Part shown: piece after piece, positions 1 to 52,320 of the stretch | Position numbering within the stretch: position 1 is the stretch's first letter | How the letters are laid out: every line of letters begins with the position of its first letter | Virus record (IMG/VR): IMGVR_UViG_3300021964_000098 | Span: 1 to 52,320 of that record | Source: a virus | Strand: one strand, 5' to 3' | Length of the DNA stretch: 52,320 nucleotides | Program-made: the position numbers and the translations under genes | Notes under the pieces: generated by a model | Database searches by the model: none | What the model was told of the DNA's origin: nothing | Seen by the model: the letters and a program-made list of their open reading frames with translations, nothing else

Positions 1-1254
1 AAATTATGTGGATGGTGTTACGTCTAATTTACAAACGCAACTAGACAACATCTCAGTAACTTCAGGCACTCTTACCAAGACATTCGCACAGGATGAAGTG
101 GCTACTATTACTTTGTCTAGCAGTATTGCTACGCCCGTAGTATCTGTGACTAAAGAAGTGGCTCAGTCAGGTGTAAGCAATAATGCGTGGGATGTTAATT
201 CAACGTCAGAGAACTACACCCGTTTAGACTCTGCTCCTGCGACTACTTTGGATTTTGTTCCAGACACATCAAATACAAGCTATTCAAATAAAAGTGTTTC
301 TGTAGCATCAACAGAGAATGGTTTGCAAGGTATTTACTTAAAAGATGATGGCACAAAAATGTATCTTGTAGGCTATCAAAATGATGCGGTTTTGCAGTAC
401 ACACTATCTACTGCTTATGACGTTTCTACAGCAACGTATGATTCTGTAAGTTTTAGCGTAACGCCAGAAGGAAACACCGTTCCAAGCGGTTTGTTTTTTA
501 AGCCTGATGGAACAAAAATGTATGTTCTTGGATATGGGAACGATACTGTTTTTCAATATGCCTTATCAACTGCTTGGGATATATCTACAGCATCTTATGA
601 GTCAAAAAGTTTTAATGTAAATAGCCAAGAAACACAACCGACTTTTGTTCACATGAATGATGATGGAACAAAAATGTACATCGTAGGTTTTACTAATAAT
701 ACTTTTTATCAATATACATTATCTACTGCGTATGATGTAAGCACAGCGTCTTATGAAACTTTTTATGACCCGTCTGAAGCAACTTCGCCAAAAAATCTAG
801 CATTTTTAGCAAATGGCTCTGTAATGATTATAGCTGATAACACTAATGACTCTCTGTATCAATACAGCTTGTCTACGGCATATGACATAAGCACAGCAAG
901 CTATGATTCCAAGTCATTTAGTTTGGCTTCTCAAGATAGTCAGCCAAATGGAATGTACATTACTTCTGATGGAAATCTTTATATTGCTGGTGGAGCAAAC
1001 AATACTGTCTTTCAGTATTCATTGCCTTATGGCAGCTTTTCTCTAGGCACAGGCTCATTTGCATCTGCTGACGTAGGCAAGACCATTGAAGCTAACAGTG
1101 GTGCGTTTGTTCTAACATCTACCGCTGGCGCTGTATCTCAAACTACTGCACCCACTTCATACGCTCAAGTAGCTTCAGGCTCTTGGGAGATGTATGGCGT
1201 TGTGTTTAACACGACTGATGGTGACTTGGAGTTGAGTGGCATAACAACGGGTCA
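1..1254 (+). repeat. Left copy of a diverged direct repeat shared with 51073-52320
   Basis: Position 1 aligns with 51073 and 1254 with 52320. The copies are identical for the first 127 bases, differ by scattered substitutions to ~265, are strongly diverged across the five-repeat array (~270-1030), and become near-identical again from ~1042 to 1254. Lengths differ by only 6 bases. Either two alleles of one fibre gene at the ends of an incompletely closed circular assembly, or two tandem paralogous fibre genes. Confidence 0.85.
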
Positions 1255-3376
1255 GTTTGATGTATCTACGGCATCGTTTTCCCAAAACTTTTCAGTTTCA
1301 GCGCAAGAGGCATCCCCGCTAGGAGTAACCTTTAACACCGATGGAACAAAGATGTTTATTACTGGGCAGTCGGGAGACGATGTAAATGAGTATAATTTAA
1401 CTACTGGTTTTGATGTTTCCACTGCTAGCTATTCCCAAAACTTTTCAGTGTCATCACAAGAAACAAACCCACACGGAGTGGTTTTTAATACCGATGGCAC
1501 CAAGATGTTTGTCGTTGGTAGCGGAGGCGATGACGTAAACGAATATAATTTAACTACTGGCTTTGACGTTTCAACAGCAAGCTATAGTCAAAACTTTTCT
1601 GTTAGTTCGCAAGATACCAATCCAAGAAGCATAGCCTTTAACTCTGACGGCACCAAAATGTTTATGCTCGGTAGCAATGGTGCGGATGTTAATGAATATA
1701 CATTATCCAGCGGGTTTGATGTTTCTACTGCTAGTTATTCTCAAAACTTTTCAGTTTCATCACAAGAATCAGTTCCGGAAGGAATGGCCTTCAATACTGA
1801 CGGCACTAAGATGTTTATTACAGGAACGTCAGGAGATGATGTTAATGAATATACACTTTCAACCGGCTTTGATGTTTCCACAGCTTCATACTCTCAGAAT
1901 TTTTCGGTCTCAGCACAAGAAACAGAGCCAACAGGAATAGCCTTTAACTCTGACGGCACCAAAATGTTTATTGTTGGCACTAATGGAATAGAGGTAAATG
2001 AATACACATTAGGCTCAACAGCTATTCCGACTGGCTACCACGCAGTCCACACCACAACCTCTACAGACTCTACCTACTGGACTGACATTAACTCTATGAC
2101 CGCAGATGAAGCTGCTGGTGATGGAAGTATCTTCTACTGTATATCAACAGACGATAGGTCTACTTGGAAGATTGCCCATAACACTGACGGCATACGTTCT
2201 ATTGTTCGTAACAACTCAGGCACTTGGCAGTACAACTCTAACGGTACTTATGCGTCTACTACTTGGACTAACGCGACTACCAACACAGAGTTGAATGCTT
2301 TGCAGGAGGCTATGGAAGCATCAGGAGTAAACAACGCATACGATATTTCTACTGCTTCATTTGTGGATAGTTTTGACGTTAGCTCGCAAGAGACAGACCC
2401 AAGAGATGTCCGATTTAATACTGACGGCACAAAAATGTTCGTAATTGGCACATTTGGGGGAAAGGTACAGGAGTATACATTAACAACTGGCTTTGATGTT
2501 TCTACAGCAAGTTTTTCCCAATTTTTTAGTGTTTATAGCCAAGAGACAGATGCACGAGGTTTAGCATTTAATAATGACGGAACAAAGATGTTTGTTGTCG
2601 GAATAGACGGTGATGATGTAAATGAATACACACTTTCTACTGGCTTTGATGTTTCAACTGCAAGTTACTCACAAAATTTCTCAGTCGCATCGCAGGAAAC
2701 AGCTCCTCAAGGAATAACATTTAATAATGATGGAACTAAAATGTTTATTGTGGGAAATGTTGGAGATGACGTTAATGAATATACATTGACTACAGGTTTT
2801 GACGTTTCAACAGCTTCTTATTCACAAAACTTTTCAGTCGCATCACAAGAAACAGCACCATCTGGAATCGCGTTTAATGCAGATGGGACTAAAATGTTTA
2901 TCTGTGGCGGAGGAGGAGACGATGTAAACGAGTATACATTAACTACGGGTTTTGATGTATCTACAGCATCTTATACGCAAAATTTTTCTGTATCGTCTCA
3001 AGAAACAAGCGTTGAAGGAGTAACATTTAATAATGACGGCAGTAAAATGTTTCTTGTCGGAATAGACGGTGATGATGTTAATGAATATACAGTAGGAACA
3101 GTGGTCTATCCAAACCAAATGAACAAGACGCAGCTTGACGCTGTATCTGACGCAAACCACTTCACACTAGCTAATGACCTAGATTTAGGCATTATCTTCA
3201 ACCTATCTAGCGGCACTACGGTTCCTTCCAGTGACGGTGTATCTATTAACTACGATGCCAACGTCCTGAACAAAGGAGCTATCTTAGGCACTGATTACGA
3301 CTTTGATGCTCCTGCGGCTACTAAGGTGAGGATAACTGCACTGGCTGCTAATAACCTGAAGGTGCGGGTGGTTTGA
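2..3376 (+). CDS. Tail fibre / receptor-binding protein with three five-repeat propeller arrays (5' end cut by window edge)
   Basis: The reading frame is open from the first codon (AAT at 2) and has no start, so the 5' end lies outside the window. Product of ~1124 residues. After a short N-terminal piece (YVDGVTSNLQTQLDNIS) come three arrays of ~51-residue repeats, each repeat of the form DVSTASYxQxFxVSSQE, FNxDGTKMFxxG, DDVNEYxL. Array 1 is at about nt 275-1030, array 2 at 1255-2010, array 3 at 2335-3100, and each holds exactly five repeats. A module at ~1040-1255 (ASADVGKTIEAN) separates arrays 1 and 2, and another at ~2015-2330 separates 2 and 3. The repeat pattern resembles beta-propeller blades (inference). 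Followed at once by small membrane-protein genes. The first ~260 nt are nearly identical to 51073 onward, where a complete N-terminus is present. Receptor binding is inferred from position and architecture. Confidence 0.8.
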   Translation, partial: NYVDGVTSNLQTQLDNISVTSGTLTKTFAQDEVATITLSSSIATPVVSVTKEVAQSGVSNNAWDVNSTSENYTRLDSAPATTLDFVPDTSNTSYSNKSVSVASTENGLQGIYLKDDGTKMYLVGYQNDAVLQYTLSTAYDVSTATYDSVSFSVTPEGNTVPSGLFFKPDGTKMYVLGYGNDTVFQYALSTAWDISTASYESKSFNVNSQETQPTFVHMNDDGTKMYIVGFTNNTFYQYTLSTAYDVSTASYETFYDPSEATSPKNLAFLANGSVMIIADNTNDSLYQYSLSTAYDISTASYDSKSFSLASQDSQPNGMYITSDGNLYIAGGANNTVFQYSLPYGSFSLGTGSFASADVGKTIEANSGAFVLTSTAGAVSQTTAPTSYAQVASGSWEMYGVVFNTTDGDLELSGITTGQFDVSTASFSQNFSVSAQEASPLGVTFNTDGTKMFITGQSGDDVNEYNLTTGFDVSTASYSQNFSVSSQETNPHGVVFNTDGTKMFVVGSGGDDVNEYNLTTGFDVSTASYSQNFSVSSQDTNPRSIAFNSDGTKMFMLGSNGADVNEYTLSSGFDVSTASYSQNFSVSSQESVPEGMAFNTDGTKMFITGTSGDDVNEYTLSTGFDVSTASYSQNFSVSAQETEPTGIAFNSDGTKMFIVGTNGIEVNEYTLGSTAIPTGYHAVHTTTSTDSTYWTDINSMTADEAAGDGSIFYCISTDDRSTWKIAHNTDGIRSIVRNNSGTWQYNSNGTYASTTWTNATTNTELNALQEAMEASGVNNAYDISTASFVDSFDVSSQETDPRDVRFNTDGTKMFVIGTFGGKVQEYTLTTGFDVSTASFSQFFSVYSQETDARGLAFNNDGTKMFVVGIDGDDVNEYTLSTGFDVSTASYSQNFSVASQETAPQGITFNNDGTKMFIVGNVGDDVNEYTLTTGFDVSTASYSQNFSVASQETAPSGIAFNADGTKMFICGGGGDDVNEYTLTTGFDVSTASYTQNFSVSSQETSVEGVTFNNDGSKMFLVGIDGDDVNEYTVGTVVYPNQMNKTQLDAVSDANHFTLANDLDLGIIFNLSSGTTVPSSDGVSINYDANVLNKGAILGTDYDFDAPAATKVRITALAANNLKVRVV

Positions 3377-3589
3377 TTGGTTCATGTCTTTATCCTTATA
3401 GTACTCATAGGAGGCGAGGAAGCGTCTAGCACTTGTGATCAAGCAATGTGTTTCTATGACGTAAACAGATGTAATTACTTTGCAAGCAAGTTGAGATGGA
3501 GAGGATCTCCAAGTACATCTAGCCCCATCTCAGCTTACTGCAAGCCAATCTTGGTTGATTCAAGTCAAGAAGGCGTGAGGATCTACTAG
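3377..3589 (+). CDS. Small Cys-containing protein with N-terminal hydrophobic segment
   Basis: 70 residues from a TTG start immediately after the fibre stop codon. Residues 2-12 (VHVFILIVLIG) form a short hydrophobic stretch that could be a membrane anchor or signal. The remainder is polar with four cysteines (CDQAMC, RCNYF, AYCKP). The pattern of Cys, Tyr/Phe and a terminal AYCxP is reminiscent of small hypothetical proteins of other marine podoviruses, but I cannot name a family. Its stop overlaps the next start by one base, which supports translation as part of the late operon. Function unknown. Confidence 0.6.
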   Translation: MVHVFILIVLIGGEEASSTCDQAMCFYDVNRCNYFASKLRWRGSPSTSSPISAYCKPILVDSSQEGVRIY

Positions 3590-4056
3590 TGGCAGCAGAA
3601 ATCATAGCAGCCGTTTCAGCGGCTAATCAAGCTTTTAATTTTATTAAGAAAGCTGTACATAAAGGAAGAGAATTACAAGATCTAACCAATGCTATAGGTG
3701 CTTTTTGGGATGCTCGTGAAGAGGTTAGTGTCCTTGAACAGAAAGCAACAAATCCTAGCAAAATGCAAAAGATATTTGGTGGTAAGTCTGTAGAAGCCCA
3801 AGCATTAGAAGTGACATTGCAGAAACAACGTGCAGAAAATTTAGAGCGAGAATTAAAAGATATATTTTTATGGACAGGGAATGGTCATCTTTGGACTGAA
3901 ATGATACGCGAAAGGTCACGTATAAGAAACACTAGAATTGCAGCAGCTAAACAAGCCGCTCAAACAAAAGCAGCAATGATAGACTTAGCAATTATTGGTG
4001 GAACTGTAATTGGTATATTTATAATTGCAATGGGAGCTACCTCCATTATACTATAA
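3589..4056 (+). CDS. Membrane-anchored helical protein
   Basis: 155 residues, GTG start overlapping the upstream stop by one base. Mostly alpha-helical and charged: residues ~20-115 include heptad-like stretches, and an Ala-rich N-terminus (EIIAAVSAANQAFNFIKKA) is amphipathic. A single C-terminal membrane segment lies at about residues 130-153 (IDLAIIGGTVIGIFIIAMG), so the protein is probably tail-anchored in the inner membrane. It precedes two more membrane-protein genes in the fibre-to-internal-protein gap, a usual place for podovirus lysis genes. A lysis role (pinholin or spanin-like) is a guess from position; no diagnostic motif was seen. Confidence 0.65.
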   Translation: MAAEIIAAVSAANQAFNFIKKAVHKGRELQDLTNAIGAFWDAREEVSVLEQKATNPSKMQKIFGGKSVEAQALEVTLQKQRAENLERELKDIFLWTGNGHLWTEMIRERSRIRNTRIAAAKQAAQTKAAMIDLAIIGGTVIGIFIIAMGATSIIL

Positions 4057-4070
4057 AATGGAATTAAGAT

Positions 4071-4313
4071 ATGGATCAGTTAGAATTAGAAAAAATAATT
4101 AGTCAAGCTGCTCAAGAGGGAGCAAAGCAAGCACTAAAAGATATTGGGCTGTCAGACCAAGAAGCCTATGATGATGTAAAAGAGCTAAGAAATCTTTTAG
4201 ATGTTTGGAGGGCTACTAAGTCTACAGTAGGACAGACTATTGCTAGGATGCTTACTACCTCAATTTTAACTGCTTTGGCTATAGGCATTTGGATGTCTTG
4301 GGGTGTGGAATGA
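4071..4313 (+). CDS. Small membrane protein, DUF6127-like
   Basis: 80 residues: a charged helical N-terminal half containing VKELRNLLDVWRATKSTVGQ (residues ~36-55), then one membrane segment at the C-terminus (TTSILTALAIGIWMSWG). The 'ELRxLLxxWRxxK' motif followed by a terminal membrane helix resembles the DUF6127 family of small phage membrane proteins, which is often found beside holins (family recognition from memory, not searched). The stop codon overlaps the holin-like start in an ATGATG/TGA arrangement, suggesting translational coupling. Probably contributes to lysis; function not proven. Confidence 0.6.
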   Translation: MDQLELEKIISQAAQEGAKQALKDIGLSDQEAYDDVKELRNLLDVWRATKSTVGQTIARMLTTSILTALAIGIWMSWGVE

Positions 4314-4717
4314 TGGGATTAGTAGATACACTAATAGGGCCTGTATCTTCTATACTAGATAAGTTTATAGAAGATAAAGATAAAAAAGCACAGCTTGCTC
4401 ATGAGATAGCTACCATGAGTGAAAAACACGCGAACGAGGTAGTAAAAGCTCAACTAGAGATTAACAAAACAGAGGCTCAACATCACAGTATGTTTGTAGC
4501 GGGGTGGCGGCCTGCGATAGGCTGGGTATGTTGCCTTGGTATGGCTGGTAATTTTCTTATTATTCCATTTGTCAATATGGCACTAGAATTAATGGAAACT
4601 GGAGTATTAGTTCCTATGATTGAGCTAGATTTAATGATGCCTGTGTTGATGGGTATGTTAGGTCTAGGAGCTATGCGAACTGTAGAAAAAGTTAAAAAGG
4701 TAGATAGGAAAGCATAA
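4310..4717 (+). CDS. Holin-like protein, 3-TM gene-transfer-agent holin type
   Basis: Start chosen at ATG 4310 because it overlaps the upstream stop (4311-4313); a more distal in-frame ATG at 4289 lies inside the upstream gene. ~135 residues: an N-terminal amphipathic segment (LVDTLIGPVSSILDKFIEDK), a charged helix (residues ~30-60), the motif FVAGWRPAIGWVCCLGMAGN, two further hydrophobic segments, and a basic C-terminus (VEKVKKVDRKA). The 'WRPxxGW' followed by multiple membrane helices is characteristic of the 3-TM holin family seen in gene transfer agents and marine phages (PF11351 as I recall). Expected to make inner-membrane holes that release or activate the lysozyme at 18611. Confidence 0.75.
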   Translation: MMGLVDTLIGPVSSILDKFIEDKDKKAQLAHEIATMSEKHANEVVKAQLEINKTEAQHHSMFVAGWRPAIGWVCCLGMAGNFLIIPFVNMALELMETGVLVPMIELDLMMPVLMGMLGLGAMRTVEKVKKVDRKA

Positions 4718-4992
4718 TGAAAGATTCTAGACTAGAAAGAGCTGGAGTGGCTGGGTTTAACAAACCTAAGCGTACACCTAAGCATCCTACTAAGAGTCAT
4801 GTTGTTGTAGCCAAAGTAGGCGATCAAGTTAAGACTATACGTTTTGGTCAGCAAGGCGTTTCTGGTGCAGGTAAAAATCCTCAGTCAGCATCTGAAAAGT
4901 CTAGGAGAAAATCTTTTAAGGCTCGTCATGCTAAAAATATTTCTAAAGGTAAAATGTCAGCGGCTTACTGGGCTGATAAGGTCAAGTGGTGA
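4717..4992 (+). CDS. Small basic conserved phage protein (KPKRTPKHPTKSHVVVAK type)
   Basis: 91 residues, very basic. Begins one base inside the holin stop. Two segments stand out: KPKRTPKHPTKSHVVVAK near residues 17-34 with the following IRFGQQGVSGAGK, and the C-terminal KSFKARHAKNISKGKMSAAY-WADKVKW. I recognise this combination as a recurrent small protein of T7-like marine phages but cannot assign a function. The basic, Gly/Ser-rich composition would suit nucleic-acid contact or a virion-packaged peptide; that is inference. Sits between the holin and the internal virion protein genes. Confidence 0.65.
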   Translation: MKDSRLERAGVAGFNKPKRTPKHPTKSHVVVAKVGDQVKTIRFGQQGVSGAGKNPQSASEKSRRKSFKARHAKNISKGKMSAAYWADKVKW

Positions 4993-4997
4993 TATAG

Positions 4998-7900
4998 ATG
5001 GCTAAAAGAAAAAAATATCAGATCGGCGGTAGGACTGACGAATTTTACTACGGCGAAGAAACTGAAGGTAGAGATATTGGTATTGATCCTAATCTTGATC
5101 TAGGTACTGTTAACATTACCCCTCCTCCTCCGGGTGGTGGTAACGGTGGTGATGATGGTGGTAATGGTGGTAATGGTGGTGATGATGGTGGTAATGGCGG
5201 TAGTCCTGATCTTACTACTCAAGTTTTACAGTTTGCAGGAAGAGAAGGAGGAGCATCTAATTTAGATATTGCTAATTACATTACTCAAATTGGAGCTGAT
5301 GTAAATAAAGTAGCAGATGCTATGGGTATAGACAGAGAAAGAGCTAATACAGTATTTAATGCGCTTTCAGATGATAAAACTGCTGACTTTGTTAGATATC
5401 AAGAACAAAATCCTAATGCTACAAATCAACAGTTAGCTCAGTTTGTAAAAGATACAGGAGCTGATATAGGTTTAGTGGCTGATGCCCTTGAGATTGATAG
5501 GGATGTAGGTCTTCAGATGTATAGGGACGCTTTGGGTTCTGCTGGAGAAACAGAAAAAGTAGCAGAGACTGTTGTTACAGGAATTACTTCAGAAACTCCG
5601 GGTACATATCGCGCTCCTACTGTTGATGTAGCCGATTATGTTCAGCCTCCTGAAGTAACTAAAGTAGATATAAGTGCTGGTGTAACTCCTCAAAGTGCTA
5701 TACAGCAACTTAATAAATTTGTTGATATACCTCCTCCTCCCGCTGTAACAGCCACTCAAATACAAGCTGCTACTGCTAGTGTTGCAGATGCAATAACTAA
5801 AAATCAAATAGATGCTTCACAATATGAAGCAGCCTTAGCAGAGGAGTTAAACAGAACTGTACCCGCCATAGGTACACAACGTCCTCCTATTACTGTAGAA
5901 GAAATTAAAGATATATCTTCTAGAGCGCAAGCCGCTACAATGGGAGACGTTACGGCAGGACTTGCACAGGCTGCTGACTTTACTATCAGCCCTGATGCTT
6001 TTGTGCCGGGAGTTACCGCAGCAGATATCAGAGTTGCACAGACTCCTGAGATTGAAGCACAACAACGAGAAGCTATTACAGGAACTGCTGGATCTGGCAT
6101 AGAAGCTCAAATACTAGAGACTGTTAACTATCAAGCTGCTCAAACTAGAGCTATCAAAGGCACAGCCGCTAAAGGTGCTGCTGCCTCTATGGTTGCTGAA
6201 GTGGGAGAGCTACCTGATGCTGTTGCTTCTGCTATTGTTGAAGATCCTGCAAATGTTGAAGCTATAGTAGATACACAGCCTGTTGAAATACAAGCTGCTG
6301 TTGCTGCCCTGCCCAACGAAGCTTTGGTATCTTCACAACTAGAAACACTTCTAGGTGGTTTGGAAGATGGACAGATACCAACATGGGCTAGGCCAGCCGT
6401 AGATATAGTTGAGCAGCGTTTGGCACAAAGAGGCATGGAAGTTTCTACAGTAGCTAGAGATGCTTTGTTTAATGCTATTATTCAAACATCTTTACCTATA
6501 GCTGAATCTAATGCACAAGCATTACAACAACGTGCCGCCCAGAACTTATCAAACGAACAGCAAGCAGCTCTTCAGCAGCAGTCTTCTCAAATGCAGTTAA
6601 GACTACAGAACCTTGCAAATCAACAAACTTCTGCAAGCCAAACAGCACAGATGGCGCAGAGCATGGCGCAGCTTCAAAGCCAGTTCCGTCAAGATGCGGC
6701 TTTGTTATCAGCACAGCAAGCACAGCAGATTCGTACACAGAACTTGGCAAACCGCCAAAGATCTGCTGAGTTAAATGCTCAGAACCAACAAGCTTCAAAT
6801 GCTCAAAATTTATCTAACGAACAACAGATGGAGCTTGCTAATCTTGAGGCTATGAATCTCACAGAGCGTGAGAACATGACAGCCGAGAACCAAGCAAGGC
6901 TTGCAGAGTTTCAAGTAGCAGCAGACTTTATATCTAAGAATGCAGCGTTTAAGCAGCAGATGGAATTAGCAAACCTAGATGCTGATCAGCAAGTAAGGCT
7001 TGCAAATCTTACAGCACTAAACAATGCTAGTTCAGACAACTTAAATGCTGCTCAACAAACAGAGCTTGCCAACCTGAATGCAAGAATGCAAACTAATCTG
7101 GCACAGGCGCAGATAGCTCAGTCAATGGGTGTTGCCCAGCTTAATGCTGACCAGCAAAGAGCTGTTGAAAACGCTAGAATGGTAGCTAATATTGATCTGA
7201 CTAAGTTCAATGCAGATCAGCAAGTGCAACTAGCAAACAGCCAGTTTATGCAGACTATTACGCTAACAGACTTTAATGCTAGGCAGCAAGCAGCTATGCA
7301 AAATGCTACAGCTTTAGCGTCTTTAGATCTTGCTACTGTTGATCAGAGAACTAGAGTAGCTATAGAAAATGCAAATAACTTTTTACAGATGGATATAGCT
7401 AATCTGTCTAATGCACAACAAGCTACTATTTTAGATCAGCAAATGGCGCAGCAAAGATTGTTGTCTGATCAATCAGCACAAAATTCAGCGGCTCAGTTTA
7501 ACGCTTCAACAGAAGCTCAGATTAATCAGTTCAATGCTAATCTTGCAGCACAGATAGAACAGTTTAATGCTTCTCAACTAAATGCTATGGCACAGTTTAA
7601 TGTGACTGAACAGAACAGAGTAGCTGCTATTAACGCAGGAAACGAGATAGATGTTCAGAAGTTCAATAATCAACTTACTTCACAGCTTGATCAGTTTAAT
7701 GCACAAATGGATCAGCAAAGAGAGATATGGAATGCTCAAAACGCTCAAGCTATAGAGCAGTCTAATATTGAATGGCGTAGACAGGCTAATACTATTAACA
7801 CTGCCGCAGAGAATGCAGCAAACGCTACAGCGGCTCAACAGGCATATAACTTGTCAACACAAGAACTTGCTAACGTATGGCAGCAGTTACGTGATGACTC

Positions 7901-8048
7901 TACCTATGCGCGAACAGCCTACCAAAACGAACAACAACGACAAACTACTTTGTATGCAACTGCACTTTCAAATGACCCCGGAGAAGCCGGAAGCACAGAG
8001 TATGTAGATAAACTTATTGCAACTGTTGATAAGATGTATGAGGATTAA
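4998..8048 (+). CDS. Large Gln/Asn/Ala-rich repetitive protein, probable internal virion protein
   Basis: 1016 residues. Short basic N-terminus, then a Pro run and a Gly-rich tract encoded by a triplet-rich repeat (5130-5205, GGT/GAT/AAT units), two similar ~55-residue helical units (residues ~75-180, each with 'GADxxxVADAxxIDR'), a Val/Thr/Ala-rich middle, and a long region (residues ~500-940) of helical repeats built on 'QMELANLNADQQ' and 'INQFNAN' phrases. The last ~80 residues (VWQQLRDDSTYARTA, YVDKLIATVDKMYED) are non-repetitive. No enzyme motif. Its size, position before other large virion-type genes and coiled-coil-like repeats suggest an internal core or ejection protein, but no homology was tested. 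Confidence 0.7.
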   Translation: MAKRKKYQIGGRTDEFYYGEETEGRDIGIDPNLDLGTVNITPPPPGGGNGGDDGGNGGNGGDDGGNGGSPDLTTQVLQFAGREGGASNLDIANYITQIGADVNKVADAMGIDRERANTVFNALSDDKTADFVRYQEQNPNATNQQLAQFVKDTGADIGLVADALEIDRDVGLQMYRDALGSAGETEKVAETVVTGITSETPGTYRAPTVDVADYVQPPEVTKVDISAGVTPQSAIQQLNKFVDIPPPPAVTATQIQAATASVADAITKNQIDASQYEAALAEELNRTVPAIGTQRPPITVEEIKDISSRAQAATMGDVTAGLAQAADFTISPDAFVPGVTAADIRVAQTPEIEAQQREAITGTAGSGIEAQILETVNYQAAQTRAIKGTAAKGAAASMVAEVGELPDAVASAIVEDPANVEAIVDTQPVEIQAAVAALPNEALVSSQLETLLGGLEDGQIPTWARPAVDIVEQRLAQRGMEVSTVARDALFNAIIQTSLPIAESNAQALQQRAAQNLSNEQQAALQQQSSQMQLRLQNLANQQTSASQTAQMAQSMAQLQSQFRQDAALLSAQQAQQIRTQNLANRQRSAELNAQNQQASNAQNLSNEQQMELANLEAMNLTERENMTAENQARLAEFQVAADFISKNAAFKQQMELANLDADQQVRLANLTALNNASSDNLNAAQQTELANLNARMQTNLAQAQIAQSMGVAQLNADQQRAVENARMVANIDLTKFNADQQVQLANSQFMQTITLTDFNARQQAAMQNATALASLDLATVDQRTRVAIENANNFLQMDIANLSNAQQATILDQQMAQQRLLSDQSAQNSAAQFNASTEAQINQFNANLAAQIEQFNASQLNAMAQFNVTEQNRVAAINAGNEIDVQKFNNQLTSQLDQFNAQMDQQREIWNAQNAQAIEQSNIEWRRQANTINTAAENAANATAAQQAYNLSTQELANVWQQLRDDSTYARTAYQNEQQRQTTLYATALSNDPGEAGSTEYVDKLIATVDKMYED
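5130..5205 (+). repeat. Triplet-based Gly-rich microsatellite inside a virion gene
   Basis: Tandem GGT, AAT and GAT triplets encode a GGNGGDDGGNGG tract that is itself duplicated. It forms a flexible linker between the first ~35 residues of the protein and its helical region. Such slippage-prone tracts often vary in copy number between isolates. Confidence 0.7.
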
Positions 8049-8050
8049 TT

Positions 8051-9088
8051 ATGGGATTTTTTAGTAAAGTTTTTAAAGGCGTAAAAAAAGTCTTTAAAAA
8101 GATTGGCAAGGGCATCAAAAAAGTTGCCGTAAAAGTTGGCAAGTTTATGAACGAGATTGGCGTTGTTGGTCAGATTGCTATGGCTTTTATACTTCCGGGT
8201 ATTGGTAGTGCACTAGCATCTACTTTAGGAAAGGTAGGAACATGGGCAGCAGCAGCTCTTGCTAATCCTGCTACTAACGCTTTGGTAAAAGGTGTTGCTC
8301 ATGTTGTTAATGGAGCTGCTAGATTTGCCGCAGGAGCAGGTAGAGTGTTTAACACTGTTACTAGTGCGGTTAAAAACTTTACAGGTGAAGTAGGTAAAAC
8401 ACTTCTTAACAAAATTCCGGGTATCAATGTTGAAGGAGCTGCTACAAATATCTTTGGGCAGGGAGGTGCATTAGAAGTAGCGGCTGGTAAAACTGTAGAA
8501 ACTTGGAACACTACTATAGGAAGTGCAGATTGGTGGAAAGATATTGGCAGATCTCCTGAAAATATACCTCCGGGTTTTACAGGGCCTCCAGAGCTACAGA
8601 GCGAATACACGCCGCTAAAAGCTACTGACGATCCTATGGCTAGAGTATTTACTGATCCAACAGATCCTAACTTTATAGCTGAAGGGGCTTATGGCGAGTT
8701 GCCTGCTGACTCTTCTTTGTTGCAAGGGCCTATGACTCCACAGGCTGAAGCATTTGTAGCTCCTGATATTCCTGCTTCAGTAGTAAGTGATGTAGCTGAA
8801 GATGTTGGTAAAGATTATCTTATCACAGAGCGTAGTTTAGCGGCGGCTGGGACAGAAGCAGTGAAGGCGGTTGGACAAAGCCTTATGGCTCCAGAGCAGC
8901 CTGAGTATGATTACAGAGGCGGTAGAGGAACAATTGTAGTTGCAGAGAATGCTTATGAAGTACAGCCCGGACAAGCCGGTACAATGTCTCAAATGCCAGC
9001 AGTAGGTTATGGTATGCCTATGATTCAGTATGATGCTTTATATAAACCAGCAGGAATGTATTCTAGAAGAATGCAAGGTCTAGTGTAA
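8051..9088 (+). CDS. Basic amphipathic / hydrophobic probable ejection (membrane-penetrating) protein
   Basis: 345 residues, starting two bases after the previous stop. The first ~35 residues are a Lys-rich amphipathic segment (KVFKGVKKVFKKIGKGIKKV). Residues ~40-135 are hydrophobic and Ala/Gly-rich (GQIAMAFILPGIGSALASTL and following), giving several possible membrane-inserting helices. The remainder is acidic and Pro-rich, ending in YGMPMIQYDALYKPAGMYSR. The layout, a cationic helix followed by glycine-rich hydrophobic helices, resembles viral membrane-active proteins and fits a role in the trans-envelope ejection channel (cf. T7 gp14). This is inferred from composition and position only. 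Confidence 0.65.
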   Translation: MGFFSKVFKGVKKVFKKIGKGIKKVAVKVGKFMNEIGVVGQIAMAFILPGIGSALASTLGKVGTWAAAALANPATNALVKGVAHVVNGAARFAAGAGRVFNTVTSAVKNFTGEVGKTLLNKIPGINVEGAATNIFGQGGALEVAAGKTVETWNTTIGSADWWKDIGRSPENIPPGFTGPPELQSEYTPLKATDDPMARVFTDPTDPNFIAEGAYGELPADSSLLQGPMTPQAEAFVAPDIPASVVSDVAEDVGKDYLITERSLAAAGTEAVKAVGQSLMAPEQPEYDYRGGRGTIVVAENAYEVQPGQAGTMSQMPAVGYGMPMIQYDALYKPAGMYSRRMQGLV

Positions 9089-9089
9089 T

Positions 9090-9644
9090 ATGGATACAAA
9101 CTACGTTAACCAAATTTTAAAAGCCGAAAGATCTATTCCGGGCCAATCGTTAACTAACGATCCCGAGCAGCGTTATGAGTTTGAAAAGGCTCCTGAAATA
9201 ACTAACCTGCGTGAAGGTATTGAGTTTGTTTTTGTAAAAATAACTTCTGAAGAAACTTATCCACAGATCTTAGAGCTTGTAGGATCTGGTATTTCTGTTA
9301 TGGAGATTACACAGAACATTCTTTATCAAGGGTTTGATAGGGGTGTTTGGAATCCTGATCTTATGATGTTGTTAGCAGAGCCTACGGCGTACATGATTAT
9401 GGCACTGGCTGAAAGAGCAGACATAGACTACGTAATCTATCAGGGCGAAGAAGAAGAAGAAGCCGCTGAGAATGCTGCTACTGGTTATAGCGAGCAAGAG
9501 TCTAGATTAAATGAATACAAAAAGACTAACCAAATACCTCAGGGAGCTTTGCCTGAAGAAATAGTAGAAAAGATATCTACTATGGAACCTCCACAAGAAG
9601 AAAGCTTGATGGCTAGACCAGAACCTAGCTTGTTACAAGGATAA
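9090..9644 (+). CDS. Conserved hypothetical protein of the internal-virion cluster
   Basis: 184 residues. An N-terminal globular-looking part (residues ~1-120) contains PGQSLTNDPEQRYEFEKAP, then two helices (YPQILELVGSGISVMEITQN and LMMLLAEPTAYMIMALAERA). An acidic EEEEEAAEN run and a Pro/Glu-rich tail follow. The 'PGxSLTxxP' opening and central helices recur, to my recollection, in proteins beside internal virion genes of marine podoviruses and cyanophages. Close packing with neighbours supports co-expression and a virion or assembly role. Function unknown. Confidence 0.65.
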   Translation: MDTNYVNQILKAERSIPGQSLTNDPEQRYEFEKAPEITNLREGIEFVFVKITSEETYPQILELVGSGISVMEITQNILYQGFDRGVWNPDLMMLLAEPTAYMIMALAERADIDYVIYQGEEEEEAAENAATGYSEQESRLNEYKKTNQIPQGALPEEIVEKISTMEPPQEESLMARPEPSLLQG

Positions 9645-9649
9645 AGAAT

Positions 9650-11584
9650 ATGGCTATTGAAGATACCTTTAAAGAACTCCAAGCGGTTAGACGTGGACAG
9701 TACGAAAGGATACGCGAGCAGCAGCGAAAGCAGCAGCGTGTTGATACAGCGTTTGCGGCTACTAATATTCTTACTAGAATAGGTAATTCTTTCTTACGGG
9801 AACAGGCTTCAAACTTTATTAACAATGAAGACAACATGGCTCGTAAAGCCAAGTATAGATCTTTTCTTAATACTGCTAACAATACTATTGAAGAGTACAA
9901 ACAAGCTGAAGCGTTTGATGGAGGCGTAGAAGCCTACCTGATTAACAAGCGTAAAAACTTTTTGATGAACGATGCTCAACAAGAATATGCAGAGTTGTCT
10001 GAGTTAAAAGAAACAGAGCTGAACAAATACATAAATAATCAAGCTACTCAGTGGGCTTCTCAAAACGTACAAAATTTTAGGGACGAATACAACTCAGCCC
10101 TACAGCTAGGAAGCTACGAAGATTATGAAGCTTCACTAGCTCAAGAGTACCAAGGCCCTCGAAACGTAGGTGAGTTTTTATGGCGCGGTGCTAAAGGTTT
10201 CTTTGCAGGTAAGAACAAGAACCAGATCAGAGCGGCTAATGTTCAGTCTACTCGTGCTGCTTTAATGGAACAGGCTGGAAGAGAAGTCCAAGGGTTTGAT
10301 GCTGCTGTTAATGCAGGTTATGATATTGATAGTGCTGTGGCTATACAGTCTGCTATAGATGATAAAAAAATTAATCGTAAAGAAGATGTGTTGATATCAA
10401 CAGAATATGTTGATGAAGTCTCAAGAAGGTTTGGTGGTGAGCTTAGTATTACTTATACAGTAGAAACCTATGAAACTGCAAGCGGTGAAAAACGAGTAGA
10501 AAGGAAGTTAGAAGCTAAAGATAACATTAATCCAAACAACAAATATGCTATTGGAAGAGCTAATGAAGCTGGCTTTGAAGTAACTAACTTACGAGCTAAC
10601 CCTCCTGAAATAGAGGAAAAGGACAACGAGTGGAATGTTCCTATAAAAACAATAACTACAGACTTTCTTGATCCTTGGGGAAACGTTGTACCAGAAGCAC
10701 GAGTTGTTCAGAGAGTATTTGATTTAACGGAAGATGCAACTTTAGCTATGTCTAGGGTTACAGATCCTGAAAGGCTTCAAATTAGCAATGCTAATAATAT
10801 GCTGGCAGGTATACGCACTTATAAAAATAATATGACCGATACATACGCAGGACTTGCTGAAGCTTATTATACTCAAGGTTTAGGTGATACAGCAACTCCT
10901 GATCAGATAAACGATGCTAGAAAATTATTCCAAGCTGAAACCGCAGGAGAGCTTAGAGTTCTTGTAAATAAAATAGCTACTTCAGCAGGACAACCCGCAC
11001 AATCAAGTATGTTTGTTGAGTCTGCTACAGGAGAAGTAACTCCTATAAGCATGGCCTCAGAAGAGCTAATGGATATCTATCACAGCGATCTAGCTCCTTT
11101 ATATACTATGAGTAAGCTAAGAAGTATTAATAGCAAACGATCAAAAGATGGTAAAGTTTTTGAAGAAGAAATAAGAGGATTTGATTTAAAACCAGAGAAT
11201 GCTTCATTGGATATGTTAGTGTCTTTGGTTGCGCTTGAAAACTCTAATACTCCTGTAGATGTAAACCCAGAAACTCTTCAGTATTTATTTGACAATATCA
11301 ATGTAACAGATATTCCAAATCTGCCTAAAAACTATAGAGTAAATCTGCTTAATTCAATTACAAAAACAGAGTCTGTTGCAGATTGGATGGATACAACAAC
11401 TGCAAATCCTGAGTATTATTTTAAGCGAGGTTATTCTTCTTTTGATGTAGGTAACATAATGCGTATTGTGGCTATGTTAGATAAAAGCACACAAGATAGA
11501 GAATTTGAAAAAACAAGAAGGGATATAGACGAAGAAGAAAAACAACTAATGAGACTAGGCCAAACTAGATCACCGCAAGTTTAA
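9650..11584 (+). CDS. Probable internal virion / structural protein
   Basis: 644 residues, strongly helical and charged. The N-terminal ~100 residues are Arg/Gln-rich (QYERIREQQRKQQRVDTA) and could form a coiled coil. No catalytic motif or membrane segment is evident. A central segment (residues ~240-370) looks more beta-rich (ELSITYTVETYETASGEKRV), and the C-terminus ends in a charged helix (TRRDIDEEEKQLMRLGQ). It lies between the small conserved protein and the 1849-residue protein, the place where podoviruses keep the two or three large core proteins. Annotated by position and size; a T7 gp15-type role is possible but not shown. Confidence 0.6.
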   Translation: MAIEDTFKELQAVRRGQYERIREQQRKQQRVDTAFAATNILTRIGNSFLREQASNFINNEDNMARKAKYRSFLNTANNTIEEYKQAEAFDGGVEAYLINKRKNFLMNDAQQEYAELSELKETELNKYINNQATQWASQNVQNFRDEYNSALQLGSYEDYEASLAQEYQGPRNVGEFLWRGAKGFFAGKNKNQIRAANVQSTRAALMEQAGREVQGFDAAVNAGYDIDSAVAIQSAIDDKKINRKEDVLISTEYVDEVSRRFGGELSITYTVETYETASGEKRVERKLEAKDNINPNNKYAIGRANEAGFEVTNLRANPPEIEEKDNEWNVPIKTITTDFLDPWGNVVPEARVVQRVFDLTEDATLAMSRVTDPERLQISNANNMLAGIRTYKNNMTDTYAGLAEAYYTQGLGDTATPDQINDARKLFQAETAGELRVLVNKIATSAGQPAQSSMFVESATGEVTPISMASEELMDIYHSDLAPLYTMSKLRSINSKRSKDGKVFEEEIRGFDLKPENASLDMLVSLVALENSNTPVDVNPETLQYLFDNINVTDIPNLPKNYRVNLLNSITKTESVADWMDTTTANPEYYFKRGYSSFDVGNIMRIVAMLDKSTQDREFEKTRRDIDEEEKQLMRLGQTRSPQV

Positions 11585-11598
11585 GGGGTAGCATATAA

Positions 11599-14500
11599 AT
11601 GCCTATTAAAAGAAAAACTCTTAGGACTAGTCCAGAGATTATTCAGGCTAACAGAGACAGTTATAACTCTGTTGATCTTAGTGATTACACAATAAGTCAG
11701 AAGCCTAGACTAGATCCTAATCTACAGTATTTAGAAAACAACGAAGACTTCCAAGAAGATATGGAACTCTATATGGAGTACATTGCTTCTCAGGATGATA
11801 ATGTTGTAGATCAAATGCTGTCAGGAACTCTGGCAACTGATGATTGGAAAGAGTTTATGCGCGATGAAGATTGGCGCATTACTTCTGTTATAGATAGGAA
11901 TATGGCACTAAAAGATGCCCCAGAAGATGTAAAGCAAGCTTACAAGCGCGTAAGAGAAAACTGGGAACGTGCTGATGTAGAAGGCTATGGAGAATGGATT
12001 GAAGCTATAACAGACATGGGGCTAGATGCCGTAGGAGATCCTGTAAATCTAGCAATGCTTTTAGCTATTCCTTTTACCGGAGGAGGTTCAGCAGCTACTG
12101 CGGCTCTGGCAAAGGAAGGCGCAAAAAAATCAGCTATGCAAACAATAAGGCGAATGGCTGTTTCTCCTACTACCACTGGTATTGTAGAAGGTGGTGTATG
12201 GGGAGGAGTAGATGATTACAATCGTCAAAACATAGAAGTTGCTACAGGAATGCGTAATGAGTTTTCCAATAGCGACTTTGCAATGAGCATAGGAGTAGGC
12301 AGTTTAGCCGGTGGTTTGTTTGGCAAGGCGTTTGGTTATTTTGGTAACTCTAGAAATGCAGCAAAAGTAGAGCGTGATATTGTCCCTGACAACAAGGCTC
12401 TTGATAAGCAAACAAACAATATAGCTGCAAACGATGATGAGATTGCAGAAAATGTTTTAGAAGGCAGCCTTCCTCAGTCTCAAGAGGTAATGGATGCAGT
12501 ATCTGAAATTGTAAATAGATTACCTTTAAGGTCGGCTACGTTTCAAAATGGTGTGCTAAATGAAACCAAAGGGTTTCCTGTAGATTTTGATATAGATGAC
12601 TTTGCTGACGTAGATGAAATTGCTAAAGACTTGGCTGAGAAGTTAGGTGGTGGCGAGTACACAGCAGATGAAATTGCAGATACCATAAGACAAGCTTTGG
12701 TAGCTGCCAAGCGTGGTAATGTATCTGGAGAGCAGCTATCAGATTTTGTAACTGCTAGAATTAGTAGAGATGTTGACACTCCTGCAGGAGAGACACTGCC
12801 TGCTGCGCCTGATCCCTCTCCGGGCAAAGAGGTAGCAAGACCCATACAAAACAAACTGTTATTTAAAATAGGAAGGCTGGCTAACAAACTAAACAGCACT
12901 GTGCTGGCTGGTAAAGCTACAGATCTTATTAGTCCCTATGCTAAATATTCTCCTACTGCCGCAAAACTGCAAAGACTTCTTAGGTATGACTCATCTTTAA
13001 AGCTGACAGGATCTGTAACGCCTGATGAAACACTAGGCAGAGATTACTTTGAAACTTTAAAAGAAAACTACGGTACATTTGTTACTGATTTTAAACGCGC
13101 ATACGATCCTATCTTGGTAGCGGCTAAGGGTGATACTCGTCAAGATATGGATGATATGGTTATCTCTGCTTTGCGGGGAGGCACATTACCTGATGATGCT
13201 CCTGATGCTGTAAAGGCTATTGTTCCAAAACTTAGAAAGCTATTTGATGACAGAGCCGAAGCTTTGTTTATGGAAGAGGCTCCGGCTAACTATGTTCCTA
13301 GAATGTGGAAGCGTAGTGCTATTGAATCTAGAGAAGTAGAGTTCAAGCAACTACTAATGAATGAAGGCTATAGCTCTGACGAAGCTAACGGCATCATAGA
13401 TAGTATGCTGGGTAAAGTAGAAAATGTAGGTGTGATTGACTCGGCTGGTACGGGTGATACTGTTTTCTTGATGCCCAGAGTATTAGACAAGATAGCCGAT
13501 GATAATGTATATGCTGATTTCCTAGAAAATGATTTAAACAAAATTGTACATGAGTATGGCATTCAGTCAGCAAGACGTATATCAAAGCTTAATGTTCTTG
13601 GTGTAAGAAATAAAAGAGACTTCCAAGAAATATGGATTCCTAGAATTGAAGAGGAGCTAAGAGAGGCAGGGCTAAAAAGAGATACTCTAATGGAACAGGT
13701 GGGTAAAGACATTGGAGCTGTTTATTCTTCTATAACGGGCGAGGGTGTACAAAGATATGGAACTGGTCTTCAAACAGCTTCTGATGTCTACACAATGACA
13801 ACCCGAATGGCTACGCTACCTCTTGCAACTCTTTCAAGCTTAACAGAAATATTTATTAATATATCTAAAGCAGGTTTTCGTAATAGCTTCAAAGGATTTG
13901 CAGGAGCCATGAATGAAGGCTTTGGCACTATAGCTACCAAGAGCAAAAACCTTTTAGCTGACGCAGGACTGACTGAGCCTGAGATCTGGCGTGAAATGCA
14001 AGAGCTTGGTATCGCTATGGATCAGGCAGCAGGTGATGTTGCTGATAGGCTAGGTGGTGAGGCTATTTCTAACTCAGCGATCCGAAAGCTTAACAATGGA
14101 TTCTTTAGAGCTAATATGCTTGATCAATGGACAAAGTTTGTTCAGATGACTTCTTACATTTCTGGTAAGAACATGATCTCAGATAATATAGCTGAGATAG
14201 CAGCAGCTAGAGGAAACAAAGATAGCCGTAGAATCTTGCGTAAAAAGAAAGAACTACGTGAGCTTGGTGTTGATATAGATCAGGCAATGAATTGGTTTGA
14301 TGGAGGCATGAAAGCTGACGATGCCTTTAACAAAGAAATTCAAAGAGGTGCAGGTAGATACACCAATGAGGTTATTTTAAACCCTGAAGCTGCCTCAGGC
14401 TTGAAGCCTTTACTACATTCTAATCCCAAAACATCCGTCTTGTTTCAGCTAATGGGCTACCCTGCTGCATTTACAAATACTATTTTGAAAGGTGCTGCAC

Positions 14501-17148
14501 GTAAGATGATTGAAGATCCGACAGGTAATGTTCCTAAGACTTTGGCTTCGGGTGTAATCATGACAGAAGTTGCTAGGTTTAATAACTGGGCAAGAAGTGG
14601 AGGACGCAGCGAAGAAGAAGGAGAGAACCCATATGCAGCAGCTATTTTAAGATGGGGCGGGGGAGGAACATACTTAGATATGTTTCGTAGGGCGCAGTTT
14701 GCAGCAAAAGATAACTACGCTTTATCAGTCCCTTTATCTGTTCTTGGCCCAGCAGCTCAAGATGTAACACAGCTTATTCAATACAGAGGCCCTGTAGAAT
14801 TTGCAGCGCGAAAGTCTCCGGGCTTTGGAGCTTTTGAGACTGTGTTCGGTAGAGAGTTTAGAGACAATTACACCAGTGCTGCTAGAAGAATGGATAAAGT
14901 TATCCAAGATATGTTTAGTGGCGAAGATCCTAGTCGCCTTAAATTCAGAAAGGGAGGTGAAGTTCTAGTACCTAATGCGCCTGAAGAACCTGATAAGCGC
15001 ATAGATCGTATGACGGGACTGCCTTATGACCAGCAAGCCGGAGGAGCTTTTGTAGACGAAGAAGAGCGTTTGGGCTTTGCTTTTGGTAGTACTGTTTCTA
15101 GATATGTTAGATCTGCTTTGTCTGATGCAGTAGGTAAGATTGCAGATAAAGGAGAAAACATTCCCTTTGATAGATTAATGAAGCGTCTTCAGGTTGAAGG
15201 TGTTAGAGCTGATGAGATTGAAGCTGCTGACATTATGAATCTTGTAGATGAAAAAGACATAGTTACTACACGTTCAGGTAATAGGGCTGTTACTCCCACG
15301 GGTTTAAGAAACGCAGAAGCCCGAAGGACTGATGTGTTTAAGCAAGAAGAAAGTACATATCTACAAGCCCAAGAAGAAGTAACTGAAGTGGCTGAAGATT
15401 TAGAAAAAGAAGTAGAAGTGTCGATTGCTGAAAGCGAGAATCTAGACAGGGCAATAGACGAAGAATTTGGAGATGATTATTTTGTAGAAGATTTAGAAAC
15501 ATTTGATCCAGAGGCAGAAGATCCTACATATGCGTACACGGGTAGAATGTTAGATACGGCTTTAGATCCTGAAAAGCCTTTAAGAGAAAGAACGGATGCA
15601 ATAAGTGAAGTTGAGAGAGTATTAAGAAAAAGCCCCGCAGAACTTAAAGAAATGTACACTGAGGTTGTTCCAGAAGATGCTGAGTTAAGTACGTATAGAA
15701 TTAATTATTATAGTGATCCTAGAGTTAGTAGACCTACTCAGTCCGGTCATTTTATAAAAGGCAGAGATTATCCTACGGATTTAAATTTTGTCTACTGGAC
15801 TAGAGGGGACGTTGCATCTGGAGATAAAACTATAACTGGAGGAGAAGCCTCTAGAGTTTTTGAAATTCAGTCAGACAGTACAGTTGCATTAGATCCTGAA
15901 AAATTAAGTCCTTATCAAAAAATACTAGAAGAATTAAATGAGCTGGATGATAAGATGGGCGATATAGAAGACTCTATTATGGGTGTAGATATGGAATTAG
16001 AACAGTTTGATATTGTCAGATCTTCGTCTTCTGAACGTGCCGTTGTTCCTCCTGACGCTGAAGAAGCTGTAAAAACATTAATAAAGAGAAATAATGAGTT
16101 AATGGACGAGTTAAAAGCTTCTAGAAAACAAGAGAAGGGCTTAGAATCAAAACTAAAAGATGCTGGTAAAAATATGACAGCATCAGAAGTTAAAAAAGAA
16201 CGAGATGAACTTTTCTTTGGTGGATCTAAAGTTTCTATAAATGTCTGGAAGACAGCAATTCATAACGAAATTATTAAAGCTAAAAAAGAAAATCTAGATG
16301 AAATACAATTTCTTATTGACGATAAACTAATAGAAAAGAACGGAGAACGGGTTACTGAGTTTATGTTTAGATCTCCAGAAATTCAAAAAGCCTATCAAAC
16401 TATAGTAGCTCCTTTAGTTATTAAGACTGCTAAAAAGATAGGAGCTAAGGTACAGCGTAAAGGTAAATACCTAGCTTTTGCATTACCCGCCACATTTACT
16501 TTACCGCTTTATGCCCAAGAGGAAGAAGACTTATCCACAGTAGCAACAGACATATCTCTAGGTATGGAACTAGATGAGGCTCTTGTTGCTAACAGAGACG
16601 GCTTTGCAGAAGGTGGTATGCTTGAAAAAGCTATAAAGTTTGCACTAGGAAGAGGTGCTGAAGCCTTAGGTTTTGGTGCAGAACAGCAACGCCAGCATGA
16701 AAAAGAAGTAGTAGCTCTTGTTAATGAAGCAGCCGAGAAAGGTTTTATCCCTGAACAATCCCGTATACCTACAGATGAAGCAGGGTTTGGAAAGTTCAGC
16801 GGCGCGGATGAAGAAGTCTTTAATGCTTTTAATCATGCTTACTTAGTTTACAAGCATGGCTCTAAGCTTAAAGATCCTTTGCTTCAAGGTAAAGAATATC
16901 TTCAAATGACATACTATCCTAATCCAGATACCGAAAAAGTTGATTTAATTAACAATGCTTTTGGTTCTAACTTGAGGAATATAGCTGGAGATGATGAAGA
17001 CGCAAAGCAAAAAATAGTTATGGGCTATTATAATACTCAAAGAAAACTAGAAGAAGGAAAGCCACTTGTATACGGAGAGGATCTTATATTTAATATAAAT
17101 GATCTGGAAAACATAGAGCCTCGTAGTGCTAGATTTAGACCGAGGTAG
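11599..17148 (+). CDS. Giant internal virion protein with polyvalent-type C-terminal domains
   Basis: 1849 residues, the largest gene. Residues ~1-420: helical, with a Gly/Ala-rich segment (~145-165) and a second glycine-rich stretch (~225-245) that may insert into membrane. Residues ~420-1130: a long helical core (PANYVPRMWKRSAIE; MATLPLATLSSLTEIFINIS) as in the largest ejection proteins of marine podoviruses. From ~1150 a linker (GLPYDQQAGGAF), then ~1380-1640 with GHFIKGRDYPTDLNFVYWTR, RVFEIQSDST and IKTAKKIGAKVQRKGKYLAF, resembling the 'EIQSD' module of large polyvalent phage proteins. The last ~140 residues contain AFNHAYLVYKHGS and DLINNAFGSNLRN, a pattern like DUF6973-type domains. No lysozyme motif seen. 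Likely ejected with the DNA; the C-terminal enzyme assignments are weak. Confidence 0.65.
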   Translation: MPIKRKTLRTSPEIIQANRDSYNSVDLSDYTISQKPRLDPNLQYLENNEDFQEDMELYMEYIASQDDNVVDQMLSGTLATDDWKEFMRDEDWRITSVIDRNMALKDAPEDVKQAYKRVRENWERADVEGYGEWIEAITDMGLDAVGDPVNLAMLLAIPFTGGGSAATAALAKEGAKKSAMQTIRRMAVSPTTTGIVEGGVWGGVDDYNRQNIEVATGMRNEFSNSDFAMSIGVGSLAGGLFGKAFGYFGNSRNAAKVERDIVPDNKALDKQTNNIAANDDEIAENVLEGSLPQSQEVMDAVSEIVNRLPLRSATFQNGVLNETKGFPVDFDIDDFADVDEIAKDLAEKLGGGEYTADEIADTIRQALVAAKRGNVSGEQLSDFVTARISRDVDTPAGETLPAAPDPSPGKEVARPIQNKLLFKIGRLANKLNSTVLAGKATDLISPYAKYSPTAAKLQRLLRYDSSLKLTGSVTPDETLGRDYFETLKENYGTFVTDFKRAYDPILVAAKGDTRQDMDDMVISALRGGTLPDDAPDAVKAIVPKLRKLFDDRAEALFMEEAPANYVPRMWKRSAIESREVEFKQLLMNEGYSSDEANGIIDSMLGKVENVGVIDSAGTGDTVFLMPRVLDKIADDNVYADFLENDLNKIVHEYGIQSARRISKLNVLGVRNKRDFQEIWIPRIEEELREAGLKRDTLMEQVGKDIGAVYSSITGEGVQRYGTGLQTASDVYTMTTRMATLPLATLSSLTEIFINISKAGFRNSFKGFAGAMNEGFGTIATKSKNLLADAGLTEPEIWREMQELGIAMDQAAGDVADRLGGEAISNSAIRKLNNGFFRANMLDQWTKFVQMTSYISGKNMISDNIAEIAAARGNKDSRRILRKKKELRELGVDIDQAMNWFDGGMKADDAFNKEIQRGAGRYTNEVILNPEAASGLKPLLHSNPKTSVLFQLMGYPAAFTNTILKGAARKMIEDPTGNVPKTLASGVIMTEVARFNNWARSGGRSEEEGENPYAAAILRWGGGGTYLDMFRRAQFAAKDNYALSVPLSVLGPAAQDVTQLIQYRGPVEFAARKSPGFGAFETVFGREFRDNYTSAARRMDKVIQDMFSGEDPSRLKFRKGGEVLVPNAPEEPDKRIDRMTGLPYDQQAGGAFVDEEERLGFAFGSTVSRYVRSALSDAVGKIADKGENIPFDRLMKRLQVEGVRADEIEAADIMNLVDEKDIVTTRSGNRAVTPTGLRNAEARRTDVFKQEESTYLQAQEEVTEVAEDLEKEVEVSIAESENLDRAIDEEFGDDYFVEDLETFDPEAEDPTYAYTGRMLDTALDPEKPLRERTDAISEVERVLRKSPAELKEMYTEVVPEDAELSTYRINYYSDPRVSRPTQSGHFIKGRDYPTDLNFVYWTRGDVASGDKTITGGEASRVFEIQSDSTVALDPEKLSPYQKILEELNELDDKMGDIEDSIMGVDMELEQFDIVRSSSSERAVVPPDAEEAVKTLIKRNNELMDELKASRKQEKGLESKLKDAGKNMTASEVKKERDELFFGGSKVSINVWKTAIHNEIIKAKKENLDEIQFLIDDKLIEKNGERVTEFMFRSPEIQKAYQTIVAPLVIKTAKKIGAKVQRKGKYLAFALPATFTLPLYAQEEEDLSTVATDISLGMELDEALVANRDGFAEGGMLEKAIKFALGRGAEALGFGAEQQRQHEKEVVALVNEAAEKGFIPEQSRIPTDEAGFGKFSGADEEVFNAFNHAYLVYKHGSKLKDPLLQGKEYLQMTYYPNPDTEKVDLINNAFGSNLRNIAGDDEDAKQKIVMGYYNTQRKLEEGKPLVYGEDLIFNINDLENIEPRSARFRPR

Positions 17149-17150
17149 CC

Positions 17151-17321
17151 GTGCACCGTTTAATTCTGATTGCTCTTTTACTTTCTTCCTGCTCAACAGC
17201 AACCTACGACTTCCCAATAGAGTTTCCTAATAGGATGCCTCAGGGATTGTTTGACAACAACCTCAGAGATTGTAGGTCACAGCCTCAATGCTCTGCGGAT
17301 CAACTATTTGATAGGTGGTAA
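17151..17321 (+). CDS. Small predicted lipoprotein
   Basis: 56 residues from GTG 17151, two bases after the giant virion gene, ending one base before the ATG of the monooxygenase gene. Residues 1-13 form a lipoprotein signal (HRLILIALLLSS) followed by Cys14, giving the lipobox LSSC and a predicted lipid-anchored 43-residue product with two further cysteines (DCRSQPQCSADQLFDRW). Ser at +2 predicts outer-membrane sorting in enterobacterial rules. Short outer-membrane lipoproteins near lysozyme genes are often o-spanins, but no matching i-spanin was seen. It could instead act with the secreted oxidase that follows. The tight spacing on both sides supports a real gene. Confidence 0.65.
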   Translation: MHRLILIALLLSSCSTATYDFPIEFPNRMPQGLFDNNLRDCRSQPQCSADQLFDRW

Positions 17322-17322
17322 T

Positions 17323-18624
17323 ATGAGAAAAACTTTGTTAGCTGCTTGTATAGGACTAGCTACAGCGGCTCAAGCCGATGATACATATGTTGATACTGTA
17401 GCAAGTATTATAAATAACAACTGTGTTGTTTGTCACAGAGAGGGCGGTATAGGCCCTATGTCTTTTGAGACTTATGAGCAGGTCAGACCTTGGTCACCTC
17501 TTATCTCATACAAAGTAGCTAACAGAGAAATGCCTCCTTATGCCTATGATCAACACATAGGAATTCAGAACCTTGAAGGGGATTGGAGACTATCACAGGA
17601 TCAGATAGATTCTGTTGTTAATTGGGCAAACTCTGGATCGCCTTATGGTGATTCTGACATAGTTGTCCAGCCTCCAAACCTCCCAAGTCTAGACTCTTGG
17701 AACTTTGAGCCTGAGTTTGGTGCGCCAGATCTTATTATTCCTTCTTCACCCTACGACATCCCTGCCAATGGTAATGACCTATGGAGCAAGGAGTTCGTAG
17801 ATCCTCAACTGGCTGAGTCACGCTGCATCAAAGCCGTACAGGTTAAGCCAAGAGGCGATGCAGCCGCTGTAGTACATCACGCTAATTCAGATGTATATGT
17901 ATATGACGATGAAGGTGAGCTTCAACAGTATGGTCAGTTGACTGAGTATGCTATGGGTAAGTGGGGAGAGCTTATGCCAAAGGGCGTATGCCGTACCTTT
18001 CCTGCTAACTCTTTAGTGCGTTGGGATATCCACATGTTCCCCGGCGGCGTAGGAGCTACAGCAGAAGGAGATATGATTGAAGATAATGTTGTAGAGATTG
18101 GTCTTTGGTTTCATGAAGAAGACTATGAAGCTAACAACGATGTCTATCAACAAGACCTAAGGCTATATCCTCTGCGCGAAGGCTATGAGAATGGCCATCT
18201 AATTATCCCTCCTAATGGCTATGCTATGACGCAGGGGTTTCACAGCTTTGATCACCCTGTGCGCATTGATAGTTTCCAACCCCACGGACACCTCCGTATG
18301 AATGCTGCGTCACTAGAGATATTTAATCCTATGACAGGACGCACCAAGTCAGTAAGTCAGATTTCTAACTGGAGTGCCACATGGCATCACAGCCATATCT
18401 ACGACCCCTTAGAGGCCCCTGTGTTGGCTGCTGGAGAGGTTCTAGTAATCAAGCAGTGGTATGATAATACCTCTGACAATCCCAACAACCCTGACCCAGA
18501 TCAGTGGGTGTATGGCGGCAGCAGGACGGGAGATGAAATGTCTCACGCTTGGATTGCTGTTACTCATCTAGACGATCAAGGTTACCAACAAATAATGGAA
18601 GAAAGATTTAATGGGGCTGATTGA
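17323..18624 (+). CDS. Secreted cytochrome c - copper type II (PHM-like) monooxygenase fusion
   Basis: 433 residues from ATG 17323; in-frame starts upstream fall inside the lipoprotein gene. Sec signal MRKTLLAACIGLATAAQA (1-18). A small cytochrome c domain follows: heme motif C34-V-V-C37-H38 and REMPPYAYDQ with Met70 as probable axial ligand. Residues ~130-420 match the two-copper fold of peptidylglycine alpha-hydroxylating monooxygenase: HH pair H185-H186 and H237 (WDIHMFPGG) for CuH; H321-x-H323 (PHGHLRM) and M406 in a DEM motif (GDEMSHAW) for CuM. All expected ligands are present, so it looks active. Known relatives are copper hydroxylases acting outside the cytoplasm; the heme domain may feed electrons to the coppers (inference). 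Substrate unknown. It overlaps the lysozyme gene by 14 bases, so it is expressed late. Probably an auxiliary host-derived gene. Confidence 0.85.
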   Translation: MRKTLLAACIGLATAAQADDTYVDTVASIINNNCVVCHREGGIGPMSFETYEQVRPWSPLISYKVANREMPPYAYDQHIGIQNLEGDWRLSQDQIDSVVNWANSGSPYGDSDIVVQPPNLPSLDSWNFEPEFGAPDLIIPSSPYDIPANGNDLWSKEFVDPQLAESRCIKAVQVKPRGDAAAVVHHANSDVYVYDDEGELQQYGQLTEYAMGKWGELMPKGVCRTFPANSLVRWDIHMFPGGVGATAEGDMIEDNVVEIGLWFHEEDYEANNDVYQQDLRLYPLREGYENGHLIIPPNGYAMTQGFHSFDHPVRIDSFQPHGHLRMNAASLEIFNPMTGRTKSVSQISNWSATWHHSHIYDPLEAPVLAAGEVLVIKQWYDNTSDNPNNPDPDQWVYGGSRTGDEMSHAWIAVTHLDDQGYQQIMEERFNGAD

Positions 18625-19024
18625 TTTACTTATAAAACATGAAGGCTTGAAGCTAGAGCCTTATCGTTGTACTTCAGACAAACTAACTATAGGCGTAGGA
18701 AGAAATCTAGAAGACTGTGGAATCACTGAAGAGGAGGCTATGTATCTTCTCAAGAATGATATCAAGAAATTTCATGAAGAACTAACCGAAAGGTTTTATT
18801 TCTACAGGTATCTAGAGGGGGCTAGAAAGGATGCTATGTTAAACATGGCATTTAATATGGGAGTGCCGAGGCTTGCTAACTTTGTAAAAGCTCTGGACTT
18901 TATGTCTCAGAGTAAGTACGACAAAGCAGCAGATGAGTTCTTAGACTCACGATGGGCCAAGCAGGTAGGCAACAGAGCCATAGAAGTTGCTCAGATGATA
19001 CGCACTAACAAATACCCCGACTAA
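18611..19024 (+). CDS. Endolysin, T4-type lysozyme (GH24)
   Basis: 137 residues. N-terminal GLIDLLIKHEGLKLEPYRCT carries the catalytic Glu11 (HEG). Cys20 stands where T4 lysozyme has Asp20, and Thr26 lies in KLTIGVGRNL, so the spacing Glu-8-Cys-5-Thr matches the GH24 triad in its Asp/Cys variant. The C-terminal part keeps RKDAMLNMAFNMGVPRLANF and SRWAKQVGNRAIEVAQMI, typical of the family. Cleaves peptidoglycan at the end of infection. No signal peptide, so it needs a holin, probably the one at 4310. Overlaps the monooxygenase gene by 14 bases and is the last gene of the rightward unit, meeting the leftward unit stop to stop. Confidence 0.93.
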   Translation: MGLIDLLIKHEGLKLEPYRCTSDKLTIGVGRNLEDCGITEEEAMYLLKNDIKKFHEELTERFYFYRYLEGARKDAMLNMAFNMGVPRLANFVKALDFMSQSKYDKAADEFLDSRWAKQVGNRAIEVAQMIRTNKYPD

Positions 19025-19245
19025 ATTATAGTTGAAGTAACTGCCTGTATTTCTTTTTCTAAAGATATCGAAGCATCCTTAAATCGTCTGTTCATAAACT
19101 TATGAATAGTCTGAATTAGGGATACTTCATACTTATCCTCAAAGATCTTTTCTATCTCTTCAAAGGGCAGCTCAGCAAACTCACAGTAGATGTTACCGTC
19201 AGTCCCTAGCTGAACTGCCATAGAGACAATATTTCCTGTCTTCAC
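19021..19245 (-). CDS. Small hypothetical protein, last gene of the leftward unit
   Basis: 74 residues. GTG start overlaps the nrdB stop in a GTGA arrangement, so it is translationally coupled to nrdB. The N-terminal half looks like a small beta unit (NIVSMAVQLGTDGNIYCEFA), followed by a helix (IHKFMNRRFKDASISLEKEI). No known motif. Its stop codon (TAG, minus strand) shares bases 19022-19023 with the lysozyme stop, so the two transcription units end with no room for a bidirectional terminator between them. Function unknown. Confidence 0.6.
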   Translation of the reverse strand: MKTGNIVSMAVQLGTDGNIYCEFAELPFEEIEKIFEDKYEVSLIQTIHKFMNRRFKDASISLEKEIQAVTSTII

Positions 19246-20204
19246 GAGAAAGTAATTCCTTCTTGATCCCCTCGGAGTCCGGCTTTCATATAGGCGGTTG
19301 CTCTACCTTCAAAGAAGTTCTGATGTTCAACACCGAGTACATCATCAAGCCAATTCAAGGGGTTATCCTTTACTTTGTAATTAGGCTTCAGGCCAAGCTG
19401 AAGCAGCCTACGATCTGCAATATATTCAACATAGTCTGACATCTCTTTGCGTGTAAGGCCGGGGATGTCTCCCATCTCAAATACCAGATCCAGAAACTTT
19501 TGTTCTAGGTTTACCATATCCCTGCATGACTGATAGATTTCTTTCTTGAACTCATCAGTCCATATATCAATGTTTTCTTGTATAAACTCTCGGAAGAGCT
19601 TGGTCATAGCTTCAACGTGTAGAGATTCATCCTTGATGCTGTAACTTACAATCTGGCCCATGCCCTTCATCTTACCAAAGCGCGGGAAGTTAAGAAGTAT
19701 TACAAAGCTTGAGAACAACTGTAGCCCTTCTGTAAAGGCACTATAGACCGCTAGGTTCTTGGCGATAGACTTCTTATCTGTCTTGGAGATCTTCAGGTCA
19801 TTGATATATTCATGCTTGTCTGACATTTCTTCATATTCTGAAAAAGCTTTGTACTCAACCTCTGGCATACCTACAGTGTCTAATAACAAGCTATAGGCGT
19901 GTTGATGTATAGACTCCATGTTGGCAAAAGAACCCATCATCATACGGGCCTCAGGCTTCTTGAAGATACGCATATACCTATCTATATATCCTGCGCCTAC
20001 ATCTACATCTGACTGTGTAAAGAGTCTAAAGATCTGAGTCAGTAGATTCTTTTCTTGCTCTGTCATATCCTGCCAATCTTTTACATCGTTATGGAGTGGC
20101 ACATCTTCAGGGAACCAGTGCATCTGATTCTGTTGGAAGTAATAATCAAACATCCAAGGGTGATCAAAAGGTTTATAGTAGTCTCGTGTTGATAGTAAAC
20201 TCAC
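19242..20204 (-). CDS. nrdB: Ribonucleoside-diphosphate reductase beta subunit, class I
   Basis: Start set at GTG 20204: it overlaps the stop of the upstream zinc-ribbon gene (GTGA), has AAGGAG seven bases upstream, and gives the family-typical opening SLLSTRDYYKPFDHPW (320 residues). An in-frame ATG at 20255 would add 17 atypical residues. Di-metal ligands are visible in order: Asp in FTQSDVDVGAG, Glu and His in NMESIHQHAYS, Glu in EGLQLFSSF, Glu and His in KDESLHVEAM. The Tyr seven residues after the first ligand Glu (ESIHQHAY) is where E. coli NrdB has the radical Tyr122. Works with nrdA to make deoxynucleotides for phage replication. The C-terminus is the usual subunit-docking tail. Confidence 0.94.
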   Translation of the reverse strand: MSLLSTRDYYKPFDHPWMFDYYFQQNQMHWFPEDVPLHNDVKDWQDMTEQEKNLLTQIFRLFTQSDVDVGAGYIDRYMRIFKKPEARMMMGSFANMESIHQHAYSLLLDTVGMPEVEYKAFSEYEEMSDKHEYINDLKISKTDKKSIAKNLAVYSAFTEGLQLFSSFVILLNFPRFGKMKGMGQIVSYSIKDESLHVEAMTKLFREFIQENIDIWTDEFKKEIYQSCRDMVNLEQKFLDLVFEMGDIPGLTRKEMSDYVEYIADRRLLQLGLKPNYKVKDNPLNWLDDVLGVEHQNFFEGRATAYMKAGLRGDQEGITFS

Positions 20205-20350
20205 TTCTTCTCCTTGTCTTTTTCTATTCGTAGCTGACAGAAAGGACACTGCCATGCCTTATGGTAAAGTTTTTTTGTTTCATCGCTGCGGTCATAAAAT
20301 AATATCTCAGTCATTTTACAACCACAATCGTCACATTGTTTGTATGACAT
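20201..20350 (-). CDS. Small zinc-ribbon protein between nrdA and nrdB
   Basis: 49 residues: MSYKQCDDCGCKMTEILFYD, then ...KAWQCPFCQLRIEKDKEKK. Two CxxC knuckles (Cys6/Cys9 with Cys11 near; Cys35/Cys38) are spaced as in a zinc ribbon. The ATG overlaps the end of the 20331-20588 gene by 20 bases. The stop overlaps the nrdB GTG start, and its last codons supply the nrdB ribosome-binding site (AAGGAG). No clear Shine-Dalgarno of its own. Could bind nucleic acid or supply a redox or metal function to the reductase; only the metal-knuckle pattern is seen. Confidence 0.6.
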   Translation of the reverse strand: MSYKQCDDCGCKMTEILFYDRSDETKKLYHKAWQCPFCQLRIEKDKEKK

Positions 20351-20588
20351 CGTATTTGTACATATTAGTTATCATACCCGCAGGAATAACAATTGGTGTG
20401 TTGACTACTGATTTATCTTTGTCGTAGTAGTCAGTACATAATATAACGCACTTATCATTCTCAGTAACTAACCAACCCACAGTAGTCCTTGGTATTGGTT
20501 TAAGTTTCTTGGCCTTCTTTATATCTACATCTTGGAAGTCTGTCCAAGCATCCTCCCATCTAACTTCTACAAGTATTCTATCCTTCAC
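20331..20588 (-). CDS. Conserved phage hypothetical protein downstream of nrdA
   Basis: 85 residues from a GTG overlapping the nrdA stop by 11 bases. The central segment IPRTTVGWLVTENDKCVILC followed by TDYYDKD and VVNTPIVIPAGMI is a pattern I recall from small proteins of marine phages, predicted beta-rich. No catalytic motif. Overlaps on both sides place it in the nrdA - zinc ribbon - nrdB translational string, so it is made with the reductase. Function unknown. Confidence 0.65.
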   Translation of the reverse strand: MKDRILVEVRWEDAWTDFQDVDIKKAKKLKPIPRTTVGWLVTENDKCVILCTDYYDKDKSVVNTPIVIPAGMITNMYKYDVIQTM

Positions 20589-22485
20589 AGCTCAAGCACT
20601 CCCCCTCAGACAAGTTGATGCGCGGAATCTTAACATTTACATTCTCAGCAGATCTTGCAGCGTCTGACCTGAGATAATACATAGACTTCAGATTCCTAGC
20701 ACCCGCCCAGTGTACATCGTTAACATACTGTAGATAGGCATTGTGTGTCTCCTGATCAGCAGTAGACTTAGGAGGAACAAAGAACAGATTAACGCTCTGA
20801 CTCTGACAGATGTATTTCTGCCTGTTAGTTGCGTGTTCAATGATCCATATCTGGTTGATCTCAGGAGCTGTCTTAAAGACCTCCCTAGTTTCCTCAGACA
20901 GTTCTTCTATATGCTGAACAGAGCCATCATGAGCTGCGATATCTTTCCAGACCTTCTCACGCTCTTCCTTTGTGGGGAATATCACCTTGAGTTCTTTCTC
21001 TAAGAACTTGTTCTTGACTCTGAATGAGCCGGAGAGAGTCTTATGGGTAAATGTATTGGCCCTGAAAGGCTCAATAGATGGGCTAGTAACACCACAGATA
21101 ATAGAGCTAGAAGCGTTAGGAGCAACAGCCAGAAGGTGTGCATTCCTCTTACCGCTGCCTAACATATCAGGAGCTTCGCCTCGCTCTTCAGCTAGTATAC
21201 GTGAAGCAGCAGCGGCCCGATCTTTTATTAGAGAGAAAGATTTATGGTTGAAAGAAGTAGCATACATGCTCTCAAAAGGTATACCTTTAGACTGTAGATA
21301 GCTATGAAAGCCCATAGCTCCTAGACCCAGAGATCTTTCACGATAAGCTGAGTAAGCAGCCTTGGAGTATCCAATCTTTACAGGGTCACAACAGCTCTGA
21401 AACTCTTCAAAGCTTAGAGGCTTGTTTATCATGTATTCATTATTTGTAGGCCATTCTCCTACAGCATGATTTATAAAGTGTTGGATTACGTTATCTAGCA
21501 TTGTAATTAGATCAGGTATAAATGTATCTACCGTAGACCAATCATCAAAGTATTCTAAATTAACACTAGACAAACAACAGACAGCAGTCCGTTCTTCGTT
21601 AGTAGCCAGCGTTATCTCAGAACACAAGTTGCTCTGCTTGATATTAAGTCCTAAAAGCTTCTGCTCATCCGGTAGAGATTCATTACATCTATCTATGTTT
21701 ACTATATAAGGCTCGCCTGTCTCTGCCCTAGTAGATATAAGCTGCCACCAAAGATCCCTAGCAGATACAGTCTTAATGGCTGTGTTGGTCTTAGGATCTA
21801 TAAGTCTCCAATCGTCATCACGCTTGACTGCCTCCAGAAAGGCATCGTTAATATTGACACCATTATGTAAGTTTAAACATTTCCTATTTATATCGCCGCC
21901 TGTTGTCTTACGCATTGATATAAACTCTTCAATCTCTGGATGAGAGATATCCATATAGGCAGCATAGCTTCCTCTGCGGGTAACACCCTGATTGAAAGCT
22001 AACATCTGACTATCAACTACGTGCATGAATGGGATAGAACCAGTAGATTTACTGCCGTTAGAAGTATCCACGCCATTACTACGGATATCACCCCAATATC
22101 CACCGATGCCTCCACCTCCACTAGCGAGCCATACGTTCTCATCATAGTGAGCAGATAGACCATGACGGGAGTCAGGAACATAATTAAGAAAGCAACTGAT
22201 AGGAAGGCCACGGCTTGTACCCCCGTTACTAAGGATAGGAGTGCTAAACATAAACCAAAGTAGGCTACTATAGTCATAAAGCCGTTGTGCCAAAGCATAG
22301 TCAGTAGTTTCATTATAAGTTGCTCCAAATATAGCTGCTCTTGCGAAAGCTTCTTGAGCATGATCTTCATCAGCCCAGAAGTATCTGTCTTTTAAAGTAG
22401 CGATTGCAAAATCACCAAGCAGAGACTCTCTAGAATAATCTATCTTGATTCCCTTGTAGTCTTGTACGCCAATTTTAGTTGTCAT
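20578..22485 (-). CDS. nrdA: Ribonucleoside-diphosphate reductase alpha subunit, class I
   Basis: 635 residues, short for class Ia because the N-terminal ATP-cone (activity) domain is missing; the protein starts close to the catalytic barrel (YDYSSLLWFMFSTPILSNGG). Signature pieces: TSRGLPISCFLNY with one redox Cys, GGGGIGGYWGDIRSNG, NLCSEITL with the catalytic Asn-Cys-Glu, and the C-terminal redox-shuttle pair CLSC four residues from the end. Loss of the cone removes dATP feedback inhibition, common in phage reductases (general knowledge). Shine-Dalgarno AAGGA lies upstream of the ATG. Supplies deoxynucleotides with nrdB, which is separated from it by two small genes. Confidence 0.95.
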   Translation of the reverse strand: MTTKIGVQDYKGIKIDYSRESLLGDFAIATLKDRYFWADEDHAQEAFARAAIFGATYNETTDYALAQRLYDYSSLLWFMFSTPILSNGGTSRGLPISCFLNYVPDSRHGLSAHYDENVWLASGGGGIGGYWGDIRSNGVDTSNGSKSTGSIPFMHVVDSQMLAFNQGVTRRGSYAAYMDISHPEIEEFISMRKTTGGDINRKCLNLHNGVNINDAFLEAVKRDDDWRLIDPKTNTAIKTVSARDLWWQLISTRAETGEPYIVNIDRCNESLPDEQKLLGLNIKQSNLCSEITLATNEERTAVCCLSSVNLEYFDDWSTVDTFIPDLITMLDNVIQHFINHAVGEWPTNNEYMINKPLSFEEFQSCCDPVKIGYSKAAYSAYRERSLGLGAMGFHSYLQSKGIPFESMYATSFNHKSFSLIKDRAAAASRILAEERGEAPDMLGSGKRNAHLLAVAPNASSSIICGVTSPSIEPFRANTFTHKTLSGSFRVKNKFLEKELKVIFPTKEEREKVWKDIAAHDGSVQHIEELSEETREVFKTAPEINQIWIIEHATNRQKYICQSQSVNLFFVPPKSTADQETHNAYLQYVNDVHWAGARNLKSMYYLRSDAARSAENVNVKIPRINLSEGECLSCEG

Positions 22486-22486
22486 T

Positions 22487-22753
22487 CTAATGATCCTTTA
22501 AATGATCTAGGTAAGGTTCCTCTTTTACCTTACATCCAGTTTTTTCTATGTACTTAATAAGTCTATCTTCGTACCATCGTGCTTTATATAAATCCTCTAT
22601 GCCATTCTTGTATCGGAAACGCCACCTGTACTTCAGGCTGTTACCGCGCAAGTATCCTATAACCTCTTCGGATGTAAGCATGCTCTCAATGGCTTCAATA
22701 CATTCCACGCCTCCTTTGTTATAGTGAGGCGGGTTGTTTACGTTGTCAGTCAT
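22487..22753 (-). CDS. DUF3310 protein (T7 gp1.7-related)
   Basis: 88 residues with the full DUF3310 signature: VNNPPHYNKGGVECIEAIES, EEVIGYLRGNSLKYRWRFRYKNG and EDLYKARWYEDRLI. The family includes T7 gp1.7, reported as a nucleotide kinase, but many members are short like this one and their activity is untested. The first codon overlaps the endonuclease I stop (ATGA), and the next gene, nrdA, follows one base after. The setting next to ribonucleotide reductase fits a nucleotide-metabolism role. Confidence 0.88.
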   Translation of the reverse strand: MTDNVNNPPHYNKGGVECIEAIESMLTSEEVIGYLRGNSLKYRWRFRYKNGIEDLYKARWYEDRLIKYIEKTGCKVKEEPYLDHLKDH

Positions 22754-23262
22754 TCTTGCTCCTTGTCTATATCAAAGTATTCTTCTTTGAATCTCTCGCT
22801 TTCTCTGTATTCTTTATCTACCCAATCATCAGGAATACTTTCTTCGCTATACCACTTGAAGCCATTAGCTCCGGCCCACTCACCATGACTTCTCTTGGTT
22901 CCATCCTTACGGCGTTTGGCCTGAGGCATTGGTGAATTAGGATCAGCAAAAAGAAACACTAGCTCCACGTTAGGAGGTAGCATCTTCTTTATCCAAATGT
23001 ACTTACTGTATTCTGAATAATCCCAGAAACGGCCTTTAGATTCAATGAGATAAGTTTTTCTTCCTATCTTTTTGCTAAAGTCTGGGTGATAGACATGATT
23101 AACTACATAAGGAATCTTTCTGTCATGATGCTTCCACCCCTTCAAGAGGCCATGATGAAGATTGTATTCCCATATAGAGTCATAGTTGGTAGGTACATTC
23201 TTCTCTACAGGACGCTGTACTCTACGTTTTCTATAACCCTTCCTGACTTTTGATTTTTTCAA
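22750..23262 (-). CDS. Endonuclease I, T7-type Holliday-junction resolvase
   Basis: 170 residues (T7 gp3 has 149). A basic N-terminus precedes the PD-(D/E)XK core: Glu in YDSIWEYNLHHG, Asp in VYHPDF, and Glu-x-Lys in TYLIESKGRF, matching T7 E20, D55, E65 and K67. Expected to resolve branched DNA before packaging and to help degrade host DNA. The extra C-terminal ~40 residues (acidic) are outside the usual core. TTG start overlapping the stop of the upstream small gene (TTGA); the next ATG would remove the basic N-terminal region. Confidence 0.9.
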   Translation of the reverse strand: MKKSKVRKGYRKRRVQRPVEKNVPTNYDSIWEYNLHHGLLKGWKHHDRKIPYVVNHVYHPDFSKKIGRKTYLIESKGRFWDYSEYSKYIWIKKMLPPNVELVFLFADPNSPMPQAKRRKDGTKRSHGEWAGANGFKWYSEESIPDDWVDKEYRESERFKEEYFDIDKEQE

Positions 23263-23429
23263 TGTAATGTACTCTCAAGCCTAAAAGCTAATTCGTAATC
23301 TGAAAGATCACAGATTCTTTCAATCACAGAGTCTGGAACTTCAGAGATATCAGCATTCTTAGACAACAAAAAAGCACTGGTTGCTACAATCAAATGTGCT
23401 AGGTCAATACTATCCAGATTTTCTATCAT
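23259..23429 (-). CDS. Small acidic helical protein
   Basis: 56 residues: MIENLDSIDLAHLIVATSAF and following, ending DYELAFRLESTLH. Fully helical and acidic, no known motif. It fills the gap between two clear genes, overlapping the upstream stop by 20 bases and the endonuclease start by four, which is the spacing style of this operon. Function unknown. Confidence 0.5.
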   Translation of the reverse strand: MIENLDSIDLAHLIVATSAFLLSKNADISEVPDSVIERICDLSDYELAFRLESTLH

Positions 23430-23658
23430 TTATATTATCCACGCCAGATGCTTTAACCTGCTTGATGAACCACCTATAGGTATTCGGCATTAAACGCATC
23501 TGTCCTTCGTTCATGATATGAGTTTGTTTAGGCATAAGACCCATGAAGTTATCTTGGGTTATCTTCTCTGCCTCTTCTTTGCTGACTAGAGTTTTGAGCC
23601 AGCCAAAAGCTAGGTCTTTAGCAAGCCGCCTAGCCAGTTTACTTTTTCTACCGTTCAT
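23410..23658 (-). CDS. Small basic hypothetical protein
   Basis: 82 residues, start overlapping the exonuclease stop (ATGA). Basic N-terminus (GRKSKLARRLAKDLAFGWLK) followed by two predicted helices (EEAEKITQDNFMGLMPKQTH; NTYRWFIKQVKAS). The helices might form a small DNA-contacting fold, but no family is recognised. Co-translated with the exonuclease and endonuclease I genes, so a role in DNA processing is plausible but unproven. Confidence 0.6.
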   Translation of the reverse strand: MNGRKSKLARRLAKDLAFGWLKTLVSKEEAEKITQDNFMGLMPKQTHIMNEGQMRLMPNTYRWFIKQVKASGVDNINDRKSG

Positions 23659-24509
23659 AGTATCTCTTCTACGTTAGGCTCTTTGACTACCTTGGTGAAA
23701 TAGGTAACACCCTTGGCGTATCTAAAACCTCTGAGTCCTGTCCCATCGTTAGCGTCAGCATGACATATAAACTTATGGGGGCAGTAAGAGCAACCCCGAT
23801 TTAGTTTCATGTTGCCTTTAGCTCCTTCTGGTACATCATCATAACACTTTGCAGGAGGCTTATCAGATTTTAAAGATTTCTTGAGAGAGCTTATACGCTT
23901 CTTTGTATCTATCTTATCAAAATCATCAGGAGCATAGAAAGCCAGTTCACCTGTCTCCTTGTTGATTGTAAGGAAGCCGCCATGCTTAGTGCCTTCAGCC
24001 TGTTCATACCCAGATATCTGAGCTATATAACCAAAAGGATCATCGTCTGGCAGAGTACCATATTTAAATTTCTTAAAGGCATAGGATGATGCGGTCTTAA
24101 CATCTACAACTTCACCATCTATCTTACAGTCTATGTGTCCTTTAACACCGCCAACCTCTACTTCTTTCTGCTCATCTGTTACATCATGTCCAGACAGCCT
24201 AGCCAACATAAGAACTACTTCTTCTAGGATGTGACCATAAAGAAATTTAATCATCGTGCTAGGGGCAACAGAAGAAGTATTCTCTTCCCTGTTGTCATAC
24301 CAAAGCTGACGGGCAGGTTTACCTACGTTAGACATACGCAAAGTAAAGTTAGAGTCTCTGGCGGTAGGCTTGGCCCAATGGCGTAATGTGTTTTTCATAT
24401 CATCGCCAAACTTATCTATCGCTTCTTCAGATAGATCTAAAGACTCCCCATCACAGAGAGGCTTTAGTATTTCGTATATGTCTTCTACTACATTCTGTTG
24501 TGATTTCAT
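23655..24509 (-). CDS. Cas4/RecB-like PD-(D/E)XK exonuclease
   Basis: 284 residues from ATG 24509, chosen because it overlaps the upstream stop (ATGA); a start at 24533 is also open. Nuclease core: His/Glu in GHILEEVVLML, Asp in VKGHIDCKIDGE, then VVDVKTASSYAF carrying the Asp-x-Lys. Downstream QISGYEQA is the usual QxxxY-like element of RecB-type nucleases. The C-terminal cysteines (Cys in PPAKCYDD; RGCSYCPHKFICH) could bind a metal or Fe-S cluster as in Cas4. It occupies the place of T7 gene 6 exonuclease in the replication cluster: host DNA degradation, primer removal or recombination. Confidence 0.85.
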   Translation of the reverse strand: MKSQQNVVEDIYEILKPLCDGESLDLSEEAIDKFGDDMKNTLRHWAKPTARDSNFTLRMSNVGKPARQLWYDNREENTSSVAPSTMIKFLYGHILEEVVLMLARLSGHDVTDEQKEVEVGGVKGHIDCKIDGEVVDVKTASSYAFKKFKYGTLPDDDPFGYIAQISGYEQAEGTKHGGFLTINKETGELAFYAPDDFDKIDTKKRISSLKKSLKSDKPPAKCYDDVPEGAKGNMKLNRGCSYCPHKFICHADANDGTGLRGFRYAKGVTYFTKVVKEPNVEEIL

Positions 24510-24793
24510 TTTCTGTGCCTGACAAAACGACACTTACGTGTCTCTGAGTTATAGTGCAAATACTGCACACCTAGTTCTTTTTGTAGTTCTGTTTTTGATG
24601 ATAGCCTTCCATCCTTGTAAGACTTAACATCTATTAGCGTTACCTTTCCTTCAGGGGAAAGAGCAACAATATCAACTGGGCCTGTACAGCCGCAGTTCTT
24701 AAAGACATGATAACCGTTATCCCACAACCAAGTTACAGCATAATGCTCTGCCAGATCACCTATTCTGTTTGGCTCATGTTTAATCTTCATCAT
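24506..24793 (-). CDS. Small PD-(D/E)XK nuclease, Holliday-junction-resolvase-like
   Basis: 95 residues from ATG 24793 (MMKIKHEPNRIGDLAEHYAV); starts at 24805 and 24826 are also open but extend further into the upstream gene. Motif order fits archaeal Hjc/VRR-type enzymes: Glu in GDLAEHYAVTWL, Asp in TGPVDIVAL, then Asp-x-Lys in KVTLIDVKSYKDG. About 25 residues follow, ending in basic RFVRHRK. It lies between DNA polymerase and exonuclease genes. A separate branched-DNA or repair nuclease in addition to endonuclease I is likely. Confidence 0.7.
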   Translation of the reverse strand: MMKIKHEPNRIGDLAEHYAVTWLWDNGYHVFKNCGCTGPVDIVALSPEGKVTLIDVKSYKDGRLSSKTELQKELGVQYLHYNSETRKCRFVRHRK

Positions 24794-25064
24794 ATGATTC
24801 CGCATAACGTGACAAGGTTTCTTCACCAGTCCAGCTACATAAATTATAAACAGGGTACTTATCTTTTTTCTTATCTTTTATAATACAAAACTCTAATTTA
24901 ACTTTTGTTAGAGTAGGGTCTTGAAGTGAATCGTCATATGCCCATATAGCGTTTCTTACGCTTTTGGTAGTTATCACTTCAACTGGAAACCAACTATCAT
25001 CACAGCCATATTCTTCAGCCCAAACTGTGTATTCATATTTTCCATATTTTTTAGTGTGTTTCAC
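24780..25064 (-). CDS. Hypothetical protein downstream of DNA polymerase
   Basis: 94 residues, GTG start overlapping the polymerase stop by 14 bases, with GGAG ten bases upstream. The sequence looks like a small alpha/beta fold (YEYTVWAEEYGCDDSWFPVE; RNAIWAYDDSLQDPTLTKVK) with an acidic tail. No motif I recognise. Translational coupling with the polymerase suggests a replication-linked role, but nothing in the sequence defines it. Confidence 0.6.
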   Translation of the reverse strand: MKHTKKYGKYEYTVWAEEYGCDDSWFPVEVITTKSVRNAIWAYDDSLQDPTLTKVKLEFCIIKDKKKDKYPVYNLCSWTGEETLSRYAESYDED

Positions 25065-26796
25065 TCCAGTTTGCTCCTATTTTATATTCACCATCTAGGG
25101 GACAATTGAGTCCAAGGTCTACACCTGCTTGTATAATAGACTCAACACCTATCTTACCTACTTCTTCTGCATACTGCTCTGGTACTTCTACTTGCCATTC
25201 ATCATGAACATTACCAACAACAACAGCACCGTATTGCTGTATCTTCTCATGAAACAGAATCAATCCCTGCTTCATAACGATAGCACCGCCACCCTGCAAC
25301 AGAGCATTCAGTGCGCTGTGCTGTGATCTAACTTTTATCTTGCGTCCATCTAATCCTTTGAGGAATCCTTTGGATGCAGCTCTTGATACTTTAGCGATAA
25401 GAGTTCTAAATGATGGGAGATTATTAAGGAAAGTGTCTCTAAGTCGTTTGCCGTCTTTCTTGCTTCCTCCAACCACTGTCCCAATCTTTTCATCTCCTGC
25501 TCCGTATATGAGTGCATAGATGAATGTCTTTGCCTGATTTCTTGATTCAAGACCTGCAAGTCGCTGGTTAGCTGTGTGTATATCTCCGTTGAGAATTTCA
25601 TCTATAAATCCTTCATCATTCATGTAGTGAGCCAGCATCCTCAACTCAAGACCACTGGCATCAATACCTACAAGCTTGTGTTTAGGAGGAACTACCCAAC
25701 AGGCCCTACATTCCTCACCATAAGGAGCGGAACAGTTAGGAACTTGAGCCATGTTGGGGTTCCTATGAGTCATTCTACCAGTAACAGTACCATTATGATT
25801 AACAAATCCATGAACTCTGTCATCCTTACCCAGCTCCTTGAACCATGAATTTATCTGAGATATCCGTTTCTGTAACATAAGATATCTACCTATCAACGCT
25901 GCCTCTGGTATATTTTTTACGTTAGATAATATCTTTTCATCAACCATTGGTTGACCAGTAGGAGTAAACTTCTTCGGCTTCCAGCCAAATTCCTGTAGAT
26001 ATTCTCCGATCTGTTTACGTGAGCCTAGATTAAACTCTATCCTCTTCTCACGTATAATAGATCCTTTACGACATATTTCTTTGTAGTCATCTGGGGTAAG
26101 CCTTACGCCTTTACCCTGTAAGGTTTCACCCATCTTGGATACCTTACCTGTCTTGGTCTGACGTTTAAATATTTCTATTCTTTCTACCTTAGGTTTGAAT
26201 CGCTTCTTAACTTCAGCAGTCACCAGCTCCACCTCTTCGGTCAGCTCTGACAGCAAAAGGGAGGCGGCTTTATGATCAAACAAGAATCCATGTTCTTCCT
26301 GTTCTTTAAGGATGTTAGCTACTTTGTTCTCTATATCTATAGACTGCTTAGAGAAACCCGCAGCTTCCTTACGTAATTCAAAATAAACTTTCTTATTAAG
26401 AATAACATCACTGGTACATCTGGCCATCATCTCAGGGCTATAGGCTGTAAAATCATCGTAGCCGCTCTTAGAGAAACCTACTGACTCGCCCCATTGCTTG
26501 AGACTATGACCGCCTTCACGTACCGGATTGAACAATCTTGAAATGACCAGAGTATCTACCAACTTCTTATCTGATAGATCTACACCGCACATCCTGTATA
26601 TCCAAGGCACATCATAGTTAATAATATTGTGACCGATAAGCTTATCAGCCTGTTGTAATAGCTTGACTCCTTCATCTATTTGATTAGGGCCGAACTCATA
26701 AACAGTAGAACTGTCCAGATCTACAGCAGAAATACACCATATAACAGTTACATCTGTTACTCCATCTGTTTCAATATCAAAAACTAATGATTTCAT
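25051..26796 (-). CDS. DNA polymerase, family A (T7/Pol I type) with 3'-5' exonuclease domain
   Basis: 581 residues. Exonuclease domain: Exo I D7-x-E9 (VFDIETDG), Exo II GHNIINYD (Asp62), Exo III around Asp130 in MARCTSDV, where the usual Tyr four residues before is Arg126. Polymerase domain: motif A KLVGIDASGLELRMLAHY (Asp379), motif B RNQAKTFIYALIYG (R419 to Y431; Tyr427 at the E. coli Phe762 site, the T7-like Tyr state), motif C NVHDEWQVEV (His531, Asp532, Glu533). Shorter than T7 gp5 (704 residues) and seems to lack the thioredoxin-binding insert. Start overlaps the primase-helicase stop (ATGA). Replicates the genome with the primase-helicase and SSB encoded upstream. Confidence 0.95.
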   Translation of the reverse strand: MKSLVFDIETDGVTDVTVIWCISAVDLDSSTVYEFGPNQIDEGVKLLQQADKLIGHNIINYDVPWIYRMCGVDLSDKKLVDTLVISRLFNPVREGGHSLKQWGESVGFSKSGYDDFTAYSPEMMARCTSDVILNKKVYFELRKEAAGFSKQSIDIENKVANILKEQEEHGFLFDHKAASLLLSELTEEVELVTAEVKKRFKPKVERIEIFKRQTKTGKVSKMGETLQGKGVRLTPDDYKEICRKGSIIREKRIEFNLGSRKQIGEYLQEFGWKPKKFTPTGQPMVDEKILSNVKNIPEAALIGRYLMLQKRISQINSWFKELGKDDRVHGFVNHNGTVTGRMTHRNPNMAQVPNCSAPYGEECRACWVVPPKHKLVGIDASGLELRMLAHYMNDEGFIDEILNGDIHTANQRLAGLESRNQAKTFIYALIYGAGDEKIGTVVGGSKKDGKRLRDTFLNNLPSFRTLIAKVSRAASKGFLKGLDGRKIKVRSQHSALNALLQGGGAIVMKQGLILFHEKIQQYGAVVVGNVHDEWQVEVPEQYAEEVGKIGVESIIQAGVDLGLNCPLDGEYKIGANWSETH

Positions 26797-28436
26797 AATG
26801 CTTCATCCGCATCTTCTAGCTCATCTTCGTAGTCAATTATCTCAGATAATCTACCTGTTTCTTTATCATACATCAGATGAGTTGCCATTCCCACATCTCC
26901 AGTATACCTAGACTTCAGTACTCTAACGTGGGTTGTATTGGCTTCGTTAGGATCGTCAGACTGTTGGTTGCGCTCCAAAGCTAGTACACAATCTGATAGC
27001 TGTGCAATAGACTGAGAGCCTCTGAGGTGACTGAGATTAACAGTAACACCATTCTCGTGGCCTCTGTTGCCTTCAATCCTCTTGAGGTGAGATACAAGAA
27101 TCAAACCCGCATTTGTTTCTTCAACAATAGAACGGAGCTTGTGCATTATTGTATCAATAGTTCTTCGCTCATCGCCATCGGCACTAGCCGACAGTAGCAT
27201 ATGTAAGTGATCTACTACTACCCACTTACAATCCAAGCCAACAATCATGTACCTGACCTTGGCAAAGATCTCATCAATGTCGTTAGATCCAAAGTGCGAG
27301 TGAATCCAAACACGATCATTACCAAAGAGATTAGCTAACATAGTATCTAGCTGCTCCTTGGGATATTCTTTTCTAATGTGATCAATATATAGTCTGGCGT
27401 TAGCCTCAATGGATACCAGACAGTCAGCAGTTTTATAGTAATCTTCCTCAAGAGCTATGATACCTACATTGTCTTGAGTGTTCTTTATAAGCCAGTGTTC
27501 TAGCTCTCTGGTGATACTAGACTTCCCTAGACCAGTGCCACCTGTCACAGTAACAAGCTCTCCGGTTCTCAGACCATAGAGTTTGTCATTCAATCCATGC
27601 CAAGGATAAGGGATAGATTCTTTTTCAGGGCGATCATGATATTTAGATAAAATATCTTTAGCACTCATGATGCCGGAGGGAGTGTAAGTCTTAGAAGCCC
27701 ACCAAGCTATAGTATATGCTTTATGATTACCGCTACGCAGCATATCATTAGCATCCTTGAACTCTTCAGGTAGGCTCAAGATCAAGGCTTTGCCGGGAGT
27801 AAATAACCTAGCAGCCTTTCTTGCAGCTTCTCTGCCCGGAGTATCGCTATCAAAGTTGATAACAATCTTGTCAAACTTTTCCAAGAACTCTAGAGATGAC
27901 TTGATATCTCTGACTGCACCGGCAGCACCGTTCTTCAGAGAGACTACAGGCCACTTAGATCCCAGAAGTTCGTAAGCTGCCATAGCATCACATTCACCCT
28001 CAGTGATAGTGATATACTTGCCCCCTTCTTGGAACAACTGCTGACCAAACAAACCAGTACCAGTTGAAGACCCCTGCCAAAAGAATGTCTTGTTTGTATC
28101 TCTGAGCTTGAAAGCACCTATCTCGTTTACGTTGTAGTAGGGATAGATGTGAGTATCTACATCGCCTTTGGAGTTGAGAATAGATTTAACGCCATACTTC
28201 TTCGCGGTATCAAGTGAGATACTTCTATCTGTCAGGGCGTTGAAGGAACCATCGGAAGTATTAACAGAGTTATTTTTATATGTCTTAAACTCTATTGGGG
28301 TTGGTGAAATACTGTTGTCGTGATTAGGAATTAACTTATCACAACTGAAACAGTACATTGATCCATCTTCATTTAAAGATGCTGGATCACTCCCGCCACA
28401 TTCAGGGCAGGGTAAATGTGTTTTAACGAATGCCAT
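26793..28436 (-). CDS. Primase-helicase, T7 gp4 type
   Basis: 547 residues. N-terminal zinc motif C10-x2-C13 ... C29-x2-C32 (CPECGG, CFSC), then a TOPRIM primase domain (ITEGECDAMAAYELLG; KIVINFDSDTPGREAA), and a RecA-like hexameric helicase: Walker A TVTGGTGLGKSSI, Walker B WVVVDHLHML, H-motif LILVSHLKR, and the RGSQSIAQLSDCVLALERNQ motif typical of DnaB/gp4. So one protein both unwinds DNA and makes primers. Preceded by AAGGAGC seven bases before ATG, itself right after a terminator-like hairpin (28448-28475). Its stop overlaps the polymerase start. Confidence 0.95.
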   Translation of the reverse strand: MAFVKTHLPCPECGGSDPASLNEDGSMYCFSCDKLIPNHDNSISPTPIEFKTYKNNSVNTSDGSFNALTDRSISLDTAKKYGVKSILNSKGDVDTHIYPYYNVNEIGAFKLRDTNKTFFWQGSSTGTGLFGQQLFQEGGKYITITEGECDAMAAYELLGSKWPVVSLKNGAAGAVRDIKSSLEFLEKFDKIVINFDSDTPGREAARKAARLFTPGKALILSLPEEFKDANDMLRSGNHKAYTIAWWASKTYTPSGIMSAKDILSKYHDRPEKESIPYPWHGLNDKLYGLRTGELVTVTGGTGLGKSSITRELEHWLIKNTQDNVGIIALEEDYYKTADCLVSIEANARLYIDHIRKEYPKEQLDTMLANLFGNDRVWIHSHFGSNDIDEIFAKVRYMIVGLDCKWVVVDHLHMLLSASADGDERRTIDTIMHKLRSIVEETNAGLILVSHLKRIEGNRGHENGVTVNLSHLRGSQSIAQLSDCVLALERNQQSDDPNEANTTHVRVLKSRYTGDVGMATHLMYDKETGRLSEIIDYEDELEDADEAL

Positions 28437-28447
28437 TTTTGCTCCTT

Positions 28448-28475
28448 AAAAAAATGGGGAGCCGAAACTCCCCCA
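28448..28475 (-). terminator. Rho-independent terminator-like hairpin between the 28491 gene and primase-helicase
   Basis: On the minus strand GGGGAG (28469-28474) pairs with CTCCCC (28456-28461) across a TTTCGG loop and is followed by seven T (28454-28448). Immediately after the T tract comes the primase-helicase Shine-Dalgarno AAGGAGC. Position inside the operon suggests attenuation between the abundant SSB and the replication enzymes. Confidence 0.7.
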
Positions 28476-28490
28476 ATCAACAGCACACAA

Positions 28491-28772
28491 CTAACTACGA
28501 ACATAAGATTCATTTTCAGGAGTGTCAGGATCATCGGCAATAAATCTACCGTCTTCATCCCTAGCTCTTTCATATGTAATCCTTGTATCATCATTACACT
28601 CAGTTCCAAGCTGTGCTTTAAACCACTCAAGCGCAGCTTTCTTAGACTCAATGTCATCTGACAGAGATTTAATATCACCTACCAGCTTCTGAGCTAATAC
28701 AAAGATATGTTGGTTTTGCAGTGACATCTTGGAGACATCAAAGTCTCCAGCATCAGTTTTGAATACTGTCAT
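28491..28772 (-). CDS. Hypothetical protein downstream of SSB
   Basis: 93 residues, start overlapping the SSB stop (ATGA). A central coiled-coil-like helix (LAQKLVGDIKSLSDDIESKK) is followed by an acidic tail with DPDTPENESYVRS. A small helical protein in this position is frequent in T7-like marine phages as I recall, but I know no function. Translational coupling to SSB and the terminator directly after it suggest it is produced at similar levels to SSB. Confidence 0.65.
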   Translation of the reverse strand: MTVFKTDAGDFDVSKMSLQNQHIFVLAQKLVGDIKSLSDDIESKKAALEWFKAQLGTECNDDTRITYERARDEDGRFIADDPDTPENESYVRS

Positions 28773-29197
28773 AGCTCATCCTCTAAGGATTCTTCTACAT
28801 CAAACTCATCACCGACTCCACCACTGGAGTATGGAACCAGATCAAGAACCTGCATAGCTAGAAACTCAAGACCTTGGTAAGTCTTACCACCTCTATCCAT
28901 CTCCCATTCACGATACTGAACCTTGACCTTAGAGCCGTTACCGACTTCGGAATCAATCTCATTCTTCATTCGATCATAGAGTTTAGGAGGTTCTCTAGTT
29001 CCCTTTGGCCCACCATTCACCTTTCTCTTGATGATAATAGCAGGGCCTTCATTCATGTCTTTGACCTTGAATCCACGGCGTTTGAAATCCGCAGCAGTGC
29101 CATCGTCAACTACAAGGTTAACACTATACACTGGTTCATAAGTTGTATTGGGGCGTTTAACACTAGCCCAGTAAGCAGTACCTTCTACTATAGCCAT
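28769..29197 (-). CDS. Single-stranded DNA-binding protein, T7 gp2.5-like
   Basis: 142 residues. N-terminal MAIVEGTAYWASVKRPNTTY and YSVNLVVDDGTAADFKRRGF, central GSKVKVQYREWEMDRGGKTY-QGLEFLAMQVLDLVPY, and a strongly acidic C-terminus (DEFDVEESLEDEL). This is the fold order and acidic tail of phage gp2.5-type SSBs: the tail recruits polymerase and primase-helicase. The adjacent genes downstream are those partners. Similar small SSBs occur across marine T7-like phages. Confidence 0.88.
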   Translation of the reverse strand: MAIVEGTAYWASVKRPNTTYEPVYSVNLVVDDGTAADFKRRGFKVKDMNEGPAIIIKRKVNGGPKGTREPPKLYDRMKNEIDSEVGNGSKVKVQYREWEMDRGGKTYQGLEFLAMQVLDLVPYSSGGVGDEFDVEESLEDEL

Positions 29198-29488
29198 TTA
29201 TAGCTCCTCTTTAGCTTTACTGTAAAAATATCTGTGACCTGCCCAGAACAAAAAGGAAAGTATCACGTTCTCAATAGTGGATGGTAGCACACCTGTTCGG
29301 CTTTGTAAATCCACTAGCTCAATCACCTCTACCAACAACAGAATAGCAAAGGTATAGAACCCTAGTATAAATAAACCTCCACCCAACATCAAGGACTTGG
29401 CTTTCATTGAGCCTTTCATTGTTGCATCCTTCAGCGTTGTGAAGTAATCTTTGATTTCTGAAAAGGGATCAAGATTATCTGTACTCAT
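29198..29488 (-). CDS. Two-helix membrane protein
   Basis: 96 residues, starting in an ATGA overlap with the upstream gene and ending one base before SSB. A charged cytoplasmic-type N-terminus (DPFSEIKDYFTTLKDATM), then two hydrophobic segments at about residues 33-54 (MLGGGLFILGFYTFAILLLV) and 68-86 (STIENVILSFLFWAGHRYFY). An inner-membrane location is likely. No family recognised. Membrane proteins in the early/replication cluster can be superinfection-exclusion or host-takeover factors, but that is speculation. Confidence 0.6.
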   Translation of the reverse strand: MSTDNLDPFSEIKDYFTTLKDATMKGSMKAKSLMLGGGLFILGFYTFAILLLVEVIELVDLQSRTGVLPSTIENVILSFLFWAGHRYFYSKAKEEL

Positions 29489-29931
29489 TTTGTATCTCCA
29501 ATTATTGTAAATTTCCCAATGTCAATAGTTATCAATGGCTCTACATCCTGCCAATCGTTGCGATCATAACGGCCTCCAATATTTATGTCAATATTATCAT
29601 CCTCAATATCATCAAGACAGATATACCCGCTAGTATCTGCCCATCTAACACAGAGGTAAGTATGTATATTTAAAGATCTATAAATCTCTTTAGCTTTTAA
29701 AAACTTAGATAAAGATATTATATAAGTAGGATAAGTATTATGTTTACATTTACGTTCTTTTAGTTCTAAAAAGAACTTAGGCTTATAGTTTCTAAGATCT
29801 AAAGCTATGAAGTCTAATCCATATTGGATAGGTAACTTTCTTAAATTAACTTTAAAATATTTCTCTAAGTCTTTACTAAAGCTTTTCTCAGCAGCTAAAG
29901 ACTGTTTAGTTTCATATAGTTTTCTAGGCAT
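29485..29931 (-). CDS. Possible PD-(D/E)XK-type nuclease-like protein
   Basis: 148 residues from ATG 29931 (MPRKLYETKQSLAAE), chosen because GGGAG lies upstream and the ATG overlaps the upstream stop (ATGCCTAG); a longer form from 29997 is open but lies within the upstream gene. Segments: EKSFSKDLEKYF, PIQYGLDFIALDLRNY, then FFLELKERKCKHNTYPTYII. The order Glu..., Asp (GLDF), Glu-x-Lys (ELK) fits a restriction-endonuclease-like core. The remainder (HTYLCVRWADTSGYICLDDI) is beta-rich as expected. Weak assignment; not supported by a search. Confidence 0.55.
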   Translation of the reverse strand: MPRKLYETKQSLAAEKSFSKDLEKYFKVNLRKLPIQYGLDFIALDLRNYKPKFFLELKERKCKHNTYPTYIISLSKFLKAKEIYRSLNIHTYLCVRWADTSGYICLDDIEDDNIDINIGGRYDRNDWQDVEPLITIDIGKFTIIGDTK

Positions 29932-30217
29932 AGAGTTTCTCCCAGTTACGAGGCTTACGTTTCTTACCATTAGCCAACGCCCTGTAGTAAGCATCACAAC
30001 TTGCAGCCTTCCAATACATATTCTTTAGTATCTCTCGGCCTTGTTTTACTCGTAGCTTTTTTCTTGAATAGCCACCATGAACTGGCTTTATATGAATAAA
30101 CTTACTACCTATATTAATCTCACAGAGTCTCCAACCTTCATAGTAATACCAAGTTGTTACCTTATCACTCATCTTTGGAGAAAGTAAAAAATCTTTTAAG
30201 TCTAGATGTTCTTGCAT
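29924..30217 (-). CDS. Small basic hypothetical protein
   Basis: 97 residues. The ATG at 30217 is chosen because a strong AAGGAG lies seven bases upstream; other in-frame ATGs (30244, 30172) lack one. The middle is beta-like (TTWYYYEGWRLCEINIGSKF), the C-terminal half is very basic (YSRKKLRVKQGREI; NGKKRKPRNWEKLYA). Overlaps neighbours on both sides. It may bind nucleic acid, based on composition only; no family recognised. Confidence 0.55.
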   Translation of the reverse strand: MQEHLDLKDFLLSPKMSDKVTTWYYYEGWRLCEINIGSKFIHIKPVHGGYSRKKLRVKQGREILKNMYWKAASCDAYYRALANGKKRKPRNWEKLYA

Positions 30218-30350
30218 TGCTGCGCTCCTTAGTATGAACCTCATACCATTTCTGAAATGCTTTCTTGTTCATAATATAATCATCGTATTCATCGTTCCTA
30301 AGAACTGGAACCATTTGTAATAGTTGATGCTGCGTATAGTTACTAGCCAT
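30165..30350 (-). CDS. Small hypothetical protein
   Basis: 61 residues from ATG 30350, which overlaps the upstream stop (ATGGCTAG) and has GGAG upstream; an open extension to 30452 lies wholly inside the upstream gene and is rejected. Sequence begins MASNYTQHQLLQMVPVLRND and ends with a basic stretch (KERSNARTSRLKRFFTFSKD). Function unknown. Part of the tightly overlapping run of small early genes. Confidence 0.5.
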   Translation of the reverse strand: MASNYTQHQLLQMVPVLRNDEYDDYIMNKKAFQKWYEVHTKERSNARTSRLKRFFTFSKDE

Positions 30351-30873
30351 TAAACCACTCCGGGATAGATCTGTTAGTCCACTTAGCAAAGTGTTTCGTA
30401 TGGTAATAGTCTCGGTAACACTCAATGTTACAATCCGAAACCTTATTCTCATCCGGCATTGCTAAAGTTGGGGGTGTGAATGCATCAATAGTTATATTAT
30501 CTGGTGCTTCAAGTAGTAAGTCTTTTAATTCTGCACACTTATGAACCTTCTCATATCTATGCGTATACTCATTAAGTAAATAATTAAATAGATCATCTAA
30601 CCATATGTAATTACTTACATTTTCTCTACACCATACGGCAGAAGGATGATTCATATGTGTAGCTTGATATAAATCTTTACGTTGATCTTCTAGGTAATAT
30701 CTCTTTACCATTCTGCCTGTTCTTCTTGAAGGCTCATAGTACATAGTCCCATCTAAAACTCTGTGAGCTGTAGACAATAGCTGTGCATACTCCAGTATCA
30801 TTTTGACAACATGTTTATCACAGTGATGTTCAGCACATATTTTTGGATCGTTATGTAAGTAAAATATATTCAT
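30343..30873 (-). CDS. Conserved phage protein, NIFYLxxDPxxCAxxHCDKHVVKM family
   Basis: 176 residues with striking conserved blocks: MNIFYLHNDPKICAEHHCDK, HVVKMILEYAQLLSTAHRVL, THMNHPSAVWCRENVSNYIW, TPPTLAMPDENK and ECYRDYYHTKHFAKW. I recognise this as a widespread single-domain protein of marine T7- and T4-like phages, rich in His/Cys/Asp/Tyr and so probably an enzyme. It has been tentatively linked to DNA-base repair or modification (glycosylase-like) in some annotations; I treat that as unproven. ATG start overlaps nothing upstream except the stop of the 63-residue gene (ATGA). Nearby nucleases suggest a DNA-metabolic role. Confidence 0.75.
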   Translation of the reverse strand: MNIFYLHNDPKICAEHHCDKHVVKMILEYAQLLSTAHRVLDGTMYYEPSRRTGRMVKRYYLEDQRKDLYQATHMNHPSAVWCRENVSNYIWLDDLFNYLLNEYTHRYEKVHKCAELKDLLLEAPDNITIDAFTPPTLAMPDENKVSDCNIECYRDYYHTKHFAKWTNRSIPEWFNG

Positions 30874-31061
30874 GCTGAATGTCCCTCATCAGCAGTTACC
30901 CATTGCTCAGTTGTTTTATCAAAGACTACGCCTAGTTTATCTGTAATATGATTCCACGCTCCCGCCCACTCTAATGCTCTATGTTTATCGGAATCGTCAC
31001 AGAAATCATAGTAAGTAGAACTCTCATCAAACAATATTTGTAGTGCTTTATTGGTATTCAT
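30870..31061 (-). CDS. Small acidic hypothetical protein
   Basis: 63 residues: two predicted helices around a YYDFCDDSDKHRALEWAGAW core, then a beta-like GVVFDKTTEQWVTADEG. A GGAG ribosome-binding site lies directly upstream, inside the stop region of the preceding small gene (GGGAGGATTAATATG). Ends in an ATGA overlap with the 176-residue gene. Function unknown. Confidence 0.6.
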   Translation of the reverse strand: MNTNKALQILFDESSTYYDFCDDSDKHRALEWAGAWNHITDKLGVVFDKTTEQWVTADEGHSA

Positions 31062-31062
31062 A

Positions 31063-31242
31063 TTAATCCTCCCAGATTGTATTATTAGTTTTTACGCTAT
31101 CAAGTTTTCCCAATGCACTTCTGATTCTACATAAAGATATTTCCACATCCCTTGCATAGTCTGCTATTTCAGAGCGGATTTCTTCATTAGTAAGCATTTC
31201 TGATATGATTCTATTGGATTCTGAATGATCAATATTCTTCAT
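31063..31242 (-). CDS. Small helical hypothetical protein
   Basis: 59 residues: MKNIDHSESNRIISEMLTNE, then a long helix (EIADYARDVEISLCRIRSAL) and a short polar tail. The ATG overlaps the upstream stop (ATGA), and its stop precedes the next ATG by one base with the Shine-Dalgarno inside its last codons. The overlap pattern on both sides is the main support. No motif known. Confidence 0.55.
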   Translation of the reverse strand: MKNIDHSESNRIISEMLTNEEIRSEIADYARDVEISLCRIRSALGKLDSVKTNNTIWED

Positions 31243-31490
31243 GTTAAGCTCTTTACATTTAAGTATGTTGTAAATATCTTAGGTAGCAGATCATCTAACT
31301 CATCTTTACCACTGACCTGTTCCCACGGCATAGCTGCCCCTCTATCTGATAGAGCTTTACTTGCGAATTCATCTTCTACAAAAGAAAGAAAGCTACGTAT
31401 GAAGGAAGGGTGAGGAAGGGGTGCATCAATCTTTACAAAGTTATATGCCACCCAATCATCAATCTGGTGATAGAACTTCTGCCTGTCCAT
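31239..31490 (-). CDS. Hypothetical protein
   Basis: 83 residues from ATG 31490, with AGGAGC seven bases upstream; an open form from 31520 lacks a ribosome-binding site. Segments: MDRQKFYHQIDDWVAYNFVK, PHPSFIRSFLSFVEDEFASK, and GKDELDDLLPKIFTTYLNVK. Aromatic-rich helical composition. No recognised family. Overlaps the downstream gene in ATGA fashion. Confidence 0.55.
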   Translation of the reverse strand: MDRQKFYHQIDDWVAYNFVKIDAPLPHPSFIRSFLSFVEDEFASKALSDRGAAMPWEQVSGKDELDDLLPKIFTTYLNVKSLT

Positions 31491-31626
31491 TACTTTGCTC
31501 CTGTAAGTAATTAATAACATTATCTAAAGAACATACAAAAACTAGATCTGATCTAGAATCTAAAGGACACCCGCTTAGGGCATCCCTTAGTTCTATTAGA
31601 TCAGCTAGTGTAGACTCACTAACCAT
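31459..31626 (-). CDS. Small hypothetical protein
   Basis: 55 residues: MVSESTLADLIELRDALSGC, then LDSRSDLVFVCSLDNVINYL and a polar tail. Start overlaps the stop of the DUF932-type gene (TGATG) with AAGGTGG just upstream, consistent with coupled translation. It overlaps the next gene by 32 bases, which is more than usual here, so it is less certain than its neighbours. Confidence 0.45.
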   Translation of the reverse strand: MVSESTLADLIELRDALSGCPLDSRSDLVFVCSLDNVINYLQEQSNGQAEVLSPD

Positions 31627-32525
31627 CAAGCCACCTTACGAAACAAACGATCATTAGAAATAACCTCAGAGACTTTGTTAGCTCTACGATTCTGTAAAGA
31701 TATAACAGATGAGCCTTTCCTAGAGGGCTGGCAATGTGTAGCCCAATCGGTCAGAGCATTATAAACTGCCCATAGATTTCCACCTTGACGAGGCACATAA
31801 GTATCTCTATACAACCTCCAAAGCTGTATATAGTTTTTATTATTCCATGTCTTTTCATCAAGAGGATCACCGCCAATTGCGGCAGCAAATATAGACTTAA
31901 TAATTTCTTGAGATGGTACAGTCTTATACCATATCTTCCATAGCTCATTCTGCTGCATCATTACCTCTAGACCTTTACCAACAATCTGAGATCCTTTATG
32001 AATATCTAGCTGCCGAGTATGTCTAGACTTATATATAGTAGAGCTACCTTCTGTGAATATCTGACCATTCATACAGGCCGACTGTCTAGCACCAGCCGAC
32101 ATCATGAAACTAAACAGACCATCAAAACTATTAACTCCAAGGAAACTTAGAGCGGCTGTGTCACCATCTGGAGTCTCTAGAAACTGATTAGGTAAGGTAT
32201 GCTTTACATAACACCTAGCACCGTTACGATCAGTAACAATAGACTCAACAATATCCTTAGTATTGAGATCACTTCGCATAATCATAGCTCTCTGATTAGC
32301 TATCATGTCTCTGTGGTTTACTGGCTTATACTTAGGGCCGACAACTCCAAGACAATGATTAGTATCAGTGCGAACAATGGCACGTTTATTAACCACAGTC
32401 TGGCTGTGCCTACCGTCTAGTGATTTAGTATTATAATGTAACTGCTTCAAGTCAATGTCAAAGTCGGCATCGCCATAAGGCAGATAAGAAAGATTGTTAC
32501 TATATAGGTTGATTACATTTTCCAT
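31626..32525 (-). CDS. DUF932 (phage/plasmid-like) protein
   Basis: 299 residues. Characteristic order of the DUF932 / phage-plasmid-like family: an opening region with VVNKRAIVRTDTNHCLGVVG followed by PKYKPVNHRDMIANQ, the middle SFLGVNSFDGLFSFMMSAGA and ACMNGQIFTEGSSTI, and a helical C-terminal part with GGNLWAVYNALTDWATHCQP. The family is common on phages and plasmids and is thought to act in DNA metabolism or host takeover, with no settled biochemical role. AAGGAGC precedes the ATG. One of the larger early genes. Confidence 0.85.
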   Translation of the reverse strand: MENVINLYSNNLSYLPYGDADFDIDLKQLHYNTKSLDGRHSQTVVNKRAIVRTDTNHCLGVVGPKYKPVNHRDMIANQRAMIMRSDLNTKDIVESIVTDRNGARCYVKHTLPNQFLETPDGDTAALSFLGVNSFDGLFSFMMSAGARQSACMNGQIFTEGSSTIYKSRHTRQLDIHKGSQIVGKGLEVMMQQNELWKIWYKTVPSQEIIKSIFAAAIGGDPLDEKTWNNKNYIQLWRLYRDTYVPRQGGNLWAVYNALTDWATHCQPSRKGSSVISLQNRRANKVSEVISNDRLFRKVA

Positions 32526-32537
32526 AGTTGTTGCTCC

Positions 32538-32753
32538 TTAGTCTAGTATTTCTACAGGTTGGTTGGTTTCTATCCATACTTTAGCACCACAGGACAATGG
32601 TTTATCCGGTGAATACTTTATCTCGCCATCAGTAAACTTAACCCGATTGCAATAAGTATTTGTTTTATAAGTCTTTACAGTTATGACAGGCTTGTTAGCT
32701 CCTTTAGCATTAGCCTTTATGTTGTGCTGATTAACATGAATTATTGTTTTCAT
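32538..32753 (-). CDS. Conserved small phage protein (MKTIIHVNQHxIKxN type)
   Basis: 71 residues, beta-rich: MKTIIHVNQHNIKANAKGAN, VITVKTYKTNTYCNRVKFTD, YSPDKPLSCGAKVWIETNQP. This pattern recurs as a small protein upstream of DUF932 genes in marine and other phages as I recall; function unknown. Start overlaps the upstream stop by 23 bases. Ends 13 bases before the DUF932 start. Confidence 0.7.
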   Translation of the reverse strand: MKTIIHVNQHNIKANAKGANKPVITVKTYKTNTYCNRVKFTDGEIKYSPDKPLSCGAKVWIETNQPVEILD

Positions 32754-32913
32754 TCAATATATCCTCTGCCATTTCATTTGCTATTTCTTCAGCCCTATCC
32801 AGACTAGAAGTTGTAATTATTTCATCATGGAAAGATGAGCTAACCTCATAATATGTAAAGGGTCTACCCTCAAACTCATCTCTAACTGGTAGGATATCAA
32901 TTCTTGGATTCAT
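32731..32913 (-). CDS. Small acidic hypothetical protein
   Basis: 60 residues: a beta-like N-terminal half (NPRIDILPVRDEFEGRPFTY-YEVSSSF) and an acidic helix (LDRAEEIANEMAEDILNENN). Start overlaps the upstream stop by one base. Overlaps the next gene by 23 bases. No family recognised; length and packing support it as one of the string of small early proteins. Confidence 0.55.
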   Translation of the reverse strand: MNPRIDILPVRDEFEGRPFTYYEVSSSFHDEIITTSSLDRAEEIANEMAEDILNENNNSC

Positions 32914-33179
32914 TAATGCATTACCTCCTGATCAACATTGTCTAGCTCTTTCGCTATATCAACAGCTTGAGTACAACAAGAAGTCATCTCTTCTACAAAA
33001 ACCGAATCATCTTCATCAATCACATCTTTGATCTGGTGCAACAAAGTAGCTAAGGCAATCGCCCCTATCTTAGGATCTACTTCATGTTTATCAAATGTTT
33101 TAGCTAATGCCCCTCTAGCCTCTTCAATTAAATCAAACATCTCTTCTGCAAATTCTACTGCTTTAGTATGGTCGGTCAT
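32913..33179 (-). CDS. Small acidic helical protein
   Basis: 88 residues, almost entirely helical and acidic (AVEFAEEMFDLIEEARGALA; ATLLHQIKDVIDEDDSVFVE; QAVDIAKELDNVDQEVMH). Preceded by AAGGAG and, 15 bases further upstream, one of the four conserved-loop hairpins (33194-33234). Acidic DNA-mimic proteins are a known phage early theme, but nothing here proves such activity. No family recognised. Confidence 0.6.
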   Translation of the reverse strand: MTDHTKAVEFAEEMFDLIEEARGALAKTFDKHEVDPKIGAIALATLLHQIKDVIDEDDSVFVEEMTSCCTQAVDIAKELDNVDQEVMH

Positions 33180-33193
33180 GGTCGGCTCCTTAT

Positions 33194-33234
33194 GTTTTAT
33201 AAAGGTCTTTCACTACGTAAAGACCTTTTAAAAC
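33194..33234 (-). promoter_or_regulatory. Conserved-loop hairpin D upstream of the 33179 gene
   Basis: Plus-strand layout: GTTTTA, one-base bulge, AAAGGTCTTT, loop CACTACGT(A), AAAGACCTTT, TAAAAC. One of four hairpins with the same architecture and loop but different stems (others at 34516, 34783 and 35631). It ends 14 bases before the start codon at 33179 and overlaps the stop of the upstream gene. No T-run typical of a terminator follows on the minus strand. Confidence 0.75.
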
Positions 33235-33386
33235 TTATTAAAAAACTTTCTATTAATATCTTTCCGCATCTTCACAATCTCAGGTGACATTGGAAGCTTA
33301 GTAATTGATTTACCTTTTTTAAAATACTCTTCCATATCTTTATGTAACTGATCTATATACTTATTTTTATCGAACGAATTAGACAT
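33228..33386 (-). CDS. Small basic protein
   Basis: 52 residues, Lys-rich: MSNSFDKNKYIDQLHKDMEE, then KKGKSITKLPMSPEIVKMRK and FNKF at the end. AAGGAG lies eight bases upstream of the ATG. Its stop codon is inside hairpin D. The pattern of a helix, KGKSITKLP, and a second helix is compatible with a tiny helix-turn-helix, but that is speculative. Confidence 0.55.
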   Translation of the reverse strand: MSNSFDKNKYIDQLHKDMEEYFKKGKSITKLPMSPEIVKMRKDINRKFFNKF

Positions 33387-33398
33387 AACAATTACTCC

Positions 33399-34046
33399 TT
33401 AGTGCCACAGATAGGCAACAGTCTTAGTTGATTTATCCCAACAACTCCGACAGCTACCACATTTACCATCGTTATCAGGCTTTGAACACTTCTTAACATT
33501 GACAGGAGCTTGGCTCCAATCCTGAACTATTGTAGAAGTACAATCACCTTTAATGATTTCGCCATTGATACCATCAGATGACCAACGAACTACAACATTA
33601 TCTAAACTCTGCATCTCTTTGAGAACAGGTAAAAACTTCTTGAACTTATGTTGTCTAGTTGGAAACCAGTGATTAGTGTTTGGAGTACGCTTCATAACCT
33701 CCAGTATTTTCTTAGCTAAATCAATATGATAGCAGTCACCGCTATCAAACCACCTGAAGTATCTAACATTGTCAACTTCTTGAACCATAACATCTATCCA
33801 ATCATCATGCTTCCAATCTTCTTTGTTATGATCTCGGACAGCTTTTACAGTAGGCATTCTGTAAAAACCTTTTGCTGCATAGCAAGTAGAGCAAGCATCT
33901 ACTAACTCACCATCAGTATCTAAAGATCCGGGACAAGTAGTCTTAGCTTCAAGCGACCAACTAAGTCCCGGCATTGCCGAAGTCTTAGAGAACTTCGGCG
34001 TTGCTGAAATGTTTTTAAGTTTAATCATCGGATTTGTTTTTGACAT
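33399..34046 (-). CDS. Cys-rich conserved phage protein, Gp88-like
   Basis: 215 residues. Conserved elements: KTTCPGSLDTDGELVDACST-CYAAKGFY, then RYFRWFDSGDCYHIDLAKKI and TPNTNHWFPTRQHKF, with a C-terminal Cys cluster KKCSKPDNDGKCGSCRSCWD. This arrangement (CPG...CxxCYA, W/F-DSGD, Trp-x-x-Thr-Arg) matches the Gp88 / DUF7227-like phage proteins to my recollection; the metal-cluster-like cysteines and barrel-like motif spacing recall radical-SAM-type folds, but that is inference. Start ATG 34046 has GGGA upstream; ATG 34028 is an alternative. Function unknown, found in many marine phages. Confidence 0.75.
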   Translation of the reverse strand: MSKTNPMIKLKNISATPKFSKTSAMPGLSWSLEAKTTCPGSLDTDGELVDACSTCYAAKGFYRMPTVKAVRDHNKEDWKHDDWIDVMVQEVDNVRYFRWFDSGDCYHIDLAKKILEVMKRTPNTNHWFPTRQHKFKKFLPVLKEMQSLDNVVVRWSSDGINGEIIKGDCTSTIVQDWSQAPVNVKKCSKPDNDGKCGSCRSCWDKSTKTVAYLWH

Positions 34047-34263
34047 CTAAAGTGTCCCTAATTGCTTGTTCAACAGAGTCTCTAAGCCCAGCAAGGAACT
34101 GATACATATCAATATTTTCTTCATTTCTTTCTCGTAGAAACATGGTGAGTTCAAAAGTCTCGGCTCTGCTATTTGTAATAACAAGTTCTACCCAGTTATG
34201 ATCAAGGTTTGGGATGTTAACTTTTACATCTGTGATTCTATGTAGTGATATTTCTTCAAGCAT
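34021..34263 (-). CDS. Small hypothetical protein
   Basis: 80 residues, with a beta-like N-terminal half (EISLHRITDVKVNIPNLDHN; WVELVITNSRAETFELTMFL) and a helical C-terminal half (MYQFLAGLRDSVEQAIRDTL). No family recognised. Overlaps both neighbours (8 bases upstream, 26 downstream), indicating coupled translation. Confidence 0.55.
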   Translation of the reverse strand: MLEEISLHRITDVKVNIPNLDHNWVELVITNSRAETFELTMFLRERNEENIDMYQFLAGLRDSVEQAIRDTLDVKNKSDD

Positions 34264-34501
34264 CTTCGGCTCCTGTAAGTATTCCAGTTATAGTTTCTTC
34301 ATATGTGTATCTCAAACCTTCTTGAGATTCGTTGAAGTCGGTGTAAATTTTATCTAACAGAGTTTCTAATCTGTTTTTTATTTCGTAAGCACTATCTTTA
34401 AGATTGCCCTCAAAAGGCAACAGATCTTCAAGCTCTTTAGAGTATATAAAATGATAATCAAACATCAATTCAATGTGGCGTTTGGCTTGCTCCCTGTTCA
34501 T
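34256..34501 (-). CDS. Small hypothetical protein
   Basis: 81 residues, acidic and helical (NREQAKRHIELMFDYHFIYS; KDSAYEIKNRLETLLDKIYT). An AGGGG-type ribosome-binding site lies a few bases upstream, directly after conserved-loop hairpin C. No family recognised. Position close to the early promoter suggests host-takeover or regulatory function, not shown. Confidence 0.55.
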   Translation of the reverse strand: MNREQAKRHIELMFDYHFIYSKELEDLLPFEGNLKDSAYEIKNRLETLLDKIYTDFNESQEGLRYTYEETITGILTGAEDA

Positions 34502-34515
34502 GGCTGGCCCCTTTT

Positions 34516-34559
34516 AGATTTATGAAGGTCTTTCACAACGTAAAAGACCTTCTAAATCT
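34516..34559 (-). promoter_or_regulatory. Conserved-loop hairpin C upstream of the 34501 gene
   Basis: Plus-strand layout: AGATTTA, bulged T, GAAGGTCTTT, loop CACAACGTA, AAAGACCTTC, TAAATCT. Seven plus ten paired bases. The G-C closing pair of the inner stem differs from copy D (A-T) but remains paired: a compensated change. It ends 14 bases before the start codon at 34501. Confidence 0.78.
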
Positions 34560-34569
34560 TTTAAATAAA

Positions 34570-34755
34570 TTATAATAAATCCTTTAACTCAACAGGACGT
34601 TGCTCTAACTCAATACCTAACTGCCTGATCCAGTAAACTTTTTCAAGCGGAATAGTTTTAGTATTCATAAGATTCACAAGTGACCTAGAAACATCACAGT
34701 CTGGGTAGATCTTATCTACTCCATAGATATTCTTAACTTTAATATATGCTTTCAT
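34570..34755 (-). CDS. Small conserved phage protein (KAYIKVKNIYGVDKIYP type)
   Basis: 61 residues: MKAYIKVKNIYGVDKIYPDC, then SLVNLMNTKTIPLEKVYWIR and LGIELEQRP. I recall similar very short proteins in marine phages, but with no function. AAGGAG lies six bases before the ATG; hairpin B lies about 27 bases upstream of the start. Beta-alpha composition. Confidence 0.65.
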   Translation of the reverse strand: MKAYIKVKNIYGVDKIYPDCDVSRSLVNLMNTKTIPLEKVYWIRQLGIELEQRPVELKDLL

Positions 34756-34782
34756 CGTTGCTCCTTAGCTCGGCGGCTTTTT

Positions 34783-34827
34783 AGATTTACAAAGACCTTT
34801 CACTTTCGTAAAAGGTCTTTTAAATCT
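34783..34827 (-). promoter_or_regulatory. Conserved-loop hairpin B upstream of the 34755 gene
   Basis: Plus-strand layout: AGATTTA, bulged C, AAAGACCTTT, loop CACTTTCGTA, AAAGGTCTTT, TAAATCT. The inner stem is swapped left for right relative to copies C and D (AAAGACC on the left instead of AAAGGTC), yet pairing is fully kept. On the minus strand the loop reads TAC-GAAA-GTG, giving a GAAA tetraloop closed by C-G. Confidence 0.78.
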
Positions 34828-34835
34828 TTTAAATA

Positions 34836-35015
34836 TTATTTATTAAAATTCCTAGAAAACTGAAACTTTTTACGGCCAGTTATTATGCGGACGTAATTCA
34901 GTTGGTAATATTTATGGTGCGTTAACTTAGAATTACGATTAGATCGTAAAACTGTATAACTATCTAGAGTCCAGAACGGGTTGAAATAATAATATAATAA
35001 TTCTAAATATATCAT
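34836..35015 (-). CDS. Short aromatic-rich hypothetical protein
   Basis: 59 residues from ATG 35015, which has GGGAG seven bases upstream; an open form from 35045 would begin inside the terminator hairpin and is rejected. Starts with a hydrophobic, Tyr-rich segment (MIYLELLYYYFNPFWTLDSY) and continues basic (RIITGRKKFQFSRNFNK). Could be membrane-associated. Support is mostly the ribosome-binding site; the codon content is AT-rich. Moderate certainty. Confidence 0.45.
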   Translation of the reverse strand: MIYLELLYYYFNPFWTLDSYTVLRSNRNSKLTHHKYYQLNYVRIITGRKKFQFSRNFNK

Positions 35016-35028
35016 ATAGATACTCCCT

Positions 35029-35058
35029 AAAACTCTGGAGAGCATAAACTCTCCAGAG
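35029..35058 (-). terminator. Terminator-like hairpin after the H1-like gene
   Basis: Minus strand: CTCTGGAGAG, loop TTTATG, CTCTCCAGAG, then TTTT. Ten perfect base pairs (35033-35042 with 35049-35058). The short T run suggests an attenuator or mRNA-3'-end stabiliser after a highly expressed early gene. Confidence 0.6.
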
Positions 35059-35069
35059 CGTTGGTGGAT

Positions 35070-35576
35070 TTAGCCAAGCTTCAGCTGAGTTACAAGCTGA
35101 TCAAGTGTAGACTTGATAAGATTTACATCCTCTGACATCTGAGACACCTCACCTTCAAGGAAGGTCATACGTGTCTCTAACTCTGTTGGCTTGGAAGCTG
35201 CTTTAGCAGCGACCTTGGGTGTTGCCTTTTTGGCGACCTTCTTCTTGGCAACCTTGGTTGCTGTGGGCTTGGCAGTCTTCTTGACTGCTTTGACCTTGAC
35301 CGGAGCTTTAGCTCCAACCATGTCCTCAGTCTTGACCTGACGAGTCAGGAAAGCCGGGATCTTAGCTGTCTCGAAAAGCTCTTGAGCTTTCCCACGGCTA
35401 AGAGATGAAGCCGGAAACTGGGAGTATAAAACTCCCAAGACTCGCTTCCGAATGATTGGGAACTTGATCTCTGGAATCTCTTGAGATTCACAAAGGAGGT
35501 AAGCAAACTTACCTGCTAGGCCAAAGTACTGCTTAGGAGTTGCTTGAATTTCATTCAAAGTTTGTGAAGTTGTCAT
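35070..35576 (-). CDS. Early basic protein with histone H1-like Lys/Ala/Pro region
   Basis: 168 residues. Residues ~1-85: a globular, probably helical domain (YFGLAGKFAYLLCESQEIPE; FPASSLSRGKAQELFETAKI). Residues ~90-130: Lys/Ala/Val/Pro/Thr-rich tract (KAVKKTAKPTATKVAKKKVA, then KKATPKVAAKAAS), like histone H1 tails and bacterial H1-like proteins. Residues ~132-168: an acidic coiled-coil segment (LETRMTFLEGEVSQMSEDVN). So it likely binds DNA with the tail and oligomerises through the coil. Second gene from the early promoter; framed by hairpin A upstream and a strong hairpin downstream, suggesting high early expression. Possible host-chromosome or genome-packing factor. Confidence 0.7.
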   Translation of the reverse strand: MTTSQTLNEIQATPKQYFGLAGKFAYLLCESQEIPEIKFPIIRKRVLGVLYSQFPASSLSRGKAQELFETAKIPAFLTRQVKTEDMVGAKAPVKVKAVKKTAKPTATKVAKKKVAKKATPKVAAKAASKPTELETRMTFLEGEVSQMSEDVNLIKSTLDQLVTQLKLG

Positions 35577-35630
35577 GGTAAATCTCCGATTTAAGTTTGT
35601 GTTGTGTTGTCGTTTGTGGTGCTAAGAAGC

Positions 35631-35667
35631 TTTTAAGTCTCTCTCACTACGTAAGAGAGACTAAAAA
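35631..35667 (-). promoter_or_regulatory. Conserved-loop hairpin A upstream of the H1-like gene
   Basis: Plus-strand layout: TTTT, mismatch A-A, AGTCTCTCT, loop CACTACGTA (35645-35653), AGAGAGACT, A, AAAA. The loop equals that of hairpin D although the stem sequence is entirely different. It ends 55 bases before the start at 35576. Confidence 0.75.
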
Positions 35668-35686
35668 GTTCTAAGGGTTTGGCGGT

Positions 35687-35875
35687 CTATAAATTCTGCG
35701 TGTCAATGCCTCTGGCATCGTTCCCGAGAATTTCCATGATCGCGTTGAACTTTGGATGTTCCGGATCTATCTTGATAGATACCGAGGGCTTTCGGTCCAA
35801 CATTTCTTCGAGGGTTATCAATCCACAGTTGTAAAGCTCTAGGCTATCTTCGATAGAAAATTCAACTTTAATCAT
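35687..35875 (-). CDS. First gene of the leftward (early) unit, small acidic protein
   Basis: 62 residues: MIKVEFSIEDSLELYNCGLI, then TLEEMLDRKPSVSIKIDPEH and a C-terminal helix. Good ribosome-binding site (AAAGGAG, nine bases before ATG). It is the first gene after the ~670-base leader of the leftward promoter. No family recognised. Early phage position suggests host takeover or regulation; nothing in the sequence defines it. Confidence 0.6.
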   Translation of the reverse strand: MIKVEFSIEDSLELYNCGLITLEEMLDRKPSVSIKIDPEHPKFNAIMEILGNDARGIDTQNL

Positions 35876-35940
35876 CGTATGTACTCCTTTGGAGTTGTGT
35901 GTGAGTTTTTGGTTTGTCTCGTTGTCGCTGAGACATTTCC

Positions 35941-35970
35941 ATTAAAGGCATATCGGATTTTTGGAGTCAA
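35941..35970 (-). promoter_or_regulatory. Candidate secondary leftward promoter
   Basis: Minus strand TTGACT (35965-35970), 18 bases, TTTAAT (35941-35946). Five of six and four of six matches to the sigma70 boxes. It would start transcription ~60 bases before the first early gene, downstream of the palindrome array. Much weaker than the main promoter. Confidence 0.35.
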
Positions 35971-36033
35971 GAGGTTTCTGGTGGGTGATTTTGGTGCGCA
36001 TTATGCGTAGGAAAACAGGCGAAGAAACCCTGC

Positions 36034-36074
36034 ATCACGTAGGCGTGTCATGATCACGTAGCGCGATCACGTTG
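36034..36074 (+). repeat. Three direct ATCACGTAG-type repeats
   Basis: ATCACGTAG at 36034-36042 and 36053-36061, and ATCACGTTG at 36066-36074; start-to-start spacings 19 and 13. The core resembles the CACTACGTA loop of the four hairpins. Possible iterons or protein-binding sites in the control region. Confidence 0.6.
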
Positions 36075-36098
36075 ATATTTTTAAACTTCGGGGATAGT

Positions 36099-36334
36099 AT
36101 ATTTAGTTTACTAAATATTCTATAGGTTGTTGAATTTTATAGACTCTTGAGTCTTTAAAATTTATTCAGAAGACTTACAAAATCTCTTGAGATTTTGTAA
36201 ACTAGGGAGAGCTTGAAGTTTCGGGGGCAGAATCTTTAAAGAACTTTAAAGATTCTGGAGTTTCTGGAGGGCTTTAGAGTCTAACAAGTTAGACACTAAA
36301 GATTTCTTAGCCCTCTAAAGTTCTTTAGAGGGCT
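36099..36334. repeat. Array of six tandem palindromes with dinucleotide centres
   Basis: Six inverted repeats in 236 bases, each with a two-base TT or AA centre: 36099-36118 (9-base arms, TT), 36133-36162 (14-base arms with one mismatch, TT), 36175-36200 (12, TT), 36228-36257 (14, AA), 36272-36301 (14 with one mismatch, AA), 36309-36334 (12, TT). Arms differ between units but the architecture is kept. In the leftward transcript they would make consecutive hairpins in the leader; as DNA they are strong dyads. Confidence 0.85.
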
Positions 36335-36555
36335 GGGCAGGAGGCCATGCCACCCCCCCTAGTATATATACTAATACTCATACATTTCACAGGCTTGAGA
36401 GTGTTAACTAGTTTAGGGCGATAGGAACTTCAGAGTCTTGGAGGGTTTTTGCGGCCATAGAGACTTTAAAGTCTTTAAAGGGGATATACTCAATCCGATA
36501 GGATTGTTGTTGTCTCTATAAATATATATATATGAACCCGGGGGGTACAAAGTAT

Positions 36556-36584
36556 ATTATACACTCCACAGAGCATTTTGTCAA
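36556..36584 (-). promoter_or_regulatory. Leftward sigma70 promoter, perfect consensus
   Basis: On the minus strand TTGACA (36579-36584), 17-base spacer, TATAAT (36556-36561). Both hexamers are exact. Transcription would begin near 36549 and read through the palindrome region into the early genes (first start codon at 35875). AT-rich sequence upstream of the -35 box could act as an UP element. Confidence 0.85.
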
Positions 36585-36611
36585 GTATTATTTAAAAAAA
36601 TTAAAAAAGAC

Positions 36612-36640
36612 TTGACAGAACCTCTATTTAGGACTATAAT
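36612..36640 (+). promoter_or_regulatory. Rightward sigma70 promoter, perfect consensus, for the late unit
   Basis: TTGACA (36612-36617), 17-base spacer, TATAAT (36635-36640). The expected start (~36647) is one to two bases before the terS ATG at 36649, so the transcript would be leaderless or nearly so. Its -35 box is 27 AT-rich bases from that of the leftward promoter. Confidence 0.88.
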
Positions 36641-36648
36641 AGTATAAG

Positions 36649-37020
36649 ATGAGTAAAGAATTAACATTAAAGCAAAAAGATTTCTTGGACTATCTGGTTG
36701 AAACTGGAGGTGATCCTAAGAAAGCTGCTGAGTTGGCAGGATATGCCCAGAATGGACATTGGCAGGTAGTCAAGGCTCTCAAACATGAAATCATAGATCT
36801 GGCCTCTAACATTCTAGCTCAGTCAGCACCCCAAGCAGCAATGAAGCTTGTGGAGGTTATGCACTCTGATCAGCCTATTCCACAGGCTAATATGCGTCTT
36901 CAGGCTGCACAAACCATCCTAGACCGCACAGGACTAGGAAAACAAGAAAGACTAGACGTAAATAATAATATGACAGGTGGTTTATTTATACTACCGGCCA
37001 AAGCTAATGAGGCGAACTAG
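36649..37020 (+). CDS. Terminase small subunit (probable)
   Basis: 123 residues. N-terminal helix-turn-helix-like part (KELTLKQKDFLDYLVETGGD, PKKAAELAGYAQNGHWQVVK) as in phage small terminases that recognise pac/cos DNA, a helical middle (SAPQAAMKLVEVMHSDQPIP), then LQAAQTILDRTGLGKQERLD and a short tail. Directly followed by a small gene and TerL. No ribosome-binding site precedes the ATG and the promoter -10 box ends eight bases upstream, implying leaderless translation. Confidence 0.82.
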   Translation: MSKELTLKQKDFLDYLVETGGDPKKAAELAGYAQNGHWQVVKALKHEIIDLASNILAQSAPQAAMKLVEVMHSDQPIPQANMRLQAAQTILDRTGLGKQERLDVNNNMTGGLFILPAKANEAN

Positions 37021-37240
37021 TAGCACAATACCTTTTGGATATAGACTATCCGAAGATGATAAGACTCTAGAACCTATAGAGCAGCAACTAGAATCTTTGG
37101 ATAAAATAAAAGAATTGGTATCTTCAGACATGATGTCTTTGCGTGAAGGTGCTGAGTGGTTAACTCATATGACAGGCAGAAGTATTAGCCATGTCGGGCT
37201 AAAGAATATTATAAATGGAAGAATGGGAGAAAAATCCTGA
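37007..37240 (+). CDS. Small recombinase-like helix-turn-helix protein between terS and terL
   Basis: 77 residues from ATG 37007, overlapping the terS stop; an open start at 36977 lies further inside terS. The sequence IPFGYRLSEDDKTLEPIEQQ followed by SLREGAEWLTHMTGRSISHV-GLKNIINGR resembles the linker and DNA-contact segment of large serine recombinases (PFGY..., SLRxxAxxL...tGrsIS...), without any catalytic domain. Probably a small DNA-binding protein helping packaging. Overlaps terL by 26 bases. Similar short proteins beside terL occur in marine podoviruses as I recall. Confidence 0.65.
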   Translation: MRRTSSTIPFGYRLSEDDKTLEPIEQQLESLDKIKELVSSDMMSLREGAEWLTHMTGRSISHVGLKNIINGRMGEKS

Positions 37241-38891
37241 GAACTACCTTACAGACGAGGAGGGTAATTTCGTTCTAAAGAAGGACGGAACTCCAAGACG
37301 CAAAGGTGGCAGACCTAAGGGTGCAAAGGGTAGAGGCTACAACTACCATTCAGAAACGAAAGCAAAGATACAGGCGCGGAGAGCTGTACGCAAAAAAGAA
37401 AAAGAAACAGAGCGTACAAGCATTAAACTCTCTCAGCAACGAGAAAAACTAAAAGCCTCTAAAGAAACTCTAAACAAACTAGATAATAATAACAAAAACA
37501 AAGTTATTACTGATGATGTTCTGTCTAAGGTTCCTAAAGCCTTGCGGGAAGAAGCTAACGACAATGTTATCTTCAAACCAAACGCAGGGCCACAGACAGA
37601 CTTCTTAGCAGCTCCTGAGAGGGACGTACTGTATGGTGGAGCAGCAGGGGGTGGTAAGTCCTATGCTATGCTCATAGATCCCCTCAGATATGCTCACAGG
37701 GCCTCTCATAGGGCCTTAATACTAAGACGGTCTATGCCAGAGCTACGAGAGCTAATAGACAAGTCACGAGAGCTGTATCCAAGAGCCTTTCCCGGCTGTA
37801 AGTATCGGGAGGTAGAAAAGCTTTGGAACTTCCCGTCAGGGGCTAAAGTAGAATTTGGATTCTTGGAACGAGATGCAGATGTATATCGTTATCAAGGACA
37901 AGCATATAGTTGGATAGGATTTGATGAGATTACTCACCTACCTACAGAATTTGGATGGAACTATCTGGCTTCGCGTTTACGAACTACAGATCCAGACATT
38001 GTACCTTATATGCGGTGTACAGCTAATCCCGGTGGTGTCGGCGCTCATTGGGTAAAGAAACGGTACATATTACCACACCCGCCCAATGAATCTTTTAAGG
38101 GTGAAGACGGTCTAACCAGAAAGTTTATACCAGCAAGATTAGATGACAATCCTTATCTTGCAGAAGATGGTCGTTATGAGGAGATGCTCAAGGCTCTCCC
38201 TGACATCCAGCGAAAACAATTACTAGAAGGTAATTGGGAAATCGCAGAGGGTGCTGCATTCACTGAGTTTGATACAGCAGCCCACGTAGTTACTCCTTTT
38301 GATATTCCAATAGGATGGGAAAGAATAAAAGGGATTGACTATGGTTATGCGTCAGAGAGTGCCTGTATATGGGGGACAGTTGATCCAACAGACGGCACTT
38401 TAATTATATATAGAGAGTTATACCGTAAAGGACTTACGGGCGAAGATCTTGGAAACATAATAGCTGAAATGGAAGCCCAAGATCCTTTTGCTGTACCCGG
38501 AGTTCTAGATACGGCAGCATGGGCTAAGACAGGTACAACAGGCCCAACTGTAGGCGAGTCGTTGATGCGCGTAGGTCACAAGCTACGAAGAGCAGATAAG
38601 AATCGTATACAAGGTAAGATACAAATTCACGAATACTTGAAGATACAACAAAGCGGTAGGCCGCGACTGCAAATATTTAATACTTGCCCTAACCTGATAC
38701 GTGAACTTCAAAGTATTCCTTTAGATCGGTCAAACCCAGAGGATGTGGATACTCACGCCCCTGACCACGCATATGATGCGTTGAGGTACTTGATAATGTC
38801 AAGGCCCCGAATAGCCGATCCACTAACAAGAATCAGACATATGCATCGTGAACAGGCATTCACGCCTTTAGATTCAGAGTTTGGTTATTGA
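37215..38891 (+). CDS. terL: Terminase large subunit
   Basis: 558 residues. A long basic, charged N-terminal extension (~110 residues; RKGGRPKGAKGRGYNYHSET, Lys/Glu-rich coil) precedes the ATPase: Walker A DVLYGGAAGGGKSYAML, Walker B region YSWIGFDEITHLP, coupling-type CTANPGGVGAHWVKKRY. The nuclease domain starts with IKGIDYGYASESACIWG (first Asp) and continues with GVLDTAAWAKTG and a C-terminal DAYDALRY-type helix (HAPDHAYDALRYLIMSRPRI). Drives DNA packaging and headful or unit cleavage together with TerS and the portal, which follows 13 bases later. Confidence 0.94.
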   Translation: MEEWEKNPENYLTDEEGNFVLKKDGTPRRKGGRPKGAKGRGYNYHSETKAKIQARRAVRKKEKETERTSIKLSQQREKLKASKETLNKLDNNNKNKVITDDVLSKVPKALREEANDNVIFKPNAGPQTDFLAAPERDVLYGGAAGGGKSYAMLIDPLRYAHRASHRALILRRSMPELRELIDKSRELYPRAFPGCKYREVEKLWNFPSGAKVEFGFLERDADVYRYQGQAYSWIGFDEITHLPTEFGWNYLASRLRTTDPDIVPYMRCTANPGGVGAHWVKKRYILPHPPNESFKGEDGLTRKFIPARLDDNPYLAEDGRYEEMLKALPDIQRKQLLEGNWEIAEGAAFTEFDTAAHVVTPFDIPIGWERIKGIDYGYASESACIWGTVDPTDGTLIIYRELYRKGLTGEDLGNIIAEMEAQDPFAVPGVLDTAAWAKTGTTGPTVGESLMRVGHKLRRADKNRIQGKIQIHEYLKIQQSGRPRLQIFNTCPNLIRELQSIPLDRSNPEDVDTHAPDHAYDALRYLIMSRPRIADPLTRIRHMHREQAFTPLDSEFGY

Positions 38892-38904
38892 TATAGGTAA
38901 TAGT

Positions 38905-41088
38905 ATGGCTGATAAAAACTCAATAACAGATAACGCTAATAACGTCTATTTTCAAGATGTAGAGGGCGAGCAGGGTAAGACACTTAACCTTGAGGAGTCC
39001 CTTCACAATCAATTTACTGGCGTTATTTATGATCGTTATCAATCAGCCAAGGATGCTAGAGATCATGACGAAAAGCGTTGGATAACTGGCTATCATAATT
39101 ACCGTGGATTGTACCCCAAGCACTATAAGTTTAGAGAATCAGAAAAATCTAGAGTATTTGTAAAAGTAACTAAAACTAAAGTGCTTGCTGCTTTTGGTCA
39201 GCTAGTTGATGTAGTCTTTGGTTCCAATAAGCTCCCAATTGGAATATCTGAAACAAAGATGCCGGAAGGTGTAGCTGAGTACGCTCATCTAGACACGCAA
39301 AATCCGGTTCCCAGCATTGAGACTAGCTCGCCAGCCCCGGAGCCTAGCGCAACTAATCCTTACGATGTAGGGTATGCAGGTGACGGAAAACAGGTCTTAA
39401 ATGCCGGGGCAACCTATAATAAGGGAGAAACAGAAGATATAGATGCTGTGCTGAAGGATGTGTTGACTGATGGTGGCTCTGCTATCCCACAGTTTTACGA
39501 AACCAAGCCAGCACAAGAAGCCGCTAGACGCATGGAAAAACTTATCCATGATCAGATAGAAGAGTCTAAAGGATCTAGCGAGATACGTAATGCACTGTTT
39601 GAATGTGCGTTGTTTGGCACAGGTATTGTTAAAGGCCCATTTAATTTTAATAAAACTCTGAATCGTTGGGAAGAAAACGCAGAGGGTCAGAGAGAATACA
39701 ATCCAGTAGAAGTACGAGTACCCCGCATAGAGTTTGTTAGCATCTGGGATTTCTTTCCAGATCCTAACGCAACTAACATGGATGAATGCGAATACGCTTT
39801 CCATCGTCACAAGATGAACAAGTCACAAGTACGTGCTTTGGCCCGTATGCCTTATTTTGATAAGGATGCTATACGTGCTACTCTACAGATGGGGCCTAAC
39901 TACGAGCCGGAGCATTACGAACACGAACTAAAAGATGACCAACGCTCAGAAGACTATGGCTCCGGTCAGTACGAAGTCTTGGAGTATTGGGGCATCATGG
40001 ATGCTGAATATGCCAAGCAAGTTGGCATGGAGCTTCCTGAAGATACTGATGACTTAGACGAAGTACAAATAAACGCTTGGGTATGTAATGGTAATATACT
40101 CAGGGCTGTTGTTAATCCGTTTACGCCTCATCGTATTCCTTACAATGCTTTTCCTTATGAGCGTAATCCATACAGTTTCTTTGGCATTGGTGTTGCCGAA
40201 AACATGGATGACTCTCAAAAGATTATGAATGGTCATGCACGTATGGCTATTGATAACCTTGCCCTGTCAGGCTCTCTAGTATTTGATGTTGACGAGTCTT
40301 CTCTTGTGGGTGGTCAAAGCATGGAGATATATCCGGGGAAGATCTTTAAGCGTCAAGCTGGAGTACCCGGACAGGCTATTAATGGCGTAAAGTTTCCTAA
40401 TACATCCAATGAAAACATGATGATGTTTGATCGTTTCCGGCAGCTTGCAGACGAGCAAACAGGTATTCCTAGTTACTCACACGGGCAAACAGGTGTACAG
40501 AGCATGACACGTACCGCATCTGGTATGTCCATGCTTTTAGGTGCAGCCTCACTAAACATCAAAACAGTTATAAAAAATCTAGACGATTTTCTGTTGCGTC
40601 CTTTGGGCGAAGCTTATTATCAGTGGAATATGCAGTTTTTAGATAATAAACTAAATATAGAAGGAGATCTAGAAGTAAAAGCTACAGGTACTAACAGCCT
40701 GATGCAAAAAGAAGTACGTAGTCAACGCTTGACAATGTTCTTGCAAACAGCGCAAAATCCTTCAATTGCACCATTTATTAAAATTAACAAGCTTATCAGC
40801 GAACTGGCTTATTCATTAGAACTTGACCCAGAAGAACTATTGAATGATCCAGAAGAAGCCGCTGTGATGGCTAGAATCATAGGATTACAAAATGCTGGAC
40901 AAGGCACTGGTCAGGAGGCTCAAGCCGCTAGTGAACAACCCGGAGATGTGGGAGGCCCTGAAGGATTACCTCCAGAAGGCCAAGATGTCGGAGTTACGGG
41001 TACTGGCGGTGGCAACATCGGAACTGGAAATGTACCGCAGTCAGGGGAGAGTGAATTCTCTGGAACGCTTAGAGAAGTTGCGGGATAA
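38905..41088 (+). CDS. Portal (head-tail connector) protein
   Basis: 727 residues from ATG 38905; a TTG-started longer form from 38881 is possible but overlaps terL. Segments typical of marine podovirus portals: KRWITGYHNYRGLYPKHYKF, FVSIWDFFPDPNATNMDECE-YAFHRHKMNK, YEVLEYWGIMDAEYAKQ, NPFTPHRIPYNAFPYERNPY, GIGVAENMDDSQKIMNGHAR, and TGVQSMTRTASGMSMLLGAA. Forms the dodecameric vertex through which DNA is packed. The last ~65 residues are low-complexity (Gly/Gln/Pro/Glu-rich) and overlap another gene in a different frame (40892-41113). Confidence 0.92.
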   Translation: MADKNSITDNANNVYFQDVEGEQGKTLNLEESLHNQFTGVIYDRYQSAKDARDHDEKRWITGYHNYRGLYPKHYKFRESEKSRVFVKVTKTKVLAAFGQLVDVVFGSNKLPIGISETKMPEGVAEYAHLDTQNPVPSIETSSPAPEPSATNPYDVGYAGDGKQVLNAGATYNKGETEDIDAVLKDVLTDGGSAIPQFYETKPAQEAARRMEKLIHDQIEESKGSSEIRNALFECALFGTGIVKGPFNFNKTLNRWEENAEGQREYNPVEVRVPRIEFVSIWDFFPDPNATNMDECEYAFHRHKMNKSQVRALARMPYFDKDAIRATLQMGPNYEPEHYEHELKDDQRSEDYGSGQYEVLEYWGIMDAEYAKQVGMELPEDTDDLDEVQINAWVCNGNILRAVVNPFTPHRIPYNAFPYERNPYSFFGIGVAENMDDSQKIMNGHARMAIDNLALSGSLVFDVDESSLVGGQSMEIYPGKIFKRQAGVPGQAINGVKFPNTSNENMMMFDRFRQLADEQTGIPSYSHGQTGVQSMTRTASGMSMLLGAASLNIKTVIKNLDDFLLRPLGEAYYQWNMQFLDNKLNIEGDLEVKATGTNSLMQKEVRSQRLTMFLQTAQNPSIAPFIKINKLISELAYSLELDPEELLNDPEEAAVMARIIGLQNAGQGTGQEAQAASEQPGDVGGPEGLPPEGQDVGVTGTGGGNIGTGNVPQSGESEFSGTLREVAG

Positions 41089-41113
41089 CGTAAATGATTT
41101 TGCCAAAGAGTAG
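40892..41113 (+). CDS. Overprinted small protein in the portal 3' end
   Basis: 73 residues read in another frame over the last 197 bases of the portal gene and 25 bases beyond. Sequence: VRRLKPLVNNPEMWEALKDY, then LRVLAVATSELEMYRSQGRV-NSLERLEKLRDNVNDF. It is well-formed, helical and resembles small proteins that follow portal genes in other marine podoviruses ('MWxxLxxYL ... QGxxxxLxxLxxLRD'). AGGA lies seven bases before the ATG. The portal tail in the same stretch is low-complexity, so this frame seems to be the constrained one. Confidence 0.7.
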   Translation: MLDKALVRRLKPLVNNPEMWEALKDYLQKAKMSELRVLAVATSELEMYRSQGRVNSLERLEKLRDNVNDFAKE

Positions 41114-41117
41114 AAAT

Positions 41118-41342
41118 ATGTCTTTAATGATATTGGACGCATTAGCAGCTAAATACGAAGCTGATATGCATGGGCTACAAGTAAACATAGCAAATTATTT
41201 TTCTAATGCTGTGGGTGTAGCTGAACATCCAGATATTGTAGAAGAAGTAGATAAACTGATTGAACAAGTTGCGACAGCCGAAGAAAAATTAAAAATTGTT
41301 AATGAAATTTATGAAGTAGAAAAAGGTAATTTAGATGTCTAA
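41118..41342 (+). CDS. Small helical hypothetical protein
   Basis: 74 residues from ATG 41118; an open start at 41094 would overlap the previous gene. Helical and acidic: MILDALAAKYEADMHGLQVN, then ANYFSNAVGVAEHPDIVEEV and a long charged C-terminal helix. No family recognised; in this location many podoviruses have small head-completion or scaffold-like proteins. Overlaps the next start by eight bases. Confidence 0.6.
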   Translation: MSLMILDALAAKYEADMHGLQVNIANYFSNAVGVAEHPDIVEEVDKLIEQVATAEEKLKIVNEIYEVEKGNLDV

Positions 41343-41508
41343 GAGCAGAGTGAACGAGGCTGGTAATTATACTAAGCCCACAATGCGAAAGAATCTTTTT
41401 AATAAAATTAAAGCTGCTGGTAAAGGTGGTAAACCCGGACAGTGGTCAGCGCGTAAAGCCCAGATGCTTGCTAAAGAATACAAAGCCAAAGGCGGCGGTT
41501 ACAAGTGA
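41335..41508 (+). CDS. Small Gly/Lys-rich protein with PGQWSARKAQ...GGGY motif
   Basis: 57 residues: SKSRVNEAGNYTKPTMRKNL, then GKGGKPGQWSARKAQMLAKE and YKAKGGGYK at the end. The motif 'G-x-PGQWSARKAQxLAxxYxxxGGGY' is a widespread signature in small phage and giant-virus proteins (recalled as a DUF; number not certain). It likely accompanies virion assembly as a packaged or decoration peptide, but function is unknown. Overlaps the upstream gene by eight bases. Confidence 0.72.
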   Translation: MSKSRVNEAGNYTKPTMRKNLFNKIKAAGKGGKPGQWSARKAQMLAKEYKAKGGGYK

Positions 41509-41615
41509 AAGGTTTGTTTTGGAGTCCTCTTCAGAAAAAACTTGTTTCATATGATGAATGGATAAAAGACGCAGAGAAGCAAGATGACATTAAAAAAGTC
41601 TCAGCAATCTCTTAA
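41505..41615 (+). CDS. Possible very small protein
   Basis: 36 residues from GTG 41505, overlapping the previous stop (GTGA): MKGLFWSPLQKKLVSYDEWI, then KDAEKQDDIKKVSAIS. It fills the gap before the next gene and overlaps it by 32 bases. Trp/Tyr content and the SYDEWI phrase look protein-like, but with no ribosome-binding site seen this is tentative. Confidence 0.4.
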   Translation: MKGLFWSPLQKKLVSYDEWIKDAEKQDDIKKVSAIS

Positions 41616-42552
41616 AGATTGGACATCTCAGAAGTGGAGAACCAAAAGCGGTAAGCCTTCCACTCAAGGCTCTGAAGCTACAGGTGAAAGGTATCTGCCT
41701 GAAAAAGCTATCAAGGCTATGTCTAGTTCTGAATATGCAGCAAGTACAAAAAAGAAAAGAGAAGATACTGCAAAAGGAAGACAGCATTCTAAGCAGCCTG
41801 AAAAAGCTGCGGAAACAGCACGTAAATACAGGAACACAGGTGGTATTGTGAACAAAGCTAAATTTAAAACTGTAATGGAAGAATTTGGAGCAGGTAAATT
41901 AAAGTCTAGCTCTGGCGATACCGTAACTTCTAGAGATCAAGCTCTTGCAATTGCTTATGCTCAATCTAGAGCCGCCAAGCAAATGGGTGGTTTAATGGAG
42001 GCTGCAAAACAACAACAGCCTTTGTTTAGAATGGCGGGAGGTGGGTCTATGATGGTTCCTACTGAAGGCGTTCCTCAAGATACCTACCCAAACATACCAC
42101 CCGAAGAAATGGCAGAAGCCAAAGCTTCACAGCTCCCTGATGAACAGATGGAGCAAGACTATTTTGGTTATGTAATCAATGAAACACTTGATCCTACCGA
42201 ACAAGAATATTTAAAGAATGCTCTAGAATCAGACCCACAGCTTAGTGCTATTATAGACAAAGTTGTGATGACTGCTTCTGAGTTTTCTGGGGCCGGAGAA
42301 GTTGAAGGCCCCGGAACTGGTGTATCGGACTCAATACCCGCTAGATTATCTGACGGAGAGTTTGTATTCACTAAAAAAGCTACCGATCAATTAGGTGCTG
42401 ACAACCTCCAAGTTATGATGGACGAGGCTGAACGTGCTTATGATGGTGGCTTAATGAGTCGGCCTTCTGATACCACACAAACAGCTTTAACTGACGAAGA
42501 AAAGATTCAGCGTCAAATGGCTGGAGCAAACAGAATGCCGAGTATTCGTTAA
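41584..42552 (+). CDS. Structural / assembly protein with RYLPEKAIKAMSSSEYAA domain
   Basis: 322 residues. Residues ~1-75 carry KDWTSQKWRTKSGKPSTQGS and ERYLPEKAIKAMSSSEYAAS, a basic domain also seen in other phages and large DNA viruses. The middle is Gln/Ala-rich with a short Gly stretch (MAGGGSMMVPTEG). The C-terminal third holds DSIPARLSDGEFVFTKKATD followed by LGADNLQVMMDEAERAYDGG, a pattern shared by marine-phage structural proteins, possibly linking to capsid or portal. Between portal and scaffold genes, so probably a minor capsid or internal component. Exact function unknown. Confidence 0.65.
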   Translation: MTLKKSQQSLKDWTSQKWRTKSGKPSTQGSEATGERYLPEKAIKAMSSSEYAASTKKKREDTAKGRQHSKQPEKAAETARKYRNTGGIVNKAKFKTVMEEFGAGKLKSSSGDTVTSRDQALAIAYAQSRAAKQMGGLMEAAKQQQPLFRMAGGGSMMVPTEGVPQDTYPNIPPEEMAEAKASQLPDEQMEQDYFGYVINETLDPTEQEYLKNALESDPQLSAIIDKVVMTASEFSGAGEVEGPGTGVSDSIPARLSDGEFVFTKKATDQLGADNLQVMMDEAERAYDGGLMSRPSDTTQTALTDEEKIQRQMAGANRMPSIR

Positions 42553-42555
42553 CAC

Positions 42556-42631
42556 GGCTACCTTGAAGGAACAAGCCCCTATCAGTCTGACGAGACATTT
42601 AGAATAGGCTACCTTGTAGACAACAAGCCCC
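42556..42631 (+). repeat. Pair of GGCTACCTTG...CAAGCCCC direct repeats before the scaffold gene
   Basis: Two copies, 42556-42579 and 42607-42631, each with GGCTACCTTG and CAAGCCCC separated by 6-7 bases. Start-to-start distance is 51 bases. They fill the 94-base gap between the structural gene and the scaffold start, whose Shine-Dalgarno (GGAG) follows. Role unknown; could be an RNA structure or processing signal. Confidence 0.65.
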
Positions 42632-42646
42632 GTTTGGAGAAGTAAC

Positions 42647-43486
42647 ATGACTGTTGCAGAAAAACTAGAGGAACAAGAAGCAAATCCTTATAACATGAAG
42701 AAAGATTGGCACAAAGGCGAAACTCCCCGCATGGAGAGTGCTGATGGCCTTTTCTTTGCACCTGAACCTTCTAAGGCCACCTCCAGCGAAGAAGCTGAAG
42801 CCCCTGAAAAAAAAGAGTCTAAGGATGTAAATTATAAGAAACGCTATGACGATCTAAAGAAGCATTACGATAGTAAAGTTTCTGAATTTAAACAGCGTGA
42901 GCAAGAACTGTTGGCCGAAGCAAAAACAAATGCTCCCCAGTACCAAGCTCCTAAAACTGTTGAAGAGATAGAAGCTTTCAGGAAAAAGAATCCTGATCTG
43001 TATGAAACGGTAGAGACTGTAGCTCACTTTCAGAACGAACAGCAACTGGCAGATATACGCCAAGAGCTAGTTTCACTGAAGCAACGTGAAGCAGACATAG
43101 CCAAGAAAGAAGCTGAAGTTGAGTTGCGTCAAAGGCATCCCGACTTTGAGGACATTCGGGGTAATGAAAAGTTTCATGAATGGGCCAAAGCTCAACCGGA
43201 TCAAATACAGGATTGGATTTATAATAATCCTAATAATGCTGGTTTAGCTAGTAAAGCGATTGATTTGTATAAGATAGAAAATAATATTACTGCACAGCCA
43301 ACCAAAAGGAAGTCTGTATCGCAAGGAAGTGCAGCAGATATGGTTTCTACTAAAACGAAATCCATTGACACTAAACAACCTAAGATATGGACTGAACGGG
43401 AAATTGCTAAAATGTCCGTAACTGAGTTTGATAAATATCAAGAAGAAATTAATCAAGCAATTAGTGAAGGACGAGTAATTAAATAA
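42647..43486 (+). CDS. Capsid scaffolding protein
   Basis: 279 residues, highly charged, directly before the major capsid gene. Acidic N-terminal half, coiled-coil centre (KKRYDDLKKHYDSKVSEFKQ; QLADIRQELVSLKQREADIA), then HPDFEDIRGNEKFHEWAKAQ-PDQIQDWIYNNPNNA, a block common in scaffolds of marine podoviruses, and a C-terminal helix (TEREIAKMSVTEFDKYQEEI) expected to bind capsid subunits. Directs procapsid assembly and leaves before DNA filling. Ribosome-binding site GGAG upstream. Confidence 0.88.
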   Translation: MTVAEKLEEQEANPYNMKKDWHKGETPRMESADGLFFAPEPSKATSSEEAEAPEKKESKDVNYKKRYDDLKKHYDSKVSEFKQREQELLAEAKTNAPQYQAPKTVEEIEAFRKKNPDLYETVETVAHFQNEQQLADIRQELVSLKQREADIAKKEAEVELRQRHPDFEDIRGNEKFHEWAKAQPDQIQDWIYNNPNNAGLASKAIDLYKIENNITAQPTKRKSVSQGSAADMVSTKTKSIDTKQPKIWTEREIAKMSVTEFDKYQEEINQAISEGRVIK

Positions 43487-43512
43487 TTTGTCTTTTATTG
43501 AGGTAATTAAAA

Positions 43513-44502
43513 ATGGCTTATAACCAATCCGATCAGTATTTTGAGCCGAGTACGGATACTGATGCTAACTTTGCGAACTCCGTAGCGGGTCAGAACAATT
43601 CATTCTTCCTTCCTGCTATTTATAGCAAGGCGGTACTGAATTTCTTCCGTAAGGCTTCTGTAGCCGAGGCAATCACTAACACTGATTATGCCGGGGAGAT
43701 TTCCGCTTACGGTGATTCTGTAAAGATCATCAAAGAACCTACCATCACTGTCTACCAGTATGAACGTGGTCAGGACGTAGCTTCAACTAAATTGACCGAC
43801 CAAGAGGTAACTCTGGTTGTTGATACTGCGAATGCTTTTAAATTCATCGTAGATGACATTGAGAGCAATATGTCTCACGTTAACTTCCGCGAAGTAGCTG
43901 CATCTTCTGCTGCTTACTCTTTGCGTGATGCTTTTGACGAAGGCGTAATCGCTACTATGTTTGCTGGCGTTCCTGCTTCAAGCCCAAATCACATTCTGGG
44001 TTCTGACAGTGCTACTGACCTTGCTGCTGGTACTTTTGACGGTGCTGGTAATCTTGACATTGGCTTTGGAGCTTCTGAGCATGATCCAATTGACGTTCTT
44101 TCACACATGGCCCGTCTGCTTGACGAGCAAAATGTTCCTGAAGAAGGCCGTTGGTTCCTTGCAAATCCAGAGTTCTATGAGCAGCTTGTACAAAGCAACT
44201 CTAAGCTCTTGTCTGTAGATTACAATGCTGGTCAAGGTTCAATCCGTAATGGCTTGGTATCTTCTGGCAAGCTACGTGGATTTGATATGTACAAGACTAA
44301 CAACATTGCAGCGACTACTAATGCCGCTGGTAAGTGTCTGGCTGGTCACATGTCATCTACCTGTACTGCTCAGACTATTGTTAACACTGAAGTAATTCGT
44401 GATCCAAGCAGCTTTGGTGACATTGTACGTGGCCTCCATGTTTATGGAGCCAAAGTACTGCGTCCAGAAGCTCTGGTATCCGCATTCTACGGTATTGACT
44501 AA
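43513..44502 (+). CDS. Major capsid protein
   Basis: 329 residues, HK97-like fold expected. Features: NSFFLPAIYSKAVLNFFRKA (N-terminal), YAGEISAYGDSVKIIKEPTI, DTANAFKFIVDDIESNMSHV (conserved 'FxVDDxE'), RWFLANPEFYEQLVQSNSKL, GKLRGFDMYKTNNI, and a C-terminal LHVYGAKVLRPEALVSAFYG. This order is typical for T7-like marine phage capsids. Codon use is richer in C-ending codons than in neighbouring genes, consistent with high expression. Followed at once by a terminator, as in T7. Confidence 0.93.
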   Translation: MAYNQSDQYFEPSTDTDANFANSVAGQNNSFFLPAIYSKAVLNFFRKASVAEAITNTDYAGEISAYGDSVKIIKEPTITVYQYERGQDVASTKLTDQEVTLVVDTANAFKFIVDDIESNMSHVNFREVAASSAAYSLRDAFDEGVIATMFAGVPASSPNHILGSDSATDLAAGTFDGAGNLDIGFGASEHDPIDVLSHMARLLDEQNVPEEGRWFLANPEFYEQLVQSNSKLLSVDYNAGQGSIRNGLVSSGKLRGFDMYKTNNIAATTNAAGKCLAGHMSSTCTAQTIVNTEVIRDPSSFGDIVRGLHVYGAKVLRPEALVSAFYGID

Positions 44503-44509
44503 GATTATC

Positions 44510-44537
44510 GGGGGTCTGAAATATGGCCCCCTTTAAT
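44510..44537 (+). terminator. Rho-independent terminator after the capsid gene
   Basis: GGGGGTC (44510-44516), loop TGAAATAT, GGCCCCC (44525-44531; one G-T pair), then TTTAATT. Lies 8 bases after the major capsid stop. Partial termination here would make capsid mRNA more abundant than tail mRNA, as T7 does after gene 10. Confidence 0.75.
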
Positions 44538-44552
44538 TTATGGAGTTTATAA

Positions 44553-44723
44553 GTGCCTCAAATTGGAAGCGAACAAAACCCCGTTAGATTTAACGTAAAC
44601 AACAAAGTTAAAATCCGTGCTAAATATTATAGACACGAAGATAAGAAAAAAGCTGACGAAAATTATGATAGGATTTTTAGAAATCTTGATAACCCTGTAA
44701 ATCATAGAGAGGAAAAAAAATGA
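44553..44723 (+). CDS. Small basic protein after the capsid gene
   Basis: 56 residues from GTG 44553 with GGAG upstream (44542): MPQIGSEQNPVRFNVNNKVK, then YYRHEDKKKADENYDRIFRN and a basic tail. No known motif. The stop overlaps the next start (ATGA), and its AGAGAGGA-rich 3' end supplies the ribosome-binding site for the following gene. Function unknown; perhaps a capsid-associated peptide. Confidence 0.6.
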   Translation: MPQIGSEQNPVRFNVNNKVKIRAKYYRHEDKKKADENYDRIFRNLDNPVNHREEKK

Positions 44724-44869
44724 TGGATTACGGCAAAAAGAAAATGATGGGCGGTGGTTATAATAAATATAACAAAGGCGGTAAAGCTAACGGAAACAAA
44801 ATGGCTCGCCGTGAATACAGCAAAGGCGGTTCTGTTAGTAGTGCTATGAAAACTGCCAAACCTTGCTAA
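44720..44869 (+). CDS. Very small Gly/Lys-rich virion-type peptide
   Basis: 49 residues: MMDYGKKKMMGGGYNKYNKG, then REYSKGGSVSSAMKTAKPC. Short Gly/Lys/Met-rich peptides ending in 'AMKTAKPC'-like sequences occur next to capsid and tail genes of marine podoviruses (from memory) and may be packaged or head-associated. The ATG overlaps the upstream stop, with a strong AGAGAGGA site before it. Confidence 0.65.
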   Translation: MMDYGKKKMMGGGYNKYNKGGKANGNKMARREYSKGGSVSSAMKTAKPC

Positions 44870-44870
44870 C

Positions 44871-45017
44871 ATGAAAGTTCAAGCCCCTGAAGGTTACCAC
44901 TGGATGAAGAGTGGTAAAAGCTACAAACTTATGAAAGACCCTAAAGATGGCTACAAATCTCACCGGGGTGCTTCAAAGTCTGCTAACTTTGAAATTCAAA
45001 AGGTTCATAAAAAATAA
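44871..45017 (+). CDS. Small basic peptide before tail tube A
   Basis: 48 residues: MKVQAPEGYHWMKSGKSYKL, then YKSHRGASKSANFEIQKVHK. 'APxGYHWMKsG..YKLM' followed by a basic C-terminus is a recurrent small phage protein (from memory); function unknown. It begins one base after the preceding stop and overlaps the TTPA start by one base. Confidence 0.65.
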   Translation: MKVQAPEGYHWMKSGKSYKLMKDPKDGYKSHRGASKSANFEIQKVHKK

Positions 45018-45787
45018 TGGCTAAGACTTATTTACAGTTAACGAATGAGCTGCTAAGAGAATTAAATGAAGTTGTACTGACTTCTTCTAATTTTGCTTCA
45101 GCTATTGGTATACAGGCTCATGCAAAAGACTGTATTAATAGAGCCTATTTAGATATTGTTACCGAAGAACCTAAGTGGCCTTTTCTGGCTACAGGTGAAA
45201 GTGGTGCTACAGATCCGATGTTTGGTAATGTTTCTGTTGAGACTACTGCCGGAACAAGATGGTATGAACTAAAAGCTGCTAGTGATAATTTAACTACAGA
45301 CTATGCAGCTATTGATTGGGATAATTTTTATATAACAACTATAGGAGTCAGCGGTGAATCTGCTCCTTATGTTTCTAAAAATTTAAGTTACATTACTATA
45401 GATTCATGGAAAGATTTTAGAAGAACTAGAGAAAACGCTGATGATGCAGATACCCAAAACTGGGGTGAGCCTAACGCAGTGGTTCGTAGTCTTGATGGGC
45501 GTAAGTTTGGGCTAAGCCCTATACCTAAAAAAGCTTACAAGATTTGGTTCTTTGCTTATGATCTTCCTACAGAGCTGTCTGCTTATTCTGATGAAATAGT
45601 TTTTCCAGATATTTACAGCACTGTAGTTACGGCCAAAGCTAGATATTATCTTTATCAGTTTAAAGATAATCCCCAAGCATCAGCATTTGCATTAGAAGAC
45701 TACAAGAAAGGTCTAAGAAGCATGAGAGAAAATCTTCTTGGGCCTAGTACATCTTATTTTAAAGATGACAGAGTGGTGTATATCTAA
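45017..45787 (+). CDS. Tail tubular protein A
   Basis: 256 residues. N-terminal MAKTYLQLTNELLRELNEVV followed by helices with DCINRAYLDIVTEEPKWPFL, and conserved beta elements (TAGTRWYELKAASDNL; SYITIDSWKDFRRTRE), then FPDIYSTVVTAKARYYLYQF. Matches T7 gp11-type proteins, which make the ring between portal and tail nozzle. One-base overlap with the preceding gene and with tail tubular protein B. Confidence 0.85.
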   Translation: MAKTYLQLTNELLRELNEVVLTSSNFASAIGIQAHAKDCINRAYLDIVTEEPKWPFLATGESGATDPMFGNVSVETTAGTRWYELKAASDNLTTDYAAIDWDNFYITTIGVSGESAPYVSKNLSYITIDSWKDFRRTRENADDADTQNWGEPNAVVRSLDGRKFGLSPIPKKAYKIWFFAYDLPTELSAYSDEIVFPDIYSTVVTAKARYYLYQFKDNPQASAFALEDYKKGLRSMRENLLGPSTSYFKDDRVVYI

Positions 45788-47382
45788 TGTCGTTAGCATT
45801 TGGTTTATCTTGCACAGGAGGTTTAAATACTAACCTCAATGAATTTGATATGCTCAAGCAGCCGGGGTCGGCTAAAGAGCTATTGAATTTTGAGGTAGAC
45901 CCTGATGGTGGCTACAGGCGCGTAAGTGGGTACACTCCTTATGGTACAACTAGACCTGAAGGTGCTAGTAGAATTTTAGGTGTAGTACCTTATGGCCTTG
46001 GTGTTGTTGCTTGTGTTGATACATCAGTATACTACACTGAAGATGGAACAACTTGGCTTCAGATTAATAGGGACACTGGACACTCTGGAGTTCTTGAGGT
46101 TAATTTAAGCAGTCAAACAGAACTAGACCGACCTAACCAAGGTCAAGCTCAGTTTGCTTTAATGCAATCATCTTTAAGTGCGCCTAATGCCACTTATGGA
46201 TCTTTATCAATTGCAACAGGGGCCGACAAAGTTGCTCATTTTCATATTGATGGTGTAGGTGCAACAAGAAAATTTGTATACAGAGAAACATCATCTCCTG
46301 CTGCTGGTAAATACATTGAAAATCACGATAAGCATTTGTGTGTTGTAGATACAACAAATGCACCTAGCACATTATATTATTCAAAAACAAATGATGATAA
46401 AGATTTTTCGGGTACTGGCTCAGGCTCAGTAACTATTTCAGATAAAATAACAGGAATTAAAAGCTTTCGTGGCTCGCTTTATATTTTCTGTCAAAACACT
46501 ATTCATCGTTTAGATAATATTAATGATTCGGCTAATACTGCGGTTGTTCAAATAACAAATAACGTAGGATGTCTTAGCGGCTACAGCATTCAAGAAATTG
46601 CAGGTGACGTAGTATTTTTAGCCCCTGATGGCATTAGACTTGTAGCAGCAACAGAACGTATTGGTGACGTAGAGTTAGGATCTACTTCTCGTCAGATACA
46701 ATCTATTATATCGGCATTAGCTTCTAATATATCTAATTATACTATTAGCAGCGTTGTACTTAGAAACAAGTCTCAATACAGATTATTTTATACAGGAAGT
46801 TCGTCAGACATAGATGCGTCTAGAGGTGTGATAGGTACACTAACGCCTCAAGGTTTTCAGTGGTCTGAAATTAAAGGTATTCAAGCTCCTGCAATAAACT
46901 CAGGCTTTGACGCTTCAGGAGATGAAAAAGTATATCATGGAGATAATTTAGGTTATATATACTCTCATGATGTAGGTAATAACTTCTACGAAGATGGAAG
47001 TACACAGGCTATAGCAGCCTCTTATAAAACTCCTAACTTAGACTTTGGAGATGTTGGAACTTTAAAAACATTAAGATATGCAAAAATATCTTTAGGCCCG
47101 GAAGGAGAAGTAACGCCTTCTGTTAGAGTAAGATATAACTACGAAGATACCACTATTCCACAACCTAATGATTATGTTTTAACAAATGTTAGAACTCCGG
47201 CGTTGTTTGGATCTTCTCTTTTTGGTACGGGAGTATTTGGAGGAAGTTTAGATCCTCTGACTAGAGTAGCAATTCAGGGTAGTGGACATACTTGTAGTTT
47301 TAAAATTTTTTCAGAAGACAATAAACCTTCTTATTCTATAAATGGTTTATATGTAGACTATACGCCTTCTGGTAGGAGATAA
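45787..47382 (+). CDS. Tail tubular protein B (nozzle), short form
   Basis: 531 residues, shorter than T7 gp12 (794). Opening GLSCTGGLNTNLNEFDMLKQ-PGSAKELLNFEVDPDGGYRR is typical of the nozzle family, followed by a beta-propeller-like region (VVPYGLGVVACVDTSVYYTE; ITGIKSFRGSLYIFCQNTIH; GDVVFLAPDGIRLVAATERI). The end, around TRVAIQGSGHTCSFKIFS and SINGLYVDYTPSGRR, is also conserved in short marine forms. Builds the tail tube that attaches fibres. Begins with its ATG overlapping the TTPA stop. Confidence 0.85.
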   Translation: MSLAFGLSCTGGLNTNLNEFDMLKQPGSAKELLNFEVDPDGGYRRVSGYTPYGTTRPEGASRILGVVPYGLGVVACVDTSVYYTEDGTTWLQINRDTGHSGVLEVNLSSQTELDRPNQGQAQFALMQSSLSAPNATYGSLSIATGADKVAHFHIDGVGATRKFVYRETSSPAAGKYIENHDKHLCVVDTTNAPSTLYYSKTNDDKDFSGTGSGSVTISDKITGIKSFRGSLYIFCQNTIHRLDNINDSANTAVVQITNNVGCLSGYSIQEIAGDVVFLAPDGIRLVAATERIGDVELGSTSRQIQSIISALASNISNYTISSVVLRNKSQYRLFYTGSSSDIDASRGVIGTLTPQGFQWSEIKGIQAPAINSGFDASGDEKVYHGDNLGYIYSHDVGNNFYEDGSTQAIAASYKTPNLDFGDVGTLKTLRYAKISLGPEGEVTPSVRVRYNYEDTTIPQPNDYVLTNVRTPALFGSSLFGTGVFGGSLDPLTRVAIQGSGHTCSFKIFSEDNKPSYSINGLYVDYTPSGRR

Positions 47383-47384
47383 GA

Positions 47385-50300
47385 ATGGCTGGAACAAGCT
47401 ACACACGACAAAGCACATTTGCAGACGGCGATACGATAACCGCTGCGTTATTTAACGATGAATACAACCAGCTTGTAAATGCTTTTAGTTATGCTAGCAC
47501 AGGTACTACGGGGCATCAGCATGATGGTTCAGCAGGTCAAGGTGGTAATATTGCCACGATTGGTGATCAAGACTTTCTTAACAAAATAGTTGTTGATAGC
47601 ACTAACAATCGTTGGGGAGTGTATGTAGAAGTTGGTGGGGTTGCTACTGAGCAAATACGTATTCAGGATGGAGCAATTGTTCCTGTTACAGATAATGGTA
47701 TAGATCTTGGTACTAGCTCATTAGAGTTTAAAGACCTATACCTTGATGGCACAGCTAACATTGATAGCTTAATAGCTGATACGGTAGATATAAATGCTGG
47801 AACTATTGATGGGACTACAATTGGTGCTACTAGTGCTAGTACCGGAGCGTTTACAACTCTTGCCGCTTCTGGTGCTACTACACTTAGCGGCACTTTATCT
47901 GTTGAAGGAAATACCATTCTTGGAAACGCCGCAACAGATACAGTCACGTTTACCGCCGACATTGCATCAAATATTCTACCCAATGCTGACAGTACTTACG
48001 ATCTTGGGGATAGCTCTACTTATTGGGCAAATGCCTATATAGATGCTGTTACTACAACTGGTAATGTATCTATAGGCGGTGACTTAACAGTTACTGGCAA
48101 CGCTACCATTGCAGGTAATCTTACGTTTGGTGATGCCGCAACTGATACTGTAGCTTTTAGTGCTGATGTAGCTTCTGATCTTTTGCCAAGTGTTGATGGT
48201 ACTTATGACTTAGGTGCTGTAGGTTCTGAATGGCAAGACCTGTACATAGACGGCACAGCAAACATTGATAGCCTTGTTGCCGACACAGCAGACATTAATG
48301 CAGGTACAATTGACAATACAGCCATTGGATCTACGACTGCTTCTACTGGTAACTTTTCTACACTGTCTATTGGCGGTACTGCAATAACTTCTACCGCCGC
48401 AGAACTTAACATCCTTGACGGAGTTACGGCGACTGCTACAGAACTAAATATTTTAGATGGTGTTACAGCGACAGCCTCCGAACTTAATCTTGTAGACGGC
48501 TCAAGCGCAGGAACAATTGTAAACAATAAGGCTGTTGTATATGGAGCAGCCGGAGAAGTCAACGCAACTACACTTCAATTAAGCGGAACTGCAATCACAG
48601 CAACTGCCGCAGAGCTAAATCTTTTAGACGGTGTAACTGCAACTACAACAGAAATAAATTATCTAAGTGGTGTTACTTCTTCTATTCAAACTCAGCTAGA
48701 TTCTTTACAAGATTCTGACGCAGACTTAGCAGCCATTGCCGCTTTGTCAAATGCTGACGGTAATTTTATTGTCGGTAATGGCAGTACATGGATTGTTGAG
48801 TCTGGAGCTACGGCACGAACCTCGCTGGGCTTAGGAAGCCTTGCAACAGCTAGTACAATTTCTAATGATGATTGGTCTGGTACTGATCTTGAAGTTGCTA
48901 ATGGTGGTACTGGAGCGTCTAGCGCATCAGCAGCCCGAACAAATCTTGGAGTTGCTATAGGCTCTGATGTACTAGCTTACGACAGTAACTTACAGTCTTT
49001 TGTAACTACGTTTACGCTTCCTACTACTGATGGTACTAGTGGTCAGGCACTTCTTACAGACGCAGCAGGTAACATTACTTTTGGTGATGTGGATGCTCTT
49101 CCAAGCCAGACAGGTAACAGCGGTTACTATCTTACAACTGATGGTACTAACCCGTCTTGGGATAATCTAACTGACGATCCTACTTTTACTGGCACTGTAA
49201 CTATAAGTGGCACTGAAGCAATTAAGGTTCCTGTTGGTACTACCGCACAGCGTCCTACGCCTGTTCAGGGCATGATTCGTTACAATACAACGGATACAGT
49301 CTTTGAAGGCTACGATGGGGCTGCTTGGGGTTCTATAGGCGCACAGTATGTTTATACACGTACTAATGCTACAGCTACCGCAGCACAAACTACATTCTCT
49401 GCTACATACACAGTAGGTTATGTAGATGTTTATTTGAATGGCGTAAAGTTAATTAATGGCACAGACTTTACAGCTACTAACGGGACTTCAATAGTTCTTT
49501 CATCTGGTGCAACGTCTGGTGATCTTGTAGAGATTATAGCTTTTGAAACTTTCTCTGTTGCAAATGTATTAACTCCAGCTAATAATCTTTCAGATGTTAA
49601 TGATGCAGCTACAGCCCGAACTAACTTAGGATTGGCTATAGGTACTGATGTACAAGCCTATGATGCTCAACTAGCAGATGTAGCCGGACTAACACCAACT
49701 GACGGAAACTTTATTGTTGGTGATGGTGCTAACTTTGTAGCTGAATCAGGTGCTACAGCTAGAACATCACTGGGGCTTGGAACAATCGCAACAGCAGCAA
49801 CTGGTGACTACGCTGCAACTGCTAACAACCTGTCTGACCTTGCTAGCGCATCTACTGCGCTTACTAATCTAGGTGGTGCAGCTACAGCAAACAATCTATC
49901 TGATTTGGCTAACGCTGGTACAGCAAGAACTAATCTTGGCGTAGCAATAGGCACAGACGTTCAAGCCTATGATTCAAACCTAACCAGTTTTGTCGGCACT
50001 TTTACTCTACCAACATCAGACGGAACTGCTGACCAAGTATTAACTACCAACGGCAGTGGTACTTTATCTCTTGCGGATGCTGGTGGTGGGGCTTGGAACT
50101 TCATTAACTCAACTACGGTTTCTTCCACGGTTGCATCAATAGATATTACATCTGGAATTGGAAGCACATACGATTTTTATGTGTTACAGCTTGTAAAAGT
50201 GGCACCTGTTAATACAGGAAGTGGAAGCCCTTTTAAGATTAGAACATCTACAGATGGCGGGAGTAGCTTTGACTCAAGTGGCTATTCTTATGCCGCAGGT

Positions 50301-50618
50301 TCTATTAGAGATTCTAGCGCTTCATTTTCAGGCTTGAACAGCGCAAGCGATAGTGAAATAAGAGTTAGTAATTTTGGTCAGGGTGCAACATCTGGAGAAA
50401 GTTTAAGTGGATTTATATATTTAGTAAAACCATCTGACGCTGCAAATTTTTATCTTTTTTGGGATTTAGCTGGTCTTAGTTTTCCAACCTCTCAATTTCA
50501 GAGGCATTTTGGTGGTGGGCAAAGAGAAACTGCCGCTGATGTAGATGCCATTAGGATTTATCACGACAACAGCATAGACGGTGGAACAGTTAGGTTGTTT
50601 GGTATAAATAATTCATAG
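47385..50618 (+). CDS. Large tail fibre (anchor-type) with LDGVTAT repeats
   Basis: 1077 residues. N-terminal YTRQSTFADGDTITAALFND-EYNQLVNAF and HQHDGSAGQGGNI are typical tail-attachment segments of marine phage fibres. Then repeats: STYDLGDSSTYWANAYIDAV-type units, TAAELNILDGVTATATELNI repeats (48390-48660), ARTNLGVAIGSDVLAYDSNL repeats, a VQGMIRYNTTDTVFEGYDGA-AWGSIG unit, and the GYVDVYLNGVKLINGTDFTA module found in T7-like fibres. The C-terminal ~200 residues are a compact domain (STDGGSSFDSSGYSYAAGSI). The LDGVTAT repeats are shared with the 50915 fibre gene. Confidence 0.85.
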   Translation: MAGTSYTRQSTFADGDTITAALFNDEYNQLVNAFSYASTGTTGHQHDGSAGQGGNIATIGDQDFLNKIVVDSTNNRWGVYVEVGGVATEQIRIQDGAIVPVTDNGIDLGTSSLEFKDLYLDGTANIDSLIADTVDINAGTIDGTTIGATSASTGAFTTLAASGATTLSGTLSVEGNTILGNAATDTVTFTADIASNILPNADSTYDLGDSSTYWANAYIDAVTTTGNVSIGGDLTVTGNATIAGNLTFGDAATDTVAFSADVASDLLPSVDGTYDLGAVGSEWQDLYIDGTANIDSLVADTADINAGTIDNTAIGSTTASTGNFSTLSIGGTAITSTAAELNILDGVTATATELNILDGVTATASELNLVDGSSAGTIVNNKAVVYGAAGEVNATTLQLSGTAITATAAELNLLDGVTATTTEINYLSGVTSSIQTQLDSLQDSDADLAAIAALSNADGNFIVGNGSTWIVESGATARTSLGLGSLATASTISNDDWSGTDLEVANGGTGASSASAARTNLGVAIGSDVLAYDSNLQSFVTTFTLPTTDGTSGQALLTDAAGNITFGDVDALPSQTGNSGYYLTTDGTNPSWDNLTDDPTFTGTVTISGTEAIKVPVGTTAQRPTPVQGMIRYNTTDTVFEGYDGAAWGSIGAQYVYTRTNATATAAQTTFSATYTVGYVDVYLNGVKLINGTDFTATNGTSIVLSSGATSGDLVEIIAFETFSVANVLTPANNLSDVNDAATARTNLGLAIGTDVQAYDAQLADVAGLTPTDGNFIVGDGANFVAESGATARTSLGLGTIATAATGDYAATANNLSDLASASTALTNLGGAATANNLSDLANAGTARTNLGVAIGTDVQAYDSNLTSFVGTFTLPTSDGTADQVLTTNGSGTLSLADAGGGAWNFINSTTVSSTVASIDITSGIGSTYDFYVLQLVKVAPVNTGSGSPFKIRTSTDGGSSFDSSGYSYAAGSIRDSSASFSGLNSASDSEIRVSNFGQGATSGESLSGFIYLVKPSDAANFYLFWDLAGLSFPTSQFQRHFGGGQRETAADVDAIRIYHDNSIDGGTVRLFGINNS

Positions 50619-50627
50619 GAATAAACA

Positions 50628-50912
50628 ATGACACGTTATAAAGCAACACCAAATGGTAATGTTCAGTTTACTCCTGCAGAAGAGGCTGAATGGGATACAC
50701 AGGAAGCAGAATGGGCTGCTGGTGCAGATGACAGAGCGGCTGCTGAAGCCAGAGAAGAGCGAGATGAAAAACTAGCTGCTACAGATTGGAGAGCCTCCAG
50801 CGACTTAACGCTGTCAACTGAATGGGCAACCTACCGACAAGCACTACGGGATGTTCCAACACAAGAAGGCTTCCCCCACACAGTAACATGGCCTGAAGAG
50901 CCGGGAGCTTAA
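50628..50912 (+). CDS. Tail fibre assembly chaperone-like protein
   Basis: 94 residues. C-terminal half AREERDEKLAATDWRASSDL, then LSTEWATYRQALRDVPTQEG-FPHTVTWPEEP is the signature of phage tail assembly chaperones (PF16778 type: 'TDWxxxxD...YRQxLRDxPxQxGFP'). N-terminal half is acidic. Lies between two fibre genes, the normal position for such chaperones, which help fibre trimerise or attach. GGAG-like site upstream. Confidence 0.85.
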   Translation: MTRYKATPNGNVQFTPAEEAEWDTQEAEWAAGADDRAAAEAREERDEKLAATDWRASSDLTLSTEWATYRQALRDVPTQEGFPHTVTWPEEPGA

Positions 50913-50914
50913 CT

Positions 50915-52320
50915 ATGAGTAAAGCAAGAGATATAGCAGATAGCGCAGCTACAATTAATGCTCTAGACGGTGTTACTGCTACAGGAACAGAATTAAATAT
51001 TCTTGATGGGGTTACCGCAACTACTGCTGAACTTAACATCCTTGATGGTGTTATAGCAACCACAGCAGAATTAAATTATGTGGATGGTGTTACGTCTAAT
51101 TTACAAACGCAACTAGACAACATCTCAGTAACTTCAGGCACTCTTACCAAGACATTCGCACAGGATGAAGTGGCTACTATTACTTTGTCTAGCAGTATTA
51201 CTACGCCCGTAGTATCTGTGACCAAAGAAGTGGCTCAGACAGGAACTACCAATAATGCGTGGGATGTTAATTCTACTTCAGAGAACTACACACGTTTGGA
51301 CTCTGCGACTGCGACTACTTTGGATTTTGATACTTATGATGTTAGCACAGGTTCTTTTGTAGACAGCTTTTCTGTTGCTTCACAAGATGACAATCCTACG
51401 GGACTAGCTTTCAGTGCTGACGGCACAAAAATGTACATAACTGGCAGAACAAATGACAATGTATTTCAATACGCTTTGAGTACAGCTTTTGATGTCAGCA
51501 CTGCGTCCTATACGCAATCATTTGATGTCTCGTCACAAGCAAGCCAACCATCAGGTCTAGCTTTTAATACTGACGGTACCAAGATGTTTGTAGTAGATTT
51601 TAACGATGACGATGTAAATGAATATGCCTTGACTACAGGTTTTGATATTAGCACTGCATCTTATACGCAAAATTTTTCAGTGGCTTCGCAAGAAACAGTC
51701 CCGCACGACATTGCCTTTAATAATGATGGAACTAAGATGTTTATTTGTGGGAATGGCGGCGTAGAAGTTAATGAATATGCCCTGACTACTGGGTTTGATA
51801 TATCTACTGCATCATTTACAACAAACTTTTCGGTAAGCGCACAAGAGGCAAACCCTAGAGGTCTAGCATTTAGCGCCGATGGCACAAAAATGTTTGTTTG
51901 CGGCACAACTGGACAGGATGTTAATGAATATGCTTTGACTACCGGATTTGACATATCTACTGCATCCTACACTCAGAATTTTAGTGTATCAGCTCAAGAC
52001 ACAGCACCTAAATCAGTTAAATTCAATACTGATGGCACTAAGATGTTTATTCTTGGTGATACAGATGATGACGTATACGAATATACGTTATCGCTTAGTA
52101 AGGTGGTTTTAGGCTCTGGCTCATTTGCATCTGCTGATGTAGGTAAAACCATTGAAGCTAACAATGGTGCGTTTGTTTTAACTTCTACTGCTGGCGCTGT
52201 ATCTCAAACCACAGCACCCACTTCATACGCTCAAGTAGCTTCAGGCTCTTGGGAGATGTATGCCGTTGTATTTAACACGACTGATGGTGATTTGGAGTTG
52301 AGTGGCATAACAACGGGTCA
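50915..52320 (+). CDS. Tail fibre / receptor-binding protein with five-repeat array (3' end cut by window edge)
   Basis: Complete 5' end: ATG 50915, GGAG about eight bases upstream, two bases after the chaperone stop. 468 codons to the window edge without a stop. Opens with MSKARDIADSAATINALDGV, followed by TGTELNILDGVTAT repeats like those in the 47385 fibre, then LNYVDGVTSNLQTQLDNISV shared with window position 2 onward. A single array of five ~51-residue repeats (51330-52105, phrases DISTASYTQNFSVASQE, FNNDGTKMFICG, VNEYALTTGF) and the ASADVGKTIEAN module follow. If joined to the left edge at position 1, a 1177-residue fibre results. Confidence 0.82.
   Translation, partial: MSKARDIADSAATINALDGVTATGTELNILDGVTATTAELNILDGVIATTAELNYVDGVTSNLQTQLDNISVTSGTLTKTFAQDEVATITLSSSITTPVVSVTKEVAQTGTTNNAWDVNSTSENYTRLDSATATTLDFDTYDVSTGSFVDSFSVASQDDNPTGLAFSADGTKMYITGRTNDNVFQYALSTAFDVSTASYTQSFDVSSQASQPSGLAFNTDGTKMFVVDFNDDDVNEYALTTGFDISTASYTQNFSVASQETVPHDIAFNNDGTKMFICGNGGVEVNEYALTTGFDISTASFTTNFSVSAQEANPRGLAFSADGTKMFVCGTTGQDVNEYALTTGFDISTASYTQNFSVSAQDTAPKSVKFNTDGTKMFILGDTDDDVYEYTLSLSKVVLGSGSFASADVGKTIEANNGAFVLTSTAGAVSQTTAPTSYAQVASGSWEMYAVVFNTTDGDLELSGITTG
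51073..52320 (+). repeat. Right copy of the diverged direct repeat shared with 1-1254
   Basis: Aligns base for base with 1-127, with few differences to ~265 equivalents, then diverges in the repeat array and becomes near-identical again over the last ~210 bases. Only six bases shorter than the left copy. The conserved ends and swapped middle point to exchange of the five-repeat block between fibre alleles. Confidence 0.85.

What the first reader, a model, noticed from the sequence alone, without database searches (positions are those of the whole stretch)
36099..36334. Tandem array of six palindromes with dinucleotide centres and unrelated arms
Six inverted repeats in 236 bases have arms of 9-14 bases, four of them perfect and two with a single mismatch at equal distance from the centre (36133-36162 and 36272-36301). 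All have a two-base TT or AA centre. Arm sequences differ, so what is kept is the ability to pair, not a sequence recognised by one protein. Centre distances are 35-55 bases. In the leftward leader they would form consecutive hairpins; in DNA they could form cruciforms or an origin. This looks like an undescribed structured leader or origin element.
Basis: seen in the sequence. Interest (0 to 1): 0.82.

Follow-up and report, generated by a model that had tools for sequence, protein, structure and literature searches.

The report
Conserved phage array of DNA palindromes
Just before the first early genes of a marine phage lies a row of about six short mirror-image DNA stretches that recurs at the same spot in dozens of related phages; the sequence changes but the mirror symmetry stays, most simply because the DNA copying machinery keeps copying one half onto the other, and what the row does is not yet known.

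Summary
Six palindromes with two-base TT/AA centres lie at 36094-36334; 1000 shuffles gave none. They sit in the predicted 674-nt leader of the leftward early operon of an HMO-2011-type podovirus, downstream of a perfect sigma-70 promoter that diverges from the terS promoter. In IMG/VR relatives the array recurs at the same place: 98 distinct regions, most often six palindromes.

Pairing is kept while sequence changes, but the arms share a word, CTYYRRAG, enriched about 30-fold over coding DNA. The symmetry looks DNA-level: wobble mismatches show no leftward-RNA signature, spacers are not tuned to keep the RNA hairpins intact, paired positions in close relatives change together, and centres invert between near-identical palindromes. 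Concerted arm change plus spacer inversion is the published footprint of polymerase template switching.

Best reading: a hairpin-prone DNA array in a conserved control region, kept symmetrical by template switching. Its job (replication or packaging initiation, leader RNA, or none) is unresolved. I found no earlier description; named SAR11 isolates lack it.

The parts
36094..36123 (.). palindrome 1 (centre TT; perfect core 36099-36118)
36133..36162 (.). palindrome 2 (centre TT; one T.T mismatch in the window, paired in L012)
36175..36200 (.). palindrome 3 (centre TT; replaced by a palindrome of different sequence between the same flanks in L010, L011 and L015)
36228..36257 (.). palindrome 4 (two CTTTAAAG words around AA; centre AA in L017 and the window, TT in L008 and L005)
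36272..36301 (.). palindrome 5 (centre AA; TT in L005)
36309..36334 (.). palindrome 6 (two CTYTARAG words around TT; AA in L005), abuts the conserved core
36336..36390 (.). rigidly spaced conserved core GGCAGGAGGCC - about 16 bp C-rich - TATATATACTAA - ATACATTT; present in all loci used (it was the search anchor)
36464..36480 (.). pair of CTTTAAAG words, centres 9 bp apart; an equivalent word pair stands here in many relatives
36556..36584 (-). leftward early promoter TTGACA-17-TATAAT, 12 of 12; 12/12 in 37 and 11/12 in 12 of 53 relative clusters
36612..36640 (+). rightward terS promoter TTGACA-17-TATAAT, 12 of 12; 12/12 in 41 of 53 clusters
35876..36549 (-). predicted leftward leader RNA (start inferred from the promoter, not mapped)
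35687..35875 (-). first leftward ORF, 62 aa, no known family
35070..35576 (-). second leftward ORF, 168 aa with a Lys/Ala-rich stretch; in the L074-L078 clade palindromes continue into its homologue
36649..37020 (+). terminase small subunit (weak PHROG and Pfam matches)

Best explanation
The array is hairpin-prone DNA in the early control region of a clade of HMO-2011-type podoviruses. During phage DNA replication the two arms of each palindrome can fold on each other, and the polymerase sometimes switches template between them. This copies a change from one arm to the other and sometimes inverts the centre, so each palindrome evolves as a unit and stays symmetrical. SHOWN here: position, number, chance level, joint arm change, centre inversion, absence of a strand-specific wobble signature. 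INFERRED: that template switching is the cause, and that the array persists because hairpin or cruciform DNA next to the conserved core helps to start or regulate replication (or packaging) at the divergence point of the genome. The functional half is much less certain than the maintenance half.
For: Both alignments have no one-sided paired changes: 9 two-sided change cells on 80 pairs (A3) and 5 on 81 pairs (A4), covariation score above 500/500 and 499/500 shuffles, slid structures near zero. In a wider set, 40 two-sided Watson-Crick changes against 15 two-sided non-pairing ones. Centre inversions between homologous palindromes with matching arms and flanks: TT/AA (L008/L017; L045/L148), TAG/CTA (L077/L076), TTC/GAA, AAA/TTT, TCTT/AAGA, 6 of 13 differences. 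Published template-switch footprints are arm homogenisation, several compensatory changes at once and spacer inversion, the last seen only with arms over 9 bp (PMC8604942; PMC8794818). One-sided states are strand-neutral: 54 G.T against 45 A.C. Control-region setting: divergent near-perfect promoters, rigid core with an AT-rich tract, cumulative GC-skew minimum near 35.0-35.3 kb. Replication genes of T7-like type: PolA, primase-helicase, Gp2.5-like SSB.
Against: No experiment or polymorphism within one population was available, so joint changes could also be two separate, selected steps. The wider comparison does contain many one-sided mismatches (175 against 40 two-sided Watson-Crick changes), so homogenisation is not immediate. 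The flip rate is modest against the AT-biased chance level for two-base centres (0.44). The skew minimum coincides roughly with the change of gene direction. SAR11 isolates HTVC115P, HTVC104P and HTVC103P lack the array, so any function is not essential to the whole group.
Confidence: 0.42

Rival explanations
1. Leader RNA: the leftward early transcript folds into about six consecutive hairpins that protect the mRNA, block Rho or recruit an antitermination factor; selection keeps the RNA stems.
For: The array lies wholly inside the predicted leader of a conserved 12/12 promoter. The leftward RNA folds into all six hairpins, z = -9.0, whole leader z = -10.4. Plus-strand G>C skew in the array in 52 of 53 clusters makes the leftward RNA G-poor between the hairpins.
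Against: G-U pairs of the leftward RNA would show as A.C on the + strand; these are never in excess over G.T (54 G.T / 45 A.C; G.T >= A.C). Native spacers keep fewer hairpins intact than shuffled spacers (151 against 168 of 188), and leftward is no better than rightward (151 against 148). Neither close alignment shows one-sided wobble changes. No Rfam match.
Confidence: 0.22
2. Sequence-specific nucleoprotein site: a phage protein (early regulator, or TerS at a pac site) binds CTYYRRAG boxes lying side by side about one helical turn apart; palindromes are paired boxes.
For: CTYYRRAG at 19 per kb in palindromes, 6 per kb in the rest of the control region, 0.6 per kb in coding DNA; consecutive boxes most often 9-10 bp apart (51 cases); off-centre boxes in 23% of palindromes against 0.2% with shuffled arms. 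Loci without strong palindromes can still carry paired boxes (L023, L035, L060, L066). terS is adjacent; large relative contigs break at different places, as expected of permuted genomes.
Against: Palindromes 1 and 3 lack the box. Arms outside boxes differ freely between palindromes yet remain symmetrical, which a fixed half-site does not explain. Centre-to-centre palindrome distances (modes 24, 35-36, 38-40, 50-52, 58) are not multiples of a helical turn. Asymmetric template switching could itself spread self-complementary words. No candidate binding domain was recognised in the first early ORFs.
Confidence: 0.2
3. Mutational by-product: a strongly transcribed non-coding leader is a template-switch hot spot; palindromes build up there without function.
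For: Same footprints as the best explanation. Quasi-palindrome mutations in yeast were seen only under high transcription (PMC3820800). Palindromes sit beyond the strongest predicted promoter, not in coding DNA, and in one clade run on into a low-complexity stretch of the second early gene. Palindrome-free relatives exist.
Against: The count (most often six), spacing and abutment on the core recur in many divergent clusters, and the leader nearer to the promoter is much poorer in palindromes than the array further downstream.
Confidence: 0.16

Closest known systems
Short inverted repeats homogenised by polymerase template switching (yeast coding IRs, rRNA and microRNA hairpins; PMC8604942, PMC8794818)
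   Same: arms change together; spacer inverts while arms stay the same; arms over 9 bp, spacers 2-5 bp
   Different: here a dense array of about six at one place of a phage genome, recurring in dozens of relatives, with a shared word family
Minute inversions at hairpins of chloroplast intergenic DNA (known from general literature; search)
   Same: centre of a hairpin flips in orientation between close relatives
   Different: chloroplast hairpins are mostly single terminators, not arrays
Bacteriophage T7 origin and hairpin ends of T7 concatemers (own knowledge, not tested)
   Same: PolA / primase-helicase / Gp2.5-type replication; structured non-coding DNA next to promoters
   Different: no terminal repeats seen; array sits at a divergent promoter region; no T7-type RNA polymerase found
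lambda/HK022 antitermination leaders (put, nut) (own knowledge)
   Same: hairpins in the leader of an early operon
   Different: two hairpins of conserved sequence there; about six hairpins of varying sequence here, without RNA-level signature
Operator arrays of ribbon-helix-helix repressors such as MetJ boxes (own knowledge)
   Same: adjacent 8-bp self-complementary boxes about one turn apart
   Different: boxes here are degenerate and absent from two of the six palindromes; no such regulator identified

Membership tests
Template-switched inverted repeats | arms change together rather than one at a time | tested here: met
   A3: 9 two-sided cells, 0 one-sided wobble cells; A4: 5 and 0. One-sided mismatches do occur in the wider set.
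Template-switched inverted repeats | inversion of the spacer with unchanged arms | tested here: met
   6 of 13 flank-matched centre differences are exact inversions.
Template-switched inverted repeats | change arises in one mutational event | not testable with these tools
   needs read-level or pedigree data
Functional leader RNA hairpins | G-U pairs of the transcribed strand tolerated more than the mirror mismatches | tested here: not met
   54 G.T against 45 A.C one-sided changes; same or opposite trend.
Functional leader RNA hairpins | spacers leave the hairpins free to form | tested here: not met
   151 intact native against 168 of 188 with shuffled spacers.
Functional leader RNA hairpins | lies in a transcribed leader | tested here: inconclusive
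   a conserved promoter predicts it; no transcript data
Intrinsic terminators | GC-rich stem followed by a run of T | tested here: not met
   none of the six was called in a terminator scan of the region.
CRISPR array | near-identical direct repeats | tested here: not met
   the six palindromes differ in sequence.
N4-type hairpin promoters of a virion RNA polymerase | very large virion RNA polymerase encoded | tested here: inconclusive
   largest ORF is 1849 aa and matches endolysin/virion proteins; no dedicated RNA polymerase search was run.
Phage replication origin | replication starts here | not testable with these tools
   GC-skew minimum near 35.0-35.3 kb is suggestive only.
pac / TerS binding site | packaging starts here or TerS binds | not testable with these tools
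   adjacent to terS only
HMO-2011-type phages (host virus) | TerL, PolA and primase-helicase related to the group | tested here: met
   best named TerL matches are HTVC115P, 104P, 103P, 033P, CRP phages and HMO-2011; PolA and primase-helicase.
HMO-2011-type phages (host virus) | DNAP with partial DnaJ central domain | not tested
   named in PMC9038755

The most novel reading that the evidence does not exclude
A family-wide cis element in which a row of about six DNA hairpins, defined by symmetry and not by sequence, marks the start of replication or packaging at the divergent control region of abundant marine podoviruses, and is kept in repair by the phage polymerase's own template switching.
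Probability: 0.22. Interest if true: 0.8.

Novelty: new variant of a known kind. Interest (0 to 1): 0.58.

Why it matters
HMO-2011-type phages are reported as dominant and widespread in the ocean, but the library papers I checked say nothing about their control regions. A symmetrical array that recurs in dozens of genomes gives a concrete target for finding their origin, early leader or packaging site. It also warns that compensatory changes in stems are not by themselves proof of a functional RNA: here they come with spacer inversions and without a strand signature. As a natural multi-copy record of arm homogenisation it could help to test how template switching shapes viral DNA.

Tried and rejected
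Near-identity search in named phages: none; sensitive search of the control region: only short chance-like hits. Strict core pattern absent from HTVC115P, HTVC104P, HTVC033P and HMO-2011 and from GTDB genomes, so no host assignment. Rfam: no match. Six palindromes as terminators: rejected. Promoters inside the array: none conserved; only a few clusters have one, notably the array-poor L028, L030 and L032. Internal control with intergenic CAC..GT hairpins for the wobble test: internal mismatches too few to be informative. A first wobble scan that penalised wobble lightly gave a + strand G.T excess; it shrank with stricter scoring and clustering and I do not rely on it. Helical phasing of whole palindromes: not seen. 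T7 endonuclease I identity of the 22750-23262 protein: PHROG says endonuclease but Pfam and PDB sequence searches give nothing useful. Literature searches for phage palindrome arrays, tandem leader hairpins and phage cruciform origins found no match.

Full report
WHAT IS THERE. The window is a 52,320-base virus record. Its TerL is closest to Pelagibacter phages HTVC115P, HTVC104P and HTVC103P (65-68% identity) and then to HTVC033P, the CRP roseophages and HMO-2011, so it is an HMO-2011-type podovirus with PolA, a primase-helicase and a Gp2.5-like protein. Early genes run leftward from about 35.9 kb, packaging and structural genes run rightward from 36.6 kb. Between them are two perfect sigma-70 promoters in divergence, TTGACA-17-TATAAT on the - strand at 36584-36556 and on the + strand at 36612-36640. 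The six palindromes lie 215-455 bases downstream of the leftward start predicted from that promoter, inside a predicted 674-nt leader.

CHECK OF THE OBSERVATION. Coordinates, arm lengths, mismatches and TT/AA centres are as reported. One thousand dinucleotide shuffles of 36000-36500 gave no palindrome of that strength against six observed. Across the 750-bp control regions of 59 relatives plus the window there are 182 against 2.8 expected, and a hundredfold less in downstream coding DNA.

RELATIVES. TerL-guided retrieval gave 80 loci. Scans with a conserved neighbouring motif gave more, 172 in all with the core and 98 distinct upstream regions. The number of palindromes per region is most often six (31 regions), 5-9 in most, 0-1 in 22. 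Next to the array is a rigid core, GGCAGGNGNCC, about 16 bases, TATATATACTMA, ATACATTTT. The divergent promoters are near perfect in most of the 53 sequence clusters (leftward 12/12 in 37, rightward 12/12 in 41). The SAR11 isolate HTVC115P keeps parts of the neighbourhood but has no palindromes; HTVC104P and HTVC103P have none of this kind either.

ARMS ARE NOT UNRELATED. The 8-base self-complementary word CTYYRRAG occurs at 19 per kb in palindromes, 6 per kb in the rest of the control region and 0.59 per kb in coding DNA. Neighbouring words are mostly 9-10 bases apart. An off-centre word is found in 23% of palindromes against 0.2% when arms are shuffled. Some loci without strong palindromes still have paired words. 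Palindromes 1 and 3 do not contain it.

PAIRING IS KEPT, BUT HOW? On the alignment of seven close relatives (A3, 80 pairs) 96.5% of cells pair. Nine cells change on both sides, none changes on one side to another standard pair, the covariation score exceeds all 500 shuffles and the slid controls are near zero. A second clade (A4, 81 pairs) gives five two-sided cells and no one-sided ones. A wider comparison that requires palindromy in only one of the two sequences gives 40 two-sided Watson-Crick changes, 15 two-sided non-pairing ones, and one-sided changes of 54 G.T, 45 A.C and 76 other. So symmetry is really maintained, but one-sided mismatches exist and are strand-neutral. If leftward RNA pairing were the selected property, A.C on the + strand (= G-U in the RNA) should be tolerated over G.T; it is not. 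Nor are spacers tuned: native spacers leave 151 of 188 hairpins intact in the minimum-energy fold of the leftward RNA, shuffled spacers 168, and the two strands do not differ. The one RNA-friendly sign is a plus-strand G>C skew in 52 of 53 clusters, which makes the leftward RNA G-poor; it can also be a replication skew.

CENTRES INVERT. Between homologous palindromes with matching inner arms and flanks, 6 of 13 centre differences are exact inversions: TT/AA twice, TAG/CTA, TTC/GAA, AAA/TTT, TCTT/AAGA. The chance rate for random pairs from the same pool is 0.44, 0.13 and 0.10 for centres of two, three and four bases, so the three- and four-base cases carry the weight. Arm homogenisation with spacer inversion is the described result of polymerase template switching between inverted repeats (PMC8604942), which can also make and repair hairpins in one step (PMC8794818). 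Such mutations are tied to strong transcription in yeast (PMC3820800).

MECHANISM. I therefore read the array as hairpin-prone DNA whose symmetry is maintained at the DNA level by template switching. Whether it is also used is the open point. In favour of use: the same place, similar number, abutment on a rigid core, recurrence in dozens of divergent clusters. Candidate uses are replication start (skew minimum near 35.0-35.3 kb; AT-rich tract in the core), packaging start (next to terS), a word-binding protein, or leader RNA. Against necessity: relatives without palindromes.

NOVELTY. I found no description of it in Rfam, in the HMO-2011-type genome paper or in literature searches. The mutational process is known; a conserved phage array of this kind is, as far as these sources go, new. 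I call it a new variant of a known kind.

Noticed in passing
window 33201-33228, 34524-34552, 34791-34820, 35630-35668: Hairpins between leftward genes share an apex CAC..(A)CGTAA while stems differ; the same kind occurs in many relatives. They may be terminators or processing sites.
   Followed up: partly
L077 about 3560-4000 (second leftward gene homologue): Several palindromes lie inside the coding sequence of a Lys/Ser-rich early protein in the L074-L078 clade.
   Followed up: partly
window 36345-36362 and relatives: The tract between the two halves of the core is C-rich in 41 clusters, G-rich in 3 and mixed in 9 (e.g. GGGGTACCCC), as if it also inverts; the G-rich form could make a G-quadruplex.
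   Followed up: no
L035 downstream of the core: Six tandem 11-bp units CTCCAAAGggt where other loci have one word pair: local expansion of the CTYYRRAG word.
   Followed up: no
window 36541-36549: The predicted 5' end of the leftward RNA matches a small hairpin (GAACCC..GGGTTC in relatives) with apparent paired changes; possible 5' protection.
   Followed up: no
window 17251-18624: 457-aa ORF with a signal-like N-terminus and a haem-binding-type CVVCH motif; weak sub-threshold match to cytochrome c (PF13442, E=0.005). Possible auxiliary metabolic gene.
   Followed up: partly
window 36410, 36197 and relatives: GTWAACTAG recurs (after palindrome 3, in the core flank, and inverted in palindrome 1); it resembles a trp-operator half but no regulator was found.
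   Followed up: no
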